Shown: one piece after another, positions 1-64,000 of the stretch
Layout of the letters: each line of letters begins with the position of its first letter
Position numbering within the stretch: position 1 is the stretch's first letter
Source of the DNA: an uncultured Bacteroides sp.
GTDB lineage: Bacteria; Bacteroidota; Bacteroidia; Chitinophagales; Chitinophagaceae
DNA length: 64,000 nt
Assembly: GCA_902168085.1 (NCBI GenBank)
Contig: CABHOP010000022.1
Location: 62,001 to 126,000 of the forward strand
Direction: 5' to 3'
Program-made: the position numbers and the translations under genes
Notes under the pieces: model-generated
What the model was told of the DNA's origin: nothing
Seen by the model: only the letters and a program-made list of their open reading frames with translations
Databases searched by the model: none

Positions 1-1455
1 CCCTTTCCAGAAGTTGGCTACTGCAGCGTAGCTGTCATCCATGCTGTTTTTCAACGATTCGTCGAGCAGGCCATCAGCCATTTGCATATTGCCACTTTGC
101 AGTTGCTGCATGGCATAACCATAGGTCACTTTTTGGTACACACGGCGAAACACTTCATCCCTGTTCGTCACCTCTTGCATAATGTTATAGGCTTCCTGGT
201 AACGATTGGTTTTTATCAACAGGTCTGATAGTAGTGTTTTTGCTTCGTCTTTGTGTGCCGATTCCGGGAATGAAGTCAGCAGGTCGTTCACCCTGGTCAG
301 CGCTTCATCGTTATATCCCAATTCATATGATAGCTTCGCTGCCAGTAGCAGTGCCGCCTCACGTTGCGATTGGTTGAACTGCATATCGGCACATATACTG
401 AAAGCATTGCGTGCGCTCATCAGGTCGTTGGTCTTCAGGTAGCAATCGCCCAGCAGGTACATGGCTGTTTGCCCCAGCGAGTCTTCCGCATTGCTCAGTT
501 GCTTGAATTTATCTATTGCCTTGCCCCATTCGGCACCATCATAATAGCAATAGGCCATTTCATACAGTTCCTCTTTACGTATCCTGTCGGTATGCGTATA
601 GTAGTACTCAAAGTATGGCAGCGCTTCCCTGTAGTTCTTATTTTCAAACAATACCTGGGCCGCCAGCAGGTGCAGCTCATTATCGTAGAAAAGCTTGTCG
701 CTGCGTTTCAGCAGGCGTTTGGCTTCTTCCAGCGCCTTGCCCTTCTCACCCATGAAGTAGTATATCTCTGCTATATAGTACGGCACGATGTCTTTGTACT
801 CCTTCTCGTTTTCTATACGCTGAAAGCTTTGCAGGGCATCGGCATAGTTGCCCTGGTTATAGGCCAGCAAGCCAAAGTAGTAGTTGCCCGCTACATAATA
901 CTTGCCATCCAGCTCTTTGATGCCTTGCAACAGTGGTGTGGCTTTATCAAACTGGCGCAGGTTGAAGTAGCAATAGGCAAGCTCAAACTTAGCATTGGCT
1001 ATCTCACGGTTGCTCAGGTTATCAATGCCTGCCATTTCGTAGTATGCCACCGCCTTGCCCGGCATGTTATTACGGAAATAATATTGTGCTACATTGAAGG
1101 CCATGCGCTGCTTGTAAGCAGGGTTGGCCGTAGCCCTGATGAATGCTTCTGCCGTATCTACACAGCCGGCGTCATCCAGCCGCAGTGCTGCCGCCGCCAT
1201 GTAAAAGGCTGCTTCATCCAGGCCGGTTACCTGCCGGTTATATATATCATTCTTATTTTCCTGCAGGTATGTTTTGGCCGATTGCCATGCACTTCTGTAT
1301 TGCCCTTGCTGGAATTGCTCACCCGCCAGTTTCAGCCATTTATGTTCCGGCTGGTACGGCGTGTGCAATTGCGCCGAAGCCTGGCTACTTATCAGTGTTG
1401 CTACTGCTAAGCATACCAGGCTCCGGGGGAATAACTTTTCCTTTCGTATCGTCAT
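1..1455 (-). CDS. TPR-repeat protein with signal peptide, C-terminus runs off the window
   Basis: Open minus-strand frame from ATG at 1455 (MTIRKEKLFPRSLVCLAVATLISSQASAQLHTPYQPEHKWLKLAGEQ...) with TPR-like helices (AKFELAYCYFNLRQFDKATPLLQGI, NYYFGLLAYNQGNYADALQSFQRI). The 364..1410 + ORF is antisense to it. Confidence 0.8.
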   Translation of the reverse strand, partial: MTIRKEKLFPRSLVCLAVATLISSQASAQLHTPYQPEHKWLKLAGEQFQQGQYRSAWQSAKTYLQENKNDIYNRQVTGLDEAAFYMAAAALRLDDAGCVDTAEAFIRATANPAYKQRMAFNVAQYYFRNNMPGKAVAYYEMAGIDNLSNREIANAKFELAYCYFNLRQFDKATPLLQGIKELDGKYYVAGNYYFGLLAYNQGNYADALQSFQRIENEKEYKDIVPYYIAEIYYFMGEKGKALEEAKRLLKRSDKLFYDNELHLLAAQVLFENKNYREALPYFEYYYTHTDRIRKEELYEMAYCYYDGAEWGKAIDKFKQLSNAEDSLGQTAMYLLGDCYLKTNDLMSARNAFSICADMQFNQSQREAALLLAAKLSYELGYNDEALTRVNDLLTSFPESAHKDEAKTLLSDLLIKTNRYQEAYNIMQEVTNRDEVFRRVYQKVTYGYAMQQLQSGNMQMADGLLDESLKNSMDDSYAAVANFWKG

Positions 1456-1469
1456 TCAGTTTATTTAAA

Positions 1470-3896
1470 TTAAAATGTCCAGTTCACATTCAGGCTGGGG
1501 AATACCGGTAATTGATAAACGCGAACGTTCTGGTTCCTGTCTATATAGAATATGTTGTTCCTGTCATACACATTGCTCACGCTCAATGTTGTTTCAAGGT
1601 TAGAGTATTTGGCCAGTTTAAATATCTTCTTCACTGATATATCCAAACGGTGATAATCTGAAAGACGGCCACCGTTTATAGAGGTAGCATACATCAGGCC
1701 GGGAGTACCATTCTGCTGGTTTACGTTGGTGCCACCGCCACCGGCTATGGGATTCAGCTTCTCGTAAAAACCTTGCGTTTGTGTGAATGGGAAAGCAGAG
1801 CCATAGTTGAACCTTGCAGATATTTCCCAATCCCTTTTCTTACCGGCAGTATAGGCTGCCAGGGCGTTCATGTTCACCCTGCGGTCGAACGGAGGTGCGT
1901 AGGTTTGCTTTTCAAGCTCATAATTGTACGGATAGATAATGGTGCCATCCGGTTGTTTAACTGGTGTAGAATGAAGCACGTTATCTTTCATTACGATTGT
2001 TTCATACTCTACTTTCTGGTAAGACACTACGCCCCACAGGTACCAGCGTTTTTTATTGTAGCGTGCAGAAAGGTCTATACCATAGGCCTGGCCACTACCT
2101 GCAGTAAAGTTGCCATCGCTGTTAGATACTTTCACACGGCTTAGCTCCATGTTCTGTGAAAAGTTCTTATACCATGGCTCCAGGTTAAACTCTACGTTCT
2201 GTACATCTACTTCTATCCCACCTAATACATGGTAGGCTGTTTGCAGGTTATTGGTCACTTCCTCATTGTCTGTGTTCTTAACCGTTTCGTCCGGGCTTAG
2301 TATAAAGCCGGTAAAGAAGTTTACGATATCCCTGTCGCTCTTGGTACTGATGATGTTCTGAGAATACATACCCGCCGCGGCTTTCAGGCGGACGGTACTG
2401 GTCATGTTATATTTCAGGCCCAGGCGCGGTTCCGGTGACAGCTTATTCAATGCTGCATAATATTGCACCCTCAGGCCCGGTTCAAATACCAGCTTCTCGC
2501 TGAAATTCTTACGATACATGGCATAAAGCGCAGCCAGTGTATGACGGCGGTCTAACGTCGTCAGGGTTCCCGACATTTCATTTTTATAATCCAGCGATGT
2601 ATGGAAGCCACTTACTTCCACACCATACTTCAGCTGGCTATAGCCCGGCAGGAAGTAAGTGAAGTCGATAGCACCTTCAAACCCGTCAATGCCGCTGGTA
2701 CGTGGTGCCGAATTAGCATCCTTAAAGTTGGTATAGTCTATCAGGTATTTTGAGTAAGCAAAGCGGCCGCTTATCAGCGATGAGCTACCGGCAGGCGTTA
2801 CTACGAAGGTGGTACCACCACCATATGCCTTCCAGTTGAAGGTTGCATCCTCGGTATGAGATACAGGGTTCAATATTTTGGCTTTATCGTCAAAACTAAA
2901 ACCGAATACATTCAGCTTACTACCGTTATCACCATTGAAGGTTATTTTACCATACAGGTCGGTAAAGGTATAAGGCAGGCCACTTTTGAAAGGCTCACCG
3001 AAACCACCATATAAAGATTTTGAAGTAGATGCCAGGTAGCTGTGTTTAGCCGTCAGCAGGAAAGTAGTAGATGACCCACCCTCGCGTTTTGCTTTTGCCA
3101 GCGGGCCTTCCAGCATCACACGCGCCATCAGTGGCGATACCGATACCTTACCTGACAAGCGGTTTTTGTTGCCGTCTTTGGTACGCACATCCAGTATGGC
3201 CGATGTACGATTGCCATATTGCGCATTGAAACCCGCGGTTTGTACTTCTACGTTACGGATAGCGTCTGTTTCAAATACAGAGAACAAGCCTATCGTATGG
3301 AAGGGGTTGTATATCGTTACACCATCCAGCAATATACCTGTTTGCGAAGGTGCACCACCACGTATATACAACTGCCCGCCCTGGTCGCCGGTAAATACTA
3401 CACCCGGCACTACCTGCAGGTATTGGGCTATATCCGCCTCGCCACCTGCGCTAGGCAGCAGCTTCATTTCGCGTGGGGTTATATTTATACTACCGGCATT
3501 TATCTGCGTTTGCTTTTCTGTTTTACGAGCCGATATTTCTACGGCTTTCAGTTCCTGGCTCTTCTGCCCCAGGAATAGCTTTCTAGTAATAACCTGCCCT
3601 GCCTTAACAGAGATGGCTACTTTAACACTATCGTATCCTATCAGGCTGGTGAAGAGTGTATAGTCACCCTCCGGTATCTGCGTGATGGAGAAATAACCAT
3701 TCACATCGGTCTGCACCCCTATTTTAGTTCCCAGCAGTATTACATTGGTATATATCACCGGCTCGCCCGATGCTTTGTCGTAAACGAAACCTTTTACGGC
3801 ACCTGTTTTGACGGTTTGGGCAATAGCGGTGGTACCGAAAAGTGCTAATAACAGCACCAGCCATAAGGTTTGCTTTTGGATAGAAGTGGTTTTCAT
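1470..3896 (-). CDS. TonB-dependent receptor with N-terminal carboxypeptidase-like (CarboxypepD_reg) domain
   Basis: Signal peptide MKTTSIQKQTLWLVLLLALFGTTAIAQ, KGFVYDKASGEPVIYTNVILLGTKIGVQTDVNGYFSI, plug domain GGQLYIRGGAPSQTGILLDGVTIYNPFH, beta-barrel C-terminus ending in F. Confidence 0.9.
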   Translation of the reverse strand: MKTTSIQKQTLWLVLLLALFGTTAIAQTVKTGAVKGFVYDKASGEPVIYTNVILLGTKIGVQTDVNGYFSITQIPEGDYTLFTSLIGYDSVKVAISVKAGQVITRKLFLGQKSQELKAVEISARKTEKQTQINAGSINITPREMKLLPSAGGEADIAQYLQVVPGVVFTGDQGGQLYIRGGAPSQTGILLDGVTIYNPFHTIGLFSVFETDAIRNVEVQTAGFNAQYGNRTSAILDVRTKDGNKNRLSGKVSVSPLMARVMLEGPLAKAKREGGSSTTFLLTAKHSYLASTSKSLYGGFGEPFKSGLPYTFTDLYGKITFNGDNGSKLNVFGFSFDDKAKILNPVSHTEDATFNWKAYGGGTTFVVTPAGSSSLISGRFAYSKYLIDYTNFKDANSAPRTSGIDGFEGAIDFTYFLPGYSQLKYGVEVSGFHTSLDYKNEMSGTLTTLDRRHTLAALYAMYRKNFSEKLVFEPGLRVQYYAALNKLSPEPRLGLKYNMTSTVRLKAAAGMYSQNIISTKSDRDIVNFFTGFILSPDETVKNTDNEEVTNNLQTAYHVLGGIEVDVQNVEFNLEPWYKNFSQNMELSRVKVSNSDGNFTAGSGQAYGIDLSARYNKKRWYLWGVVSYQKVEYETIVMKDNVLHSTPVKQPDGTIIYPYNYELEKQTYAPPFDRRVNMNALAAYTAGKKRDWEISARFNYGSAFPFTQTQGFYEKLNPIAGGGGTNVNQQNGTPGLMYATSINGGRLSDYHRLDISVKKIFKLAKYSNLETTLSVSNVYDRNNIFYIDRNQNVRVYQLPVFPSLNVNWTF

Positions 3897-4061
3897 TAAA
3901 TGAATATTAAAATTTGCCCCGAAAAATAGTCTTTTATATTTATTCCTGAAGCGCAACAAAGATAGGAATTACACTACAGTGACCAAAAGCAGTTATCTAC
4001 ACATTTCCAGATATTTAGGCATATAATTTTTGTCATCTCATTGTTTGCTTAATATTGTTAT

Positions 4062-5570
4062 ATGAAACTGTTCACAGCTTCTCAGATAAAGGCTTGCGAT
4101 GCCTACACCATACATGCCTCGTCCATATCATCTTTCGACCTGATGGAACGTGCCGCTGCACGCTGTGTAGAGTGGCTGACGGCACATCAACCCAAAGACA
4201 CCGTATTTGTGGTGCTCTGTGGCAGCGGCAACAATGGCGGCGATGGACTGGCCATTACACGCATGCTGCACCGCATGGGCTATGGCGTAAAGGCTTTTCT
4301 ACTGCAATTTGCCGATAAACTATCGGAAGACTGCGAGATGAACCTGAAGAAGCTGCAGCATATAGATGCATCGCTGGTAGAGATACTGCAACCGGATGCC
4401 TTTATAACCGACATACCTGCCAACATCGTCATCGTAGATGCCATATTGGGTACCGGGCTGAACCGAGCGGTAGAGGGCTGGGTAGCCGATTTTATTAACC
4501 ACATCAACCAACTACCCAACAGGAAGATAGCTATAGATATACCCAGCGGCATGCCCGGCGACACCATACCTGCCGATACGGAACAGGTATTGGGCGTAGA
4601 TCATACCCTTAGCTTCCAGTTTTACAAACGTGCCTTCCTGCATCCCGAAACGGGCAGGCTGGCGGGTGATATACATATATTAGATATTGACCTGAACCAG
4701 ACTTTTATAGAAGCCACTGCTACTAATTATAACGTGATAGACAGCCTAATTGCCGGGAGCATCTATAAGCCACGCCAACCGTTTTCTCACAAAGGCACTT
4801 ACGGCACTGCTTTACTGGTAGGTGGCAGCCACGGGATGATGGGTGCTATCACACTATCTGCCAAAGCTGCGATGCGGGCCGGTGCCGGTAAGGTAAGGGC
4901 CTTAGCGCCGGAATGTGGCTATACCATTTTACAGACAGCCGTGCCAGAAGCGATGTTTATCACCAAGGGAGATAAGTACATATCGGCCATTAGTGGATAT
5001 ACAGACGATGATAAAATAGGCATTGGCCCCGGCATGGGCACACATGAATATACCATCAAGGCCTTTGCCGATTTCATAGAGACCTATAAAAACCCATTGG
5101 TTATAGATGCCGATGCCATCAATATACTGGCTAAGCAACCGGAGCTATTACACAAGATACCTGCCGATAGCATCATAACGCCCCACCCCAAAGAGTTTGA
5201 AAAGCTGTTTGGGAAAACGGGCAATAGCATGCAGCGGCTGGAACTGGCACGCACACAGGCTATGCGCTACAATATCTACATTATCCTCAAAGACCGGTAC
5301 AGCGCTGTAGTAACCCCCGAAGGTGAATGCTGGTATAACATAACCGGAAATGCCGGCATGGCTACAGGCGGCAGCGGCGATGTACTTACAGGCATTCTTA
5401 CGTCCCTGCTGGCACAAGGTTATTCATCTTATGATGCTGCATTGCTGGGTGTATACATTCACGGCCGTGCAGGAGACCTTGCTGCCGAAGCCATATCGCA
5501 GGAAGCTTTGATAGCGGGTGATATTGTGAATGAACTGGGGAGTGTGTATAAAGAACTTGCTGCAAGCTGA
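4062..5570 (+). CDS. nnr: Bifunctional NAD(P)H-hydrate epimerase / ADP-dependent NAD(P)H-hydrate dehydratase
   Basis: N-terminal YjeF_N domain (VLCGSGNNGGDGLAITRML) and C-terminal carbohydrate-kinase-like domain (GNAGMATGGSGDVLTGILTSLLAQG). Confidence 0.93.
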   Translation: MKLFTASQIKACDAYTIHASSISSFDLMERAAARCVEWLTAHQPKDTVFVVLCGSGNNGGDGLAITRMLHRMGYGVKAFLLQFADKLSEDCEMNLKKLQHIDASLVEILQPDAFITDIPANIVIVDAILGTGLNRAVEGWVADFINHINQLPNRKIAIDIPSGMPGDTIPADTEQVLGVDHTLSFQFYKRAFLHPETGRLAGDIHILDIDLNQTFIEATATNYNVIDSLIAGSIYKPRQPFSHKGTYGTALLVGGSHGMMGAITLSAKAAMRAGAGKVRALAPECGYTILQTAVPEAMFITKGDKYISAISGYTDDDKIGIGPGMGTHEYTIKAFADFIETYKNPLVIDADAINILAKQPELLHKIPADSIITPHPKEFEKLFGKTGNSMQRLELARTQAMRYNIYIILKDRYSAVVTPEGECWYNITGNAGMATGGSGDVLTGILTSLLAQGYSSYDAALLGVYIHGRAGDLAAEAISQEALIAGDIVNELGSVYKELAAS

Positions 5571-5572
5571 AA

Positions 5573-6052
5573 CTACTTCCCTTCCATCTTCAACAATGCT
5601 TCCAGCACGGTGTAGGTAGCGGGGCAAACGGTGGCGTTTTTCAATGTCAATTGTACGCGCTTTAGTAGTACATCTTCATCGGTGTACGGATAGCGGCGGC
5701 AGTCGCTGGGGCGGTCTTCGTAGATGTTGCAGGTATTATCAGCCGCCAGGAATGGGCAGGGCGATTGCTTTACCACATAGTCGCCATCGGTATCTAAGCG
5801 CAGGTAGGTAGCTGCAAAATCACCTTCTTTCATGCGCAGCACTTTGGCTATGCGCTTAATATCGGGCTGTTTGAAACGGGGGGAGTAATTTTTGCAGCAG
5901 TTGGCACATTCCAGGCAGTCTATCTTGCTAAAGGCTTCTTCATGCAGGTCCGGCAGGGCTTTCAGCATCTTGTTCCTGTTGCCTTTCTCCAGCAGCCTTT
6001 TGTAAGCTTTCTGGTGTTCCTTCGCTTCCTTTTCCCAGTTTTGCGGAATCAT
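5573..6052 (-). CDS. YkgJ family cysteine cluster protein
   Basis: CLECANCCKNYSPRF ... CPFLAADNTCNIYEDRPSDCRRYP motif. Confidence 0.85.
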   Translation of the reverse strand: MIPQNWEKEAKEHQKAYKRLLEKGNRNKMLKALPDLHEEAFSKIDCLECANCCKNYSPRFKQPDIKRIAKVLRMKEGDFAATYLRLDTDGDYVVKQSPCPFLAADNTCNIYEDRPSDCRRYPYTDEDVLLKRVQLTLKNATVCPATYTVLEALLKMEGK

Positions 6053-6055
6053 TTG

Positions 6056-6144
6056 CTCCCTCCTGGCCTCCCCCCAAGGGGGAGGAAGTAGTTTTGTGGT
6101 TATAATTAATACTATCGCCCCTCCCGGCCTCCCCCAAGGGGAGA
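6056..6144. repeat. Two copies of a short C/G-rich intergenic repeat (ctccctcctggcctccccccaagggggaggaag / cccctcccggcctcccccaaggggag)
   Basis: Direct reading: copies at about 6056-6087 and 6117-6144, each with an internal inverted repeat (CTCCCCC..AAGGGGGAG). Confidence 0.65.
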
Positions 6145-6194
6145 AAATGGTTAATTGATTAACAAGTCAACTAATCAACCAATCAACAGGTCAA

Positions 6195-7124
6195 CTAAAG
6201 GCTCATTTTTTCCATGATGCGCTCCAGGTCGGTATCGTTATAGAACTCTATCACAATCTTACCCTTGCCGTTCTTCTTCCTGTCCAGCTTTACGCGGGTA
6301 CTGAAGTGAGAAGCCATATTGTCTTCTATACGCTTGTATGCAGGTGGTATCTTATTGGTTGGTGCAGCGGATGCCACCGGTTTTTCAGCACCACTGGCCA
6401 TATTCTTCACCAGTTGTTCTACTTGCCTTACCGAAAGACCTTTCTGCATGGCTTCACGGTATACATACAGTTGCTCATCTACCTTATCAAGCCCTATGAT
6501 GGCACGTGCGTGGCCCATGCTCAGCTGGCCATCGCGTACCGACTTCTGCACATCGGGCGGCAGCTTCAGCAGTCGCAGGTAGTTGGTAACCGTGCTGCGG
6601 TCTTTCTTCATGCGTTCTGCCACTTGTTCCTGTGTCAGGTCGCATTCATCCATCAGCCTTTTATAGCTCAGTGATATTTCTATCGCATTCAGGTCTTCGC
6701 GCTGCAGGTTTTCCAGCAGGGCCATTTCCAGCATCTGCTGGTCATCGGCCGTGCGGATGTAGGCAGGTATATCCTTCAGGCCCGCCATGCGCGATGCGCG
6801 CCAGCGGCGTTCGCCCGATATCAGTTGATATGTAGTAGCGCCCACCTTTACCACCGTCACCGGCTGAATGATATCGTGCAGCTTGATGCTTTCTGATAAT
6901 TCCTTCAGCGCCTGCTCGTCAAAATCGTGACGGGGCTGCTTGGGGTTCACTTCTATCTGATCGATAGGTATACGCGTGATGCTGCCTGCTGCCGGGGTGT
7001 TATTACCAGATACCGATGGGGGTACAGAACCGGTTTCCGAAGGCCCTTTCATTTCCTCATCAATGGTATTCAGCAATGCGCGAATACCTTTTCCTAATGC
7101 TTGCTTCTTATTGGTCTGCGACAT
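6195..7124 (-). CDS. parB: ParB/Spo0J chromosome partitioning protein
   Basis: IPIDQIEVNPKQPRHDFDEQALKELSESIKLHDIIQPVTV, GERRWRASRMAGL, HTH region LTQEQVAERMKKDRSTVTNYLRLLKLP. Confidence 0.93.
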   Translation of the reverse strand: MSQTNKKQALGKGIRALLNTIDEEMKGPSETGSVPPSVSGNNTPAAGSITRIPIDQIEVNPKQPRHDFDEQALKELSESIKLHDIIQPVTVVKVGATTYQLISGERRWRASRMAGLKDIPAYIRTADDQQMLEMALLENLQREDLNAIEISLSYKRLMDECDLTQEQVAERMKKDRSTVTNYLRLLKLPPDVQKSVRDGQLSMGHARAIIGLDKVDEQLYVYREAMQKGLSVRQVEQLVKNMASGAEKPVASAAPTNKIPPAYKRIEDNMASHFSTRVKLDRKKNGKGKIVIEFYNDTDLERIMEKMSL

Positions 7125-7938
7125 GGTCGTCGGTTTCAAATATTTTGTCTTCGTTCTTTATTTTGGTCAGGTTGTTCTTCTGCAATATCTCTTTTGCCAG
7201 ATTGAGATAATTGACAGCGCCGGTACTTTCCGCATCATACATCAATGCAGGGGTGCCAAAGCTTGGCGCCTCTCCCAGGCGAGTGTTGCGGTGTACGATG
7301 GTATCGAACACCAACTCGCCAAAGTGGTTTTTAATTTCTTCCACCACCTGGTTGCTCAGGCGCAGACGGCCATCGTACATCGTCATCAGGATACCTTCAA
7401 TTTGCAGGTCGGTATTGATGCGGGTTTGTACTATTTTGATGGTGTTCAGCAATTTGCCCAAGCCTTCCAGGGCGAAGTATTCGCACTGTACGGGTATCAC
7501 CACGCTATCGGCAGCTGTAAGGGCATTTACCGTTATCAGGCCCAGCGATGGCGAACAGTCTATAATTATGAAATCAAAATTCTTACGTTGCTCTTCCAGT
7601 GCATTGCGCATTACATGCTCCCTGTTGGGGTGATGTATCAGCTCTATTTCCGCACCTACCAGGTCCAGGTGGCTGGGCACCAGGTACAGGTTGGGCGTGC
7701 CTGTTTCCAGTATCACCTGCGATGCCGGTGTATCATTCACCATGCAATCGTACAGGCTCACCTGTATATTCTTCAGGTCGAAGCCATTACCCGTGGTACT
7801 ATTGGCCTGGGGGTCGGCATCTACCAGCAGTGTTTTATACTCCAGCACAGCCAGGCTTGCAGCCAGGTTGATGGCTGTAGTGGTCTTCCCTACTCCTCCC
7901 TTTTGGTTCGCTATCGCAATTACTTTCGCCATTGTCAC
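7108..7938 (-). CDS. parA: ParA/Soj family ATPase
   Basis: IAIANQKGGVGKTTTAINLAASLA; LLVDADPQANST; FIIIDCSPSLGLITVNAL. Overlaps parB start. Confidence 0.94.
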   Translation of the reverse strand: MTMAKVIAIANQKGGVGKTTTAINLAASLAVLEYKTLLVDADPQANSTTGNGFDLKNIQVSLYDCMVNDTPASQVILETGTPNLYLVPSHLDLVGAEIELIHHPNREHVMRNALEEQRKNFDFIIIDCSPSLGLITVNALTAADSVVIPVQCEYFALEGLGKLLNTIKIVQTRINTDLQIEGILMTMYDGRLRLSNQVVEEIKNHFGELVFDTIVHRNTRLGEAPSFGTPALMYDAESTGAVNYLNLAKEILQKNNLTKIKNEDKIFETDDHVADQ

Positions 7939-7976
7939 TTATGTTTTCCTTTCTATTGAGATAAGGTGAATTATTA

Positions 7977-8657
7977 TTATATATCTATCGTTTTACCAAT
8001 GGTTGGCAAAATAAGCTCTTTTCCTGCGGCCTTGAATGCCTGCATAGCTGCATCATGGTCTATTTTGATATAGCCAAAGGTATCGAAGTGCACACCTATG
8101 ATTTTATCGCATTCTATAAACCCGGCAGCTATCACCGCATCTTCCGCATTCATAGTAAAGTGCCCGCCGATGGGTAGCAGTGCAAAATCGAGCTTTGCAA
8201 AGTACCGGGGTATCAGCTGCATATCCAGCATCAGGCAGGTATCGCCGGAGTAGTAGAAGTTGCCTTCTGCCGTTTTGATAACAAAGCCTGCCGGGTTGCC
8301 GCCATAGGTGCCATCGGGCATCGAGCTGCTGTGGCCTGCTATTACCATGCGCACCTCACCAAATTCGGTTTTCATCAGCCCCATGTTCATACCTATGGTG
8401 TTGCTATAACCCTTGCCGTTCACCCAGTTTTCTACTTCGGGCGAGCAGATGACTGTAGCATTCGTATTTTTAGCTACCGTTAGCAAGTCCCCCACGTGGT
8501 CGCCATGGCCATGCGAAGCCAGTATATAATCGGCCTGTAAGCTATTGACATCTATATCTTTAGCCAGCTCATTACCTGTAATAAACGGATCGAACAGCAG
8601 TTTTTTACCTGCAACCTCTACCATAAAGCAGGACTGGCCATAATATGTGAAACGCAT
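7977..8657 (-). CDS. Metal-dependent hydrolase, UPF0173/YtkL-like metallo-beta-lactamase fold
   Basis: MRFTYYGQSCFMVEVAGKKLLFDPFITGN...ILASHGHGDHVGD...YYSGDTCL. Confidence 0.88.
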   Translation of the reverse strand: MRFTYYGQSCFMVEVAGKKLLFDPFITGNELAKDIDVNSLQADYILASHGHGDHVGDLLTVAKNTNATVICSPEVENWVNGKGYSNTIGMNMGLMKTEFGEVRMVIAGHSSSMPDGTYGGNPAGFVIKTAEGNFYYSGDTCLMLDMQLIPRYFAKLDFALLPIGGHFTMNAEDAVIAAGFIECDKIIGVHFDTFGYIKIDHDAAMQAFKAAGKELILPTIGKTIDI

Positions 8658-8734
8658 GGATTTGTGTGGTTGAAAAAAACGGTCTTCCACAAAAATAATG
8701 TTCCACGGTGATTTTTATGAAACATTAAGAGGAT

Positions 8735-8743
8735 TGTGGATAA
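8735..8743 (-). promoter_or_regulatory. Perfect DnaA-box-like nonamer (TGTGGATAA = TTATCCACA on minus strand)
   Basis: Exact string in the non-coding stretch next to parAB; a single copy only. Confidence 0.3.
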
Positions 8744-9055
8744 TTAAGTCGGCAGTCAATATTCGCAAGTCCGCAGTTAGCAACCAAAATTGTTCCAAAC
8801 GGTTCCGATTTCATGGAAGCATACAGCAATACCTTACAATGTATTGATTTTCAATTCAGTTTCCGCATTTTATTTCCGATTGTTTCCGGTTTTATGCTGC
8901 CGGTAAAAGAAACAATTGTTGTGATTTGTTGTGAAATCACCGGTTTTATTTTCCCTTATGTGTTTACGATAAAATAATCCTGCTGCACGTTTTCAATCGC
9001 CTTCAAAGAACTATAGCAAATATACGTAAAATAGCGATGAGTTGTACATAATGCG

Positions 9056-9085
9056 AAAGGCCTGCCATATGGCAAGCCTTCGTTA
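9056..9085 (-). terminator. Hairpin terminator of the small 40-aa ORF
   Basis: AAGGC-cTGCCATATGGCAa-GCCTT inverted repeat just downstream (minus strand) of ORF 9105-9227. Confidence 0.5.
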
Positions 9086-9104
9086 TATAAGGTTTGGAAA
9101 ATTA

Positions 9105-9227
9105 TTATTTGCGGGCAACGGTGTATGACATATCGTGCGTGGCGGCAGCAGCTACGGCGGCTGTGTTTTGTTGCTTAACCACGTAAGCTGAAAACAGGAT
9201 GAATGCTATCGCGATGATCTTTGCCAT
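9105..9227 (-). CDS. 40-aa secreted/membrane mini-protein (MAKIIAIAFILFSAYVVKQQNTAAVAAAATHDMSYTVARK)
   Basis: ATG..TAA ORF not in the supplied track; signal-like N-terminus matches that of ORF 32817-33353; has promoter-like CATCTTTG (9266-9273) and a downstream hairpin. Confidence 0.6.
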   Translation of the reverse strand: MAKIIAIAFILFSAYVVKQQNTAAVAAAATHDMSYTVARK

Positions 9228-9309
9228 TGTGTTTGTTATTTATAGTGTGTGTTTGTTTGATAGGGCAAAGATGCAACGGCAACCGGGCTGCTGCCAAATT
9301 CCGGCGTCC

Positions 9310-9349
9310 TGTTAACGGGGAATTTAGAATTGGTTAACGAGCGGATAAC
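9310..9349 (-). promoter_or_regulatory. Phased GTTAAC-repeat operator (GTTATCCGCTCGTTAACCAATTCTAAATTCCCCGTTAACA)
   Basis: 40-bp alignment without gaps to 32687-32726; repeat units at offsets 0, 11 and 33. Confidence 0.55.
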
Positions 9350-9412
9350 GAAAGCCGTAAACAGCAGATTGATAATAAGTTATTATCTTTTAGCAACAAA
9401 ACCTCTACAACT

Positions 9413-10300
9413 ATGCGCCAGCTACTACCCCTGCTTATTTGCATATTCTTATATTCCTGCAGCAACCCTGTGAAAGATGTGGGGTATATAAATGATACGA
9501 AGTACTTAAAAAACAAATCTAACGACCGTTATCTGTCAGTAACAATTCTAAAAGAATATGATAGTGCCGGCTTACACATCAGCCGCACAGAAGTTATTAA
9601 CGACTTATCTCCTCAAGAGATACGTGACATAAATCCGGAAAACAGGAGTATGACTGTTGTTGCCTGTGCGGCACTGTACACTAATCCGAAAAACATAGAC
9701 GACAGATACAAAAATCTAAAAAGTATTACACTTATTATCCTGGGCTCCACATTTTCAATATTCGCCTCCATTTGGTTCTTTCACTATTCAAAAGATAGGC
9801 AAAGCCATCATGAAAAAATAATTTTAATGTCAGAAATCAGAGATGTAAGACGGCATTTACGAGCCAATTTGCGTTGGATAAAAAAAATAGATCTGAATAA
9901 TGGAATACCATTATCATTTTATTTCAACAGAATGAAATCATTCAGTAATATGATATTGAATTCGGAAGATACCTACAGGTCTGTTCCACACAACTTTACA
10001 CCAATATTATCTCATATCCGTATTCACATAAGAAACTACAATATTGAAGTTGAAGAATTTGTAAAAAATCTGGAATGTAGAAATAACGATATTGCTGTAC
10101 TAAAAGAACATCAGGAATTTATAAAAACAAAAACACTTTTTTTAATATCATGGCTAGGGCTTGTTAACAGTATAAAGCACAATCGAAAATCATATTATGA
10201 TGAGTTCAGACAAAAAGAATTGACATTAAAAAAGAAGCAAGAATTTAAAGTGATTTATTATGAGGAAAGAAAAACTAACTGTATTGACCAGAGAAAGTGA
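9413..10300 (+). CDS. Hypothetical protein with lipoprotein-like signal (LYSCSNP) and one internal TM segment
   Basis: MRQLLPLLICIFLYSCSNPVKD; TM-like SITLIILGSTFSIFASIWFF. Confidence 0.55.
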   Translation: MRQLLPLLICIFLYSCSNPVKDVGYINDTKYLKNKSNDRYLSVTILKEYDSAGLHISRTEVINDLSPQEIRDINPENRSMTVVACAALYTNPKNIDDRYKNLKSITLIILGSTFSIFASIWFFHYSKDRQSHHEKIILMSEIRDVRRHLRANLRWIKKIDLNNGIPLSFYFNRMKSFSNMILNSEDTYRSVPHNFTPILSHIRIHIRNYNIEVEEFVKNLECRNNDIAVLKEHQEFIKTKTLFLISWLGLVNSIKHNRKSYYDEFRQKELTLKKKQEFKVIYYEERKTNCIDQRK

Positions 10301-11048
10301 ACAACTTTCATTGGAAAATTTCATAGTAATGCCGCCAATAGCAAAAACGAAAGAACAAGGCCTTAATATTTTACATATAAACACACAAAATAGTCCTTAC
10401 ACACTTAACCCTTCAGCTTCAGCTTTTGTGAAAGAGTATTTATTGAAAGATGACATTAAAGCTTTCAAAAATGATTCTTCTATCTTGAAATTTGCTGTAG
10501 AAAGAGCATTGAAGCATGAAGGCGTTTTTTTAGAGTTTGGATTTTGTACGGGAACGACGTTAAACTTCATTGCAGCATTAGCGTATGACAGGGAAATATT
10601 TGGCTTTGATTCGCTGCGAGGCTTGCCTGTAAACTGGCGTAGTGGATTTCCTGAAAAAGTATTTGCATACAAAGATAAAAACCGCTTTCCATTCGTTCCG
10701 CTACCTAATGTTTCTTTAGTTATTGGGCTGATAGAAGATACATTACCGACATTTAATACAAATATTTTGACTACTGCGCCTGTTGCTTTCATCCATATTG
10801 ATTCAGATACCGTTGAGGCAGCTACTACCATATACAACGGCTTGAAGAATAAAATAGAGCCTGGCAAAACGATTATTGTACTGGATGAAGGTTACAATTT
10901 TACGGATAAAGAAAATGCAAGAGACGATGAGTGGAAAAAACACGAGTTTTCTGCTACACAACAGTTTGCACGACAGATGGGATATACTATACAATACCTG
11001 GCTTTTAATGAAAACCATCAGCAATTAGTTTTAATCTTTAACGAATAA
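10260..11048 (+). CDS. Class I SAM-dependent methyltransferase, TylF/MycF-like
   Basis: VFLEFGFCTGTTLNFIAALA, EIFGFDSLRGLPVNWRSGF, VAFIHIDSDTVEAATTIY. Confidence 0.7.
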   Translation: MRKEKLTVLTRESEQLSLENFIVMPPIAKTKEQGLNILHINTQNSPYTLNPSASAFVKEYLLKDDIKAFKNDSSILKFAVERALKHEGVFLEFGFCTGTTLNFIAALAYDREIFGFDSLRGLPVNWRSGFPEKVFAYKDKNRFPFVPLPNVSLVIGLIEDTLPTFNTNILTTAPVAFIHIDSDTVEAATTIYNGLKNKIEPGKTIIVLDEGYNFTDKENARDDEWKKHEFSATQQFARQMGYTIQYLAFNENHQQLVLIFNE

Positions 11049-11129
11049 AAGTAGCCTTACCGGGGCTTTACACTATCTATCTATTTAAAAGGCTATGGCT
11101 ATGTAGTAGTATAAATCAGATTGGCAGTG

Positions 11130-11481
11130 TACCATCTGATATTGATGTTTTTTCTAACTTCTCAATAACTGAAAATAAAAAGGCTGGGACATTGGATATA
11201 AGTGGAGTGCTTAAAGGTGACAACTTTCCGAGCACAGAAGCATTTATCACAGACCCTAAAGGGAATAACGCATTTATAGGAGTTGGTTTTTATGAAGGTT
11301 CTCCATTTTCAAGTTTGTCGGGCCAAAATAAAGATAATCCAATAACCAGCTTTAAGTTACCATTACCACAGATAAGGACGGCAATTTTACAGGCGTAAAA
11401 GTTGGTGACAAGTCTTTAAATCTTGCTGACTGGAATAAAATGTTCGAAACGGCAGATCCACATAAAAATGTAGAGAAATGA
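11130..11481 (+). pseudogene. Decayed C-terminal tail of a polymorphic (RHS-type) toxin
   Basis: SDIDVFSNFSITENKKAGTLDISGVLKGDNFPSTEAFITDPKGNNAFIGVGFYEGSPFSSLSGQNKDNPITSFK, then a 1-nt frameshift near 11357, then TITTDKDGNFTGVKVGDKSLNLADWNKMFETADPHKNVEK*, ending in ATGA overlap with the next ORF. Confidence 0.55.
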
Positions 11482-11723
11482 AAAAGATGATCAAATACTT
11501 TTTAATTGGGCTAGCTGCTATGGTTATCTTTACTTACCTGTTGGGTTTGCTAGATGACGCTTTTCATAAAACAGGAATTTGGCACAAAGACATTGTTAGC
11601 TCCATCAAGTATTATGTTTTATGGGTGTTGCCTTATTGGTGGTTAATAATACTTATTGGTTCGATAATACTTGGATTAGTTTTTTACGGAATTAGAATAG
11701 GCATAAAGAAGCTGCGAGGATAG
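11478..11723 (+). CDS. Small two-TM membrane protein, putative immunity protein for the adjacent toxin tail
   Basis: Start codon overlaps the toxin-tail stop (ATGA); two hydrophobic segments. Confidence 0.5.
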   Translation: MKKMIKYFLIGLAAMVIFTYLLGLLDDAFHKTGIWHKDIVSSIKYYVLWVLPYWWLIILIGSIILGLVFYGIRIGIKKLRG

Positions 11724-11914
11724 CAAGTATTTGCTCTTATTTATTGGTTTTATGCTGGTTTTTTTGGGGAAGTTTTTTTTAATCGCGTTGTATTACTTAT
11801 TTATTTGTCTCAGCGTGTTGACTAAGCCGTCAATTGATTACATACCCGCCTGTTTATCTTCATTGGGATTTTTTTGAATAGACACCATTTCTATCTCAAA
11901 CAGACTTGTCCAGA

Positions 11915-12787
11915 TTATCTCCATCTTTTACCGAGTGCCAGTCCTGCAAAGAGGCTGGCACTCCAATTATATGCCTTTAGCTCCGCCATAACAGGCAATG
12001 ATTTTGTATAAACAGAGGCATTAACGCCTAAGGTGATCGCTTGTATCAACCCTTTATTAGGTGCCGGTTCTATCACAAAAGCTGCCTCCAGGTATACACC
12101 CGGTACTAATTTCGTCTCACCCAATCCTTTACTCCATTTGCTACTTCCTAATATGCGCGTACGCTCCAGGAACATCGCAGCCACGCTGTCTGTATATTTC
12201 GTTTCTATCAGCTCACTTACCGGCTCCGGTTGCGAATAGTCTGTTTTTACTACTTTCAGGTAATAGGGCTTTAGCAGCGCCAGGCTGAACCCACCCCCAT
12301 ACCGAAAGCTAACAGAGAGATTACCTTCTACCACACCCGGCAATAATAGCTGTTCTTTGCTATAACCTATTTGTAAAGTATACAGATTGTTGATCTTTCC
12401 AAATATGTACGGTGAAGTAGCGCCATACTTCGCAGGCAGTACACCTATGTTCTCCTGTTTTACCTGTTTCTCCTGCTTGATCTCAGAAAAATGCAACTGC
12501 CAGATATGGTGGCTGCCAGGATTGTCTTTTATAAGATAGTAGATACCGCCACTCCACCCATTGCTGTTCAATCTACCACCCAGTAGTAAACCCTTATTAA
12601 AATTCTGCTCCGTTCCCCATTGTTTGATGTGGTCTTTAAACTCCTTTACTTTATCTGTCTTTTTTTTAGCTTTCTTCTTGGCATTGGCAGTTGTTTCATT
12701 CCACACATTTGTTTGTGCAGATATAGGTACAGGAAACGATAATAACCAAAGCAGAGAAAGGTAATAAAGTGATAAACGGGCAGGCAT
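11915..12787 (-). CDS. Conserved outer-membrane-associated hypothetical protein
   Basis: Signal peptide MPARLSLYYLSLLWLLSFPVPISAQ; beta-rich repeats. Confidence 0.55.
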   Translation of the reverse strand: MPARLSLYYLSLLWLLSFPVPISAQTNVWNETTANAKKKAKKKTDKVKEFKDHIKQWGTEQNFNKGLLLGGRLNSNGWSGGIYYLIKDNPGSHHIWQLHFSEIKQEKQVKQENIGVLPAKYGATSPYIFGKINNLYTLQIGYSKEQLLLPGVVEGNLSVSFRYGGGFSLALLKPYYLKVVKTDYSQPEPVSELIETKYTDSVAAMFLERTRILGSSKWSKGLGETKLVPGVYLEAAFVIEPAPNKGLIQAITLGVNASVYTKSLPVMAELKAYNWSASLFAGLALGKRWR

Positions 12788-12868
12788 AAGGTGTAGAATA
12801 ATAAGGCAATGATAAGGTAAAATTCAATAAATAATCACATTTTTGCTTACCGTTTTTGAATCAGTCCC

Positions 12869-15800
12869 ATGCAACGTTATACGTCCCTTTTACTAGCCCT
12901 GTTATTATTGTCATGCTCTATCGCACAAGCCCAAAATAAACAGCCCTACAGCCGTTTTCAGTATCATAAATACAAATGGCGAACCTTTCATACCAAAGCC
13001 TATCATATCTACTTCCCGACAGGCTATGACAGTCTTGCCTCTTTTACCGCAAGAGAGCTGCCGGATGCTATAAAGAAGGTAAAGCGCAACATGGGCACCA
13101 CACTGCTGAAAGAACCCAATATTATTATCTACCCATCTGTCGACCAGCTATATGGAAGCAATATAGGCTATAGCGAATCTGTAAACTATACTTTACCCAC
13201 ATTCGTAGCTAAAGGCAACCGCACAATCATAGCTTACGACGGCAACTACGAACATCTTAAACAACAGATCTATGAGTCTGTTGCAAGATCTATCTGGGAG
13301 GCATGGCTGAAGGAAGAAAACGACCTCGCAAAACAAGCGAACGACAAACCGGAAGATATACCCACCTGGTTCAAAGAAGGTGCTATCGCATATTTTGCCC
13401 ATGGTTGGGCCATTGAAGCAGAAGATAAACTGCATAGCAATTACCAACTTAATCCATATACCAACTGGCAACAGGTTGCAGCTACTCAATCTAAACTTGC
13501 AGGACAGGCATTTCTATATTTTTTTAGAAGATCAGTACTACCCACAAGCCCCCATGCAATTATTAGGACAGCTTCGTAAAAAGAAGAACTTGCAACGCGC
13601 CCAACGATTGCTCACTAAGAAACCACTCGATACCGTATTGGCAGAATGCAATCGCTTTTATCAGGCAAGATTCCAAGAGCAGTCTACACCTATACCGACA
13701 AGCACTGTAAGCCTAACCATTCCAAAGAAAAAAGGTGTATTAAAAGGGGTGAAAGCAAGCCCTGATGGCAAACAAGTAGCTTATACTGTTTACCGGAACC
13801 GCAAACGAACTGCTTATGTCTACAACAGTATTAGTAAAGAAACGAAGAAACTCACGAGTTATAACCTGCCGCCCTGGATCACAGATTACAGCAGGGACCT
13901 ATACCCTATCCTGCAATGGACCAATGATGGCAATGAGATTAATGTCATGTTACCTATAAAAGGTAAATTAACCCTTATCAGCTATAGCACTAACGGTCAG
14001 AAAACAGACCGGGTAGAAATAATTGGAACCGACGGCGTGAATCAAGTAGAGATCATCAAGGACTATCAATACCTAATGTCAGCTTATCGAAAAGGTCAAA
14101 GCGATATAGTGGAATACGATGGCCTCAAGGAGAAATATGTTCCTTACACCAATGATAATTACGACGATGCAACACCTGTGTGTAATAGCAATAATTCCAG
14201 CCAACTGTTTTTTATATCAGGACGAAAGGAGAAAGAACTCACAGCCGAACAAAAAAGTACTATTGGCTTTAAAGACACGACCATACAAAAGCAAGGCATA
14301 TTTACCGTAAAGGATAAAGCTATAACACTTGTGCTCACAGATAGCATCCCTTATATCCATTGGGATAAGCTGGTAGCATTACCACAAGGCCAGCTGCTCG
14401 CTACTCTTACTAAATACGGTGAGGAGCGCTTTGCATTTATTCCCAATCCTAATACGATTACACCTGCCATACAAACATTAGCCAGGTATCAACCTATACA
14501 ATACCTGACCGCTCAACAAACCATTAGCTACCACCGTCAGAAAGGTGATAGCATAGAAGTAGTATCAGAGCCGCTAAAGGCTTGGATAATCAGGAATAGC
14601 AATGATGATACCACAAGTGCATGGTTGGATGATTATAATAAGAAGGCTGCAGTAAGGGCAAAAGAAGATAGTATACTGAAAGCGGCAAGAGATGAATCCC
14701 CCTCTTTCCTGGAAGGTGTATTGATACCTAAAAATGCCAAGGAAGAGGCACAGAAAAGAGAAGACAGCATACAGAAAGCATTAACCTACAATCCTAAGCA
14801 AGTAAGGCCTTACATCCTACAACTGCATAGTGCTTACTTCTCGGCCAAAGTAAACAATGATTATTTCATCAACCGCTACCAGCCGTATAAAAACTACCAG
14901 GGGCAGTTTAAGTTCCCGGAATTAGGTGGTATGGCGCAAGGTGGCTTTAGCGATATATTGGAAAACCATCATGTAAACATCGCCTTTCGTCTGCCGGCAG
15001 GATCAGAAGGCAGTGATTTCTTTATCCGCTATGAGAATACAGCGAAGAAAATAGACTGGGGTATCAGTTACTTTCGGAAAGTAGAAAGCCTATCACCAGA
15101 CCCCAAACGCAGTTGGGTAGATGAGGAAGGTAAGCCTTATCCCAATAATGCTAAAGTCAAAACCCACTATGGTGAAGTAAGCGTACATCATCCGATTACC
15201 TACTACCTATCTGCCGGTTTCCAGGAAGCAGTTCGCTATGACAGAACGATATTCTTAGCTACTGATAAATATACTCTGCCCTTTAAAGACCTTAGTTCCA
15301 CCTGGTCGATCAGCACACTATCGCTTACCTATAACAGGCTAATGCCTACTTTACCGATGCTATACAAAGGTTTTAAAGCAAAAGGACTGATCGATGTATT
15401 TCAGCCGGTAGCAGGTAATGAAGGAACGGTGACTGGTAGTACCCTGCAATTACAGTATCACCAACCGTTGTATAAATACATCACATTAGCTACGCAACTA
15501 CAAACCGGCTACAGTGGGGGTAAAAGCAAAGTTTTATACAATACCGGCGGCATGGATAACAATATCACCGTGAGAACCGATAGCAATATTAACCCGGAGC
15601 AAACCACGCCCTATGCATTTCAAACGCTGATAACTCCATTGAGAGGATACTTGCAAAACACGCTGCAAGGCAATCAATACCTTGTTTTCAATACCGATGT
15701 TTATTTCCCGCTATTTCAAACACTGATCCCAATAGAAACGCCATTGCAATCTATCAACCAATTACAATTAGGATTATTCAGCGACATAGCGACTGTCAAA

Positions 15801-15968
15801 GAAACGTGGAACAAGACAAAGCCACAGAACGACTGGGCATGGTCCTACGGTATCAGCGCACGCACTAACCTTGCAGGCTATCCGATCCGTTTTGATATTA
15901 CTTGGCCGGGAGCATTGAATAGAAAACCTGTTTGGTATTTATCGTTCGTTCAGCTCCTTGAAAGATAA
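12869..15968 (+). pseudogene. TolB-like beta-propeller / outer-membrane-barrel protein split by a frameshift in a T7 run (13519-13525)
   Basis: ORFs 12869..13579 and 13380..15968 join seamlessly if one T is removed: LAGQAFLYFLEDQYYPQAPMQLLGQLRKKK. N-terminal peptidase-MA-like segment DIPTWFKEGAIAYFAHGW. Confidence 0.65.
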
Positions 15969-16134
15969 AGCCCTATCTACTTAAGCCTGTCTCTAAGATT
16001 TCTCATCAAAGGTCTGCATACAAATGCAGTAAGTGCAGATGCCTATTTTTCGTCCTCAGTGTTTCACAATAGAAGTCCGTCTATTTGATTTTTAATGTCA
16101 TTTGAAACGTCTTCGCCTTTTAGCATTCAATTCG

Positions 16135-16164
16135 TCAAAAGTCACATCTAGATGTGACTTTTGA
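16135..16164. promoter_or_regulatory. 30-bp perfect palindrome TCAAAAGTCACATCTAGATGTGACTTTTGA
   Basis: Direct reading; reverse complement is identical. Confidence 0.7.
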
Positions 16165-16371
16165 TATGCATAATGTAGTTATGTGTAGTGCAAGCATAAT
16201 ATCAATGTGTTATGCCAGGTATTCATTTTGAGCGTTTTGTCATAGTAAATTTCGATAGCAGTCGCTCAAAAATGTTGCCGACATTCGTATCAGTTCTACT
16301 TTCCTGAGATAGGAATACACTTTGTCAAATAAAGTTGAAAACCATATATTTATGGTCAATATTCCCACGCC

Positions 16372-19167
16372 TTGAGCACAGAGAAACATACCAGGAAACA
16401 GATAATTGATGCTAGACTATTTAAAGCTGGATGGGATGTTTCTGATCGTGCGCAAGTTGTTGAGGAATATGATATTGAAGTAGGTTTACCCGATAGCGTA
16501 TCTCAACCACAAACAAAATATCAAGGACGCCAGTTTAGCGATTATACTTTACTGGGCAAAGACGGAAAAATCATTGCGGTAATTGAAGCTAAAAAGACTT
16601 CTGTAGATGCTGCATTAGGACGAGAACAAGCCAAACAATATTGCTACCACATACAGCAAAAACAGGGAGTATTACCATTCTGTTTTTATACAAATGGAAA
16701 TGATATTTTCTTTTGGGATTTAGAAAACTACCCTCCACGTAAAGTGCATGGTTTCCCTACCAGAGATGATTTAGAACGGTGTGAATATATTCGAAAGGCA
16801 AGAAAATCTTTAGCCGGTGAACTAATCAATACAAAGATTGCTGGCCGAGAGTATCAAATAGCGTCTATAAGAAGTGTAATGGAAGCTGTGGAGAAAAGGA
16901 AACGAAAGTTTCTTTTGGTGATGGCTACAGGTACAGGTAAAACCAGAACTTGTATAGGATTGGTAGACGCCTTGATGCGTGCCGGTTGGGCAGAAAGAGT
17001 GCTGTTTCTGGTTGACCGCATTGCATTGCAATCACAGACACTGGATGCTTTTAAAGAACATTTACCAAATGAACCAAGATGGCCCAAACAAGGCGAGAAA
17101 ACAATTGCCAGAGATAGGCGTATATATGTTTCTACTTACCCAACGATGCTGAATATTATTAGAGAGCAGAATAATGGGTTATCGCCTCATTTCTTTGACT
17201 TGATAATTGTGGATGAAAGCCATCGAAGTATCTATAATACATACGGTGAAATACTTGACTATTTTGGTGCCATTACTTTAGGGTTAACGGCTACCCCAAC
17301 TGATGTTATAGACCATAATACTTTCCAGTTGTTTGAGTGTGAAGATGGAATTCCAACATTTGCCTATTCATACGAAGAGGCCGTAACCCACGTGCCACCT
17401 TATTTGTCAGATTTTCAAGTGATGAAAATCAAAACAAAATTTCTGGAACAAGGCATTAATAAACGCACTATCAGCCTCGAAGACCAAAAGAAATTATTGC
17501 ATGAGGGAAAGGATGTTGATGAAATAAATTATGAAGGCTCAGAAATAGAGAAGACTGTTGTCAATAAGGGTACCAATGCACTTATTGTCAGAGAGTTTAT
17601 GGAAGAAAGCATCAAAGATGCTAACGGTGTATTGCCTGGCAAAACTATCTTTTTCTGTATTAGCAAGGCGCACGCTAGGCGGATAGAAGATGTTTTCGAT
17701 GCACTTTATCCTGAACATAAAGGAGAACTGGCTAAAGTAATTGTTAGTGAAGACCCTCGGGTACACGGCAAGGGCGGATTGCTGGATCAGTTTACCAACA
17801 AGGACATGCCTCGTATTGCTATCAGTGTAGATATGCTGGATACTGGTATAGACGTAAGAGAGGTGCAGAATCTTGTTTTTGCCAAACAGGTATTTTCTTA
17901 TACCAAGTTCTGGCAAATGATAGGAAGGGGAACAAGGTTGCTGGAAAAAGATAAAATAAAGCCTTGGTGTACAACCAAAGATGGCTTTCTGATATTAGAC
18001 TGTTGGGACAATTTCGAATATTTCAAGCTTAATCCTAAAGGCAAAGAATTAAAGCCACAAATACCGTTACCTGTCAGGTTGTTTGGTGTTAGGCTTGATA
18101 AGATTGAAAAAGCAATTGAGTTAAAAAATGATGCAATTACCAGAAAAGAAGCGACAAATCTACAGGCTCAGATTGCACAATTGCCGCAAAATTCTGTTGT
18201 TGTAATGGATGCCAAATCTGATTTGCAGCGATTGGATGACCCAGGGTTTTGGTTGGCATTAAATGATGATAATATAGCGTTTTTGCGAAATGTGGTAAAA
18301 CCCTTGATGCGAACCATTGTTGGGGTAGACTATAAAGCCATGCGATTTGAGAAGGATATTGTAGAAGTTTCGTTGGCACATCTCAGTAATGACAAAGACA
18401 AGTTTGAAGCTTTAAAAGACAGTATTGTTGAAGAAATAGGAGAATTACCGCTGTCTGTGAATATAGTGGCGAATGAGAGAGACATCATACAGCGAAGCCA
18501 GACCAATCATTTTTGGTCTGCCATTTCAGAAGAAAGTATGGATGAGCTTATTGAGAAGCTGGCACCTCTAATGAAGTTTATAGACTCGTTTGTTGCGCCA
18601 CTGAGCCCTGAAAAGCTAAACCTGAAAGATATTACCATTGCAAAAGAATATGTAGACTTTGGTCCGCAGCACGAACGGCTGACGGTAGCCAACTACAGAC
18701 AACTGGTGGAACATAAGATAAATGAAATGGTACTGTCCAGCCCTATATTGCAAAAAGTAAAACAGGGCGGTGTAATTACCGAACAAGAAGCCGAAATGCT
18801 GGCAGAGGAATTGCACCAACAACACCCCCACATAACGATAGATCTGCTGCGCAGAGTATACGATAACAGAAAGGCGCAGCTCATTGCCTTTGTAAAACAT
18901 GTATTAGGTCTCGAAGTACTGGAAACATTTGCAGAAACGGTATCAAAAGCTTTCGATAATTTTATAGCCGAACATAGCTATCTGTCTGTAAGGCAACTTG
19001 AGTTTCTGAGCCTGCTCAGAAATTTCTTGTTAGAAAAAGGTTCAGCTACCAAAAAAGACCTTATTAATGCACCTTTTACACGTATTCATCCTGATGGGGT
19101 ACGTGGTGTATTCTCTCAAAAAGAAATTGAAGAAATAATAAGGTTTATTGAAAACATTGCAGCGTAA
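16372..19167 (+). CDS. hsdR: Type I restriction endonuclease subunit R (EcoEI-type), TTG start
   Basis: LLVMATGTGKTRTCIGLVDAL (Walker A), IIVDESHRS (DEAD-like), LTATPTD, MIGRGTR; EcoEI_R C-terminal-like region. Confidence 0.92.
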   Translation: MSTEKHTRKQIIDARLFKAGWDVSDRAQVVEEYDIEVGLPDSVSQPQTKYQGRQFSDYTLLGKDGKIIAVIEAKKTSVDAALGREQAKQYCYHIQQKQGVLPFCFYTNGNDIFFWDLENYPPRKVHGFPTRDDLERCEYIRKARKSLAGELINTKIAGREYQIASIRSVMEAVEKRKRKFLLVMATGTGKTRTCIGLVDALMRAGWAERVLFLVDRIALQSQTLDAFKEHLPNEPRWPKQGEKTIARDRRIYVSTYPTMLNIIREQNNGLSPHFFDLIIVDESHRSIYNTYGEILDYFGAITLGLTATPTDVIDHNTFQLFECEDGIPTFAYSYEEAVTHVPPYLSDFQVMKIKTKFLEQGINKRTISLEDQKKLLHEGKDVDEINYEGSEIEKTVVNKGTNALIVREFMEESIKDANGVLPGKTIFFCISKAHARRIEDVFDALYPEHKGELAKVIVSEDPRVHGKGGLLDQFTNKDMPRIAISVDMLDTGIDVREVQNLVFAKQVFSYTKFWQMIGRGTRLLEKDKIKPWCTTKDGFLILDCWDNFEYFKLNPKGKELKPQIPLPVRLFGVRLDKIEKAIELKNDAITRKEATNLQAQIAQLPQNSVVVMDAKSDLQRLDDPGFWLALNDDNIAFLRNVVKPLMRTIVGVDYKAMRFEKDIVEVSLAHLSNDKDKFEALKDSIVEEIGELPLSVNIVANERDIIQRSQTNHFWSAISEESMDELIEKLAPLMKFIDSFVAPLSPEKLNLKDITIAKEYVDFGPQHERLTVANYRQLVEHKINEMVLSSPILQKVKQGGVITEQEAEMLAEELHQQHPHITIDLLRRVYDNRKAQLIAFVKHVLGLEVLETFAETVSKAFDNFIAEHSYLSVRQLEFLSLLRNFLLEKGSATKKDLINAPFTRIHPDGVRGVFSQKEIEEIIRFIENIAA

Positions 19168-19168
19168 T

Positions 19169-19549
19169 ATGCTAAAAGAAATACGTAGTCAACTTATTGA
19201 GTTAGCGAGGATGAATGGTACGTGGAGTTATTCAATGCTAAATGACCAGCTACAACTTGGTCTTAATTTTGACGATATCTCTCATAGAAAGTTAGTTGGC
19301 GATTGGCTCGAAGAAATTTCACTGTATGAGCTTGAAAAAGAACGTCCGTTAATTAGTTCTATGATTGTTCATAAAAGTGGAAAAAAAGAGCAAGGTAATG
19401 GATATTACAAATTGTGCGAAAAACTATATATAAGACCGTGGTTGGAGTTGAAGGAAGACAGGCAATTTGAAAAAGATAGAATAAAAGAATGTTATTCCTT
19501 CTGGAAGAACAATGATAATTATAAGAAATACAAAAACGATTTTAAATAA
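19169..19549 (+). CDS. Hypothetical protein of about 126 aa between hsdR and hsdM
   Basis: In-operon ORF, start adjacent to hsdR stop, stop adjacent to hsdM start. Confidence 0.7.
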   Translation: MLKEIRSQLIELARMNGTWSYSMLNDQLQLGLNFDDISHRKLVGDWLEEISLYELEKERPLISSMIVHKSGKKEQGNGYYKLCEKLYIRPWLELKEDRQFEKDRIKECYSFWKNNDNYKKYKNDFK

Positions 19550-21124
19550 ATGCTTACATCTTCCCTAAAAAGTAAAGTATCATCTCTGTGGGATAAATTC
19601 TGGAGTGGCGGTATATCCAACCCCCTCAATGCCATAGAGCAGATAACCTACCTGCTGTTTATGAAACAGCTGGATGAGAACGATAAAACAAAAGAAAAGA
19701 ATGCTGCTTTTCTGGAAGAGCGCTTTGAATCTGTTTTTGACGGAACGTTTCTGCCACCGGGTGCTAAAGAAGGCAGCGAGCTGGATAAGCAAACACTACG
19801 CTGGAGCTATTTTAAACGTATGCCTGCAGAGGAAATGCTGGTATTTGTGCAGTCTTCGGTATTCCCGTTCATCCGCCAGCTGGATGGTGATGAAAACTCT
19901 TTCTTTACCAAACACATGGCCAATGCGGTATTTCTGATACCTAAGCCCAGCCTGCTAACAGAAGCCATAAAAACTATAGATGAGATATATGACGAGCTGA
20001 AGACCGAAAACAGGTTTATAGATGCGCAGGGTGATTTTTATGAATACCTCCTCAGCCAGCTGAGTCAGGCGGGTAAAAACGGACAGTTCCGCACGCCTAC
20101 GCATATTATAGAAATGATAACCGAGCTGGTGCAACCCAAGCTGGGCGATAAGATAGCAGACCCGGCCTGTGGCTCAGCAGGCTTTCTGCTGGCAGCATAC
20201 AAATACCTGATTACAGAATTTACCAGCCCGCAGTACCGGGGAAAAGACGAGAATGGTTTTATACGCGGTACGGTAGCCGATAGGCTGGTGAGCGAAGATG
20301 CTAAGAAGATACTGAACGAACAGTCTTTTTACGGCTTTGATATAGACCCTACCATGATACGCATAGGGCTGATGAACCTGATGATGCACGGCATAGCCAA
20401 GCCGAGGATAGACTATATGGATACCCTGAGCAAAAGCTATAATGAAGAGAATGTGTATGACATTGTAATGGCCAACCCGCCTTTTACCGGCAGTGTAGAC
20501 AAGGGCGACCTGAACCCCAACTTCAGCATCAGCACTACCAAGAGCGAGCTGCTGTTTGTAGAGCGCATATACGGCATGCTGCGGATAGGTGGCACGGCTG
20601 GGGTGGTAGTGCCGCAGGGTGTACTGTTTGGCAGTGCAAAGGCTTTTGCCGAACTAAGAAAGATATTGATAGATAAGTGCGAACTGAAGGCGGTGATAAA
20701 TATGCCGAGTGGTGTGTTTAAACCCTATGCAGGTGTAGCAACTGCCATACTGGTATTTACCAAAGGGGGCGAAACTACCAATGTATGGTACTACGATATG
20801 GAAAGCGACGGACGCAGCCTGGATGATAAACGCAACGAGCTGCGCCTGCCCGATGGAGAACGCGACTACGGAGACCTGCACAAAATAATAGCAGCCTACC
20901 ATAGCCGCGATGTGATAAACGAAACAGACCGCAAAGCCAAACACTTTTTTGTGCCTAGGGCAGAAATAGCTAATAATGATTATGACCTGAGCATAAACAA
21001 GTATAAAGAAGAAGTGTATGAAGAGGTGGTTTATGAAAGTCCTAAAGTTATCATGCAAAGGCTAAAAGAAATTGAAGGACACATTAATACTGGAATATTT
21101 GAACTTGATGAAATAGTAAAATGA
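19550..21124 (+). CDS. hsdM: Type I R-M N6-adenine methyltransferase subunit M
   Basis: FRTPTHIIEMITELVQPKLGDKIADPACGSAGFL (motif I) and MANPPFTGSVD (motif IV). Confidence 0.95.
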   Translation: MLTSSLKSKVSSLWDKFWSGGISNPLNAIEQITYLLFMKQLDENDKTKEKNAAFLEERFESVFDGTFLPPGAKEGSELDKQTLRWSYFKRMPAEEMLVFVQSSVFPFIRQLDGDENSFFTKHMANAVFLIPKPSLLTEAIKTIDEIYDELKTENRFIDAQGDFYEYLLSQLSQAGKNGQFRTPTHIIEMITELVQPKLGDKIADPACGSAGFLLAAYKYLITEFTSPQYRGKDENGFIRGTVADRLVSEDAKKILNEQSFYGFDIDPTMIRIGLMNLMMHGIAKPRIDYMDTLSKSYNEENVYDIVMANPPFTGSVDKGDLNPNFSISTTKSELLFVERIYGMLRIGGTAGVVVPQGVLFGSAKAFAELRKILIDKCELKAVINMPSGVFKPYAGVATAILVFTKGGETTNVWYYDMESDGRSLDDKRNELRLPDGERDYGDLHKIIAAYHSRDVINETDRKAKHFFVPRAEIANNDYDLSINKYKEEVYEEVVYESPKVIMQRLKEIEGHINTGIFELDEIVK

Positions 21125-22902
21125 GGTTAGAAAGATTAGATAAAATTGCTGAAATAATTGCTGGACAATCTCCTCCATCAGAAACCTATAATAAAGAAGG
21201 TATAGGACTGCCATTTTTTCAAGGTAAAGCTGATTATGGTGAAATGTATCCCAAGGTTAGGTATTGGTGTAGCATACCAACAAAACTTTCGTATCCTCAT
21301 GATATATTAATATCTGTTAGGGCGCCAGTAGGGCCGGTTAATATTAATAATGTTAAAGCATGTATTGGGCGAGGTTTAAGTGCAATACGTCCTATGTCTG
21401 AGAATCAGACTTTGTATATATATTACTATTTAAAAGCAATCGAAAGCGACATTGCACGACTTGGCGTTGGTTCAACTTTTACTGCTATTACACAAAAAGA
21501 TTTGTCAGGAATAAAGATACCAATACCTGAAGATGTTAATGACCAAAAACGCATATCCACAATACTTAGCAAAGCTGAAAAGCTGATAGCACAACGCAAG
21601 GAAACCATAAAGCTGCTGGATGAGTTTTTGAAATCTGTGTTTCTGGATATGTTTGGCGACCCTGTGAGAAATGAGAAGGGATGGGAGAAATATAATGGAG
21701 AGCAATATAGTTTAAAAATATCAGTTGGTGTTGTTATCAAACCAGCTTCATATTATGTAGATAAAGGGGTTATTGCCTTAAGGTCATTGAACATAAAGCC
21801 GAATAAAATTCTTTTGAACGATATCGTATATTTTTCGGAAGAGGCTCATTTAAATGTATTATCCAAGTCAAGATTAAAAGAAGGAGATGTTGTAATTGTT
21901 AGAACAGGAGCAACCGGCACTGCTGCAGTAGTAACTAAAGAACTAAATGATGTTAACTGTATTGACTTAATAATTGTAAGGCCAGATATAACAATAGTTA
22001 ATCCATTATACTTATCATGGTTCTTTAATTCCGATAGGGGTAAGCAAATTGTGTTTTCTAAGGAAGTTGGTGGAATACAAAAGCATTTTAACATTGGCGA
22101 AATAAAGAAGTTAGCAATACCAATTCCCTATATCGGATTGCAAAACAAATTCGCTTCAATTGTAGAAAAAGCAGAAATTCTTAAACAACAGTACAATTCC
22201 AGCCTGCAAGAGTTGAAGAATCTGTATGGCTCGCTCAGCCAGCGTGCATTCAAGGGCGAGCTAGACCTGAGTAAAGTACCCATAGAAGAAGAGCCCAACA
22301 ATTTCTCTGGCCCCGCCCCCGAAGAAGATAAAAGATACGGAAACCCTTTTGAGGATATGGAATTGCCGAAAGAGGGATTGATTGGCAGGGATGAAATAGA
22401 AAAATTGTTAGGACGAGGGCAGGAGGAAATACAAGAATCTGTCAAAGGGAGTTTGGCACCGATTGAAAAAGTTGAAAAGTCCGACCAGAAATATGATGTC
22501 TTACCTGAAAAAACATATTCTTATGTTCCGAACAATGATTGGGATATATATAATGATTTAGAGCTTGCCAATATTGTAAAAACAAAATTTAGTGGACTAG
22601 AATTTAACGCTGAGATGTTAATTGATTATTTGACTAATCATCAAAGACTGAGCATTAACTATTTTAATTCAGAGGAACTTAAGAATGAGAAATTAACTAA
22701 AAGTAAGCGAGATTTTAAAAGTTGGTTATTTGATTGTATTAGTAATAAAAATGCAGAACTGAAACTTGAACAGTTTTATCATGACGAATACAGGTCAGAA
22801 AAGCAGTTGTTACTTCCATCGGATTATGAGGAAAAAAGAAGCCAGCAGAAGCAAAATGATGGAAGTGAGTTTTCAGGAATTTATTTTAGAATAGTACCAT
22901 GA
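21121..22902 (+). CDS. hsdS: Type I R-M specificity subunit S with about 180-aa C-terminal extension
   Basis: Two TRD repeats (KDLSGIKIPIPEDVNDQKRISTILSKAEKLIAQRKETIKLLDEFLKSVFLDMFGDP ... LAIPIPYIGLQNKFASIVEKAEILKQQYNSSLQELKNLYGSLSQRAFKGELDLSK); ATGA overlaps on both sides. Confidence 0.93.
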   Translation: MRLERLDKIAEIIAGQSPPSETYNKEGIGLPFFQGKADYGEMYPKVRYWCSIPTKLSYPHDILISVRAPVGPVNINNVKACIGRGLSAIRPMSENQTLYIYYYLKAIESDIARLGVGSTFTAITQKDLSGIKIPIPEDVNDQKRISTILSKAEKLIAQRKETIKLLDEFLKSVFLDMFGDPVRNEKGWEKYNGEQYSLKISVGVVIKPASYYVDKGVIALRSLNIKPNKILLNDIVYFSEEAHLNVLSKSRLKEGDVVIVRTGATGTAAVVTKELNDVNCIDLIIVRPDITIVNPLYLSWFFNSDRGKQIVFSKEVGGIQKHFNIGEIKKLAIPIPYIGLQNKFASIVEKAEILKQQYNSSLQELKNLYGSLSQRAFKGELDLSKVPIEEEPNNFSGPAPEEDKRYGNPFEDMELPKEGLIGRDEIEKLLGRGQEEIQESVKGSLAPIEKVEKSDQKYDVLPEKTYSYVPNNDWDIYNDLELANIVKTKFSGLEFNAEMLIDYLTNHQRLSINYFNSEELKNEKLTKSKRDFKSWLFDCISNKNAELKLEQFYHDEYRSEKQLLLPSDYEEKRSQQKQNDGSEFSGIYFRIVP

Positions 22903-24539
22903 AACTATTATCACTAAAAGTATTAGGGAATGATTTCAGAAGCATCAATGCTGGTAAGAAGTATGAATTTGATTTTGGAGAAGTAGCAGATAGGTTGTCG
23001 CCAAAATGTTTTGTGGGTTTAAATGGTAGTGGTAAGTCGAATCTTTTGGAGTTATTAGCCGAGTTGTTCTTCTACTTAGATGGGATGCATCTTAAATTTA
23101 AAAGTAAAGCCTTTGATGCTAAAGCACAATTTGGATTCGAAATTGAATATCTGCTTCCATTTACATATAATATTCCTGGAATAAAATTTGACGGAAAATT
23201 CTCGTTTGGTGATAAATATGTGCAGGTAAGAGTAGCCAAGCCTGTAGGGGAGGCGCCTTGCTATCATGTTAAACCATACGGGCGAAGTAGGTATATTAAG
23301 GTAGATGAGAATACACAATTGTTATTGCCTAAAAGGGTAATCGCATATACTTCAGGGGGGAATGAGCTGCTTAGTAATGCATTTTATAAAATGCGTTATC
23401 ATTATTTCAACGAGTACGAAAAAATGAAAGATGACGGAGTAGAATATGCGCTGGATGATAGTAGAATGTACTTTCTGGATAATAACACCAATGCATTTAT
23501 CAGCATTGCCAATCTCTTGTTAGGCGAAGATGATAAACTTGGACATATTGAAAAACTCTCAGGTTTACGTGATTTGCGTTCATTTAGAATCACCATCAGA
23601 TATAGAAATTATGCAAGAAATGAAGTGAAGTTCCCGAAAAGATCCCTAATCCCTATAGACAGACTAAAGCAATGTGCTACATCTTGGTATTTAAAAGGTG
23701 AGGGTATAAACCGAGTACTAACGATGGATTATTGGGTTGATAATGCAACAAAAGAAGCATTTAAAAATACATTTACTACACCATTTGAATTGTTTAAAGC
23801 ATTCTACGAATTAGATATGCTTAACGTGAATATGGTTCCTGTTGCTACCCGTGAATTAGCATTAAATCCGCCAAAGTGGTTGAATTTATCAGATGAAATA
23901 CCATCTTCTGATCCATCAAAACGTGTTTTTCGAATAGATAAGATTAATGTGCTAAAGAAAAATTCCAGAAAAGAACTTAAGTATAAAAGTTTGTCAGATG
24001 GAGAGCACCAATTTTTGCAGGTAGTAGGAGCAGTTATGATGATGGAAGAAGATAATAATGTTTTCTTATTGGACGAACCTGAAACTCATTATAATCCTCT
24101 CTGGCGTTCTCGATTGATTAGTACATTAAATAAAGTAAGTGTGAAAAATTTTGATGAGGTAGGTAAAGGGATACGAAGTCAGGAGATAATTATAACTACG
24201 CATTCACCATTTTTGTTGTCAGACTGTAATAGGAGTGATGTTTATATAGCAACTCGAAATAGAGGTAAGCTTACAATAGAACACCCTAACTTTGAAACGT
24301 TTGGAGCATCAGTTGGTCAGTTGATGGATTGTTTGTTTATGGAAGAACCTCAAAGTATTGCACAAATGGCCAAAGACGAGCTTGATAGAATACGAAAGGG
24401 CATTGCTAAGGCAAAAACAGTCAAAGCGCTTGAGAATGCTGTGAATAGTTTATCTAATCTCGGAAACTCATTGGAAAAGTTAGACGTGATGTATTTGTTG
24501 AGGACAAAAGATGTAAAACTCAGAAAAAACAATGTCTAA
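22899..24539 (+). CDS. Restriction-system-associated AAA/ABC-type ATPase, PtuA/OLD-like
   Basis: Walker A CFVGLNGSGKSNLLE, signature KYKSLSDGEHQFLQVVG, Walker B NVFLLDEPETHYNPLW, H-loop IIITTHSPFLLSD; start overlaps hsdS stop. Confidence 0.88.
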   Translation: MKLLSLKVLGNDFRSINAGKKYEFDFGEVADRLSPKCFVGLNGSGKSNLLELLAELFFYLDGMHLKFKSKAFDAKAQFGFEIEYLLPFTYNIPGIKFDGKFSFGDKYVQVRVAKPVGEAPCYHVKPYGRSRYIKVDENTQLLLPKRVIAYTSGGNELLSNAFYKMRYHYFNEYEKMKDDGVEYALDDSRMYFLDNNTNAFISIANLLLGEDDKLGHIEKLSGLRDLRSFRITIRYRNYARNEVKFPKRSLIPIDRLKQCATSWYLKGEGINRVLTMDYWVDNATKEAFKNTFTTPFELFKAFYELDMLNVNMVPVATRELALNPPKWLNLSDEIPSSDPSKRVFRIDKINVLKKNSRKELKYKSLSDGEHQFLQVVGAVMMMEEDNNVFLLDEPETHYNPLWRSRLISTLNKVSVKNFDEVGKGIRSQEIIITTHSPFLLSDCNRSDVYIATRNRGKLTIEHPNFETFGASVGQLMDCLFMEEPQSIAQMAKDELDRIRKGIAKAKTVKALENAVNSLSNLGNSLEKLDVMYLLRTKDVKLRKNNV

Positions 24540-24555
24540 CTAAAAGAGGTAGGCT

Positions 24556-25624
24556 ATGATAAAACCGTATGTTTACATCACGCATTCCATTCAGGGGTTT
24601 CATGAAGATATCATGGCATTTATGCTCAATGTTCTGCGTACTAATGTAGCAGCATATGATAGGCAAACTTTACCCGGAAAACTAAAAGATAATATTCAAA
24701 AGAAAAGGAACGAAATTTGAAAAATATCTTAGTGAAATAGTAGTCGAATTCAATAAACTAAGTATTGAACAAAGGAGTGCTTTATCGGATGTCGTCGAGA
24801 ACAATAATAGGGTTGAAGATTTATGCTCGAATAGAAAACATGCCACATTATATACATCCGTTGTACCAGCATCCCTCTCAAGTTTTTTGAACAACTTTTA
24901 TTGTTTTTTGTGGGATGAGGCATATGACTATGATGGCGTTGTTGAGCAATATGGTACATTGAAAGACCATCATGAAAAATTTAAAGCAGGGCAAAAAATA
25001 AAAATATGTCCAATGTGTGGCATATCCCGATTAAAACCGTCTGGATTAAAGGCTCGAGATGCATATGATCATTACTTAGCTAAATCGCTATACCCTTTTA
25101 ATCCCATCAATACGTATAATCTTGTGCCTACTTGTCATGAATGCAATAGTGATTTTAAGGGAGCAGACGATATTTTATTAAAAGCTGATGGTACAAGAAG
25201 TGCAGCTTTTTATCCATATTCCACCGAAACGTATAATCTCGTTTTACGTTATGAAATACGACATAGGTCAAATAAAGCATTGTTTATTCATAATAAAGAC
25301 TGGAAGCCAAAAATTCTTTGCAATGAAAATGACGATGAAAGAGTTCGTGCTTGGACAAAGACATATGGTATTGAGCATAGGTATCATGAATATACAAATG
25401 ACTCAGAACTTGTTTGGCTCAAAGCAATAGTCAAGAACTACAAAATTGCAAAACGTCGTCTTACACCATTTGACCAATTTAAACAAGATTATATGGACCA
25501 ATACGATTCAATCCTATCAGGTCCAATGGATATATTAGAGAAAGCCTACGCTGAATACATTTTGTCTCTAGATGAGATACAAGAAACATTAGACTCTTTT
25601 TTAGATAATGGAGTGCCTGAATAA
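24556..25624 (+). pseudogene. HNH nuclease, PtuB-like, frameshifted near 24712
   Basis: MIKPYVYITHSIQGFHEDIMAFMLN...KDNIQKKRNEI* in frame 1, continued in frame 2 as KFEKYLSEIVVEFNKLS...; HNH core CPMCG(x)n DAYDHYLAKSLYPFNPINTYNLVPTCHECNSDFKG. Removing one G near 24712 restores one ORF. Confidence 0.75.
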
Positions 25625-25660
25625 CCAAATTCGTCCCAAATTGGTCCGAAATATAAAAGT

Positions 25661-25695
25661 AAAAACCTCAGAACCCTTGCGGGACTGAGGTTTTG
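25661..25695 (+). terminator. Terminator hairpin AAAACCTCAG-aacccttgcggga-CTGAGGTTTT
   Basis: 10-bp perfect inverted repeat with flanking A/T tracts; probably bidirectional. Confidence 0.75.
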
Positions 25696-25709
25696 TTGTG
25701 TGGTTTTAG

Positions 25710-25793
25710 TGCCCAGAACAGGAATCGAACCTGCACTCCATTGCTGAAACCAGATTTTGAGTCTAGCGCGTCTACCAATTCCGCCATCTGGGC
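25710..25793 (-). tRNA. tRNA-Leu (anticodon CAA)
   Basis: GCCCAGATGGCGGAATTGGTAGACGCGCTAGACTCAAAATCTGG...GTGCAGGTTCGATTCCTGTTCTGGGCA; acceptor stem GCCCAGA/TTCTGGGC, anticodon loop CTCAAAA. Confidence 0.93.
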
Positions 25794-25802
25794 GTTTTGT
25801 CA

Positions 25803-26333
25803 TCAATGGGTTGCAAATGTATTTATTCTTTGCTGAATACGCAACAAGTATTTTCGACGAAAGTAGTAGTCTTTTATCTGCAATAGCAATTCTTTAGATG
25901 TATCTCCGCCTTCAAAGCGTTGCAGCAATGGTGCTGCTGCTGCAGCCCACGCCTGTTGCTGGTTTTGCATCATTTGTATGGCCTGTTGCTGCATGCTTTC
26001 ATTTCCCGGTTCCATCTCGTATTCACTTACTGCTTCATTCAGTTCCATCATTTCCATCAGGAAGCCGGGCGGCAGGTTATACTTCTCTTCTTCCTCCAGC
26101 AGCCCGTTCAGCTTCAGTATATAAGCCATAGTAGCATCCGCATTGTTCAGCACTTTGTAAGCATCATTATTCAATGCCGCCATGCGCAGTGCAGTAGCCC
26201 TTTCTTCTGCATCTGCCATTGTATATCTGTCGGGATGATATTGGCGACTCAGTTCGTAATATTTCTTTTTTACGGCAGCTGCATCTGGCGTAAAACTCAC
26301 AGGTATATCGTATAGTTCAAAATAGTTATTCAT
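25803..26333 (-). CDS. hscB: Fe-S cluster co-chaperone HscB (J-domain)
   Basis: NYFELYDIPVSFTPDAAAVKKKYYELSRQYHPDRYT with HPD motif; HSCB C-terminal domain. Confidence 0.88.
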   Translation of the reverse strand: MNNYFELYDIPVSFTPDAAAVKKKYYELSRQYHPDRYTMADAEERATALRMAALNNDAYKVLNNADATMAYILKLNGLLEEEEKYNLPPGFLMEMMELNEAVSEYEMEPGNESMQQQAIQMMQNQQQAWAAAAAPLLQRFEGGDTSKELLLQIKDYYFRRKYLLRIQQRINTFATH

Positions 26334-26379
26334 GCGTCAAAAACTGGTGCGTTATATTTGCCGTGTAAAAGTACACAAC

Positions 26380-27588
26380 ATGATTCGTATTGGATTGATA
26401 AGGGAGCGCAAATCTCCTCCAGACACGCGCGTAGCGCTCACACCAGCACAGTGCGTGCATATTATGCAAAATAATCCAAACGTACACATCACCGTAGAAG
26501 CCTCGCCCAACCGCTGCATACCCGATAATGAATATACGGAAGCAGGTATCGATGTGGTACATGATATGACAGACCGCGATATACTGCTTGGCATCAAAGA
26601 GGTACCGGTAGATAATCTTATAGAAGGCAAAACGTATTTCTTCTTCTCGCATACCAAGAAAAAACAGTCGTATAATCAGAAGCTGATGTACGCACTGATA
26701 GATAAGCGCATCCGGATGATAGACTATGAATGCCTGACGCATATTGACGAGCAGCGCATCCTGGGTTTTGGCTTGTATGCAGGTATCGTAGGGGCGCATA
26801 ACGGGTTGCTTACCTATGGCCGTAAATTTGGCCAGTACGATTTGCCACCTGCCAATGTAGTGGGCAGCTTTGCTGAAATGCAGCGTATGTATGAGCAGGT
26901 AAAACTGCCCAATATCAAAATTGTGCTCACAGGTTCGGGCAAGGTAGCGGCGGGCATATTGGAAGTTATGACACAGTTTGATGTGGAATCGGTAGAGCCG
27001 GAAGATTTCCTGACGCACCAGTATGACTACCCTGTGTATACCCACCTGAAAGGTGCAGACCTTTATGCGCGTAAAGACAACAACCTTTTTTCGCGCGATG
27101 ATTTTCATGCCAATCCTACAGCATATAAATGTCTTTTCTCCAAATACATTCCGCAAACGGATATCCTCATGAATGGTATCTATTGGGATGAAGACATTGC
27201 CCGCCTGTTTGAAAAGCCGGATATACTGCGCAACGACTGGCGTGTATCTGTTATATCAGATATCACCTGCGATATAGATGGCTCTGTGCCTATCAATGTA
27301 GGCGCATCTACCATTGCCGATCCCGTTTATGGTATCGACCGTAAAACAGGTAATAAGGTAGCGCCATTCCAGAATACGATGGATGTGATAGATATAATGG
27401 CTGTAGATAACCTGCCTAATGAACTGCCACGCGATGCCTCTCAATACTTTGGTGCACACTTTGAAAAGTTTGTACTGAACGAATTGCTGAGCGGTGATAG
27501 CAATATCATCAGGCGCGCAACGATTTGTGAAGATGGCAAATTGACGCCACCTTACGAATATCTCAGCGATTATGCTTACAAGCCTTAG
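26380..27588 (+). CDS. Saccharopine dehydrogenase (LYS1)/alanine dehydrogenase-like NAD(P)-dependent oxidoreductase
   Basis: IGLIRERKSPPDTRVALTPAQC..., IKIVLTGSGKVAAGILEVM. Confidence 0.75.
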   Translation: MIRIGLIRERKSPPDTRVALTPAQCVHIMQNNPNVHITVEASPNRCIPDNEYTEAGIDVVHDMTDRDILLGIKEVPVDNLIEGKTYFFFSHTKKKQSYNQKLMYALIDKRIRMIDYECLTHIDEQRILGFGLYAGIVGAHNGLLTYGRKFGQYDLPPANVVGSFAEMQRMYEQVKLPNIKIVLTGSGKVAAGILEVMTQFDVESVEPEDFLTHQYDYPVYTHLKGADLYARKDNNLFSRDDFHANPTAYKCLFSKYIPQTDILMNGIYWDEDIARLFEKPDILRNDWRVSVISDITCDIDGSVPINVGASTIADPVYGIDRKTGNKVAPFQNTMDVIDIMAVDNLPNELPRDASQYFGAHFEKFVLNELLSGDSNIIRRATICEDGKLTPPYEYLSDYAYKP

Positions 27589-27600
27589 CCTGTAATAGTT

Positions 27601-28512
27601 TTAACACACCAATTGTTCCACAGTCGCATCAATACTTGGGTATTGGTATGTAAAGCCTGTGCTTTGCACCTTGCTGCTACTTACCGTGCAGCTCTTTAGC
27701 ACTTCTATACTCATTTCGCCCAGTGCTATCTTCAGGGCAAATGCCGGTACACGTACGGGTATCTGTATGCCTTTTTTGTGCTTGCGGATGCTTTTCATCA
27801 ATGCCGCATTGGTAACCGGTTGGGGAGATACGGCATTATATACACCGCGCATGTTTTCGTTTTCTATAGCGGCAACTATTAATCGCGACAGGTCGTCAAT
27901 ATGTATCCAGCTGATAACTTGCTTACCGCTGCCTAAGATAGGCGCTACGCCCCACTTAGTGGGCCCTTCAAATTCTTTGAATGCTCCGCTTTCCTTGCCT
28001 AATACAATGCCAAAGCGCAGTACCACCCGTCTTAAAAAATCATCTGCAAAGGCCGATGCCTGCTCCCATTGCACGCAGGTGGTTCCCAAAAAATCGTTGG
28101 CGGGCGGCATATCCTCTGTAAAGGGTTCTTGCCCCTCATCGGCCCCGTAATAGCCTATGGCCGATGCACTCACCAGCACTTTGCATTGCTGTGCATGCAG
28201 CATTACCTGGTTTACCAGGAAGTTGGTGCCTTTTACGCGGCTGTCTATTATTTCCTGCTTACGTTTTTTTGTCCACCGCTTATCGGCAATGCCGGCCCCT
28301 GCCAGGTGCACAATGCCATCAACTTCGTTCAGTGCCTTTATATCGCAGGTTTCCTTCTCAGGGTCCCAGTGGGCATATTGCAGTCCGGATGACGGTGGCC
28401 TTTTGCCCGCATTGCGGGTAAATATAATAACCCGGTACCCCATATTTACCAGTAAACCAGATACATGTGTGCCTACAAAGCCACTGCCTCCGGTAATGCC
28501 AATAGTTTTCAT
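27601..28512 (-). CDS. TIGR01777 family NAD-dependent epimerase
   Basis: MKTIGITGGSGFVGTHVSGLLVNMGYRVIIFTR; HLAGAGIADKRWTKKRKQEIIDSRV; VLRFGIVLGKESGAF. Confidence 0.9.
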   Translation of the reverse strand: MKTIGITGGSGFVGTHVSGLLVNMGYRVIIFTRNAGKRPPSSGLQYAHWDPEKETCDIKALNEVDGIVHLAGAGIADKRWTKKRKQEIIDSRVKGTNFLVNQVMLHAQQCKVLVSASAIGYYGADEGQEPFTEDMPPANDFLGTTCVQWEQASAFADDFLRRVVLRFGIVLGKESGAFKEFEGPTKWGVAPILGSGKQVISWIHIDDLSRLIVAAIENENMRGVYNAVSPQPVTNAALMKSIRKHKKGIQIPVRVPAFALKIALGEMSIEVLKSCTVSSSKVQSTGFTYQYPSIDATVEQLVC

Positions 28513-28627
28513 AGCTATATAACAGTTTATATCAGCAATCGTTCGATACAACTATTTCAAAAAAAACAATACCGATACGCAATAACACACACACAATACC
28601 GTTTCTATGTTGTAAAGCCGTTTTTAA

Positions 28628-28822
28628 ATGAAGAAAACTCTACTTAAACATTCTACTGAAAATACAAAAAAAGCTGCGGAGATGCAAGGCATGGAGCGAA
28701 CCAATGAGCAGCTGGCCGACCTGGCACAGGAACTGAAAGGCGCATGGCAGGAAGCCGCAACCGATTTGCTGCAACCCCGCCCTGAAACAATAGCCCGTCT
28801 TTTAGGAAAGGTATTACACTAG
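28628..28822 (+). CDS. Small hypothetical protein (64 aa)
   Basis: Short ORF, helical, tail overlaps the 3' end of the next gene. Confidence 0.35.
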   Translation: MKKTLLKHSTENTKKAAEMQGMERTNEQLADLAQELKGAWQEAATDLLQPRPETIARLLGKVLH

Positions 28823-30070
28823 TTCTATCACGGTTATTTCAGGCAATATGCCCAGCCTTCCCGGATAACCCAGGAAGCCGAAGCCTCTGTTTACGTACAG
28901 GTACTGGTGCTCTTCCTGGTATAGCCCTGCCCATTTTTTATACACATATTTCACCGGGCTCCACCGGAAGCCGGGTATCTCTATACCAAACTGCATACCA
29001 TGTGTATGGCCCGCCAGTGTCAGGTCTATATCCGTATATTCTTTACGCACCTGCGCATCCCAGTGCGATGGATCGTGCGATAGCAATATTTTAAAAGGCA
29101 CCTGCTTTTCGTGCAGGCCGTCGTAGGCCGCATCCATCTTACCATATTTAGGAAAACCAGCTTTCGCCCCCCAGTTCTCTATGCCTACTATGGCTATTTT
29201 ATCCTCCCCTTTCTCCAGCACTACGTGTTCGTTCATCAGCAGGCGCCAGCCCATTTTACCATGGGTATCTTTCAGCCATTCCAGGTTCTTCACTTTGGCT
29301 TCCTGCGATGGCCATTGCACATAATCGCCATAATCGTGGTTGCCGAGGGTAGAATACACACCCAACGGTGCCGCAAGCCTCGAAAAAATATTGGTATAGG
29401 GCTGTATCTCGTCTGCTTTATTATTTACTAAATCGCCGGTAAAGAAGATGATATCCGGTTTTTCATCCAGCACTTTCTGCACACCCCGCTCTACAGCATG
29501 ATGATTGTCAAAGCTACCCGAATGCACATCCGATATCTGCACGATCTTCATACCTCTAAAGGCTCCCGGCAGGTTCTTGAACGAAATTTTCACACGCCTC
29601 ACCTGGTAGTTATAGCGATTGGTAATGCCATATAAAAAGCCGCCAAGTGTAGTGCCGCCCAGTATCAACGCCAGCCTTTGTATGAATACAGACCTGGTGA
29701 TACCCTGCCCTGTTGTTGGGGCATACGCTTCTGTAAACGATGCATTGGTAGCGAACAGGCTGGCTATCCACAGGAATATCCTGCGCACTTCATCGCCCAG
29801 CATTACCAGTAGTATGATGAGCTTACCTATAATAAAGCCCATGGTAAAGGCTACGTATATATTGCGTAGCATATGCGGCAGGTGTGCCCAGTTTATTTGC
29901 TTGAACAGCAGGAATCCCGACCATGTAAAAAGAGTCAGGATGATATACAGTATCAGCACGCCCGTGCGCCCAGACGGCGGCAGTGTGCGCAGTGCCGACC
30001 GCACGACTATGAAGCTGTAATACTCCGCCAGCCCAAACAGGAACAGGAAAATAATGAAGCGTGTTGCCAT
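28814..30070 (-). CDS. Membrane-anchored metallophosphoesterase (YkuE/YaeI-like)
   Basis: IVQISDVHSGSFDNHHAVERGV, DIIFFTGDLVNN, STLGNHDYGDY, LTLAGHTHGMQFG. Confidence 0.9.
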   Translation of the reverse strand: MATRFIIFLFLFGLAEYYSFIVVRSALRTLPPSGRTGVLILYIILTLFTWSGFLLFKQINWAHLPHMLRNIYVAFTMGFIIGKLIILLVMLGDEVRRIFLWIASLFATNASFTEAYAPTTGQGITRSVFIQRLALILGGTTLGGFLYGITNRYNYQVRRVKISFKNLPGAFRGMKIVQISDVHSGSFDNHHAVERGVQKVLDEKPDIIFFTGDLVNNKADEIQPYTNIFSRLAAPLGVYSTLGNHDYGDYVQWPSQEAKVKNLEWLKDTHGKMGWRLLMNEHVVLEKGEDKIAIVGIENWGAKAGFPKYGKMDAAYDGLHEKQVPFKILLSHDPSHWDAQVRKEYTDIDLTLAGHTHGMQFGIEIPGFRWSPVKYVYKKWAGLYQEEHQYLYVNRGFGFLGYPGRLGILPEITVIELV

Positions 30071-30073
30071 GTC

Positions 30074-30574
30074 TTAAAACTTCAGAAAGTTGTCTATTTG
30101 TTGATGTATCACCTGTTCGGTAGCAGGCTTCAGTATTTTGCCTTCCTTGTCTATCTCCTCGTTGATGCGGCTCAGGGGTATCTTGTCGTAAAACACATGT
30201 ACACGCAGGTAGTGCAGTATATTGGTCATATGTTCCATACCGCGCAGGTTACCGGCACGGCCATCGGCTACGCCCACCATCATCGCTTTTTTATACCACC
30301 AGCTTTTTTTAATGTCGCTGTTATCCATCAGCAGCTTCAATATGCCGGGAAAGCTGCCGTTATATTCCGGCATCACCAATACAAATTTCTCAGCAGGTAT
30401 CAGCAGGTCATGTTCTATTTTCAGCAGGTCTTCGCTGCGCTCCCATACATTATGGCCCATCAGCGATAGCAGTTTTACATCTGCCCCCTTTTCCTTCAGC
30501 AGGTTGTAGTATAGTGTGGCCACGCGCAGGGTCATGCTATCGTTCCTGTTTGTGCCCGATATTACCGTTATCAT
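30074..30574 (-). CDS. NADPH-dependent FMN reductase family protein
   Basis: VISGTNRNDSMTLRVATLYYNLLKEKGADV; FVLVMPEYNGSFPGILKLLMD. Confidence 0.85.
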   Translation of the reverse strand: MITVISGTNRNDSMTLRVATLYYNLLKEKGADVKLLSLMGHNVWERSEDLLKIEHDLLIPAEKFVLVMPEYNGSFPGILKLLMDNSDIKKSWWYKKAMMVGVADGRAGNLRGMEHMTNILHYLRVHVFYDKIPLSRINEEIDKEGKILKPATEQVIHQQIDNFLKF

Positions 30575-30733
30575 AATTACTGCGCAAAGTTAGGGGGGAT
30601 GAAGCGATAAGTTTAGCAATCTTCTGTCGATTTGTTTTATACCATTATCAAACCTGCTAATGTGCATAGGATTGAAAACTTGCAGATAATATGTTTGCAG
30701 ATATGTATATATTTATAAAGCATAATCCACTGC

Positions 30734-32356
30734 ATGAGCAAGAAACATACCGGCCCCACCACTCCTACCGCGCCATCACCTGCGGCTACTGTCAATTGGC
30801 ATATCATCCTTTTAGGTATCGTCATGCTGCTGATAATATGGGTGCGCATACGTTTGCTCTCTGTTCCGCTGGAACGGGATGAAGGGGAATATGCTTATGC
30901 AGGCAGCCGGCTATTGCAGGGAGTGATACCCTATAAAGAGGCCTACAACATGAAGCTGCCGGGTACGTACTTCATGTATGCGGCCATCATGGCTATATTC
31001 GGCAAGTCGGTGACTGGCATACATATCGGGCTGCTGTTAGTCAACCTGGTTACGATACTATTGTTGTTCTTCAGCATCAAAAAGCTATTCAATGCCACGG
31101 TAGCCTTGGTTACAGCTTCGCTATACGGGCTGATGGCACTCAGCCCCGAACTGTTTGGGTTTGCAGCACATGCCACACACTTTGTATTGCTGTTTGTATC
31201 GCTGGGGCTTTATGTCTTTGCCGGATTTGTGCAAAAGTATACGGTTCCACAAGCCTTGCTTTTCGGGCTGCTGATGGGGTTGGCGTTTATAATGAAACAA
31301 CAGGCTGTTTTTTTTATCCTGTTCGGTGGGGTTGTTTTATTAGCTGCCTTTACCAATCGCAGCCAATGGATAAGATATTTATTTCTTTACCTGCTGGGCG
31401 CAGCCACCCCCTATTTATTAGTACTGCTGATGGTGTACACAGGTGGCGTATGGGATACCTTCTGGTTCTGGACCGTGACCTATGCCCGCAGTTATGCAGG
31501 TAATGTTTCATGGGGTGCGGGTATGGAACTTTTCAGTGCTTCTTTTGTGCCTATACTAAAAGCATATAGCGTTGCAGGCCTGCTTTCTGTAGCGGGGCTG
31601 GCACTCTTGTTTACAGGCAGCTACAGCAGGCTGCAACGGATATTTACGATGGCCTTTCTGCTTTTTTCTTTCGCCAGCATCTGTCCCGGCCTTTATTTTC
31701 GCCAACATTATTTCATCACAGTGTTGCCGCCTGTAGCGCTGCTAACCGGCATAGCTATCTACTCCTTACAGCAAAGGCTTAAACAGCATGGCATTACCTT
31801 GCCCGCCATGGCCATTATCCTCATTGCCGGTATGGCTTTCGCTACGGATGGCAGCTATTATTTCAGCGATACACCCGAAGACATATCAAAAAACCTGTAT
31901 GGCGCCAACCCTTTTGCCGAATCGCCAGAACTGGGGAGCTATATCAGGCAGCATACAAAGGCTGCAGATAAAATAGCCATACTTGGCTCAGAACCCCAGA
32001 TACTTTTTTATGCAGATAGAAAGTCGGCTACGGGTTATATATACACCTACAGCCTTATGGAGCTGCACCCTTATAATGTAAAGATGCAGCAGGAAATGAT
32101 AAAGGAAATTGAAGCGAACCAACCGGAAATACTGGTCTTTTGCAAGGTCAACAGCTCCTGGGCACCCAAGCCGGAATCGCCCAATAACATTATGGAATGG
32201 TTCTTCAAATATTCGCCTACCCATTACCACCTGGAAGGCATAGCGGATATATGGGCAGAAAGTACTTCAACTATAGTTTGGGGAAAAGATGCACAGTCGT
32301 ACCATCCTAAAAGTGAAGATTGTATCCTCATCTTCAGACGGAACAAAGGTGTTTAG
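30734..32356 (+). CDS. Glycosyltransferase family 39 / ArnT-like integral membrane protein
   Basis: LERDEGEYAYAGSRLLQGVIPYKEAYNMKLPGTYFMY plus about 10 TM segments. Confidence 0.85.
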   Translation: MSKKHTGPTTPTAPSPAATVNWHIILLGIVMLLIIWVRIRLLSVPLERDEGEYAYAGSRLLQGVIPYKEAYNMKLPGTYFMYAAIMAIFGKSVTGIHIGLLLVNLVTILLLFFSIKKLFNATVALVTASLYGLMALSPELFGFAAHATHFVLLFVSLGLYVFAGFVQKYTVPQALLFGLLMGLAFIMKQQAVFFILFGGVVLLAAFTNRSQWIRYLFLYLLGAATPYLLVLLMVYTGGVWDTFWFWTVTYARSYAGNVSWGAGMELFSASFVPILKAYSVAGLLSVAGLALLFTGSYSRLQRIFTMAFLLFSFASICPGLYFRQHYFITVLPPVALLTGIAIYSLQQRLKQHGITLPAMAIILIAGMAFATDGSYYFSDTPEDISKNLYGANPFAESPELGSYIRQHTKAADKIAILGSEPQILFYADRKSATGYIYTYSLMELHPYNVKMQQEMIKEIEANQPEILVFCKVNSSWAPKPESPNNIMEWFFKYSPTHYHLEGIADIWAESTSTIVWGKDAQSYHPKSEDCILIFRRNKGV

Positions 32357-32430
32357 TTCAGTTCTATCATCAGGCTATTGATGATCTCTTCGTAAACGGG
32401 GGGCATTTCTATTGCAGCAGCTTGTAACAT
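32353..32430 (-). CDS. Candidate 25-aa small protein (MLQAAAIEMPPVYEEIINSLMIELN)
   Basis: ATG..TAA with A/C-rich CAAACAACAAACAAAAAC leader and GTTAACA repeats upstream (32484-32513). Confidence 0.3.
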   Translation of the reverse strand: MLQAAAIEMPPVYEEIINSLMIELN

Positions 32431-32657
32431 CTTGTAAGTTTTTGTTTGTTGTTTGATGGTGCGAATATAATTCACACCATTCTGTTAACACAATCAACTG
32501 TGCTTCGTTAACATCGCGTTTACAATTGCCACTCAGGCCATATCTTATAGCAACAGATATAACTGTTCATCGCAGTCCGCCAACTAAGTGCAGGTTATAC
32601 AGGAAAAAACGGTCTAAAGGCAAGCCGGGCATCTGATGAAACTATTTATATACAAGG

Positions 32658-32681
32658 GCAGGTAGCAATACCTGCTTTTTT
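32658..32681 (+). terminator. Rho-independent terminator GCAGGTA-gcaa-TACCTGC-TTTTTT
   Basis: Perfect 7-bp stem, 4-nt loop, T6. Confidence 0.8.
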
Positions 32682-32686
32682 CATTT

Positions 32687-32726
32687 GTTAGCCGTTTGTT
32701 AACCGCTTCCTAAGCTGCTGTTAACA
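32687..32726 (+). promoter_or_regulatory. Phased GTTAAC-repeat operator (GTTAGCCGTTTGTTAACCGCTTCCTAAGCTGCTGTTAACA)
   Basis: Ungapped 40-bp match in layout to 9310-9349 (minus). Confidence 0.55.
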
Positions 32727-32816
32727 CCCGGTGTTTTGATACAAGTATTTCAAAAGCCGTCGCACCTTTACATCATCAAACGAACAAACAACAACAAACA
32801 GACAAACAAACATAAA

Positions 32817-33353
32817 ATGAAAAAGATTCTTGCAATTGCCTTCATCCTTACTTCAGCCTACATGGCAAAAGCTCAAAACGCATCATCATCAGCTACACAA
32901 ACAGTTAAGCTAAACCTGGCAAATGCTATTTCTATCACTTTCGTAGATGGTGGTCGCACCGGCGGAACGGTTGACCTGAATTTCAATACGGTAAACGATT
33001 TTGCAAACGGTGTTATCTCTGGCGAGCAGCAAATGCTGGTACAATCAAACAAAAACTTCAACGTTTCTATGATGACCAACACGCAAAACTTTACATATAC
33101 AGGTTCTGCTTCGCCTGCACCGGTTGTGGCCATTGCCAACGTGCTGCAAATGATGGTGGTGAATAACAATACCGGCGGTAGCCTTTCTTACAACAACTAC
33201 GCCAGCATACCATCAGGTTCTGCTACTATCATCAACTGGGGTAGTCCCGGTGGCAACCGCACCTTTGCTGTAAAGTATAAAGCAACTCCGGGCTTCTCAC
33301 TGCCGGGTGGTACATATACAGCCAATGTGGTTTACACAGCTACACAACCATAG
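32817..33353 (+). CDS. Secreted beta-rich hypothetical surface protein
   Basis: Signal peptide MKKILAIAFILTSAYMAKAQ; beta-strand-rich sequence, GGTYTANVVYTATQP C-terminus. Confidence 0.7.
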   Translation: MKKILAIAFILTSAYMAKAQNASSSATQTVKLNLANAISITFVDGGRTGGTVDLNFNTVNDFANGVISGEQQMLVQSNKNFNVSMMTNTQNFTYTGSASPAPVVAIANVLQMMVVNNNTGGSLSYNNYASIPSGSATIINWGSPGGNRTFAVKYKATPGFSLPGGTYTANVVYTATQP

Positions 33354-33379
33354 TCTTTTTTGAGTAGATAGATATCGTG

Positions 33380-33406
33380 TAAAGCCGCCCCGTAAGGCGG
33401 CTTTCT
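33380..33406 (+). terminator. Terminator AAAGCCGCC-ccgtaa-GGCGGCTTTCTT
   Basis: 9-bp perfect stem downstream of 33353. Confidence 0.8.
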
Positions 33407-33493
33407 TATCGTTCAAAACAGATGGTGTTTTCTGTATTGCATTTAAAAGCAGATAGCATGAGCATACTTTACTTCACCGCTTCTGAATGTTTA

Positions 33494-34564
33494 CTATCTT
33501 ATCAGGTGTTCCAGTTTTTGATTGTTGAGTATGGAAATAGCCCCGTTGTTCATATCAATAAGTTTCTCGTGTTTAAACTCTGTCAGCGTACGTATCAAAG
33601 ATTCTGTAGCAGTACCGGCAATTGAAGCCAGTTCATCCCGGCTCATATTGATAGTATAACTTCCTTCTCGTTGTTTGTGGTATTTTTTACCTAACGACAC
33701 AAGCGCCCCTGCCACCTTTTTTCGAAGTGTACTGTACGCTACGCTCAACAATTGGTCTTCTTTCTCCATTAGGTTTCTGGCCAATATGGCAATGAAATGC
33801 TTCATAACCTCCGGGCATAGCTCTATGTGTTTTTCAAACTCAGTTTTCGGTATCAAAACCAGCTCAACATCTTCGGTTGCTTCCGCTGTTTCGATATGAA
33901 ATACACCTTCGAGTAAAGGGGCATAGCCAATAAAATCATCTTCACCATACAGACCCATTACCAAATCCTTTCCATCTTCGTGACTTTTATACGTCCTGAC
34001 TTTCCCCTTCTTAATAAAATATAAAAACCTGGGTGTGCTACCTTCTTTATAAATAACTTGCTTACGGCTATATTCCATAACATCGCACGCCTCCATCAGC
34101 TGCATCAAAGGATTTTGGGAAACAGCCACTGTAGGGACTGTCAATAGTTCATTCCCAGGTATGGACATTACAGGTGCCTGAGGTGAAGAGACATTGCTAT
34201 TCGTTTTAACGCGTGCCTCTACTGCAGATAGCAAATCGTTGCCCTCAAAAGGCTTGATTATGTAATCATTAGCGCCAAGATTCATAGCCATTCTAAGATT
34301 GCCCATCTCACTTTTTGAAGTCAGAAAAATAAAAGGTATATCTTTTGTTGCTGAATGTTTCTTGAGAATATGCAATACACCGAATCCATCTATACAGGGC
34401 ATCGTAATATCGCTGATAATCAGGTCAGGCTGCCCCGTTTGAGCCAATTCAACACCTTCTTTTCCATTGGCTGCAGCAAGCACGTTATGCTGTGCCAATG
34501 TTAGTAGCTCTGCCAGGTTGAGACGAATATCCTCCTCGTCTTCAATTACAAGAATTGTGGCCAT
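33494..34564 (-). CDS. Response regulator receiver - cNMP-binding - CRP/FNR HTH fusion (REC-CRP copy 1)
   Basis: REC: ILVIEDEEDIRLNLAELLTLAQ...DLIISDITMPCIDGFG...FLTSK; cNMP fold GLYGEDDFIGYAPLLEG; HTH MSRDELASIAGTATESLIRTLTEFKHEKLI. Confidence 0.92.
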   Translation of the reverse strand: MATILVIEDEEDIRLNLAELLTLAQHNVLAAANGKEGVELAQTGQPDLIISDITMPCIDGFGVLHILKKHSATKDIPFIFLTSKSEMGNLRMAMNLGANDYIIKPFEGNDLLSAVEARVKTNSNVSSPQAPVMSIPGNELLTVPTVAVSQNPLMQLMEACDVMEYSRKQVIYKEGSTPRFLYFIKKGKVRTYKSHEDGKDLVMGLYGEDDFIGYAPLLEGVFHIETAEATEDVELVLIPKTEFEKHIELCPEVMKHFIAILARNLMEKEDQLLSVAYSTLRKKVAGALVSLGKKYHKQREGSYTINMSRDELASIAGTATESLIRTLTEFKHEKLIDMNNGAISILNNQKLEHLIR

Positions 34565-34655
34565 AAAATTGGTTTGATGTGAAAAAATATCCCTTATACT
34601 GATACAGGTTCAGTAACGTAAGCAAATATTAAAATAATAATAAATAAATAGTACA

Positions 34656-34685
34656 ACATCAGTCATTCTACTAAATGACTGATGT
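34656..34685. promoter_or_regulatory. 12-bp perfect inverted repeat ACATCAGTCATT-ctacta-AATGACTGATGT upstream of REC-CRP copy 1
   Basis: Direct reading. Confidence 0.6.
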
Positions 34686-34769
34686 CAGCCTAATCGGAAG
34701 GTAGGGATGAGCAGAAATGGAGCAGCTACCCAGCGAGGGGGTGCCAGCCTGTGGTAATGTTAAGTATTA

Positions 34770-35339
34770 CTATTTGCTATGGAGCACCCAATACAGCCCT
34801 TTCACGTCCGGCTGCCATTCGGGCAATATAACTACCAATATAATCTCCTCCATAAGATCCAGCACTGTAATTGCGACGGCGATATGAAACAGCCATACGG
34901 GCCAGGTAGGCAAGAAGAAAAGCAAAATAAAAAATGTACCCTGAAGTAGCGTTGCGAATTTAGCGAGATAGGTATGAAAACTACTAAGCCTTCCATAACG
35001 GGCCAGCGCCAGGGCAACTTGTAATACATAAAGAATAAGCAGCACAGCAATCGGAAAAATTTCGTGGAGAATAAAAGCCGGCTGAAATACGAATATACCA
35101 ATAGCTGCCATCAGAAAGGTTAAATCGTCGGCCATGGAATCCAGTTTTGCGCCAAAAACACTTACCACTTTATACTTCCGTGCCAACCATCCATCAATGA
35201 GATCAGTTAAAAAGCTAAATGCCAAAAACCATTTGTACAAATCATTTCTTGCTGTAACAATAAGATAAAGCAAGAGAACCGAAGCCAATAACCGGTAAAC
35301 CGTAATTGCATTAATAATATAATAAGCGCCCTTATGCAT
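34770..35339 (-). CDS. CDP-alcohol phosphatidyltransferase family protein
   Basis: MHKGAYYIINAITVYRLLASVLLLYLI...FLTDLIDGWLARKYKVVSVFGAKLDSMADD. Confidence 0.88.
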   Translation of the reverse strand: MHKGAYYIINAITVYRLLASVLLLYLIVTARNDLYKWFLAFSFLTDLIDGWLARKYKVVSVFGAKLDSMADDLTFLMAAIGIFVFQPAFILHEIFPIAVLLILYVLQVALALARYGRLSSFHTYLAKFATLLQGTFFILLFFLPTWPVWLFHIAVAITVLDLMEEIILVVILPEWQPDVKGLYWVLHSK

Positions 35340-36183
35340 AAAAGAAAAGGTAGATAAATGCAAATGGTGCAGACCCGATAAGCGAATCGAAACGATCGAG
35401 AAAGCCACCATGCCCCGGTAGCAGATTACCGGCATCTTTTACATGGACACTTCTTTTCAACATTGATTTGGCAAAATCGCCAAAAGTACCAGACAGGTTG
35501 ATGATAAAGGCCAGCAATAACCACTGCCCCATCTCAAGCCTGCCGAACACGGCCGCATTTAGCACTGCTGCTGAGAGTGCAGCGACCAGGCCGCCTACAC
35601 TTCCTTCAATTGTTTTTCGGGGAGAGATACGTTTAAATAAACTGTTCTTCCCCATAGCCATGCCTACCAGGTAAGCGCCGGTATCTCCAAACCATAAAAT
35701 CACGAAATAGCCAAGGTTCAATAATGGGTTATATTCCATCGTTTCAGCAGGCAAAAAGCTAATATACAGGAATGTCGCCAGCGGCATACTTATCCATACA
35801 ATACCTAACAAAGTGAGTGCTGCATTTTGTATAGACGTTGATTTTTTCCTGAATAATTCGAAAAAAAGAAACGAAGTAAGTAACGGCAGAATAAGCGACA
35901 ATATCTTCGGAGCATTCAGTTTAGTGATGACAGCCCACGATATCAGAATAATCAACAATCCAACTGCTTGCCCTACAGTTTTCTGTGGAGTGTATCCGGA
36001 ACGTTGTATCAGTTGATAGTATTCTCTGGTGGTTTGGTAATTAATAATCAATACTAAAAGTAACAGCCCGTAGGGCCCGCTGAGCAATGCAATGCTAATG
36101 GCTATTACAAGCAGGATGCCGGTTATTGCCCGCTGTGATACTGAAGTGTATATTGATTGTTTTTGCCCCGAGTTTTCTCCCAT
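35332..36183 (-). CDS. cdsA: Phosphatidate cytidylyltransferase
   Basis: FKRISPRKTIEGSVGGLVAA...VHVKDAGNLLPGHGGFLDRFDSLIGSAPFA. Confidence 0.9.
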   Translation of the reverse strand: MGENSGQKQSIYTSVSQRAITGILLVIAISIALLSGPYGLLLLVLIINYQTTREYYQLIQRSGYTPQKTVGQAVGLLIILISWAVITKLNAPKILSLILPLLTSFLFFELFRKKSTSIQNAALTLLGIVWISMPLATFLYISFLPAETMEYNPLLNLGYFVILWFGDTGAYLVGMAMGKNSLFKRISPRKTIEGSVGGLVAALSAAVLNAAVFGRLEMGQWLLLAFIINLSGTFGDFAKSMLKRSVHVKDAGNLLPGHGGFLDRFDSLIGSAPFAFIYLFFYA

Positions 36184-36223
36184 AACAGATAATATATTGC
36201 ATGATCATATACCCCGCTGTTAG

Positions 36224-36994
36224 TTAATAGGCAGTCCATCCGCCATCTGCAGTAATCGTTGTACCATTCACAAAACCTGCATCATCTGAAGCAAGAAACA
36301 ATGCTACTTGCGCTACTTCCATGGGATCACTATTGCGCGGATTAAGAGCCATACCGGGCATTATCCGTTCATTCACAAGTTGCAGTGCCGGTAGGTGAGG
36401 AAAATCCACGGTGCTGCGGATGCTTGTATCCATAGCGCCGGGGGCTATGGCATTGCAACGAATACCCAACTTTGCATACATATAGCCCGTATTTTTGGTA
36501 AGCCCTATCAATGCATGCTTGCTAGCCGTATAAGCCGCACCGGCCCTGGCACCATAAAGGCCGCCAATTGATGCTATATTGATAATAACGCCTGCCTGTT
36601 TAGGAACCATTACCTTCAATACACTTCTCATAGCTTTGAATGGGCCCTCCAGGTTTATCTTCATTACCCGTTCCCAAATAGCATCGGTCACATCTGCCAC
36701 AGGGCTAAAATCATCCATTACCCCTGCATTATTTACCAATATATCTACAGTGCCGAAATTGTTTACAGCCGCCTGCACCATTGCATCTATATCCGTGGCA
36801 TTTGCCATATCGGCATAGATGGTTTTAACAGTGCCGCCCGCCGCTGTTATTTCTTTTGCTACTTCAGATAGTTTCTCTGAGTTCACATCTGCCGCTAATA
36901 CCTTAGCGCCGTTTGCTGCAAAAAGCATTGCAATAGCTTTACCCAGTCCGGAACCCGCTCCCGTTATAATTGCTACTTTATCCTCTAATTTCAT
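36224..36994 (-). CDS. SDR family oxidoreductase
   Basis: MKLEDKVAIITGAGSGLGKAIAMLFA; YTASKHALIGLTK. Confidence 0.9.
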   Translation of the reverse strand: MKLEDKVAIITGAGSGLGKAIAMLFAANGAKVLAADVNSEKLSEVAKEITAAGGTVKTIYADMANATDIDAMVQAAVNNFGTVDILVNNAGVMDDFSPVADVTDAIWERVMKINLEGPFKAMRSVLKVMVPKQAGVIINIASIGGLYGARAGAAYTASKHALIGLTKNTGYMYAKLGIRCNAIAPGAMDTSIRSTVDFPHLPALQLVNERIMPGMALNPRNSDPMEVAQVALFLASDDAGFVNGTTITADGGWTAY

Positions 36995-37055
36995 AGTGTT
37001 ATATATTTTCATTTTATCTTTCTTCAAAATGTACTATCGCTGCCATTGCCTTAAC

Positions 37056-37538
37056 TTATAAAACAAAGTAAATATTGGTTTTCCAGTTGGTGGGGTCTTT
37101 CTCTATTTCCGGGTCAGAGAGATATTCTTCTATCATCCATCTTTGTTGCAGCTTATGTTCTGCCATGTATTTACCTAAAATGGCATAAGTGTCAGACATG
37201 CTATCATAAGAACCATAGTGCGTAATAGTTACTGCTTTTGATGCAGGTATATACACATATTCAAAGCCAACAATACAGGGAGCATGTTCCGGCACAGGCA
37301 CGGCAGCGGCCAATTGCGTTTTTTTCCCGGCTTCATCAATACTGTAGTAAATGGCAACCGGAGGTTCTGTTATTTGCAGGTCATGCTGGTTGATTGCACT
37401 GTATATAGCACCATAGCTCTCTTTAAAAAAATCAGAAAGCTTATCAAATGATATTGTGCCACGCCTGGCGACATATGTTTTGGCTGGCCAGGCTATCTCT
37501 TTTGCTTCGTGAGATGTTGAGGGGGTTACCGTTTGCAT
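37056..37538 (-). CDS. GyrI-like/AraC effector-binding domain protein
   Basis: VARRGTISFDKLSDFFKESYGAIYSAINQ...PPVAIYYS...ITHYGSYDSMSDTYAILGKYM. Confidence 0.7.
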   Translation of the reverse strand: MQTVTPSTSHEAKEIAWPAKTYVARRGTISFDKLSDFFKESYGAIYSAINQHDLQITEPPVAIYYSIDEAGKKTQLAAAVPVPEHAPCIVGFEYVYIPASKAVTITHYGSYDSMSDTYAILGKYMAEHKLQQRWMIEEYLSDPEIEKDPTNWKTNIYFVL

Positions 37539-37662
37539 ATTATTGTTTTTGTGTTTAAAATTACCCGCTCGATATGCGGGAGCTACTGATATTGATTAGA
37601 TGTGCATATGACATTTATCACTTGCGTATATCATTCAGCCAAACTCCAAAACGTTCCCAATA

Positions 37663-37869
37663 TCATAGCACCAACATCCAGAGAGATACTTTGGGTACGG
37701 GTGTTTCTGCCGGCGCTTGCCGTTCCGGTTTTTCCGGAGGAATTATTTCCGGTTTGTCAGGCGGCAAAGGCGGTGCATCGGGCGTCTGCTTTCCCGGTAT
37801 TTCTGCCGGCCGTTCCGGGATGGGATGTTCAAGAGGTTTTTTCTCTCCCTGATATTTATTGTGATTCAT
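37663..37869 (-). CDS. Small proline-rich protein
   Basis: MNHNKYQGEKKPLEHPIPERPAEIPGKQTPDAPPLPPDKPEIIPPEKPERQAPAETPVPKVSLWMLVL. Confidence 0.4.
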   Translation of the reverse strand: MNHNKYQGEKKPLEHPIPERPAEIPGKQTPDAPPLPPDKPEIIPPEKPERQAPAETPVPKVSLWMLVL

Positions 37870-37931
37870 AACATAAAATTTAATCGATTGCATACTTTGC
37901 TATCGCCGGGTTTAATATCTATCGCATAAAA

Positions 37932-39068
37932 TTAATACCTTGTTATAAGCACCATGCGCTGATAAGAGCTTAGCTTACCATTTTCTACAATAATGACTTC
38001 TCCATTTTTATTGAGAACCATCTGCATTAAGTCATCTGTTGCATCAGGTAATATACGGTGGGGTGTTGCAGGCGGTATCAAATGAAGATGAACATCATCG
38101 TCGTGATTTAAAAAACCCGGATGCACGTAGTCTTTTTCGATAAACAGTTGATAGGCGCGTCCTTCCATAGCCGCTTTCCAGGCGATGTCCAATCCGGTTA
38201 TCAGCCTACCCTTTCCAAATTCTTCCAATTCAGCGATGGTTTTATCTTTCTGCCGGTCTTTAAATTCCTTCACAGCATTCCATGCCGCCAGAGCTAGTTC
38301 ATGTATTGGCATATGCGTATAGTTTCCTTTCACAGCTCCTATAATACTGCTACTGTGCCGGGTATGTTTTTTGAAGCTTGAAACATCACTTTCAACACCA
38401 CAGACTACAACCTTTGTTTCGGGGGGCAGGTAATCGCTAAGCGTCTTATCCACTTCTTTTAGAAACTGCACATAGCGTATTTGCTCCATGCGAGACTTAT
38501 CCTGTTCAAACTCCTTAACAAAAGCTTCCCCAACATAGGAAGACCCTCTTGATGGCCTATTGTATTCATAATCATCTGCATGCCTAAATGGAAATTTGTC
38601 GTCATGCACTTCTGTTAGTGCTGCAAGTTTCCCATTAAAAAGCCTAACCTCCTTTTCCGTCAAATGCAAAACCACGTATGGCGACGAGTAATACTGCTGA
38701 TAGAGTATATCCCGGATTTCAAATGTGTTGGAAATCGTAACATTTTCTCTAACCGGAAAGAAAAACAAAACCGCTTTTTTGACCTGCCGGGACACAAAAA
38801 GCCCTATGCCTTTGGCGTGAATACCGGTATTTACAGACTCGATTAATTCTTCCAGAGACAGCAGCAATGTATTGGCTATCTGCTCACCATAATTTTTCAT
38901 TACATATTCCCTGACAGCTACTAACATTTTTTGAAGCACTATGCGATGCTCCTTTCCCGTAGGGGTATGTTCAGATAAAGGCACAGTAATAGAAATGCAT
39001 ACTTCGTCGCTCGTATTTTGTATTAAGAAAAACTCTTCAACAGAGAGATGTTCATCTATTTTAGGCAT
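37932..39068 (-). CDS. baeRF-type (bacterial archaeo-eukaryotic release factor-like) protein
   Basis: GIGLFVSRQVKKAVLFFFP, YVVLHLTEKEVRLFNGKLAAL, KVVVCGVESDVSSFKKHT, KGRLITGLDIAWKAAMEGR. Confidence 0.65.
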   Translation of the reverse strand: MPKIDEHLSVEEFFLIQNTSDEVCISITVPLSEHTPTGKEHRIVLQKMLVAVREYVMKNYGEQIANTLLLSLEELIESVNTGIHAKGIGLFVSRQVKKAVLFFFPVRENVTISNTFEIRDILYQQYYSSPYVVLHLTEKEVRLFNGKLAALTEVHDDKFPFRHADDYEYNRPSRGSSYVGEAFVKEFEQDKSRMEQIRYVQFLKEVDKTLSDYLPPETKVVVCGVESDVSSFKKHTRHSSSIIGAVKGNYTHMPIHELALAAWNAVKEFKDRQKDKTIAELEEFGKGRLITGLDIAWKAAMEGRAYQLFIEKDYVHPGFLNHDDDVHLHLIPPATPHRILPDATDDLMQMVLNKNGEVIIVENGKLSSYQRMVLITRY

Positions 39069-39301
39069 AAGAGATAATTTATAAAGTACATTGGTTGAAA
39101 ATTGTGCATGAGGTTAACATAGGGCCTGCTATATGCAGCTGTTCATTTATCCTTATTATATGCCGATTAGCAGGTCGTCCTCAACTTCTGCAACATCTGG
39201 CGTAGACTTTTCATCACTTTGTTTTTTTAGGGTGAATAATTTACTTATGTAAACCTAAGCGAGCATAACACCAGCAACTATGACGCGGATCAGAGTGATG
39301 A

Positions 39302-39367
39302 CTGATACTAAATGGATAAACATCTGATGCACCTCATCAATATGCGATGGTTCGGATAATAAGTTTG
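39302..39367 (+). promoter_or_regulatory. FNR/CRP-like box CTGATGCACCTCAT (39324-39337) with TAAGTTTG -7 (39360-39367); upstream half-site CTGAT at 39302
   Basis: Box centre to -7 octamer = 29.5 bp; box has two deviations from WTGAT-N4-ATCAW. Confidence 0.4.
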
Positions 39368-39400
39368 CTTTTCTGCAATGCACCTAAAAGCAATTAAAAA

Positions 39401-40580
39401 ATGAGAATACTCCTTTACTTCCTGATTTTACTAACACCTGTAACAGGTTATGCACAAAAAACGGAAAACGGCAATGAAATAGAGATCACCCAACCCGTTA
39501 ATGAAGACTTGTATATCACAGGTGGCACTATTACTGTGAGTGCACCTGTATATGGAGATATTGTTATAGGTGCAGGCACCATTGTTATTAATGACACTGT
39601 TAGCGGAGATGTGATTGTTGGTGGTGGCAAAATAACCCTTAATGGATATATAGGTGATGATTTGCGCGCTATAGCAGGGGAAGCATATTTAAACGGAACT
39701 GTACAGGGCGATGTAGTTTTAACTGCCGGAACATTTACAACAACCAAAAAATCGCTTATCTACGGTAATATGCTGGTTGGCGCGGGAACGGCTACTATAA
39801 ACGGTGCTATAGACGGCCACTTGAAATGCAGAGGTAGCGAAATTAAACTTAATGGGGAAGTAAGCAAAGATGCTGATTGCAGGGGTGAGTCATTATCAAT
39901 TAATGGCGTGGTAAGGGGTAAATCAATACTTGCCGGCAGCCAGATACATGTTGGAGAGCAAGCTGAATTTTATCAAGATGTATCCTTCTGGCAAAGGAAC
40001 CCGTCTTTGGATTTTAACCGGGGCAATGAAGCATGGCGAGGCTATTTATGATCGCACCCTTCAAATTAATGATAGAAAATGGCAATACCTGGGATTTGCC
40101 TCGATATTGTTTCTGATCTGGTATTTATCTGCTGCTTTTATCACGATATTAATCATTCAATATCTTTTTGGAAAAACTATGAGCCGTGCTGCTGATGAAG
40201 CTTTTCTGCATACAATGCGATCAATGTCATATGGTTTTTTGTTCTTGATAGGAATACCGGTTGCTGCTTTTGTACTGACGATTACCGTAATTGGCATTCC
40301 AGTGGGTATCCTGTTAGTGTTGGGTTATTTTGCTATCCTGGTGTTGGCTAATGTTATTACCTCCGTTGTTGTGGCAAACTGGATCAATCGCAGAGGCAAC
40401 TTTAACTGGGGCACCGGAATGCTCGCCTTAATAGGATTATTCGCATTTATCCTGATTAAATTTATTAGCCTGATACCGGTTTTTGGTTGGTTTATCTTGC
40501 TGGTCATTTGTGCGCTGGCATTTGGCGGTATCCTGACAGACATTTATCAAAGGCGAAAAGTGAGGAGTGCCATTGTGTAG
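39401..40580 (+). pseudogene. Polymer-forming (bactofilin-like) N-terminus + C-terminal membrane domain, frameshifted near 40045
   Basis: ORFs 39401..40051 and 39930..40580 join on removal of one T: NRGNEAWRGYYDRTLQINDRKWQYLGFASILFLIWYL. Confidence 0.65.
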
Positions 40581-40596
40581 AACAAAGTGCAACACA

Positions 40597-42087
40597 CTAC
40601 ATTGCCGCAATGGGACTATTCGGCAGATGAACGTAGAAGGTAGTACCATCTTGCGGGTTGCTGCTGAAGTGAATGGTACCATTCAGAAGCTCTATATAAC
40701 GCTGCACAATATTGAGCCCTAGCCCGGTACCTTTTACACTACCAACATTAGACGCCCGAAAGTACTTACTAAAAAGAGAGTGCTGTTCTGCTTCCGGTAT
40801 ACCGACCCCTTGGTCAGCAACGGATATATATATATTCTGATCGTCAACACGAATCTGAACTCTAATATCCTCATCCGAATATTTAATTGCATTACTCAAT
40901 AAGTTGAGCATTACATTATGAATCATTTTTTCGTCACTATAAATGCTATGGAAGCCGATATAATCATACAATATACTCTGAGCTGGTTTTAGCATTGGTT
41001 GTAACTCCTCAATTGTTTCTTCCAGGCACGTATCGAGCCTAAAGACTGCTTTCTCAATTTGAATATTACCTTGCTCAAGCTTATCAAGGGAAAGAAAATC
41101 GTTGAGTATATTGATCATATGCTTGATAGAGCCCTTTATACGTACCACATGCTTTTCCACCTTAACGGTATCGTTCATTGCCAGATATTGCTCCATAAGC
41201 CCCAGGGATGATAGCATGGTACTGAGCGGGGTACGGAATTCATGAGAAGCAATAGAAACGAAACGCGACTTTTGGATATTCTGTTCTTTTTCACGTTCTA
41301 AAACAGCAGATAGTTCTGCAGTGCGTTCTACAACCTTTCCTTCAAGCTCCTGATATACGAGCACCTGCTCATTTACATCTATACAAGTACCTGCATAGCC
41401 TATACATGTTTGGTCTGAATTATATAGAGGTATTCCTGCGTGAGACACCCACCGGTAAGCACCATCACAATGCAACAAACGATATTCAGTCCGAAATTCG
41501 ACTCTGCGATTAAAAGCATCATCATAATGCAATAGCACCCTATTTCGGTCTTCTTCAAATACGCTGTCAAGCCAGCCCAACCCTAATTCCTGTTGTAAAC
41601 TCCGCCCGCAGAATTTAAGCCATGTGTTATTAACATAATTAAGCCCCTTGTTAATACTGCTGCTCCATATCATCACAGGCGCATTATTTGCAATATTGTG
41701 AAACCATTTTTCGCTGGCTTCAACAATTTCGTGTGCTTTTTTATTATCGGTGATATCTGTATAAAAGATTGAAATACCGGAACCATGAGGATATGCGCGC
41801 ACTTCGAGCCAAGTTTTTGAAGCTGCATGAAATGCCTCAAAAGAAACCTGCCTGCGGCTATTCATTACACCACGGTAATTTTTTTCAAATATTGTTCCGA
41901 TTGTTTCGGGAAAAACATCCCAAATGCTGTTACCGATAAGTTCCGCCTCCTCTTTATCCATCAAGAAGAGCGCACGGTCATTCACAAAGCGAAAGCACCA
42001 TTCCTTATCTAATGATACAAATGCATCCGAAATCTCCTGCAGTATCATTTCGACAGATAACAATTCCTCTGACTCAGTATATTTCAT
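40597..42087 (-). CDS. PAS-domain sensor histidine kinase
   Basis: PAS repeats, SIASHEFRTPLSTMLSSLGLM (H-box), NLLSNAIKYS (N-box), DQGVGIPEAEQ, GTGLGLNIVQRYIELL. Confidence 0.94.
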   Translation of the reverse strand: MKYTESEELLSVEMILQEISDAFVSLDKEWCFRFVNDRALFLMDKEEAELIGNSIWDVFPETIGTIFEKNYRGVMNSRRQVSFEAFHAASKTWLEVRAYPHGSGISIFYTDITDNKKAHEIVEASEKWFHNIANNAPVMIWSSSINKGLNYVNNTWLKFCGRSLQQELGLGWLDSVFEEDRNRVLLHYDDAFNRRVEFRTEYRLLHCDGAYRWVSHAGIPLYNSDQTCIGYAGTCIDVNEQVLVYQELEGKVVERTAELSAVLEREKEQNIQKSRFVSIASHEFRTPLSTMLSSLGLMEQYLAMNDTVKVEKHVVRIKGSIKHMINILNDFLSLDKLEQGNIQIEKAVFRLDTCLEETIEELQPMLKPAQSILYDYIGFHSIYSDEKMIHNVMLNLLSNAIKYSDEDIRVQIRVDDQNIYISVADQGVGIPEAEQHSLFSKYFRASNVGSVKGTGLGLNIVQRYIELLNGTIHFSSNPQDGTTFYVHLPNSPIAAM

Positions 42088-42315
42088 AGCATAGAGTTTA
42101 GTGGCTTCGCACTATCGGCACCGTTTCAGGACAACTTAACACCATTCGAATATACATGTTTTTCTATATACGTAACATACTAATTATTTATAAATAGTAT
42201 TGTCAATTAATATACTACGGGGTTATGAAGGGCTTCGGCTTTAAAACTTTTCAAGCACATAAATAACCTCATACTAATAAGTTTTCTGTGCCTGAAAAAA
42301 CGATAGCGTAGTGCA

Positions 42316-42381
42316 CTAATCAAAGTCAGAATGCCGGTTGATCTAAATCATACAGATGCCCCTGAGTTGTAGATAGTTTTG
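42316..42381 (+). promoter_or_regulatory. hsp20 promoter: FNR-like box TTGATCTAAATCAT (42338-42351), upstream degenerate box CTAATCAAAGTCAG (42316-42329), -7 TAGTTTTG (42374-42381)
   Basis: Centres 22 bp apart; proximal centre to -7 octamer 29.5 bp. Confidence 0.6.
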
Positions 42382-42422
42382 TTTTATTCAAAAATATTTT
42401 TCTAACAAAAAATACATTTTTT

Positions 42423-42875
42423 ATGTCTTCAAAATCATTAGCAACTCAGCGTTTGTTTCCAACACGTTTTGGCGATTTCTTCAAGCCATGGGAAGAATGG
42501 TTCAATAACGGACGTTCTCTTTTCGATGGCGAATGGCCTTCAATGAATATGCCGGCTGTGAATATTTCTGAAAATAAAGACAGCTACCATCTTTCCCTTG
42601 CTGCGCAGGGATTAAAAAAAGACGACTTCAATGTAGATTTGGATGGTGATGTACTGACAATTAGCGCACAGAAAGAAGAAAACAAAGAAGAAAAAGACGA
42701 GAAGTACACGAAAAAAGAATACAACTACTCTTCTTTCTCCAGATCTTTTACTTTGCCCGCAGAGGTAATGAAAGATAAAATAGATGCCAGTTATAAGGAC
42801 GGGGTACTGAAACTGAAGCTTCCTAAAACAGAAGCGGCCCAAAAAAATTCAACAAAAAAAATATCAGTAGAATAG
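42423..42875 (+). CDS. Hsp20/alpha-crystallin small heat-shock protein
   Basis: PAVNISENKDSYHLSLAAQGLKKDDFNVDLDGDVLTISAQKEE...YSSFSRSFTLPAEV...YKDGVLKLKLPK. Confidence 0.93.
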   Translation: MSSKSLATQRLFPTRFGDFFKPWEEWFNNGRSLFDGEWPSMNMPAVNISENKDSYHLSLAAQGLKKDDFNVDLDGDVLTISAQKEENKEEKDEKYTKKEYNYSSFSRSFTLPAEVMKDKIDASYKDGVLKLKLPKTEAAQKNSTKKISVE

Positions 42876-43083
42876 ATTGTTGGATACGAAGAGCTGCTAA
42901 TTGTGGTAGCTTCTTCGTAATGTAGCCCCCAAAAAACCGGGCCCTGATTTAAATAAATGCCAGACTAAAAAAACCAATCAGGCCGGTACAAAGTTTGAAG
43001 TGATGTTGCGTAGTGCTGAGTAATATCCGCTTACCGCAAAACAATGTTTGAGTACTCTATAGGTACGTTAAAATCTCTTTCTC

Positions 43084-45501
43084 ATGTCAAAGTACATACT
43101 TTCTTTTAAGGATATCTCGATTAATAATTTAGCCGAAGTTGGAGGCAAGAATGCATCTCTTGGGGAAATGACCAGAAAGCTGGCTGCTGCCGGCATAAGC
43201 ATTCCCAATGGATTTGCAATCACAGCTGTGGTTTATAAACAATTTCTGGTAGAAAATAAGTTAGAGATTCGCCTAAAAGAAGCGCTGGCTGCACTTGACA
43301 AAACCAATCTCAGCAATCTGGCTGAAATAGGGCTTACCTGCAGGCAATTGATAAAAAATGCGACTTTCCCGGGTTATCTTCAAAAAGAAATAGAAGACGC
43401 TTACCGCAGCCTGGGCAACCAAAATGTTGCAGTAAGAAGCAGCGCCACTGCGGAAGACCTACCGAGCGCAAGCTTTGCGGGGCAACACGATTCTTTTCTA
43501 AACATCAGCGGAGAACAACAGTTGCTGGAGGCCGTTCAGCAATGTTATGTTTCCTTGTTTAATGATAGGGCTATCAAATACCGGGAAGATAACGGCTTTG
43601 ACCATATGAATGTATTCCTTTCTGTAGGTGTGCAATGGATGGTACGTGCGGATAAAGGAGCTGCAGGTGTAGCATTTACCATAGACCCTGAGTATGGCAA
43701 TAAAAACCTGATATATATAACAGGTGCCTGGGGGCTTGGGGAAGCTGTAGTTCAAGGAGCTGTTACCCCGGATGAGTACTATATATTCAAACCGGCCTTG
43801 AGTGCCGGAAAGAAAAGTTTGATATATCGCCATGCCGGAGACAAAAAAGACATGATGATTTTTAATGCGGCCGGAACATTACCACCAGTAGTCCTTGTAT
43901 CTACTCCGCAGGCGCTCAGGAAGCGTTATGTTCTTGACGAGGATGAAGTAACCAAACTTGCGGAATGGTGTAACAAAATTGAGCAGCACTACCAGATGCC
44001 CATGGACATTGAATGGGCGAAGGATGGAATAACAGGTGATATATATATCCTCCAGGCAAGGCCAGAGACTGTTCAGAGCAAAGAACCATCGCTCAGGATG
44101 AAACAATATATCATAAATGCCCACCCCACCTCAATTTGCTCAGGCAAAGCAGTTGGAAGGTCTATTGTAAGTGGTAGAGTCTGTATCGTTCAATCGCTTG
44201 CAGATGCGCCCAAAGTTCAGCCCGGCGATATTATTGTAGCAGATATTACTAGTCCTGACTGGAACGCATTATTAAAAAAAGCAGTAAGCATCGTTACCAA
44301 TAAAGGGGGCCGTACAAGTCACGCCTCTATTGTAGCTCGTGAACTTGGCATACCTGCTGTTGTCGGTACAATAGATGCTACTGCAAAGTTGCACGATGGC
44401 CAGCAAATTACCGTTTCCTGTGCTGAAGGAGATACCGGATATGTTTATGATGGCCGGATTAGCTGGGAAACACGCGAAACGGCGACAAAAGACCTGATCA
44501 GAACCAAGACAAAGCATATGATGATACTTTCTGACCCTGATAAAGCGATCAGCCTATCCGTTTATCCCAGCGATGGTGTGGGTTTGCTAAGAATAGAATT
44601 CATTATCAGCAACCATGTGCAAGTTCATCCTATGGCAATCGTCCACTTCGATAATATGGCAGAAACACCGGATAAGAAAACCATTGCCACCCTTTGCAGC
44701 GACTATAAAAACAAGAGCGAGTACTTCATATCTAAGCTTTCCGAAGGCATTGCGATGGTTGCAGCAGCATTTTATCCCAGAGAAGTAATTGTCAGGACTA
44801 GTGATTTTAAAACAAACGAATACGCGCAATTGCTTGGTGGTAAATATTTTGAACCACAGGAGGAAAACCCCATGCTGGGATTTAGAGGAGCCAGCCGTTA
44901 TTATAATCCCCGTTACAAAGAGGGATTTGGACTAGAATGTGCCGCTATAAAAGAAGTGCGCGATACAATGGGGCTGACCAATGTTAAAATAATGATTCCT
45001 TTTTGCCGGACGGTAGAAGAGGGAGAGCGAGTATTGAGCGTACTTCAGGAATATGGCCTTGAACGGGGGAAAAATGGGCTTGAAGTATATATCATGGCTG
45101 AGATTCCGAGTAATGTTATCCTTGCAGACAAGTTTGCCAAGTTATTTGACGGTTTCTCAATTGGCTCCAATGATTTGACACAACTAACCTTAGGCCTTGA
45201 CAGAGATTCGGCTATTGTGAGTGATCTTTTTGATGAAAACAATGATGCAGTGAAAACCCTGCTGTCCCAGGTTATTGATGCAGCTAAAAGAAATGGCAGA
45301 AAAATAGGACTTTGCGGACAAGCCCCGAGCGATTTCCCTGATTTTTCCCGCTTTCTGGTTCAGCAAGGCATTGACTCCATTTCTTTTAACCCGGATGCAT
45401 TGATCAGCGGAATTGAAAACATACTAACTACCGAACAAAGCGCCAGTAAACCGGCAAAAGCATATCCGATACTTTTCCCGGAGGCAGCACCCAATAAATA
45501 A
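43084..45501 (+). CDS. ppsA: Phosphoenolpyruvate synthase
   Basis: GGKNASLGEMTRKL, TNKGGRTSHASIVARELGIPAVVG (phospho-His), FSIGSNDLTQLTLGLDRDS, GLCGQAPSDFPDFSRFLVQQGIDSIS. Confidence 0.93.
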   Translation: MSKYILSFKDISINNLAEVGGKNASLGEMTRKLAAAGISIPNGFAITAVVYKQFLVENKLEIRLKEALAALDKTNLSNLAEIGLTCRQLIKNATFPGYLQKEIEDAYRSLGNQNVAVRSSATAEDLPSASFAGQHDSFLNISGEQQLLEAVQQCYVSLFNDRAIKYREDNGFDHMNVFLSVGVQWMVRADKGAAGVAFTIDPEYGNKNLIYITGAWGLGEAVVQGAVTPDEYYIFKPALSAGKKSLIYRHAGDKKDMMIFNAAGTLPPVVLVSTPQALRKRYVLDEDEVTKLAEWCNKIEQHYQMPMDIEWAKDGITGDIYILQARPETVQSKEPSLRMKQYIINAHPTSICSGKAVGRSIVSGRVCIVQSLADAPKVQPGDIIVADITSPDWNALLKKAVSIVTNKGGRTSHASIVARELGIPAVVGTIDATAKLHDGQQITVSCAEGDTGYVYDGRISWETRETATKDLIRTKTKHMMILSDPDKAISLSVYPSDGVGLLRIEFIISNHVQVHPMAIVHFDNMAETPDKKTIATLCSDYKNKSEYFISKLSEGIAMVAAAFYPREVIVRTSDFKTNEYAQLLGGKYFEPQEENPMLGFRGASRYYNPRYKEGFGLECAAIKEVRDTMGLTNVKIMIPFCRTVEEGERVLSVLQEYGLERGKNGLEVYIMAEIPSNVILADKFAKLFDGFSIGSNDLTQLTLGLDRDSAIVSDLFDENNDAVKTLLSQVIDAAKRNGRKIGLCGQAPSDFPDFSRFLVQQGIDSISFNPDALISGIENILTTEQSASKPAKAYPILFPEAAPNK

Positions 45502-45558
45502 CAATACAAGCAAAATTGTACAGTTGGTTTATTATGTGGAGCAAGCGGTTATAGATTT

Positions 45559-45888
45559 TTATATCCAGGCCGGAACCAACCGTGAACAACCTAACGCCCG
45601 CAATAAACACCTGCCACATGCAATTGTAAAGAGTACTACTACCCTATCTCCTTTCTTTACCTTTGTCACTTTCGGAGCCACTTCTTCTACGATGCCCATA
45701 TACTCATGACCTAGCACCTCATCACGCAATTGTGGCACAAAGCCATCATATATATGCAGGTCAGAGCCGCAAATAGCCGTTGTTGATACTTTCAGTACGA
45801 TATCTTCCGGATGCTCAATACGCGGCAGGGTGCATTATCTTCTACACTGATATCAGCTATCTTGTGAAATACTGCTGCTATGATATCT
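45559..45888 (-). pseudogene. N-terminal remnant of a zinc-dependent alcohol/formaldehyde dehydrogenase
   Basis: AAVFHKIADISVEDNAP | frameshift | PRIEHPEDIVLKVSTTAICGSDLHIYDGFVPQLRDEVLGHEYMGIVEEVAPKVTKVKKGDRVVVLFTIACGRC..., truncated. Confidence 0.8.
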
Positions 45889-46122
45889 ATTAATGTCCAT
45901 GAAGGAATAAGGTTATTCTTTATCTGCTTTATAGTGGCGTTGTATCCGACTGATCCTTTTTGATATAAAACATGGCAGAAGCTATATGCCATCAAAGAAC
46001 CTAACACTATGTTTTAATATAGGAATAAAAAAGCAAACAATCAAATAGCTAAAGACTACCAATATTTTTAAAATCTTATTAGTTTAGACTAGAGAGCTTT
46101 TTAAGACATATAGGATAAGTAG

Positions 46123-46644
46123 ATGATATTGCGTGTTGCGATTTACATATTTTTATTGCTTGTCGCCGATACCTTCGTAACCAGCGCCAAACAGTTACCC
46201 AATCGAGGTGTTCACGCGAACATCATTTACCGTTTTACAAAATATGTAGACTGGCCTGACAACAAAAAGGCAGGAGAGTTCATTATCGGAATCGTAGGAG
46301 AATCTGATGTAAATGAACAACTCATCTTACTTACCCGCAACAAAAGGGTTGGTAATCAGCCTATTGTTATCAAAACTATCAGGTCAGAAAGTGCAATGGC
46401 AAATGTGCATCTGCTATTTATTGCCGAAGATGAAAGCAGCCACCTGAAGAGAATAGTGTCTGCTACAGAGGGAAAGCCTATTCTTTTAGTGACAGAAAAC
46501 TATGGATTAATCAGCCGCGGCTCATGTATTAACATGATAGTAGTCGGTGATCACCTTAAGCTCGAATTCAATAAAAGAAATATTGAAAAGCGAAACTTGA
46601 AAATTGCATCTGAGCTGTTAAGCCTGGGTACAGTAGTTAATTAA
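46123..46644 (+). CDS. YfiR/DUF4154 family periplasmic protein
   Basis: IIYRFTKYVDWPDNKKAGEFIIGIVGESDVNEQL...NMIVVGDHLKLEFNKRNIEKRNLKIASELLSLG. Confidence 0.85.
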   Translation: MILRVAIYIFLLLVADTFVTSAKQLPNRGVHANIIYRFTKYVDWPDNKKAGEFIIGIVGESDVNEQLILLTRNKRVGNQPIVIKTIRSESAMANVHLLFIAEDESSHLKRIVSATEGKPILLVTENYGLISRGSCINMIVVGDHLKLEFNKRNIEKRNLKIASELLSLGTVVN

Positions 46645-46646
46645 TA

Positions 46647-48923
46647 ATGTCAATTATGAGAACCATTTTTTCAAAATTGTTCCCCATCATTAGTCTTTGT
46701 TTATCGTGGAAGGCTATGGGCCAGGTAGATTCCAACTTAAACGAAATGACGTTGGAGGAGTTGTTAAAAGTAAAAGTAACAACAGCAACCAAAACGCTTC
46801 AAGAGCAGGATATTGCACCAGCAAAAGTGGTACTTATATCTAAAGAACAAATTAAGGCCCGAAACTATCAGTCGCTACTGGATCTGCTTTATGACTTACC
46901 CGGCTTTAAAATAGATGATAAGATTTATTCGGGGTCCCGCAATAGCCTAACTATAAGAGGGATACAAGGGCAGCAGAATTTCTTCATCTTACTTGATGGA
47001 GTAAAAATATCATCGCCCACAAATGAAGCGTTACCCATTATGGAAAACTATCCGCTTCAATTAGCGGAACAGGTAGAAGTAGTATATGGCCCAGCATCTG
47101 CCCTATACGGTGCGGATGCTGTTGCCGGTGTAATTAATATTATTACCAAAAAACTACCTACCGACAGGAAATTGAATCTCAACGCAGCTACATCTGTAGG
47201 ATTGTATGGCTATACTAATAGTACATTATATGCCGCGAAAAGCTGGAATGAGAACTACGGATTTGTTCTCTCTGGACAATATTATTATGATACGCAACCT
47301 GACCTGAGTTCTATCTATAAAGAAGATACACTCCTGAGTGTCACCCACTACAGTACAGGCATCTTCAACACCATTTTCGGGGAACAAAGACCATCAAAAA
47401 CTATTACTCCAAAATATGAAGCGCCCACTACTGCATTTAATATTTATGGTGCATTGCATTTAAATACAACTACAGTCAGCCTCTTTTCAAACTATACCAA
47501 AATACCTAATAGCTGGGGAAACAATACACATAATGCTGTATATAACAAAGATGTGTACATGGCTCAAAGTGTTTCAGGCGTATCGCTTTCAAACCATGAA
47601 ACTTTTAATAAACTAACTATACACTCTACATTAACAGGTACGTATTATAGTTTATCCCCCAAGTCAAACTATAAGAATTTGTATAGTGCTATGAACGCTG
47701 TTTACAAATACTCCATGTCAGTATCTGCGAAAATTGAAGAACAGCTGGAATATAATTTTTCAAAAAAAGTAAACGTAATAGGAGGCGTATCGCATGAACG
47801 TTTTAGCAGTATTCCGCAAAGTGCCGACCTCGAAAGCCCTGTAAACCCTGAAATAAATATTGAAGGTACTTATGCCGGAACATCCACTTACTATCGGCCT
47901 CAGGGTATACCCGCCCAATTTTATCATATAAACTATCATAATAGTGGTGCATATATACAAGGCCAATACACTATGACACCAAAGCTCAACTTCACCCTTG
48001 GGGCCAGGTATGATTATAACTCCAGGTATAAAGAAACTTTTAATCCACGGTTGGGTATTGTATTTAAGGCATCATCCCATACTACTATAAAAGCCCTTTA
48101 CGGATCAGCATTTATGGCGCCTCCCCCTTCTACAGCATTTGTAGTATATGGCACATTTAATACCGCGGACTCAGGCAAAACATATACCTCTTCTTTTCTG
48201 CATCTTGCCAACCCGAAGTTGGGTCCGATACGCTCTCAGAATATTGAACTCAGCGTCAACCATTACCTGACAAATAACTTTTCTATAAGCCTAGAAGGAT
48301 ATTTCACACAGCTTTCGGGGCTATTCACATTTGCAGATGACAACCAGACGACGCGTCTCTATAACAATAGTTTCCTGGGAATACCAGTTGACTACGTAGA
48401 AGTATTTGTTAACGGAGGCACGCAGCGGAACTATGGCGGCACTTTACAATTGAACTATAAAAGCTCAATAGGCAACTTCTTCTTTAACTCTTATTTGTAT
48501 GCCAACTATGTAAATGGCTACCGATATGATTTTTCCGGCCTAAACAACGAATATCATACAGAGCTGCCATTTATATCGCCGTTCAGTGTTCAGGCAGGCA
48601 TAGACGGGAAAATCGGAAAGTTTCAATTTTCGCCAAGGATTATCATTATGAGCCGGCAGAACTTACCGGGAATTAGCGATACGATAGGAACAACGATTAA
48701 ACTGCAAACAATTCCGGGCTATGCATTACTCAACCTCACATTACGATATCAAGCAGCCAAAAAGCTATCTGTGTTTTCTAATATATCGAATGTACTGAAC
48801 CAAAAGTATAGGGCGGTAAGCTATAATATGGACCTGAAAAAAGAAAATACAGATGTACTACACGGACAACCTCAAGACCCGATCAGATTTTTAGTAGGCC
48901 TGAGCTTGTCCATACAAGACTAA
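46647..48923 (+). CDS. TonB-dependent receptor
   Basis: LEELLKVKVTTATKTLQEQDIAPAKVVLISKEQIKARNYQSLLDLLYDLPGFKID...GVKISSPTNEALPIMENYPLQLAEQVEVVYGPASALYGADAVAGVINIITK. Confidence 0.92.
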   Translation: MSIMRTIFSKLFPIISLCLSWKAMGQVDSNLNEMTLEELLKVKVTTATKTLQEQDIAPAKVVLISKEQIKARNYQSLLDLLYDLPGFKIDDKIYSGSRNSLTIRGIQGQQNFFILLDGVKISSPTNEALPIMENYPLQLAEQVEVVYGPASALYGADAVAGVINIITKKLPTDRKLNLNAATSVGLYGYTNSTLYAAKSWNENYGFVLSGQYYYDTQPDLSSIYKEDTLLSVTHYSTGIFNTIFGEQRPSKTITPKYEAPTTAFNIYGALHLNTTTVSLFSNYTKIPNSWGNNTHNAVYNKDVYMAQSVSGVSLSNHETFNKLTIHSTLTGTYYSLSPKSNYKNLYSAMNAVYKYSMSVSAKIEEQLEYNFSKKVNVIGGVSHERFSSIPQSADLESPVNPEINIEGTYAGTSTYYRPQGIPAQFYHINYHNSGAYIQGQYTMTPKLNFTLGARYDYNSRYKETFNPRLGIVFKASSHTTIKALYGSAFMAPPPSTAFVVYGTFNTADSGKTYTSSFLHLANPKLGPIRSQNIELSVNHYLTNNFSISLEGYFTQLSGLFTFADDNQTTRLYNNSFLGIPVDYVEVFVNGGTQRNYGGTLQLNYKSSIGNFFFNSYLYANYVNGYRYDFSGLNNEYHTELPFISPFSVQAGIDGKIGKFQFSPRIIIMSRQNLPGISDTIGTTIKLQTIPGYALLNLTLRYQAAKKLSVFSNISNVLNQKYRAVSYNMDLKKENTDVLHGQPQDPIRFLVGLSLSIQD

Positions 48924-48930
48924 ACTAATT

Positions 48931-50562
48931 ATGAAGGCAAGTTTAAAAAAACGTGTTTGGTTAAGCTTTCTTACGCTAGTATTGCTTTTTATCGTAAATG
49001 GCCTTATCACCATCAGCGCAGTTCATAATATTCAAAAACTATCGCATCGTATTTCTACCAGTGTCGACCCGGCAGAAACACTTTTGCATTCTTTCAAATC
49101 ATTGCTGATAGAATCTAAAATGTATGCAACCAACTGGGTCTTCCTACGCTCGAACGATGAGGACAAGAAAGCATTAAAAAAAATGCATTCAGAGGATTAT
49201 CCAAAATTAAAATCTGCCCTCAACAACTTATTGCCTGAATTAAACAACGATACCATAACCAATGGCTTGAAGAATATTTTTTCAGAATTCGAATCGCTCA
49301 TAAAGGTTGAAGAAGATATCATGCAGCAGCTCGATGAGTTTTCGGATTATGATGACCCGGTAAAAAAAATAATGGCCGAGCAAACTATCGAATATGAAAT
49401 CATTCCGCGAACTGCTAAAATACTGAAGGAACTGGAAACTGTTTCACTTATTGCACACAATATTGAAGTAGCCAGCGATTCGAGAAGAGAAAAATCATCT
49501 GACAATCTTACTTTTTTTATTATTGCATTGTCCATTTCTGTAATCATCATAGGCATCGTGTTATCTGCATTGTTCAGCAGGTCGATAACAAACCCAATTA
49601 ACCAAATTGAAGCTATTATATGGGATTTAGGAAAGGGGCTGGCAAACAAAGTTACTTATAAGGGTGCGGATGAGGAGATTGACCAAATGATACAATCGGT
49701 AAACAATCTATCGGATAAAATACAGGAAACTGCTGCTTTTGCAGTAGCTATAGGGAACAGAAACTATACAGTCCCGTATTTACCATTGAGCGATGGAGAC
49801 AAATTAGGCAAAGCACTACTGACGATGCGCGATAACATTCGCACAAGTGAAGAAGAATTACTTAAAACTACTTCCAGCCTGATACAACGCAACAAGGCAC
49901 TTGAGCAATACACGTTTATCGTTTCTCATAACTTACGGGCACCAGTGGCAACAATAATTGGCCTGGCAGAACTGTTGCCTGCAGACCAGGTAGAGGATAA
50001 AGACGCATCAGTGATATTACAGGGCGTAAAAGAAGCCGCCCAAAAACTGGATAGGGTTATTCATGACCTCAATCGCATACTGGAAGTGAGACAACAGGTT
50101 TATGAAGGTTCAGAAAAGGTTTCCCTTTCCAGGATAGCAGAAGATACGAAACAGTTATTTCAAAATATCATACAACAGGAAGGCATCATTTTAGAATGGG
50201 ATTTTTCGCAAATAGATACAATCAACAGCGTTAAAAGTTATATAGAAAGTATTTTTTACAACATCATATCCAACAGTATAAAATACAGGCGTGCCGATGT
50301 GGTTTTAAAAATCGACATACAGAGCCAACTGAAAAAGGATAAAATAATATTATCATTCACAGATAATGGCAAAGGAATCGACACTGAAAAGAATAGCGAA
50401 AAACTCTTTCGCCTCTATGAACGGTTTGATACTTCTATTGAAGGAAAAGGCATGGGTATGTATATGATGAAGGCACAAGTAGATAGCCTGAATGGAAATA
50501 TAGCTGTACAAAGTGCTTTAGATAAGGGAACTCAAATAACAATAGAGCTACCGCTCACTTAG
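48931..50562 (+). CDS. Membrane sensor histidine kinase (sensor-HAMP-HK)
   Basis: TM, HAMP-like FSRSITNPINQIEAII, FIVSHNLRAPVATIIGLAELLP, ISNSIKYRRADV, FTDNGKGIDTEKNSEKLF. Confidence 0.9.
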   Translation: MKASLKKRVWLSFLTLVLLFIVNGLITISAVHNIQKLSHRISTSVDPAETLLHSFKSLLIESKMYATNWVFLRSNDEDKKALKKMHSEDYPKLKSALNNLLPELNNDTITNGLKNIFSEFESLIKVEEDIMQQLDEFSDYDDPVKKIMAEQTIEYEIIPRTAKILKELETVSLIAHNIEVASDSRREKSSDNLTFFIIALSISVIIIGIVLSALFSRSITNPINQIEAIIWDLGKGLANKVTYKGADEEIDQMIQSVNNLSDKIQETAAFAVAIGNRNYTVPYLPLSDGDKLGKALLTMRDNIRTSEEELLKTTSSLIQRNKALEQYTFIVSHNLRAPVATIIGLAELLPADQVEDKDASVILQGVKEAAQKLDRVIHDLNRILEVRQQVYEGSEKVSLSRIAEDTKQLFQNIIQQEGIILEWDFSQIDTINSVKSYIESIFYNIISNSIKYRRADVVLKIDIQSQLKKDKIILSFTDNGKGIDTEKNSEKLFRLYERFDTSIEGKGMGMYMMKAQVDSLNGNIAVQSALDKGTQITIELPLT

Positions 50563-50569
50563 ATTTCCA

Positions 50570-50845
50570 TTAAACAACTTTACTCAATACTTTTCCTAAC
50601 GCTTTGCTGGTATTTGTAGGCTGTTGTAATGAAACATCTATCCAATCTGTATCCTGAAACTTTACAATTATCTCCTCTCCGAATTGTGTGATGCATCTGT
50701 AGATGTTGCCATTGGTCGTTTTTAAAATATAAACATCAAAAAAGGTTTTAAATCCGCACAGGATATACATAAGCCTTTCATGAACAATAAACGGCATAGC
50801 AGCGGTACTAGGTAATAATGTTTTGGTCTGTGTCACCCTTTGCAT
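50570..50845 (-). CDS. Hypothetical small protein (91 aa)
   Basis: ORF with -7-like CATCTTTG and FNR-like tandem boxes upstream. Confidence 0.5.
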   Translation of the reverse strand: MQRVTQTKTLLPSTAAMPFIVHERLMYILCGFKTFFDVYILKTTNGNIYRCITQFGEEIIVKFQDTDWIDVSLQQPTNTSKALGKVLSKVV

Positions 50846-50874
50846 ATTGCAATGTTTTGGATAGTGATATATTG

Positions 50875-50939
50875 CAAAGATGTAGTAACCACGGGCACAT
50901 TACAATGACAGTCATCAACCCGCAGAAGATTGCGGTCAA
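50875..50939 (-). promoter_or_regulatory. Promoter of 91-aa ORF: box TTGATGACTGTCAT (minus strand, 50905-50918), upstream degenerate box TTGACCGCAATCTT (50926-50939), -7 CATCTTTG (50875-50882)
   Basis: Centres 21 bp apart; proximal centre to -7 octamer 29.5 bp. Confidence 0.5.
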
Positions 50940-50976
50940 TCATTTACTATTCAAAATCAGGAAGTAGTTGAAATGA

Positions 50977-52035
50977 TCAATTCAGCATATTAACCAGTTT
51001 GGGTTCATTAAGTATGATAATATTGCCTTGTTGAATATCAATAATTTTTTCATCCCGGAAATCACCTAAGGTCCTGATAAACGATTCTTTCGCAGTACCT
51101 GCAATACTTGCCAGGCTATCTCGGTCTACATCTATCACCACCTGCTTATCGTCCGATGTTTTATATTTCTTATATATCATAAGCAGCGTATTAGCTACTT
51201 TTTTCCGCAATGAGCTATAAGCCAGCTGTAGTAGCTGTTGCTTCTTCTCTTCAATATTACCTGCCAGAAGCTGTAAAAACTTCATCAGAACTTCTTTATC
51301 ATTATTGAGCAAAACATCGAATTCCTTTTTAGGGATAACAACAATTTCCGAATCTTCAATAGTTTCTGCAGATTCCTGATATTTATTCCCTTCAATTAAA
51401 GCAGCATAGCCAAAAAACTCTCCCTTACCATATAAACTGGTGGTAAATTGCTTGCCTTCTTCATTGACCTTATATTCCTTGATGGTTCCGTTCTGTATAT
51501 AAAAAAGGTGCGCAGGGTGGCTTTTGGCAGAATAGATAGTGACCCCCTTATTGTACATATTCGGCTCATAGTCCGCAATAAGTTTATCCAATGCCTCTTT
51601 CCCCTGAATTTTATTTACCAGAGTTTTAAGTCCTTGTATGCCTCCGGAAAATTTTGATTCCAGAATAGCTGCCTTTTTCAGCCTTTGTTCAACAGCAGTA
51701 AGCAGTTCCGTATCGTTGAAGGGTTTTGTAATGTAATCGTCGGCACCGTATTCCATACCTTTTCTTATCTCATCGCGTTCCGTTTTTGCACTTAAGAATA
51801 TAAATGGAATATGCTGGGTTTGGGGGTTTTTCTGCAGCACATTAATGACACCATAACCATCCATTACAGGCATCAGTATATCACATATGATAATGTCCGG
51901 TTTATGTTCGATAGCAATAGCAACACCTTCTCTACCATTTTCGGCTGTCAATACTTTATAGTTGGCAAACTCTAATGTTTCGGCGGTATTTTTTCTCAGG
52001 TCAGCGTTGTCTTCAATTAGTAATATTGTTTTCAT
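50977..52035 (-). CDS. Response regulator receiver - cNMP-binding - CRP/FNR HTH fusion (REC-CRP copy 2)
   Basis: ILLIEDNADLRKNTAETLEFAN...DIIICDILMPVMDGYG; SLYGKGEFFGYAALIEGNKY; VDRDSLASIAGTAKESFIRTLGDFRDEKII. Confidence 0.92.
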   Translation of the reverse strand: MKTILLIEDNADLRKNTAETLEFANYKVLTAENGREGVAIAIEHKPDIIICDILMPVMDGYGVINVLQKNPQTQHIPFIFLSAKTERDEIRKGMEYGADDYITKPFNDTELLTAVEQRLKKAAILESKFSGGIQGLKTLVNKIQGKEALDKLIADYEPNMYNKGVTIYSAKSHPAHLFYIQNGTIKEYKVNEEGKQFTTSLYGKGEFFGYAALIEGNKYQESAETIEDSEIVVIPKKEFDVLLNNDKEVLMKFLQLLAGNIEEKKQQLLQLAYSSLRKKVANTLLMIYKKYKTSDDKQVVIDVDRDSLASIAGTAKESFIRTLGDFRDEKIIDIQQGNIIILNEPKLVNMLN

Positions 52036-53186
52036 GTCAAATTCTGTTTGGGCAATGAAATATGAAATTCTGTCCCTACATTAAGTTGGCTTTTATACTG
52101 TATTTTCCCGTTCATAAGTTCAACATACTTTGCCACAATGTATAATCCAAGCCCTGTGCCCTGAATGCTAACTGCATTATCGCCTCTGAAAAACCGTTCA
52201 AACAAATGTTTTTGGTCTACTTCAGATATACCGATGCCATTATCTTTAACTGTTAACGTATACTCAGATGCTGTGTTGCTGGTCTTAACCTCAATAACAG
52301 AACCGGCTTTTGAAAATTTAATTGCATTAGAAAGTAGGTTGACCAGTATATTTCTGTACAAAGAAACAGACGTAACTACAGATGGGCTACCTTGGTGTGA
52401 ATACCGGATAACATGGTCGGCGGCGATAGTGGAATTCATGTCGGTGATGATAGTTTCTGTCAGTTTCAGAATATCTACATCTGAATACTGTACATGCGTT
52501 TGACCATCTTCCAGTTTGCTAACAGAAAGAAAATCGTTTAAAATTTCTGTAAGTGCCGAAACGGAAGACCTGATACGACTAATATGTTCGTCTCTCTTTT
52601 CCTGCTCTTCTGTTTTAGTATATTTAGAAAGCAGGTTGATAGACGACAGAATAATACTAAGCGGTGTACGAAATTCATGAGATGCAAAAGACACAAACCG
52701 GGACTTTATTTCTCCAAGCTCCATTTCCTTTTTAAGCGCCTCGTTGAGCAATAATGTACGCTCGTAAACCTTGTGTTCTAATTCAGCATGCAGGCCAAGG
52801 ATAACTTCTTTTGAAATAGGCTTAACGATGTAGTCAACAACATACTGGCTAGAAAAAGCCCGCTCCTTATCCTTGATATTGGGGGATGATGAAACTATTA
52901 ATATCCGGTACTTATCTCTTATTTCATTCTCCAGTTGATTAAAATGCTCCAGGAACTCCCAACCATTCATATCGGGCATGTTAATGTCCAAAAAAATGAG
53001 CTGAAGGCCATCGTCAGTACTTTTGTTTTCCTGAATATGTTTAAGAACTGTTATAGCGGAGTCCACCAGGATGACCTCCTGGGCAAAGTCATATTTCTTG
53101 ATAAACTTTTCTGCGATAATGCGGTCTACATCCGTATCATCTATTACAATTACCCGCTTGTATTTATAGCTCTTATTCTGATCCAA
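52032..53186 (-). CDS. Response-regulator/histidine-kinase hybrid
   Basis: REC VIVIDDTDVDRIIAEKFI...LIFLDINMPDMNGWEF; HK FVSFASHEFRTPLSIILSSINLL, GTGLGLYIVAKYVELM. Confidence 0.92.
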   Translation of the reverse strand: MDQNKSYKYKRVIVIDDTDVDRIIAEKFIKKYDFAQEVILVDSAITVLKHIQENKSTDDGLQLIFLDINMPDMNGWEFLEHFNQLENEIRDKYRILIVSSSPNIKDKERAFSSQYVVDYIVKPISKEVILGLHAELEHKVYERTLLLNEALKKEMELGEIKSRFVSFASHEFRTPLSIILSSINLLSKYTKTEEQEKRDEHISRIRSSVSALTEILNDFLSVSKLEDGQTHVQYSDVDILKLTETIITDMNSTIAADHVIRYSHQGSPSVVTSVSLYRNILVNLLSNAIKFSKAGSVIEVKTSNTASEYTLTVKDNGIGISEVDQKHLFERFFRGDNAVSIQGTGLGLYIVAKYVELMNGKIQYKSQLNVGTEFHISLPKQNLT

Positions 53187-53284
53187 TTCTTATGTTTATT
53201 CAAGTGACCTTCTAAAATTACATATAAATATAATTTTTTCGAGTTGCAGGAATTTCCTCTTTACACGCAATGTATGCTGCATTG

Positions 53285-54397
53285 TTATGCAGCGTTGGGT
53301 ATTTCTACTTCAAATACAGTTCCCTCCCCTAGCTCAGACTGCACTTGTATCGTTCCTTTCAATTTTTCTACCGTATCTTTTACCATATACAAACCAAGAC
53401 CTGAGCCTGATACATCGGCTGATATGCGAAAGAACATGTCGAATATCTTTTGCAAATTTTCCTTTCCAATCCCTATACCATTGTCCCTTACTATAATCTT
53501 GGCATAGCCGGGCGATAAAGCAATATGTACCTCTACCACAGGCGCAGATGATTGAGGATTATAATACCGGCACGCGTTGGAGATAAGATTATTCAATATA
53601 GTGACTATCCCGTTTGAGTTGGAATAAAAAGGGGCATCGCCTACTATTTCAGTTTTAATAGCAACATTTGAAACATGTCCATTCATGAATCTTAAATTGC
53701 TGACCACGTCATCCAGCAATTCTTTAAACTCTATTTGTTCAATCTTATCTCCAGCTTTTACATTCTTTGAATAACTAAGGATATCCTGAATAAATCTGTC
53801 AAGTTTATTTACACTTGTTTTTATCAGGGAAAAACTATTTAGCACCTCGGTGTCAGACACTTCCAGTTCTGAATAATTGATGATTCCCAGTATGGATGCC
53901 AATGGTGCCCTCAGATCGTGAGCTACACCATATACAAACTTATCAAGCTGCTCATTGGCTTTTCTCAATTCTTCATTATGCTTTTTCAGATTTTCTTCTT
54001 TATCAATATACTTTGTGATATCGTGCCATGTCACAATTACGCCTTCTACTGCAGGGTCGTTCAACGCGTTTTTAAACGCGCATTCGCACCACATGTATTG
54101 ACCATTCCCTTTTCTGATTCTGCATACCGCTTTTTGTGGCATTTCCCCAGTGTAGCTAGTATTCTGAATACGCTCTAAAAATGGTTTGATATCGTCGGGG
54201 TGCACGATATTTTTTATATGTATACCGGTTATTTCTTCTTGTAAATAATCCAAAGCTTGCATTACAGAATTATTTGCAAATAGTATAGTCATATCTTCAT
54301 CTACAATAACAGCCATACCAGGTAAACAATTCAATAGCCAATGGTTTTCATATTTTGCAGCTGCATCTCTCATATTATCCGGCAAGTTTAAAAGCAT
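53285..54397 (-). CDS. PAS-domain sensor histidine kinase
   Basis: PAS/PAC, FVYGVAHDLRAPLASILGIINY, ISNACRYYNPQ, RDNGIGIGKENLQKIFDMFFR. Confidence 0.92.
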   Translation of the reverse strand: MLLNLPDNMRDAAAKYENHWLLNCLPGMAVIVDEDMTILFANNSVMQALDYLQEEITGIHIKNIVHPDDIKPFLERIQNTSYTGEMPQKAVCRIRKGNGQYMWCECAFKNALNDPAVEGVIVTWHDITKYIDKEENLKKHNEELRKANEQLDKFVYGVAHDLRAPLASILGIINYSELEVSDTEVLNSFSLIKTSVNKLDRFIQDILSYSKNVKAGDKIEQIEFKELLDDVVSNLRFMNGHVSNVAIKTEIVGDAPFYSNSNGIVTILNNLISNACRYYNPQSSAPVVEVHIALSPGYAKIIVRDNGIGIGKENLQKIFDMFFRISADVSGSGLGLYMVKDTVEKLKGTIQVQSELGEGTVFEVEIPNAA

Positions 54398-54418
54398 ACA
54401 TGAAAAAACTTAATGATA

Positions 54419-54483
54419 CAAAGTAAAGCTGAAACAATGAAAAAGGAATTGATTTAGGTCAATCCCCGACTTATTACGATCAA
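54419..54483 (-). promoter_or_regulatory. Promoter of PAS-HK: box TTGACCTAAATCAA (minus; 54449-54462), upstream degenerate box TTGATCGTAATAAG (54470-54483), -7 TTACTTTG (54419-54426)
   Basis: Centres 21 bp apart; proximal centre to -7 octamer 29.5 bp. Confidence 0.55.
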
Positions 54484-54600
54484 TCGCCCCACCTCAATTC
54501 TTCCAATATTCAATACGGTTTTCTATGAGTTTATTGCTATGGTGCGTGTTTGAATTCTTTAACCTTAGGCAAGCCGCCATGCGTGTTCCATAATGTAGCT

Positions 54601-54632
54601 TAATAAAAAAGCCGGCTTGAGAACAAGCCAGC
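54601..54632 (-). terminator. Rho-independent terminator of predicted sRNA (GCTGGCTTG-TTCT-CAAGCCGGC-TTTTTT)
   Basis: 9-bp stem with one G-U pair and T6 on the minus strand. Confidence 0.75.
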
Positions 54633-54688
54633 CCCTATAAACCCTATCACCATGAAAACTTCTTTATTAGAATTTCTTTTGATTTTCT
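54604..54688 (-). ncRNA. Predicted ~85-nt small RNA
   Basis: -7-like AACCTTTG (54693-54700), strong FNR-like boxes upstream, rho-independent terminator at end, no convincing ORF in this orientation. Confidence 0.5.
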
Positions 54689-54692
54689 ACTG

Positions 54693-54757
54693 CAAAGGTT
54701 AGGCAAGATTTACTTAAATACATTGATTAAAATCATTACAAGATTGATGGTTATCAA
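54693..54757 (-). promoter_or_regulatory. sRNA promoter: boxes ATGATTTTAATCAA (minus; 54723-54736) and TTGATAACCATCAA (54744-54757), -7 AACCTTTG (54693-54700)
   Basis: Centres 21 bp apart; proximal centre to -7 octamer 29.5 bp; distal box is a perfect TTGAT-N4-ATCAA. Confidence 0.6.
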
Positions 54758-55012
54758 TATTCGCTTTATCAACCGATAAAAAGACACATAAAAACCTCAT
54801 AATAAGCGCGTTATAAGAAATTTAAAATAGTCTGCTAATCTTTGCTGCTATTTGCTTTTAATTTATAACGATATCTTTTGCTACAGTTTTTCTTCTTTCA
54901 TTAAATAAGCATTTATGTCTGTTATTGCTTTCTATAATAAGCTTACAATACTGCACTATTGCCTATCCTAATATCAACTGTACTATTATAAGATGGGTAT
55001 GATTTGAAACAG

Positions 55013-55078
55013 ATGATTAACATCATATAAAACCTTAATAAAGGTCATTTTTGTCCTTTATTTGCCATTTTAGCTTTG
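55013..55078 (+). promoter_or_regulatory. Promoter of first nos-cluster gene: boxes ATGATTAACATCAT (55013-55026) and degenerate TTAATAAAGGTCAT (55035-55048); -7 candidates CATTTTTG (55046-55053) and TAGCTTTG (55071-55078)
   Basis: Centres 22 bp apart; proximal degenerate box is 29.5 bp from TAGCTTTG, distal box 26.5 bp from CATTTTTG. Confidence 0.5.
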
Positions 55079-55082
55079 TTAT

Positions 55083-55991
55083 GTGAAAAAGCTAATAACC
55101 TTCAGCCTCGCACTTCTTCCTTATATCACAACAGCCTGCGCGGTTTGCGGTGGTTCAGCAAGTAACCAGAATATGGCTGTACAACCACAGTTTTACAAAC
55201 ATTTTGCAGGCATACAATATCAGTATCGCTCATTTAACAGTACGCACCCCGCTGATGATGGTGATGCCAGTCATTCTAATGAACAATACAATACCGTGCA
55301 GGTATGGGGTAGGTATAACATTGGCAACCGGTTACGACTATTTGCCTTTATACCCTATATATCTAACATTCATGAAGAAGATGGGAAGAAAACTAATTGC
55401 AGTGGCCTGGGTGATATAAGTTTCCTCGGCAATATACGCGTGCTGAGCTTGAAACAACCAAGCAATGACTGGCAACATGATTTGCAAATAGGTGGGGGCT
55501 TAAAATTACCTACTGGCCACTACAATAAAGAGTCCATACTTCGTGGAGATAATTTACCCAATATGCAACCCGGTACAAAATCGTGGGATGTAACAGCCAA
55601 TACCATATACACTGCGCGCTACAAATCATTAGGTGGTACGATAGATGCATCTTATACCATTGTGACGCCCAATGCGGATGACTACAAATTTGGTAACAGG
55701 CTGAGCACAGGGGTATCTGTATTTTACTGGTGGCAAACCAAGAAGTGTACCATTTTGCCGCAAGGCGGTGTAAGGCTGGATGCTACCGGGGGCGACTATG
55801 AATATTACTCGCGAAATATAAAAAGTGATATGACAGGCGGACAGCAGCTATATATATCTGCCGGCATCCAGGCCTATTACAAATTTACGGGGATACAATT
55901 TTTATACTATATACCGGTTTACCAGCATTATGCCGACGGACTTGTAAAAAGCAAGTCACGCGCAGAAACAGGCATCTATTTCCTTTTTTAA
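55083..55991 (+). CDS. Outer-membrane-type protein with N-terminal CxxC (GTG start)
   Basis: Signal peptide then ACAVCGGSASNQNM; beta-barrel-like C-terminal segment. Confidence 0.6.
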   Translation: MKKLITFSLALLPYITTACAVCGGSASNQNMAVQPQFYKHFAGIQYQYRSFNSTHPADDGDASHSNEQYNTVQVWGRYNIGNRLRLFAFIPYISNIHEEDGKKTNCSGLGDISFLGNIRVLSLKQPSNDWQHDLQIGGGLKLPTGHYNKESILRGDNLPNMQPGTKSWDVTANTIYTARYKSLGGTIDASYTIVTPNADDYKFGNRLSTGVSVFYWWQTKKCTILPQGGVRLDATGGDYEYYSRNIKSDMTGGQQLYISAGIQAYYKFTGIQFLYYIPVYQHYADGLVKSKSRAETGIYFLF

Positions 55992-56002
55992 AAACAACAC
56001 AA

Positions 56003-56422
56003 ATGCAACTCATCAAAGCTTTAAGTACCACATTCCTTATAGCAGTTACCACACTGTTATCATGCCGAAAGGACAATACAACAACAAAGTCGGAACATGA
56101 AAAACTTAGTGCTACAATCAATATCGCATCGCCGTATGCCAACCAGGTATTCAAATACGGCGACACCGTAAAGATAGTAGCCGATATACATGCAGAAACT
56201 AAAATGCATGGTTGCAATGCTATCATCCTAAACCAGGAAGGTGATACACTTTTTTCAGCTAATGCGCATGAACACGGTAGTTCTATCAAGCTTAAAGAAG
56301 AATGGATAAATAGTATTACTACTACGGGTATGCTTACACTAAAACTAATCTGTATTATGGACCATGACGGTAACACTTGTGAAAAGACACAAATAATTCA
56401 AACTCAAAGCGAACAGAAATAG
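56003..56422 (+). CDS. Lipoprotein rich in His/Met/Cys
   Basis: LLSCRKDN lipobox; DIHAETKMHGC, NAHEHGSS, CIMDHDGNTC. Confidence 0.55.
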   Translation: MQLIKALSTTFLIAVTTLLSCRKDNTTTKSEHEKLSATINIASPYANQVFKYGDTVKIVADIHAETKMHGCNAIILNQEGDTLFSANAHEHGSSIKLKEEWINSITTTGMLTLKLICIMDHDGNTCEKTQIIQTQSEQK

Positions 56423-56426
56423 CATA

Positions 56427-56512
56427 ATGATAAAAATCATTTTTAAAAAAGACCTTTTTATCTTCAATATGATTCTCATCATACTTTTTACATTTTTCAA
56501 TGCAGACTTTTG
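56427..56512 (+). promoter_or_regulatory. cytochrome c/nosZ promoter: boxes ATGATAAAAATCAT (56427-56440) and ATGATTCTCATCAT (56469-56482), -7 GACTTTTG (56505-56512)
   Basis: Centres 42 bp apart; proximal centre to -7 octamer 29.5 bp. Confidence 0.6.
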
Positions 56513-56595
56513 AGTGTTGAATCACCCATCGAATACAAACATTAATTATATTTGATAACAATTATATTTTCCATTAATCATAAAATACAATTTAC

Positions 56596-57072
56596 ATGAA
56601 CCGTAATCTCGTTTTAGTTATCCTTTCGCTTAGCCTTGCATTCTATAGTTGTGGGGGGAATTCTGAACCAACTTCTGTGCGTGATGAAACGCCGGACCCA
56701 GGCAAGAATGAATATGTAGACCCCAATGCCAATCCTGGTGGAATAGGAAAATTCAAGAATGTAGAACTTACGCATCCGCTTGATGATAAAATGGTAACAG
56801 CGGGCGAAAGTATTTACGATTTAAAATGCGGATCTTGTCATAAGCTGACAGATGAAAAACTTGTAGGCCCGGGATGGAAGGGTGTGACAGACAGGAGATC
56901 GCCAGAATGGATTATGAATTTCGTTACAAACGTTGACGAAATGCTGGATAAAGACGCTGAGGCCAAAGCTATGCTGGAGGTTTGTATGGTTAGAATGCCT
57001 AATCAAAACGTGAAGGACGATGAAGCAAGGCAAATACTGGAGTTTATGCGTAAAAATGATGGCAAAAATTAA
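56596..57072 (+). CDS. Lipoprotein c-type cytochrome of the nos cluster
   Basis: LAFYSCGGN lipobox; heme motif LKCGSCHKLTDEKLVGPGWKGVTDRR; distal Met RMPNQN. Confidence 0.88.
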   Translation: MNRNLVLVILSLSLAFYSCGGNSEPTSVRDETPDPGKNEYVDPNANPGGIGKFKNVELTHPLDDKMVTAGESIYDLKCGSCHKLTDEKLVGPGWKGVTDRRSPEWIMNFVTNVDEMLDKDAEAKAMLEVCMVRMPNQNVKDDEARQILEFMRKNDGKN

Positions 57073-57103
57073 TAGAACATCTTCAATCGCTCAATTGATC
57101 AAT

Positions 57104-59074
57104 ATGAAAAAGCTAATAATTATATTAAGTGCCATTGGTGCTGCCTATAGTTTGCAAGGTTGCAAAATGAAAAGCACCGGCGCAGTAGTAGAAGGCGATG
57201 CCGCTTCTAAAGTATATGTTGCCCCGGGAAAATATGATGAGTTTTACAATTTCGTTTCCGGTGGTTTCAGTGGGCAGGTTTCTGTTTACGGCCTTCCATC
57301 CGGACGCCTGTTAAAAGTAATACCAGTATTTTCTGTAAACCCTGAAAATGGCTACGGCTTTAGCGAAGAAAGCAAGCCTATGCTAACCACCACATCCGGG
57401 TTCGTACCATGGGATGATGAACACCACCTTGCTTTGTCGCAAACAAACGGGGAACAAGACGGCAGATGGCTATTTGCCAATGCGAATAACACCCCCCGTG
57501 TAGCCCGTATTGACTTAACCACATTCAAAACAGTAGAGATACTTGAAATTCCCAACAGCGGGGGCAACCACTCTTCTCCTTTTATTACTGAAAATACGGA
57601 GTATGTTATAGCCGGTACGCGCTTTGCAGTGCCACTTGGGGACAAAGACGTAGCCATCAATAGTTATAAAGAGAATTTCAAAAGCACCGCCTCTTTTATC
57701 AATGTAGATAAAACTACGGGTAAGATGAATATTGCCTTCCAGATAGCGCTGCCGGGTATGGATCTGGACCTGAGCCGTGCGGGCAAAGGGCCATCACATG
57801 GATGGTTTTTCTTTTCAACCTACAATACGGAACAGGCTAATACACTGCTGGAGGTGAATGCATCGCAAAAGGACAAAGACTTTATAGTAGCTGTGAACTG
57901 GAAGAAAGCAGAAGAATATGTAAAAGCCGGTAAGGGCACAAAAATGAAAGCGCGTCATACGCACAATACTTGGAATGATGAAACACATTCGGCATCATCT
58001 ACTATGAATGAAGAAGTACTGGTGCTTGACCCCAATGAGTTGAAAGATATGGTGTATATGATACCATGTCCTAAATCGCCACACGGATGCGATGTTGACC
58101 CCAGCGGCGAATACATCGTTGGTAGTGGTAAACTAGCAGCGCTGATACCTGTTTTTTCATTCCAGAAATTTACAAAAGCTATTGCTGATAAAAACTTCGA
58201 AGGTGATTATCACGGTATCCCTGTTGTTAAATATGAAGCTGCCCTTCATGGTGAAGTACAAAAACCCGGCCTTGGACCTTTGCATACAGAATTTGATGGC
58301 AAAGGAAATGCTTATACTTCATTCTTCCTTTCTTCAGAAATCGTAAAATGGAGCATTAAAGATGTAAAAGTACTGGACCGTGTACCTACGTATTATTCTA
58401 TTGGCCACTTATGCGTACCGGGTGGAGATACAAAAAAACCATGGGGCAAATACGTGATTGCATATAACAAAATCACTAAAGACCGCTACCTGCCTACCGG
58501 CCCTGAGCTGGCCCAGTCTGCACAGCTGTATGACATTTCAGGCGATAAGATGCAACTGATACTGGATTATCCTACAATTGGCGAACCTCACTATGCCCAG
58601 GCAATTCCGGCAAGCGTAATAAAAGACAGGACCGCGAAAATATATGACATCAACAAGAACCATCACCCATATGTAACATTAGGTGAGAAGAATGCTAAAG
58701 TAATACGTAGCGGCAATCGCGTAGATATCTACATGACAGCCATACGCTCACACCTTACACCGGATAATATTGAAGGCGTTAATGTAGGTGACGAAGTATA
58801 TTTCCATGTTACCAACCTGGAACAAGACTGGGATGTGCCACACGGATTTGCGATAAAACACGCCAACAATGCTGAACTGCTCGTAATGCCCGGTGAAACA
58901 GTGACTTTGAAATTTGTGCCCGACAGAACAGGTATATATCCTTTTTATTGTACAGACTTCTGCTCTGCCCTACACCAGGAAATGCAGGGTTACCTGAGGG
59001 TGTCTGCTAAAGGCAGCAATACGCCATTAAAATATAGCACCGGAGAAACGACTCCTGCTGTAGCAACTAAATAA
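57104..59074 (+). CDS. nosZ: Nitrous-oxide reductase, clade II (Sec/lipoprotein-type)
   Basis: MKKLIIILSAIGAAYSLQGCKMKS lipobox; CPKSPHGCDVDPSGEYIVGSGK; CuA site FYCTDFCSALHQEMQGYLRV. Confidence 0.95.
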   Translation: MKKLIIILSAIGAAYSLQGCKMKSTGAVVEGDAASKVYVAPGKYDEFYNFVSGGFSGQVSVYGLPSGRLLKVIPVFSVNPENGYGFSEESKPMLTTTSGFVPWDDEHHLALSQTNGEQDGRWLFANANNTPRVARIDLTTFKTVEILEIPNSGGNHSSPFITENTEYVIAGTRFAVPLGDKDVAINSYKENFKSTASFINVDKTTGKMNIAFQIALPGMDLDLSRAGKGPSHGWFFFSTYNTEQANTLLEVNASQKDKDFIVAVNWKKAEEYVKAGKGTKMKARHTHNTWNDETHSASSTMNEEVLVLDPNELKDMVYMIPCPKSPHGCDVDPSGEYIVGSGKLAALIPVFSFQKFTKAIADKNFEGDYHGIPVVKYEAALHGEVQKPGLGPLHTEFDGKGNAYTSFFLSSEIVKWSIKDVKVLDRVPTYYSIGHLCVPGGDTKKPWGKYVIAYNKITKDRYLPTGPELAQSAQLYDISGDKMQLILDYPTIGEPHYAQAIPASVIKDRTAKIYDINKNHHPYVTLGEKNAKVIRSGNRVDIYMTAIRSHLTPDNIEGVNVGDEVYFHVTNLEQDWDVPHGFAIKHANNAELLVMPGETVTLKFVPDRTGIYPFYCTDFCSALHQEMQGYLRVSAKGSNTPLKYSTGETTPAVATK

Positions 59075-59080
59075 TTACCC

Positions 59081-59122
59081 AAATGGCAGTACTACCCCAT
59101 CAGGGTGTGTACTGCCATTTTC
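59081..59122 (+). terminator. Hairpin AAATGGCAGTAC...GTACTGCCATTTTCATTTTTTTT after nosZ
   Basis: 12-bp perfect inverted repeat followed by T-rich tract. Confidence 0.75.
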
Positions 59123-59136
59123 ATTTTTTTTGATTT

Positions 59137-59724
59137 ATGAAAAAGTTGACGACGTTAGGAAGGACAAGCATCATTATAATTATTCTATTCGTAGGAACGC
59201 TATTTTTTTTCCCAATGTGGAGAATAGACCTGGCAGCACCGCAATATCCGGGTGGGCTGACGATGACGATATGGATAAATGATGTAAAAGGTGATGTTGA
59301 TGTGATTAACGGCTTAAATCATTACATTGGCATGCAAACCATTCACAAAGAAGACTTTAAAGAGTTTATTTACTTACCTATAGCTATGATGAGCTTTATG
59401 GGTTTAGGAGTCCTCTTAATCTTCTGGAATAGGAAAACAGGGTACTATATATGGACAGCTATCTTTGCGGTTATTGGTTTACTTTCATTCTATGATTTTT
59501 ACAAGTGGGAATATGACTATGGCCACAATCTCGACCCCAACGCGCCTATCCAGGTGCCGGGAATGGCTTACCAGCCCCCTCTTATAGGGTATAAAAAAAT
59601 GCTGAATTTTGAAGTGCTTTCACAACCGCATATTGCCGGATGGTTTTTTATTGCTACCGGCGTGATATTAGTAACGATAAGTTTTTACGAATGGAAGAAA
59701 TCCAAAATAAGTTTAGGAAAATAA
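59137..59724 (+). CDS. Nos-cluster integral membrane protein (nosB-like position)
   Basis: Four or more TM segments; sits between nosZ and nosL. Confidence 0.6.
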   Translation: MKKLTTLGRTSIIIIILFVGTLFFFPMWRIDLAAPQYPGGLTMTIWINDVKGDVDVINGLNHYIGMQTIHKEDFKEFIYLPIAMMSFMGLGVLLIFWNRKTGYYIWTAIFAVIGLLSFYDFYKWEYDYGHNLDPNAPIQVPGMAYQPPLIGYKKMLNFEVLSQPHIAGWFFIATGVILVTISFYEWKKSKISLGK

Positions 59725-60137
59725 TTAACCTGCTGTCATATTGCAGCTTGTTTTTATTCGTGTCTTGCCAATCATCTCCGGAAAAGATAGATTATGGCAA
59801 AGAAGCCTGTGTAAGTTGTAAAATGACTATTGTAGATGCCAGGTTTGCAGCTGAAATGATAACTGCAAAAGGAAGAATCTATAAGTTTGATGACATCATA
59901 TGCATGAAACAGTATGCAGCAGCCAACGCTGATGCTGCAAAGGATGCACAATTCTGGGTTGCCGGTTATATTGCTACTGATGGAGCATTTATCGATGCTA
60001 CCAACGGTATCTTTCTTAAAAGCAATGCCTTTGCCAGTCCTATGAATGGCAACTATGCAGCGTTTGATAATGAAGCATCGGCCCAGCATTTGAAAGATAG
60101 CCTGAACCTTGAATACCTTCAGTGGAGTAGTTTATGA
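59691..60137 (+). CDS. nosL: NosL copper chaperone lipoprotein
   Basis: FLFVSCQSSPEKIDYGKEACVSCKMTIVDARFAAEMITAKGRIYKFDDIICMKQY. Confidence 0.88.
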   Translation: MEEIQNKFRKIINLLSYCSLFLFVSCQSSPEKIDYGKEACVSCKMTIVDARFAAEMITAKGRIYKFDDIICMKQYAAANADAAKDAQFWVAGYIATDGAFIDATNGIFLKSNAFASPMNGNYAAFDNEASAQHLKDSLNLEYLQWSSL

Positions 60138-61375
60138 TAAGAGTGCCGGTTTTGATATTAACGATGTGTTTGCTGGCATATGTTCACGCCGCAGCACGTA
60201 CAATACAAATTTCTCCCCGCCAGGCAAAGGCTATACAGGGAGCCATCAACCATGCACATGCCGGCGACACATTGGTAATAGAGAAAGGTATTTATAATGA
60301 ATCTGACATTCTTGTAAATAAGAAGCTTACTATTATTGGCAACAACTATCCCATAATAGACGGGGGAGGGAAAAAACAATTAATAGTAGTGGTGCATGAT
60401 TCTGTCTATATATCAGGGCTTCAGTTGCAGAATACCGGGCGTTCGAGCATGACAGATATGGCAGCCATAAGGCTTCAGAATGTTTCAGGCGTAGTAGTAC
60501 ATAACAATAGGCTCTTGAACAACACTTATGGCATATACCTTCAAAATAGCCACTATTGTACTATCAGTAATAATAAGGTTAGTGCCAGCACTAAAGACGA
60601 GCTAAACAGCGGCAATGGCATCCATGCATGGAAGAGTACCCACCTCATGATACAAAACAACAATATTTCAGGCCATAGGGATGGTATTTATTTCGAGTTT
60701 GTAACAGAATCACGCATTATCAAGAATGTTTCAACAAAAAATATACGGTACGGCTTGCACTTCATGTTTTCTCACAGGGATGTATATGCAGATAACCTTT
60801 TTGTTGATAATGGCTCTGGCGTGGCCGTAATGTATTCAAAGTTTGTAGAAATGTATAATAATACGTTTCGCCACAACTGGGGCGATGCGGCCTATGCCAT
60901 ACTACTTAAAGAAATTACGGACAGCAAAATAAAGCAGAACCTGTTTATAAAAAATACGGTTGGTATTTACATGGAAGGTAGCAGCCGTATTGACGTAATG
61001 CAAAATGAGTTTAAAGAAAATGGCTGGGGAATAAGAGTACAGGCAAGCTGCGACAATAATGTTTTTGAACACAATAACTTTTTGTCCAATTCATTTGATG
61101 TGGCCACTAATGGCACTATGATGTTAAACACCTTTAATGAAAACTATTGGGATAAATACGATGGTTATGATTTAGATAAAAACAAAATCGGCGACGTACC
61201 CTACTACCCCGTGAGTATGTATGCCGTGGTGACAGAACGCATACCTAATGCTATGATACTCTACCGCAGTTTTTTGACGGATATTATGACGCAAGTGGAA
61301 AAGCTGATGCCCAGTGTGATACCCGATAACCTGCGGGATGACAGGCCTGTAATGAAAAGCTGGAAATTAAGATGA
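60134..61375 (+). CDS. nosD: NosD periplasmic parallel beta-helix protein
   Basis: Repeated NN..I..N..GIYL motifs (NNRLLNNTYGIYLQNSHYCTISNNKVS), FNENYWDKYDGYDLDKNKIGDVPYYP. Confidence 0.9.
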   Translation: MIRVPVLILTMCLLAYVHAAARTIQISPRQAKAIQGAINHAHAGDTLVIEKGIYNESDILVNKKLTIIGNNYPIIDGGGKKQLIVVVHDSVYISGLQLQNTGRSSMTDMAAIRLQNVSGVVVHNNRLLNNTYGIYLQNSHYCTISNNKVSASTKDELNSGNGIHAWKSTHLMIQNNNISGHRDGIYFEFVTESRIIKNVSTKNIRYGLHFMFSHRDVYADNLFVDNGSGVAVMYSKFVEMYNNTFRHNWGDAAYAILLKEITDSKIKQNLFIKNTVGIYMEGSSRIDVMQNEFKENGWGIRVQASCDNNVFEHNNFLSNSFDVATNGTMMLNTFNENYWDKYDGYDLDKNKIGDVPYYPVSMYAVVTERIPNAMILYRSFLTDIMTQVEKLMPSVIPDNLRDDRPVMKSWKLR

Positions 61376-62112
61376 TAAAACTAACGGAAGTAACCAAGTC
61401 ATTCGGAAAGTTCAAGGCATTAGATAATATCAGCCTCACCTTGGGAAAGGGGCAGGCTATTTCATTGCTTGGCCCTAATGGCTCAGGCAAAACAACGCTT
61501 ATTAAATCTATACTTGGACTGGTAATACCCGAAGCAGGCACTATTACTGTAAATGGACTGCAGGTAAACAACAATTGGGCATACCGCTCTCATATTGGCT
61601 ATATGCCACAAATAGGCCGCTATCCCGACAATATGACCATTGTGCAGGTACTTAATATGATAAAGGAATTAAGAAGCGATAAGCATGTGTATGATGAAGA
61701 GCTGATAGATAGTTTAGGACTGAGGAAAATTCAAGACAAAACTATGAGAAGCCTTTCCGGTGGTACCCGTCAAAAGGTAAGCGCTTGCCTGGCATTTCTT
61801 TTTTCTCCCGATGTCTTTATCCTGGATGAACCTACAGCCGGCCTGGACCCATTATCCAGCGAAATACTGCAGTCGAAAATAGCACAGGAAAGAAACAAGG
61901 GCAAATTGATTCTTATTACTTCGCACGTGCTTAGTGATCTTGAAGATATTACAAGCCATATATTATACCTGCAAGACGGGAAGATGATGTTTCATAAGAC
62001 CGTAGAAGACTTGCAAAACATCACAGGTGAGTTAAAACTAAGTAAAATAGTAGCCAGCCTTATGCAAGAGGCGGATGTGCATAAATCATTTCAGCATGAA
62101 CACGATAGTTAA
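61372..62112 (+). CDS. nosF: NosF ABC transporter ATPase
   Basis: LLGPNGSGKTTLIKSILGL, SLSGGTRQKVSACLAF, VFILDEPTAGLDPLSS. Confidence 0.92.
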   Translation: MIKLTEVTKSFGKFKALDNISLTLGKGQAISLLGPNGSGKTTLIKSILGLVIPEAGTITVNGLQVNNNWAYRSHIGYMPQIGRYPDNMTIVQVLNMIKELRSDKHVYDEELIDSLGLRKIQDKTMRSLSGGTRQKVSACLAFLFSPDVFILDEPTAGLDPLSSEILQSKIAQERNKGKLILITSHVLSDLEDITSHILYLQDGKMMFHKTVEDLQNITGELKLSKIVASLMQEADVHKSFQHEHDS

Positions 62113-62863
62113 ATACATAACGTTAGACCTAATCAAGAATAAGATTATTATCATTTACACGCTCTTATTGGGCGTAATATCCTTTAGTGTATTAAGTATA
62201 GATAGCAATTCGTCAAAAGGGTTACTGAGCTTATTAAATATCACACTGCTATTTGTACCTATCATAAGTATCCTGTTTGCAACGATATACTTTTTCAATT
62301 CATCTGAATTCATAGAATTACTTCTTTCGCAACCGGTAAAGAGAAAAACGGTATTGTTAGCTGAATATTCAGGGCTTTCAACTGCGCTTTGTGCAGCTTA
62401 TGCTGTAGGTATCGGTATACCAACAATCATATTGACCCCCTCCCCTGCGGCGTTAGTACTATTAGTCAGTGGATTGCTTCTTACCCTAAGCTTTACTGCA
62501 TTGGCTCTTTTAGTTTTTGTTTTATTTAAAGATAAAACAAAAGGTATCGGGGCTTCAATCATTATTTCCTTATTCCTAAGCTTACTGTTTGATGGGCTCC
62601 TACTTATTTTCATTTATTCTTTCGGCGAATATCCCATCGAGAAACCCATATTAGGCATCATAGCACTAAACCCCATTGATCTTGCCCGCATTTTAATGCT
62701 TTTGCAATTGGATGTTGCTGTACTGATGGGTTATTCGGGTGCGTTATTCAAAAAGTTTCTTGGAAGTATGGCAGGTAGTGCATACGCAATAATATGCATG
62801 ATGCTCTGGGTGATAGTTCCATTATTTCTTTCCGTAAAAATATTCAGGAAGAAAGACCTATAA
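62096..62863 (+). CDS. nosY: NosY ABC transporter permease
   Basis: Six TM segments, immediately downstream of and overlapping nosF. Confidence 0.88.
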   Translation: MNTIVKYITLDLIKNKIIIIYTLLLGVISFSVLSIDSNSSKGLLSLLNITLLFVPIISILFATIYFFNSSEFIELLLSQPVKRKTVLLAEYSGLSTALCAAYAVGIGIPTIILTPSPAALVLLVSGLLLTLSFTALALLVFVLFKDKTKGIGASIIISLFLSLLFDGLLLIFIYSFGEYPIEKPILGIIALNPIDLARILMLLQLDVAVLMGYSGALFKKFLGSMAGSAYAIICMMLWVIVPLFLSVKIFRKKDL

Positions 62864-63196
62864 TTATAAACCAAGTGCTGCGCGGCCTTCTGTACTTATA
62901 AACTCGTAGTTCCATTTAGGTTCCCATACCAGCCTGATATCTGCTTCATAACCCGGCAAAGCATTTTCGATAGCTATTTTGGCATAAGATATAATAAGCC
63001 CACCCATTGGGCACGACGGTGTAGAAAGTGTCATGTATAATATGATGGATGCATTACTAACTTCCAGGTTATAAACCATCCCAAGGTCTACAATATTCAC
63101 GCCCAACTCCGGATCTTTTACTTCATAAAGCGCAATTAATGCTTTGGACTTGATCTCATAAAATGGGTCTGATATTCCTATCTCAAACATTGGCAA
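62864..63196 (-). CDS. DUF59/SufT-PaaD-like metal-sulfur cluster assembly protein
   Basis: ALYEVKDPELGVNIVDLGMVYNLEV...MTLSTPSCPMGGLI. Confidence 0.88.
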   Translation of the reverse strand: MPMFEIGISDPFYEIKSKALIALYEVKDPELGVNIVDLGMVYNLEVSNASIILYMTLSTPSCPMGGLIISYAKIAIENALPGYEADIRLVWEPKWNYEFISTEGRAALGL

Positions 63197-64000
63197 ACTT
63201 TTTTCTCACTATTAATAAAACATGAATAAAGTAGATACTTGTGGCAACAGCCATTAATGCTGCGCCGGCATAGCATAAGCCTGCGTATTTCAAAACTATT
63301 CCGGCAACAAAGGGTAAAAGCCCTGCTATATACAGAAGCATCTGAACTCGCACCAGCTTTTCATTAAAGAAATCTTTGGGCATTTTGGCAGGTAGCTCGT
63401 TTTCATCTACACTTTGCATCCATACGATAAAAGGAAGTGTTTTAAACGTTTGCGCCATTATAATTGTACCCACAAAGCCACCGAAAAATGAGAACCCATA
63501 AGCTAAGCTAAAATTCGCCGGCATATCGCTCACAACAAACAATGGCAATAATAGTATACAAGGTAATACCAAGAGCGCAAATGAAAGCCTTGTTTGCTTC
63601 ATCCCATTATCTAATTGTTTACGGATAGAATGTAGGTAACTGCTATAAACATATCTTCCGTAAAAAATTATCGCCGTTATGACTATCAACACTGCCAAAA
63701 TATTAATTAATTGGGAATGAAAAAAAACCTGATTAATCATGAATAGTACCAGCCCAATATTTATGCCATAGTATATATGGAAAACTTGTTTTTCTTTAGG
63801 CTCTTCACACAACAAAAACATAGGTATCAACTTAGAACTGACCCCTATTATTAATTGTAAAAACCAACCAACCATTCCGATATTGGCATGCACTTTCAGA
63901 TATTGCAAATGATTTACAGATAAAAACGGGAAACGAAAATTGATAAGCAACATGCTTCCAATAATGGCTGTAAAAATCAGCCAGACATGTGCAGTTTTTA
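63183..64000 (-). CDS. Multi-pass membrane protein, NnrS / heme-copper oxidase subunit I-like, partial at window end
   Basis: LKVHANIGMVGWFLQLIIGVSSKLIPMF and multiple TM segments; frame stays open past 63953 to the window edge (KTAHVWLIFTAIIGSM). Confidence 0.6.
   Translation of the reverse strand, partial: KTAHVWLIFTAIIGSMLLINFRFPFLSVNHLQYLKVHANIGMVGWFLQLIIGVSSKLIPMFLLCEEPKEKQVFHIYYGINIGLVLFMINQVFFHSQLINILAVLIVITAIIFYGRYVYSSYLHSIRKQLDNGMKQTRLSFALLVLPCILLLPLFVVSDMPANFSLAYGFSFFGGFVGTIIMAQTFKTLPFIVWMQSVDENELPAKMPKDFFNEKLVRVQMLLYIAGLLPFVAGIVLKYAGLCYAGAALMAVATSIYFIHVLLIVRKKFANV

What the first reader, a model, noticed from the sequence alone, without database searches (positions are those of the whole stretch)
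16372..25624. Composite defence operon: type I R-M fused in-operon with a Septu-like ATPase + HNH module
hsdR, a ~126-aa ORF, hsdM, hsdS, an ABC-type ATPase and an HNH protein run in one direction. hsdM/hsdS and hsdS/ATPase overlap by ATGA, so the ATPase is translationally coupled to the specificity subunit. The ATPase has Walker A GLNGSGKSN, LSDGEHQ and LLDEPETHYNP; the HNH protein has CPMCG...DHYLAKSLYPFNPINTYNLVPTCHECN, resembling PtuA/PtuB (Septu). 'Restriction-system-associated' ATPases are known, but how R-M and a Septu-like pair cooperate is not well described to my knowledge.
Basis: partly seen in the sequence, partly recalled or inferred. Interest (0 to 1): 0.75.

Follow-up and report, generated by a model that had tools for sequence, protein, structure and literature searches.

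The report
Type I R-M with Septu-like nuclease module
A bacterial DNA restriction operon carries a built-in second weapon, an ATPase and an HNH nuclease resembling the Septu defence pair; across many phyla this pair always sits beside the DNA-recognition subunit, which carries a special extra domain, and it often remains when the usual cutting subunit is missing.

Summary
The operon is real: hsdR, a 126-aa ORF, hsdM, hsdS, a PtuA-like ATPase and an HNH gene, with ATGA overlaps at hsdM/hsdS and hsdS/ATPase. The ATPase belongs to NCBIfam TIGR04435 "restriction system-associated AAA family ATPase" (416 bits, cut-off 300), so the association is known by name. Correction: the HNH gene starts at 24556, not 24887, and is split by a frameshift in this assembly; relatives are intact (about 340-390 aa).

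New here: (1) in 85 of 85 surveyed loci from over ten phyla, hsdS sits directly upstream of the ATPase, and 81 have this HNH family next. (2) These HsdS proteins carry a C-terminal domain on a linker; held-out profiles find it in 36-38 of 41 ATPase-linked HsdS and in 0 of 38 control HsdS. (3) hsdR is optional: missing near 30 of 76 assessable loci against 0 of 38 control hsdMS loci, lost repeatedly on the ATPase tree, and absent genome-wide in at least five cases. HsdM, ATPase and HNH motifs stay intact in nearly all hsdR-less loci.

Best reading: HsdM-HsdS addresses a Septu-like effector through the HsdS tail. Trigger and target are untested. The pair is a distant PtuA/PtuB relative, not shown to be Septu.

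The parts
16372..19167 (+). hsdR, 931 aa, EcoAI/EcoE-type restriction subunit (HSDR_N, ResIII/SNF2 helicase, EcoEI_R_C); TTG start
   Evidence: PADLOC REase_I 510 bits
19169..19549 (+). small ORF, about 126 aa, unknown; only one other surveyed locus (L038) has it, also between hsdR and hsdM
   Evidence: no family
19550..21124 (+). hsdM, 524 aa, N6-adenine methyltransferase with motifs DPACGSAGF and NPPF; GC3 0.50, host-like, unlike the genes after it
21121..22293 (+). hsdS residues 1-391: two target recognition domains and conserved coiled coils
   Evidence: Methylase_S x2; fold matches HsdS, E 3e-22
22294..22530 (+). hsdS residues 392-470: predicted mostly disordered linker (pLDDT mostly < 50)
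22531..22902 (+). hsdS residues 471-593: folded C-terminal domain, the tail specific to ATPase-linked HsdS; helices plus two strands, winged-helix-like by its predicted secondary structure
22899..24539 (+). PtuA-like ATPase, 546 aa, TIGR04435; start overlaps hsdS stop by ATGA
24556..24720 (+). N-terminal part of the HNH gene in frame 1 (54 aa, then TGA)
24686..25624 (+). remaining part of the HNH gene in frame 2 (312 aa open), PtuB-like; zinc/HNH core 25007-25147 intact
24686..24717 (+). stretch in which both frames are open and the single-base frameshift must lie

Best explanation
The operon encodes a type I R-M enzyme with a second effector built onto its recognition module. HsdM-HsdS finds and methylates its sites; the HsdS tail, a small folded domain on a flexible linker, docks the PtuA-like ATPase and its PtuB-like HNH nuclease. 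When HsdMS meets an invader (unmethylated sites, or a complex blocked by a phage anti-restriction protein), the ATPase switches state and the HNH nuclease cuts nucleic acid, either invader DNA or a tRNA as in PtuAB systems. HsdR is a parallel effector that can be dispensed with. Shown here: gene set, invariant hsdS-ATPase block with HNH in nearly all loci, ATPase-specific HsdS tail, repeated hsdR absence with the rest kept, PtuA kinship. Inferred: physical docking by the tail, the trigger and the target. In this assembly the HNH frame is broken, so activity in this strain is not assured.
For: 85/85 loci have hsdS directly upstream of the ATPase, 58 with exactly the -4 ATGA overlap; HNH of this family in 81/85. 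The block stays together even where hsdM has moved downstream (L066, L093, L094, L106, L109, L114). HsdS tail: 36-38 of 41 held-out ATPase-linked HsdS, 0 of 38 control HsdS; median HsdS 524 aa against 424.5 aa in controls. Two loci whose HNH is replaced by another HNH type (L075, L086) lack the tail. hsdR absent in 30 of 76 assessable loci against 0 of 38 hsdMS controls, Fisher p 6e-7; large unassigned ORFs in hsdR-less loci are not HsdR and only one hsdR remnant was found (L071). The label needs at least 15 changes on the ATPase tree. Genomes of L045, L069, L077, L080, L092 hold no HsdR anywhere while the positive control does. ATPase and HNH distances correlate at 0.81-0.89; the tail follows ATPase/HNH (0.34-0.37) a little better than HsdM (0.29) or HsdR (0.20). 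ATPase profile finds retron I-A and Septu PtuA in PDB. PtuAB is a nuclease effector acting on tRNA-Tyr or DNA (PMC11555353, PMC13096335).
Against: No direct evidence of docking, trigger or substrate. L044 has the tail with the other HNH type, so tail and HNH type do not track perfectly. The tail is short and divergent, so its tree correlation is weak. Loci were the best 80 of 510 relatives, and controls were Bacteroidota only, chosen from strong HsdM_N hits. Most hsdR-less genomes hold HsdR of other systems that could act in trans. The window's own HNH gene is frameshifted.
Confidence: 0.55

Rival explanations
1. R-M guardian, as PrrC in EcoprrI: the ATPase-HNH pair is held silent inside the type I complex and released when a phage protein inhibits the R-M enzyme, then cuts a host tRNA and aborts infection.
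For: PrrC is an ABC-type ATPase nuclease embedded in a type I operon and sequestered in the complex (PMC3874165; PMC12707154); PtuAB of retron-Eco7 and Septu EcB88 cleave tRNA-Tyr. Translational coupling to hsdS and an HsdS-specific tail fit tethering.
Against: A guard of the complete R-M enzyme should not outlive hsdR, yet hsdR is missing in 30 of 76 loci with the rest kept. A guard of HsdMS alone remains possible.
Confidence: 0.27
2. Independent Septu-like system that merely travels with R-M genes in a defence island.
For: Septu is a stand-alone two-gene system; defence genes cluster (general knowledge; PADLOC PtuA match).
Against: Adjacency to hsdS, not to R-M in general, in 85/85 loci; ATGA coupling in 58; HsdS tail only in ATPase-linked HsdS.
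Confidence: 0.07
3. Regulatory or assembly factor: the ATPase-HNH pair tunes HsdS function or DNA modification and is not an immune effector.
For: The HsdS-specific link; ATPases can act as regulators.
Against: HNH catalytic residues (C, C, DH, N, CN) are invariant in the aligned relatives and intact in nearly all hsdR-less loci; PtuA/PtuB kinship points to an effector.
Confidence: 0.08
4. In this genome (a question separate from how the family works) the module is dead: the HNH frameshift is real and the operon works as plain type I R-M.
For: The frame is broken at 24686-24717.
Against: A second single-base indel 11 kb upstream breaks an unrelated gene that is whole in relatives, which suggests sequencing error; ATPase and hsdS frames are intact.
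Confidence: 0.3

Closest known systems
NCBIfam TIGR04435, restriction system-associated AAA family ATPase
   Same: The window ATPase is a member (416 bits, cut-off 300)
   Different: The family is a hypothetical equivalog; no paper in the held library names it. HNH partner, HsdS tail and hsdR-less loci are described here
Septu (PtuA/PtuB)
   Same: ATPase with PtuA profile match plus adjacent HNH nuclease gene; weakly PtuB-like predicted fold
   Different: HNH sequence is far from PtuB (best PtuB model 23 bits) and is longer at its N-terminus; always coupled to hsdS
Retron I-A (Ec78/Eco7) PtuAB effector
   Same: Among the closest solved relatives of the ATPase; an addressing or inhibiting partner plus PtuAB is the same logic
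   Different: No reverse transcriptase among the operon's genes; HsdMS would take the place of the retron RT-ncRNA
EcoprrI/PrrC
   Same: ATPase-nuclease gene embedded in a type I R-M operon
   Different: PrrC is one protein with its own tRNA-Lys nuclease; here ATPase and HNH are two genes and hsdR is dispensable
MADS (methylation-associated defence system)
   Same: HsdMS-like modification module with an ATPase; weak hits of hsdM and hsdS to MAD2/MAD5
   Different: All hits far below curated cut-offs (114 of 720, 63 of 400 bits)
PADLOC candidates PDC-M62A/B
   Same: ATPase + HNH pair; the HNH's best PADLOC hit is PDC-M62B (59 bits)
   Different: Only partial-length matches; candidate systems without tested mechanism to my knowledge

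Membership tests
TIGR04435 restriction system-associated ATPase | Score above curated cut-off over full length | tested here: met
   416.4 bits, cut-off 300, residues 1-532
TIGR04435 restriction system-associated ATPase | Located in a type I R-M operon | tested here: met
   85/85 loci next to hsdS
Type I R-M | HsdR, HsdM and HsdS with intact domains | tested here: met
   motifs read directly
Type I R-M | Sequence-specific methylation and restriction | not testable with these tools
   needs methylome and restriction assay
Septu | PtuA-type ATPase | tested here: met
   PADLOC PtuA1 178 bits over nearly full length; PDB PtuA 8ee4 2e-9, retron PtuA 7e-14
Septu | PtuB-type HNH protein | tested here: inconclusive
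   PtuB models 23 bits; no sensible PDB sequence hit; Foldseek top 4 all PtuB but E 1.3-3.6, TM 0.46-0.49 of target
Septu | ptuA-ptuB as a self-sufficient two-gene operon | tested here: not met
   never found without hsdS in 85 loci
Septu | tRNA-Tyr or DNA cleavage upon infection | not testable with these tools
   needs infection experiments
Retron I-A | Reverse transcriptase and msr-msd | tested here: not met
   no RT domain among the operon proteins; ncRNA not searched
PrrC/EcoprrI | Single PrrC protein with its own anticodon nuclease domain | tested here: not met
   ATPase matches AAA_21 and TIGR04435, no PrrC family hit in NCBIfam, Pfam or the shown PADLOC hits
MADS | MAD2/MAD5 at curated cut-off | tested here: not met
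   114 of 720 and 63 of 400 bits

The most novel reading that the evidence does not exclude
HsdM, HsdS with a dedicated C-terminal adaptor domain, a PtuA-like ATPase and a PtuB-like HNH nuclease form a self-sufficient restriction or abortive system without HsdR: type I specificity subunits address an effector other than the HsdR translocase, and the window is a form that keeps both effectors.
Probability: 0.5. Interest if true: 0.8.

Novelty: new variant of a known kind. Interest (0 to 1): 0.62.

Why it matters
It would mean that the type I recognition core (HsdMS) is a reusable targeting device for effectors other than HsdR, in the way retrons address PtuAB. It gives a directly testable architecture (HsdS tail as adaptor) and a set of natural hsdR-less operons in which the effector can be studied alone. 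It also warns that hsdMS operons annotated as orphan or incomplete may be complete defence systems.

Tried and rejected
Septu by chance next to R-M: rejected by 85/85 hsdS adjacency and the HsdS-specific tail. Undetected HsdR of another type in hsdR-less loci: the ten large ORFs scanned against Pfam include TonB receptor, FtsK, peptidase, SecA, SIR2, Schlafen helicase, integrase and two without any family, none of them HsdR; tblastn found one remnant only, in L071. HsdR elsewhere in the genome: true for most hsdR-less genomes, but not for at least five. Naming the HNH by PDB sequence search: no sensible hit. Phage origin of the ATPase: only weak ATPase-core matches. Integrase or att site for the operon: none in it; a 15-bp near repeat (16229-16243 / 25789-25803) flanks it but is within the range of chance repeats. 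Papers on TIGR04435: none in the held library.
Full report
Observation. The window carries, all on the + strand, hsdR (16372-19167), a small ORF (19169-19549), hsdM (19550-21124), hsdS (21121-22902), an ATPase (22899-24539) and an HNH gene. Families: hsdR has HSDR_N, helicase and EcoEI_R_C domains; hsdM has HsdM_N and N6_Mtase; hsdS has two specificity domains. The ATPase is NCBIfam TIGR04435, restriction system-associated AAA family ATPase, at 416 bits against a cut-off of 300, and matches PADLOC PtuA1 over its length at 178 bits.

Correction. The HNH ORF given at 24887-25624 is only the 3' part of a gene. An ORF of 54 aa from 24556, in another frame, aligns with the N-termini of the relatives' HNH proteins (MIKPYVYITHSIQGFHEDI...), and the HNH frame is open from 24686. 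The two frames overlap at 24686-24717, so one single-base indel separates them. The neighbouring gene upstream is split in the same manner at a run of seven T near 13520-13530, and is one frame of 1032-1041 aa in two genomes of the same genus. Sequencing error and true mutation cannot be told apart here. The zinc and HNH residues themselves are intact.

Survey. ATPase relatives were gathered from whole genomes and plasmids and eleven, the window's included, were aligned (A1). A scan of 84,980 species genomes with A1 gave 80 loci with flanks, and with the window and four plasmid loci 85 were examined with iterated profiles. All 85 have hsdS immediately upstream of the ATPase, 58 with exactly the 4-base overlap. 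79 have hsdM in the held DNA (most of the rest are cut by contig ends; L055 has an integrase in its place), and 81 have an HNH of the same family. Three others (L044, L075, L086) have a different HNH protein of 285-291 aa with a HIEHFRPK-type motif, and L115 has none. In L066, L093, L094, L106, L109 and L114 hsdM lies downstream, yet hsdS-ATPase-HNH remain contiguous. The loci span Bacteroidota, Pseudomonadota, Cyanobacteriota, Planctomycetota, Chloroflexota, Myxococcota, Verrucomicrobiota, Nitrospirota, Campylobacterota, Thermodesulfobacteriota, Chlorobiota and a Bacillota plasmid. In the phylum sample, 8 of 396 genomes, the window's own included, have an ATPase over the family cut-off.

HsdS tail. 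ATPase-linked HsdS proteins extend well past the usual end of HsdS. The last 60-95 residues share the pattern F-x-F-D-E-L ... Y-D-x-x-K-x-x-x-F-x-L-L ... L-x-Q-x-F-D. Profiles built from half of the loci find 36-38 of the 41 held out and none of 38 control HsdS at E < 0.01. L075 and L086, which have the other HNH type, lack the tail; L044, also with the other HNH, keeps it. In L106 the tail is a separate small ORF overlapping the ATPase start. The predicted model of the window HsdS has an ordinary HsdS part (residues 1-391; PDB matches are HsdS), a mostly disordered linker (392-470) and a confident folded end domain (471-593) of helices and two strands. I read it as winged-helix-like, from secondary structure only.

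hsdR is optional. Thirty of 76 loci with enough flank have no hsdR next to the block. This count moves L065, which holds only a distant hsdR fragment on the other strand, to the hsdR-less side, and includes L055 (no hsdM) and L115 (no HNH). As a control, 40 HsdM loci without this ATPase were fetched from 90 genomes of the phylum: all 38 that have hsdS also have hsdR within the fetched stretch; Fisher p = 6e-7. On the ATPase tree, hsdR presence needs at least 15-18 changes, so loss or gain has happened many times. Big ORFs scanned in the hsdR-less loci are not HsdR, and only L071 keeps a remnant, 43 residues of the hsdR C-terminus. Walker A, Walker B and HNH motifs are intact in nearly all hsdR-less loci, and the methyltransferase NPPF motif in all 29 with hsdM. 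Whole-genome searches found no HsdR in the genomes of L045, L069, L077, L080 and L092 (a sixth, L070, has one ambiguous 1010-aa helicase; L055's genome has none either but its locus lacks hsdM), while L038's genome, the positive control, gave 560 bits. Most other hsdR-less genomes do hold HsdR of other systems, so action in trans is not excluded there.

What the pair is. The ATPase profile finds in PDB an AAA family ATPase (9n69), retron I-A PtuA and Septu PtuA (1e-14 to 2e-9). The HNH has no sensible sequence hit in PDB; its confident model, made for the intact relative of L040 (pLDDT 92.5), gives retron PtuB as the four best Foldseek hits, although with E above 1. I take it as a distant PtuB relative with an added N-terminal helical part. 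PtuAB of retron-Eco7 and of a Septu system cleave tRNA-Tyr in its variable loop, and another Septu PtuAB is reported to cut DNA (PMC11555353, PMC13096335). ATPase and HNH have strongly correlated distances (0.81-0.89) and the tail follows them slightly better than HsdM or HsdR, a weak result because the tail is short.

Mechanism. The anatomy points to HsdM-HsdS as the sensor, the HsdS tail as adaptor, and ATPase-HNH as effector, parallel to HsdR where HsdR exists. The alternative with most weight is a guardian of the PrrC kind (PMC3874165, PMC12707154). hsdR-less loci speak against guarding of the full R-M enzyme but not against guarding of HsdMS. Trigger and substrate are open.

Known and new. 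That this ATPase goes with restriction systems is in the NCBI family name. I found no paper in the held library that names it, and my searches turned up none that describes its HNH partner with HsdS, the tail, or hsdR-free operons of this kind; preprints and most subscription papers are not in that library. I therefore rate it a new variant of a known kind. Limits: loci are the best 80 of 510 candidates, controls are Bacteroidota only and drawn from strong HsdM_N hits, and no interaction or activity was tested.

Noticed in passing
window 12869-15968: Gene upstream of the operon is split into two frames (236 aa and 862 aa ORFs) at a T7 run near 13520-13530; two congeners have one frame of 1032-1041 aa.
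   Followed up: yes
window 19169-19549: ORF of about 126 aa between hsdR and hsdM, no known family; the only other surveyed copy is in L038 (Flavobacterium hungaricum), same position.
   Followed up: partly
window 19550-25624: Mosaic composition: hsdM GC3 0.50 like the host, hsdS-ATPase-HNH GC3 0.26-0.31, which suggests hsdS-ATPase-HNH moved as one cassette.
   Followed up: partly
window 25709-25793 and 16229-16243: tRNA-Leu (caa) at the right end of the operon; a 15-bp near repeat (14/15) lies at 16229-16243 and 25789-25803, the latter at the tRNA 5' end. Not beyond chance among the repeats found.
   Followed up: partly
L044, L075, L086: Same ATPase family followed by a different HNH protein (HIEHFRPK type, 285-291 aa): the nuclease partner is exchangeable.
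   Followed up: partly
L106 about 3034-3272: HsdS tail domain encoded as its own small ORF, overlapping the ATPase start.
   Followed up: no
L033 6396-7319: Sphingobium plasmid copy has a GIY-YIG nuclease gene inserted between hsdM and hsdS of the same operon.
   Followed up: no
L055 7204-8376: Tyrosine integrase stands where hsdM would be, upstream of hsdS-ATPase-HNH.
   Followed up: no

Follow-up and report, generated by a model that had tools for sequence, protein, structure and literature searches.

The minus strand of positions 54605-54688 in the DNA analysed here (a stretch of 64,000 nt, referred to as the window) is predicted to encode a small RNA that acts in trans and belongs to a new multi-copy family. 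By every sequence test at hand this sRNA is real, and its FNR/Crp-type promoter is nearly so. The family is specific to the Chitinophagaceae as far as sampled genomes go, strongly conserved and previously uncatalogued, with no Rfam family scoring above threshold. As a whole, we consider it fairly likely that the RNA belongs to such a family of trans-acting sRNAs, that its copy in the window is switched by an FNR/Crp-type activator and that it acts by pairing with start codons. The wider family and its home behind infC are a more interesting discovery than the FNR-controlled copy or the mechanism. Regulatory RNAs of Bacteroidota beyond Bacteroides are little explored. As this family spans many Chitinophagaceae genera, can be searched for by an exact sequence and has a fixed place downstream of infC, cultured Flavipsychrobacter or Taibaiella would lend themselves to tests of its function.

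The sRNA unit and its family

The FNR-like boxes, the -7 element and the terminator described in a sequence-only reading of this DNA were all found, at the following positions (G011 is the genome of a related species):

54744..54757, minus strand: distal FNR/Crp-type box TTGATAACCATCAA (= TTGATGGTTATCAA), 0 mismatches, centre at about -62.5, unchanged in G011
54723..54736, minus strand: proximal FNR/Crp-type box ATGATTTTAATCAA (= TTGATTAAAATCAT), 1 mismatch, centre at -41.5, 21 bp from the distal box
54693..54700, minus strand: Bacteroidota -7 element AACCTTTG, identical in G011
54605..54688, minus strand: predicted sRNA of ~84 nt, its start derived from the -41.5 geometry and its end from the U run
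54659..54668, minus strand: leader motif AATAAAGAAG, immediately 5' of the seed and common to the infC-linked first copies
54649..54659, minus strand: 5' seed GUUUUCAUGGU, complementary to start codons and common to FopS (see below)
54631..54648, minus strand: near-invariant single-stranded core GAUAGGGUUUAUAGGGGC
54611..54632, minus strand: terminator stem-loop of 9 bp, with compensatory changes across copies
54605..54610, minus strand: U run of the terminator

The terminator hairpin reads GCTGGCTTG-TTCT-CAAGCCGGC-TTTTTT, with its 3' end at 54605 on the minus strand. It was absent from the list of a simple terminator scan; a likely reason is that G-U pairs can lengthen the stem into the U run. 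Folding of the sRNA body reaches z = -2.8 against shuffled sequences and leaves the 5' part mostly unpaired, and the seed of the window copy is preceded by a 29-nt leader. Rfam at gathering thresholds returned only a tRNA in the window and nothing at the sRNA unit. On one side the unit adjoins genes of nitrous-oxide reduction (cytochrome c, NosZ and NosL); its other flank is formed by a PAS histidine kinase gene with an FNR/Crp-type box of its own.

The sRNA had initially been taken for a singleton, which turned out to be wrong: its 3' ~58 nt are one copy of a conserved multi-copy RNA family, with three copies in its own genome. A search of this genome with the unit gave two further sites on another contig, which match only the 3' ~60 nt (93-95%). 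Copies are present in all 15 genomes of the genus (two to eight per genome) and in several other Chitinophagaceae genera, and none were found in 24 genomes of other families of the order. An alignment (A1) and a model (R1) were built from 83 distinct copies. With R1, about 49 of 249 sampled Chitinophagaceae genomes, as counted from the search table, had matches with E < 1e-10 and carried 1-11 copies each. Strong matches in a sample of 296 genomes of the class were confined to the own family, the weak ones being mostly bare terminators. An exact 20-nt pattern occurred in named genomes of Flavipsychrobacter and Taibaiella and in many MAGs labelled as Chitinophagaceae or unassigned Bacteroidetes. 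The few differently labelled records with this pattern (Azovibrio, Phycisphaerales and a Woesearchaeote) are better explained by mis-binning of contigs or by chance. None of the viral contigs checked carry copies, and no other family of seed plus terminator was found among the examined loci. A literature search of incomplete coverage yielded no description of this Chitinophagaceae RNA, nor of an FNR-controlled sRNA in Bacteroidota.

The unpaired 5' part is nearly invariant across the family (GUUUUCAURGUGAUAGGGUUUAUAGGGGC). Columns 18-32 of the core are 94-100% identical over 115 copies; since the pattern scan demands an exact core, this value was recomputed on copies found by BLAST or the model only, with at most five differences allowed. 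The terminator stem pairs in 99.2% of the cells (83 distinct copies), six of its nine pairs have changed on both sides, and doubly changed cells number 74 versus 11.7 in shuffles. The family has an own promoter, a conserved unpaired seed and a covarying intrinsic terminator and lacks an ORF, as expected of a trans-acting sRNA. The original call of an sRNA of about 85 nt is strongly supported by the conservation, by the compensatory changes and by where the promoters lie in relatives; of the features proposed for checking in relatives, hairpin and boxes, both are kept in G011, and the hairpin covaries across the family.

Some copies have core and stem and lack UUUUCAU (L048, L050, L054, L059 and L063), others have the seed with a different hairpin (L295, L300 and L303). 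These two kinds of copies suggest a modular exchange of seed and terminator.

More than half of the distinct copies (106 of 194) lie downstream of infC, the gene of IF3, usually as a tandem pair. Such pairs were seen at about 60 infC loci from many genera, including the own genome, where the pair is situated downstream of thrS-infC (locus L033, 5628-6553, from contig C64). The order within the pair is fixed: the first copy has a leader and CATG (42/44), the second is mostly leaderless and has CATA (44/44). Over 172 copies, TTTG peaks sharply at two positions relative to GATAGGG, -20 and -47, from which it follows that many RNAs of the family would start at the seed GUUUUCAURGU and be about 55 nt long. 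In 42 of 46 leader-type copies, that is the infC-linked first ones, AAGRNG directly precedes UUUUCAU. Because the same motif is present in the window copy (AATAAAGAAG), the latter looks like an extra leader-type copy that has come under a different promoter. FNR boxes upstream of other copies occur as a pair only in the G011 orthologue, the rest being single one-mismatch sites; in total, 10 copies have any upstream box, against 4.7 expected.

The FNR/Crp-type promoter and its candidate activators

Counted from the last base of TTTG, the centre of the proximal box is 36.5 nt upstream and that of the distal, perfect box 57.5 nt. With a start 5 nt after TTTG the box centres fall at -41.5 and -62.5, which are classic activator positions, and the proximal box would thus be the palindromic TTGAT-N4-ATCAA-type site at -41.5 that characterizes a class II promoter. 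We inspected 15 perfect boxes, five of which are intergenic: two in the intergenic region of the sRNA and three beside genes of the Crp/Fnr family. The four other than the distal sRNA box, namely the box of the kinase and the three beside Crp/Fnr genes, share a spacing of 36.5-37.5 nt to TTTG. We regard this common geometry as the best evidence from sequence that the boxes would be working ones. The neighbouring features that matter here are:

54449..54462, minus strand: FNR/Crp-type box TTGACCTAAATCAA belonging to the PAS histidine kinase and distinct from the sRNA boxes, with 36.5 nt to its TTTG (54422-54419)
53285..54397, minus strand: PAS histidine kinase gene downstream of the box at 54449..54462, outside the sRNA unit
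50977..52035, minus strand: fusion of a response regulator with a Crp-type activator, a candidate for binding to the boxes

G011 has the same locus, with 92-96% identity across 6 kb. The segment that runs from the -7 element to the end of the terminator is identical except for one extra T in the terminator run, and the boxes are kept, the distal one unchanged and the proximal one as ATGATTTTGATCAA at equal distance, while neighbouring intergenic 30-nt blocks have 63-87% identity or are unalignable. The FNR-boxed copy occurs in these two close species only.

As to the activator, the genome encodes a Crp-family protein (L376) with an N-terminal CALCPSRTKSVLC motif (CALC..VLC) and an internal Cys, which makes it a four-cysteine FNR candidate, with cysteines placed like those of FNR. 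Fusions of a response regulator to a Crp-type protein (RR-Crp) are encoded as well, and Crp/Fnr relatives number at least seven in all. L376 and the RR-Crp fusions are therefore candidate cognate activators of the class II promoter. The product of a second RR-Crp fusion gene in the window (33557-33652, minus strand) is ~44% identical to that of 50977-52035. Class II geometry, conserved boxes and an encoded FNR-type protein together make control by an FNR/Crp-family activator, as first proposed, a well-supported prediction.

Which family member would bind is a different matter. It is quite possible, if short of probable, that the role of activator falls to a Crp/Fnr-family protein other than an oxygen-sensing FNR, for instance to the neighbouring RR-Crp fusion or an NO-responsive regulator of denitrification. 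The fusion encoded at 50977-52035 belongs to a cluster whose kinase has a box of matching geometry, and the three intergenic boxes beside other Crp-family genes indicate that this type of box serves several members. On the other hand, a four-cysteine FNR-type protein is present, and the boxes fit the FNR/NNR consensus best. With an FNR-type activator, depletion of oxygen should turn on the window copy. If true, such a copy beside nosZ would mean oxygen-linked RNA control in a bacterium that consumes N2O.

The kinase box reads TTGAC-N4-ATCAA and, with 36.5 nt, has the spacing of the proximal sRNA box. Given this exactly equal spacing, the cluster of kinase, response regulator and RR-Crp fusion is probably under like control. 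The three perfect boxes beside Crp/Fnr-family genes elsewhere in the genome (L388, L391 and L395 on contigs C25, C45 and C60) are located upstream of other genes with the -41.5 geometry and probably represent local pairs of regulator and target. Two further sites in the window deserve mention. A palindrome (ATGATTAACATCAT, 55013-55026) upstream of the gene at 55083, where the nos side starts, is conserved in G011; it has 2 mismatches to the box, and its distance to TTTG (33.5 or 44.5) does not fit. A one-mismatch box (TTGATCTAAATCAT, 42338-42351) lies ~250 nt upstream of a PAS kinase gene (42087) that is itself a possible target of the sRNA.

Boxes as such are not enriched: eight one-mismatch boxes in the window compare with 4.55 expected, which is not above chance, and TTGAY-N4-RTCAA occurs 16 times in the genome versus 15 times for the reversed control. 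That the unit is an ordinary terminator with coincidental boxes, as these counts taken by themselves would permit, is nonetheless hardly conceivable in view of the conservation of the family, the covariation, the exact operator-promoter geometry and the conservation in a second species.

Seed, possible targets and proposed mode of action

We propose that a change in oxygen or another signal would cause an FNR/Crp-family activator to bind both boxes and to switch on the window copy, which would raise the dose of a seed supplied by default from the infC-linked copies. The 5' arm (seed GUUUUCAU(G/A)GU) would then pair around mRNA start codons (..ACCAUGAAAAC..) and block the entry of ribosomes, an RRM protein probably helping or antagonising the pairing; the outcome would be less synthesis of proteins that are unwanted during N2O respiration. 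The pairing step is derived from the seed and from the FopS RNAs of Bacteroides, a set of 14 short paralogues that are transcribed from canonical promoters, use a 5' seed to block susC mRNAs at their translation starts and are opposed by the RRM protein RbpB (PMC11697453). We consider this a good analogy.

Start-codon pairing had been suggested on the grounds of complementarity to a generic start region. It is still plausible, as the seed UUUUCAUGGU is shared with FopS, which pairs in this way, but a significant target set did not emerge. Target prediction at translation starts gave duplex energies that, at 355 gene starts sampled from a relative (G004, 400 kb), were no better than those of shuffled seeds, and starts of TonB/SusC genes showed no excess of duplexes. 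A scan of the own and genus genomes for patterns of extended complementarity found sites mostly within genes, at gene ends or in non-conserved positions. Across 52 genes of the window the mean z was -0.22, the best value being -5.1 at 28512 (minus strand). Strong duplexes are predicted at the AUGAAA starts of three minus-strand genes: an epimerase-like gene (28512), the PAS kinase gene (42087) and the RR-Crp gene (52035). With 52 genes tested and such a mean, these are leads only.

This lack of target enrichment would be accounted for if the same RNA had a protein as its partner, e.g. an RbpB-like RRM protein, and did not pair with mRNAs, so that copy number would tune the amount of free protein. 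The roughly 25 conserved unpaired nucleotides are longer and stricter than a usual seed, multiple copies would act by dosage, most relatives encode RRM proteins (with four matches in the own genome), and FopS RNAs do bind RbpB (PMC11697453). RRM proteins are, however, also found in relatives devoid of the RNA, which means that the link is not exclusive, and the 5' end fits a start-codon context, just as that of FopS does. We rate protein binding as rather unlikely, albeit worth keeping in mind.

In the leader-type copies, i.e. the infC-linked first ones and that of the window, AAGAAG-N5-AUG is conserved and resembles a translation start, with no conserved protein behind it. It is a rather far-fetched idea that the family intervenes directly in translation initiation, be it as a decoy start site or as a switch linked to the initiation factor, with a default pair behind infC and an FNR-controlled copy for reinforcement under anoxia. 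Even less credible is a small protein (MVIGFIGAGLFSSRLFY) encoded instead of, or besides, the RNA regulator. The conserved AAGRNG lies 5 nt 5' of AUG in 42 of 46 leader copies, which have AUG nearly always, and it is the short second copies that carry AUA; yet the frame is broken by stops (in several copies, inside the hairpin) and by hairpin changes. The coding ORF MVIGF... was rejected, since the third codon positions of the core do not vary, matching the other two in conservation among distinct copies, and since the start codon has often been lost (AUA in place of AUG in 28 of 83 distinct copies); the absence of a convincing ORF had been asserted from the outset.

Comparison with the L20 leader, FnrS and FopS

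The L20 leader (RF00558) resembles the family in that there is a weak match of 27 bits, mainly in the terminator region, and in that the home of the family adjoins infC. Unlike this leader, which precedes infC/rpmI/rplT, the family sits downstream of infC. The assignment was rejected, as the score is below the gathering threshold of 58.7 and none of the 32 infC loci with sufficient sequence has rpmI/rplT following the RNA.

FnrS of E. coli and similar sRNAs are transcribed from promoters with FNR-type boxes and are expected to rise without oxygen. The window sRNA shares with FnrS the position behind such a promoter. It differs in having two boxes and in belonging to a multi-copy family, FnrS being a singleton. 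The claim that the likeness concerns the logic of the layout only holds, as an Rfam scan up to E 10 gave no FnrS match to the window sRNA.

The closest parallels are with FopS (RF04319; relative GibS). Both are multi-copy RNAs of 55-70 nt, mostly intergenic, in which transcription from a canonical Bacteroidota promoter begins at the seed and an unpaired 5' arm is followed by the terminator. The seed UUUUCAU(G/A)GU with the same variable G/A, on an arm unpaired from the transcription start, is found in the family as in FopS, the window copy having a leader in addition. Behind the seed the two diverge (core GAUAGGGUUUAUAGGGGC in the family versus AUUAGAUUUAAGGUUAA in FopS). The home behind infC and the FNR/Crp-controlled copy are without a FopS counterpart, and the setting differs as well, with nearly no SusC targets in the own genome, where one SusC-type gene scored above the cut-off.

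Descent of both from an ancestral RNA that has spread over the phylum is conceivable but doubtful. RF04319 aligns end to end with the window copy (22.7 bits, E 0.07-0.22), and seed, G/A variation and the start-at-seed promoter layout are shared. A FopS-like match of 34.4 bits also exists in a third family (L252/L306 in genome G215, with GTTTTTTTCATAGTTTAGGTTTTAGG followed by a terminator), which is possibly a FopS-like RNA of a third lineage. Against this, the scores (20.1 bits for both infC copies) stay below the gathering threshold of 56, R1 misses all nine FopS loci searched, even at E 10, and the FopS model is without a match in the Chitinophagaceae. The extended seed R1' of FopS (AUUAGAUUUAAGG) has a partial, gapped similarity with p ~0.007-0.03 versus dinucleotide shuffles. 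Because of the sub-threshold score, the failure of R1 to find FopS loci and the single SusC gene, we say that the family appears to work like FopS, and not that it is FopS. A comparison of the two could show whether RNAs that pair with start codons are a theme of the whole phylum.
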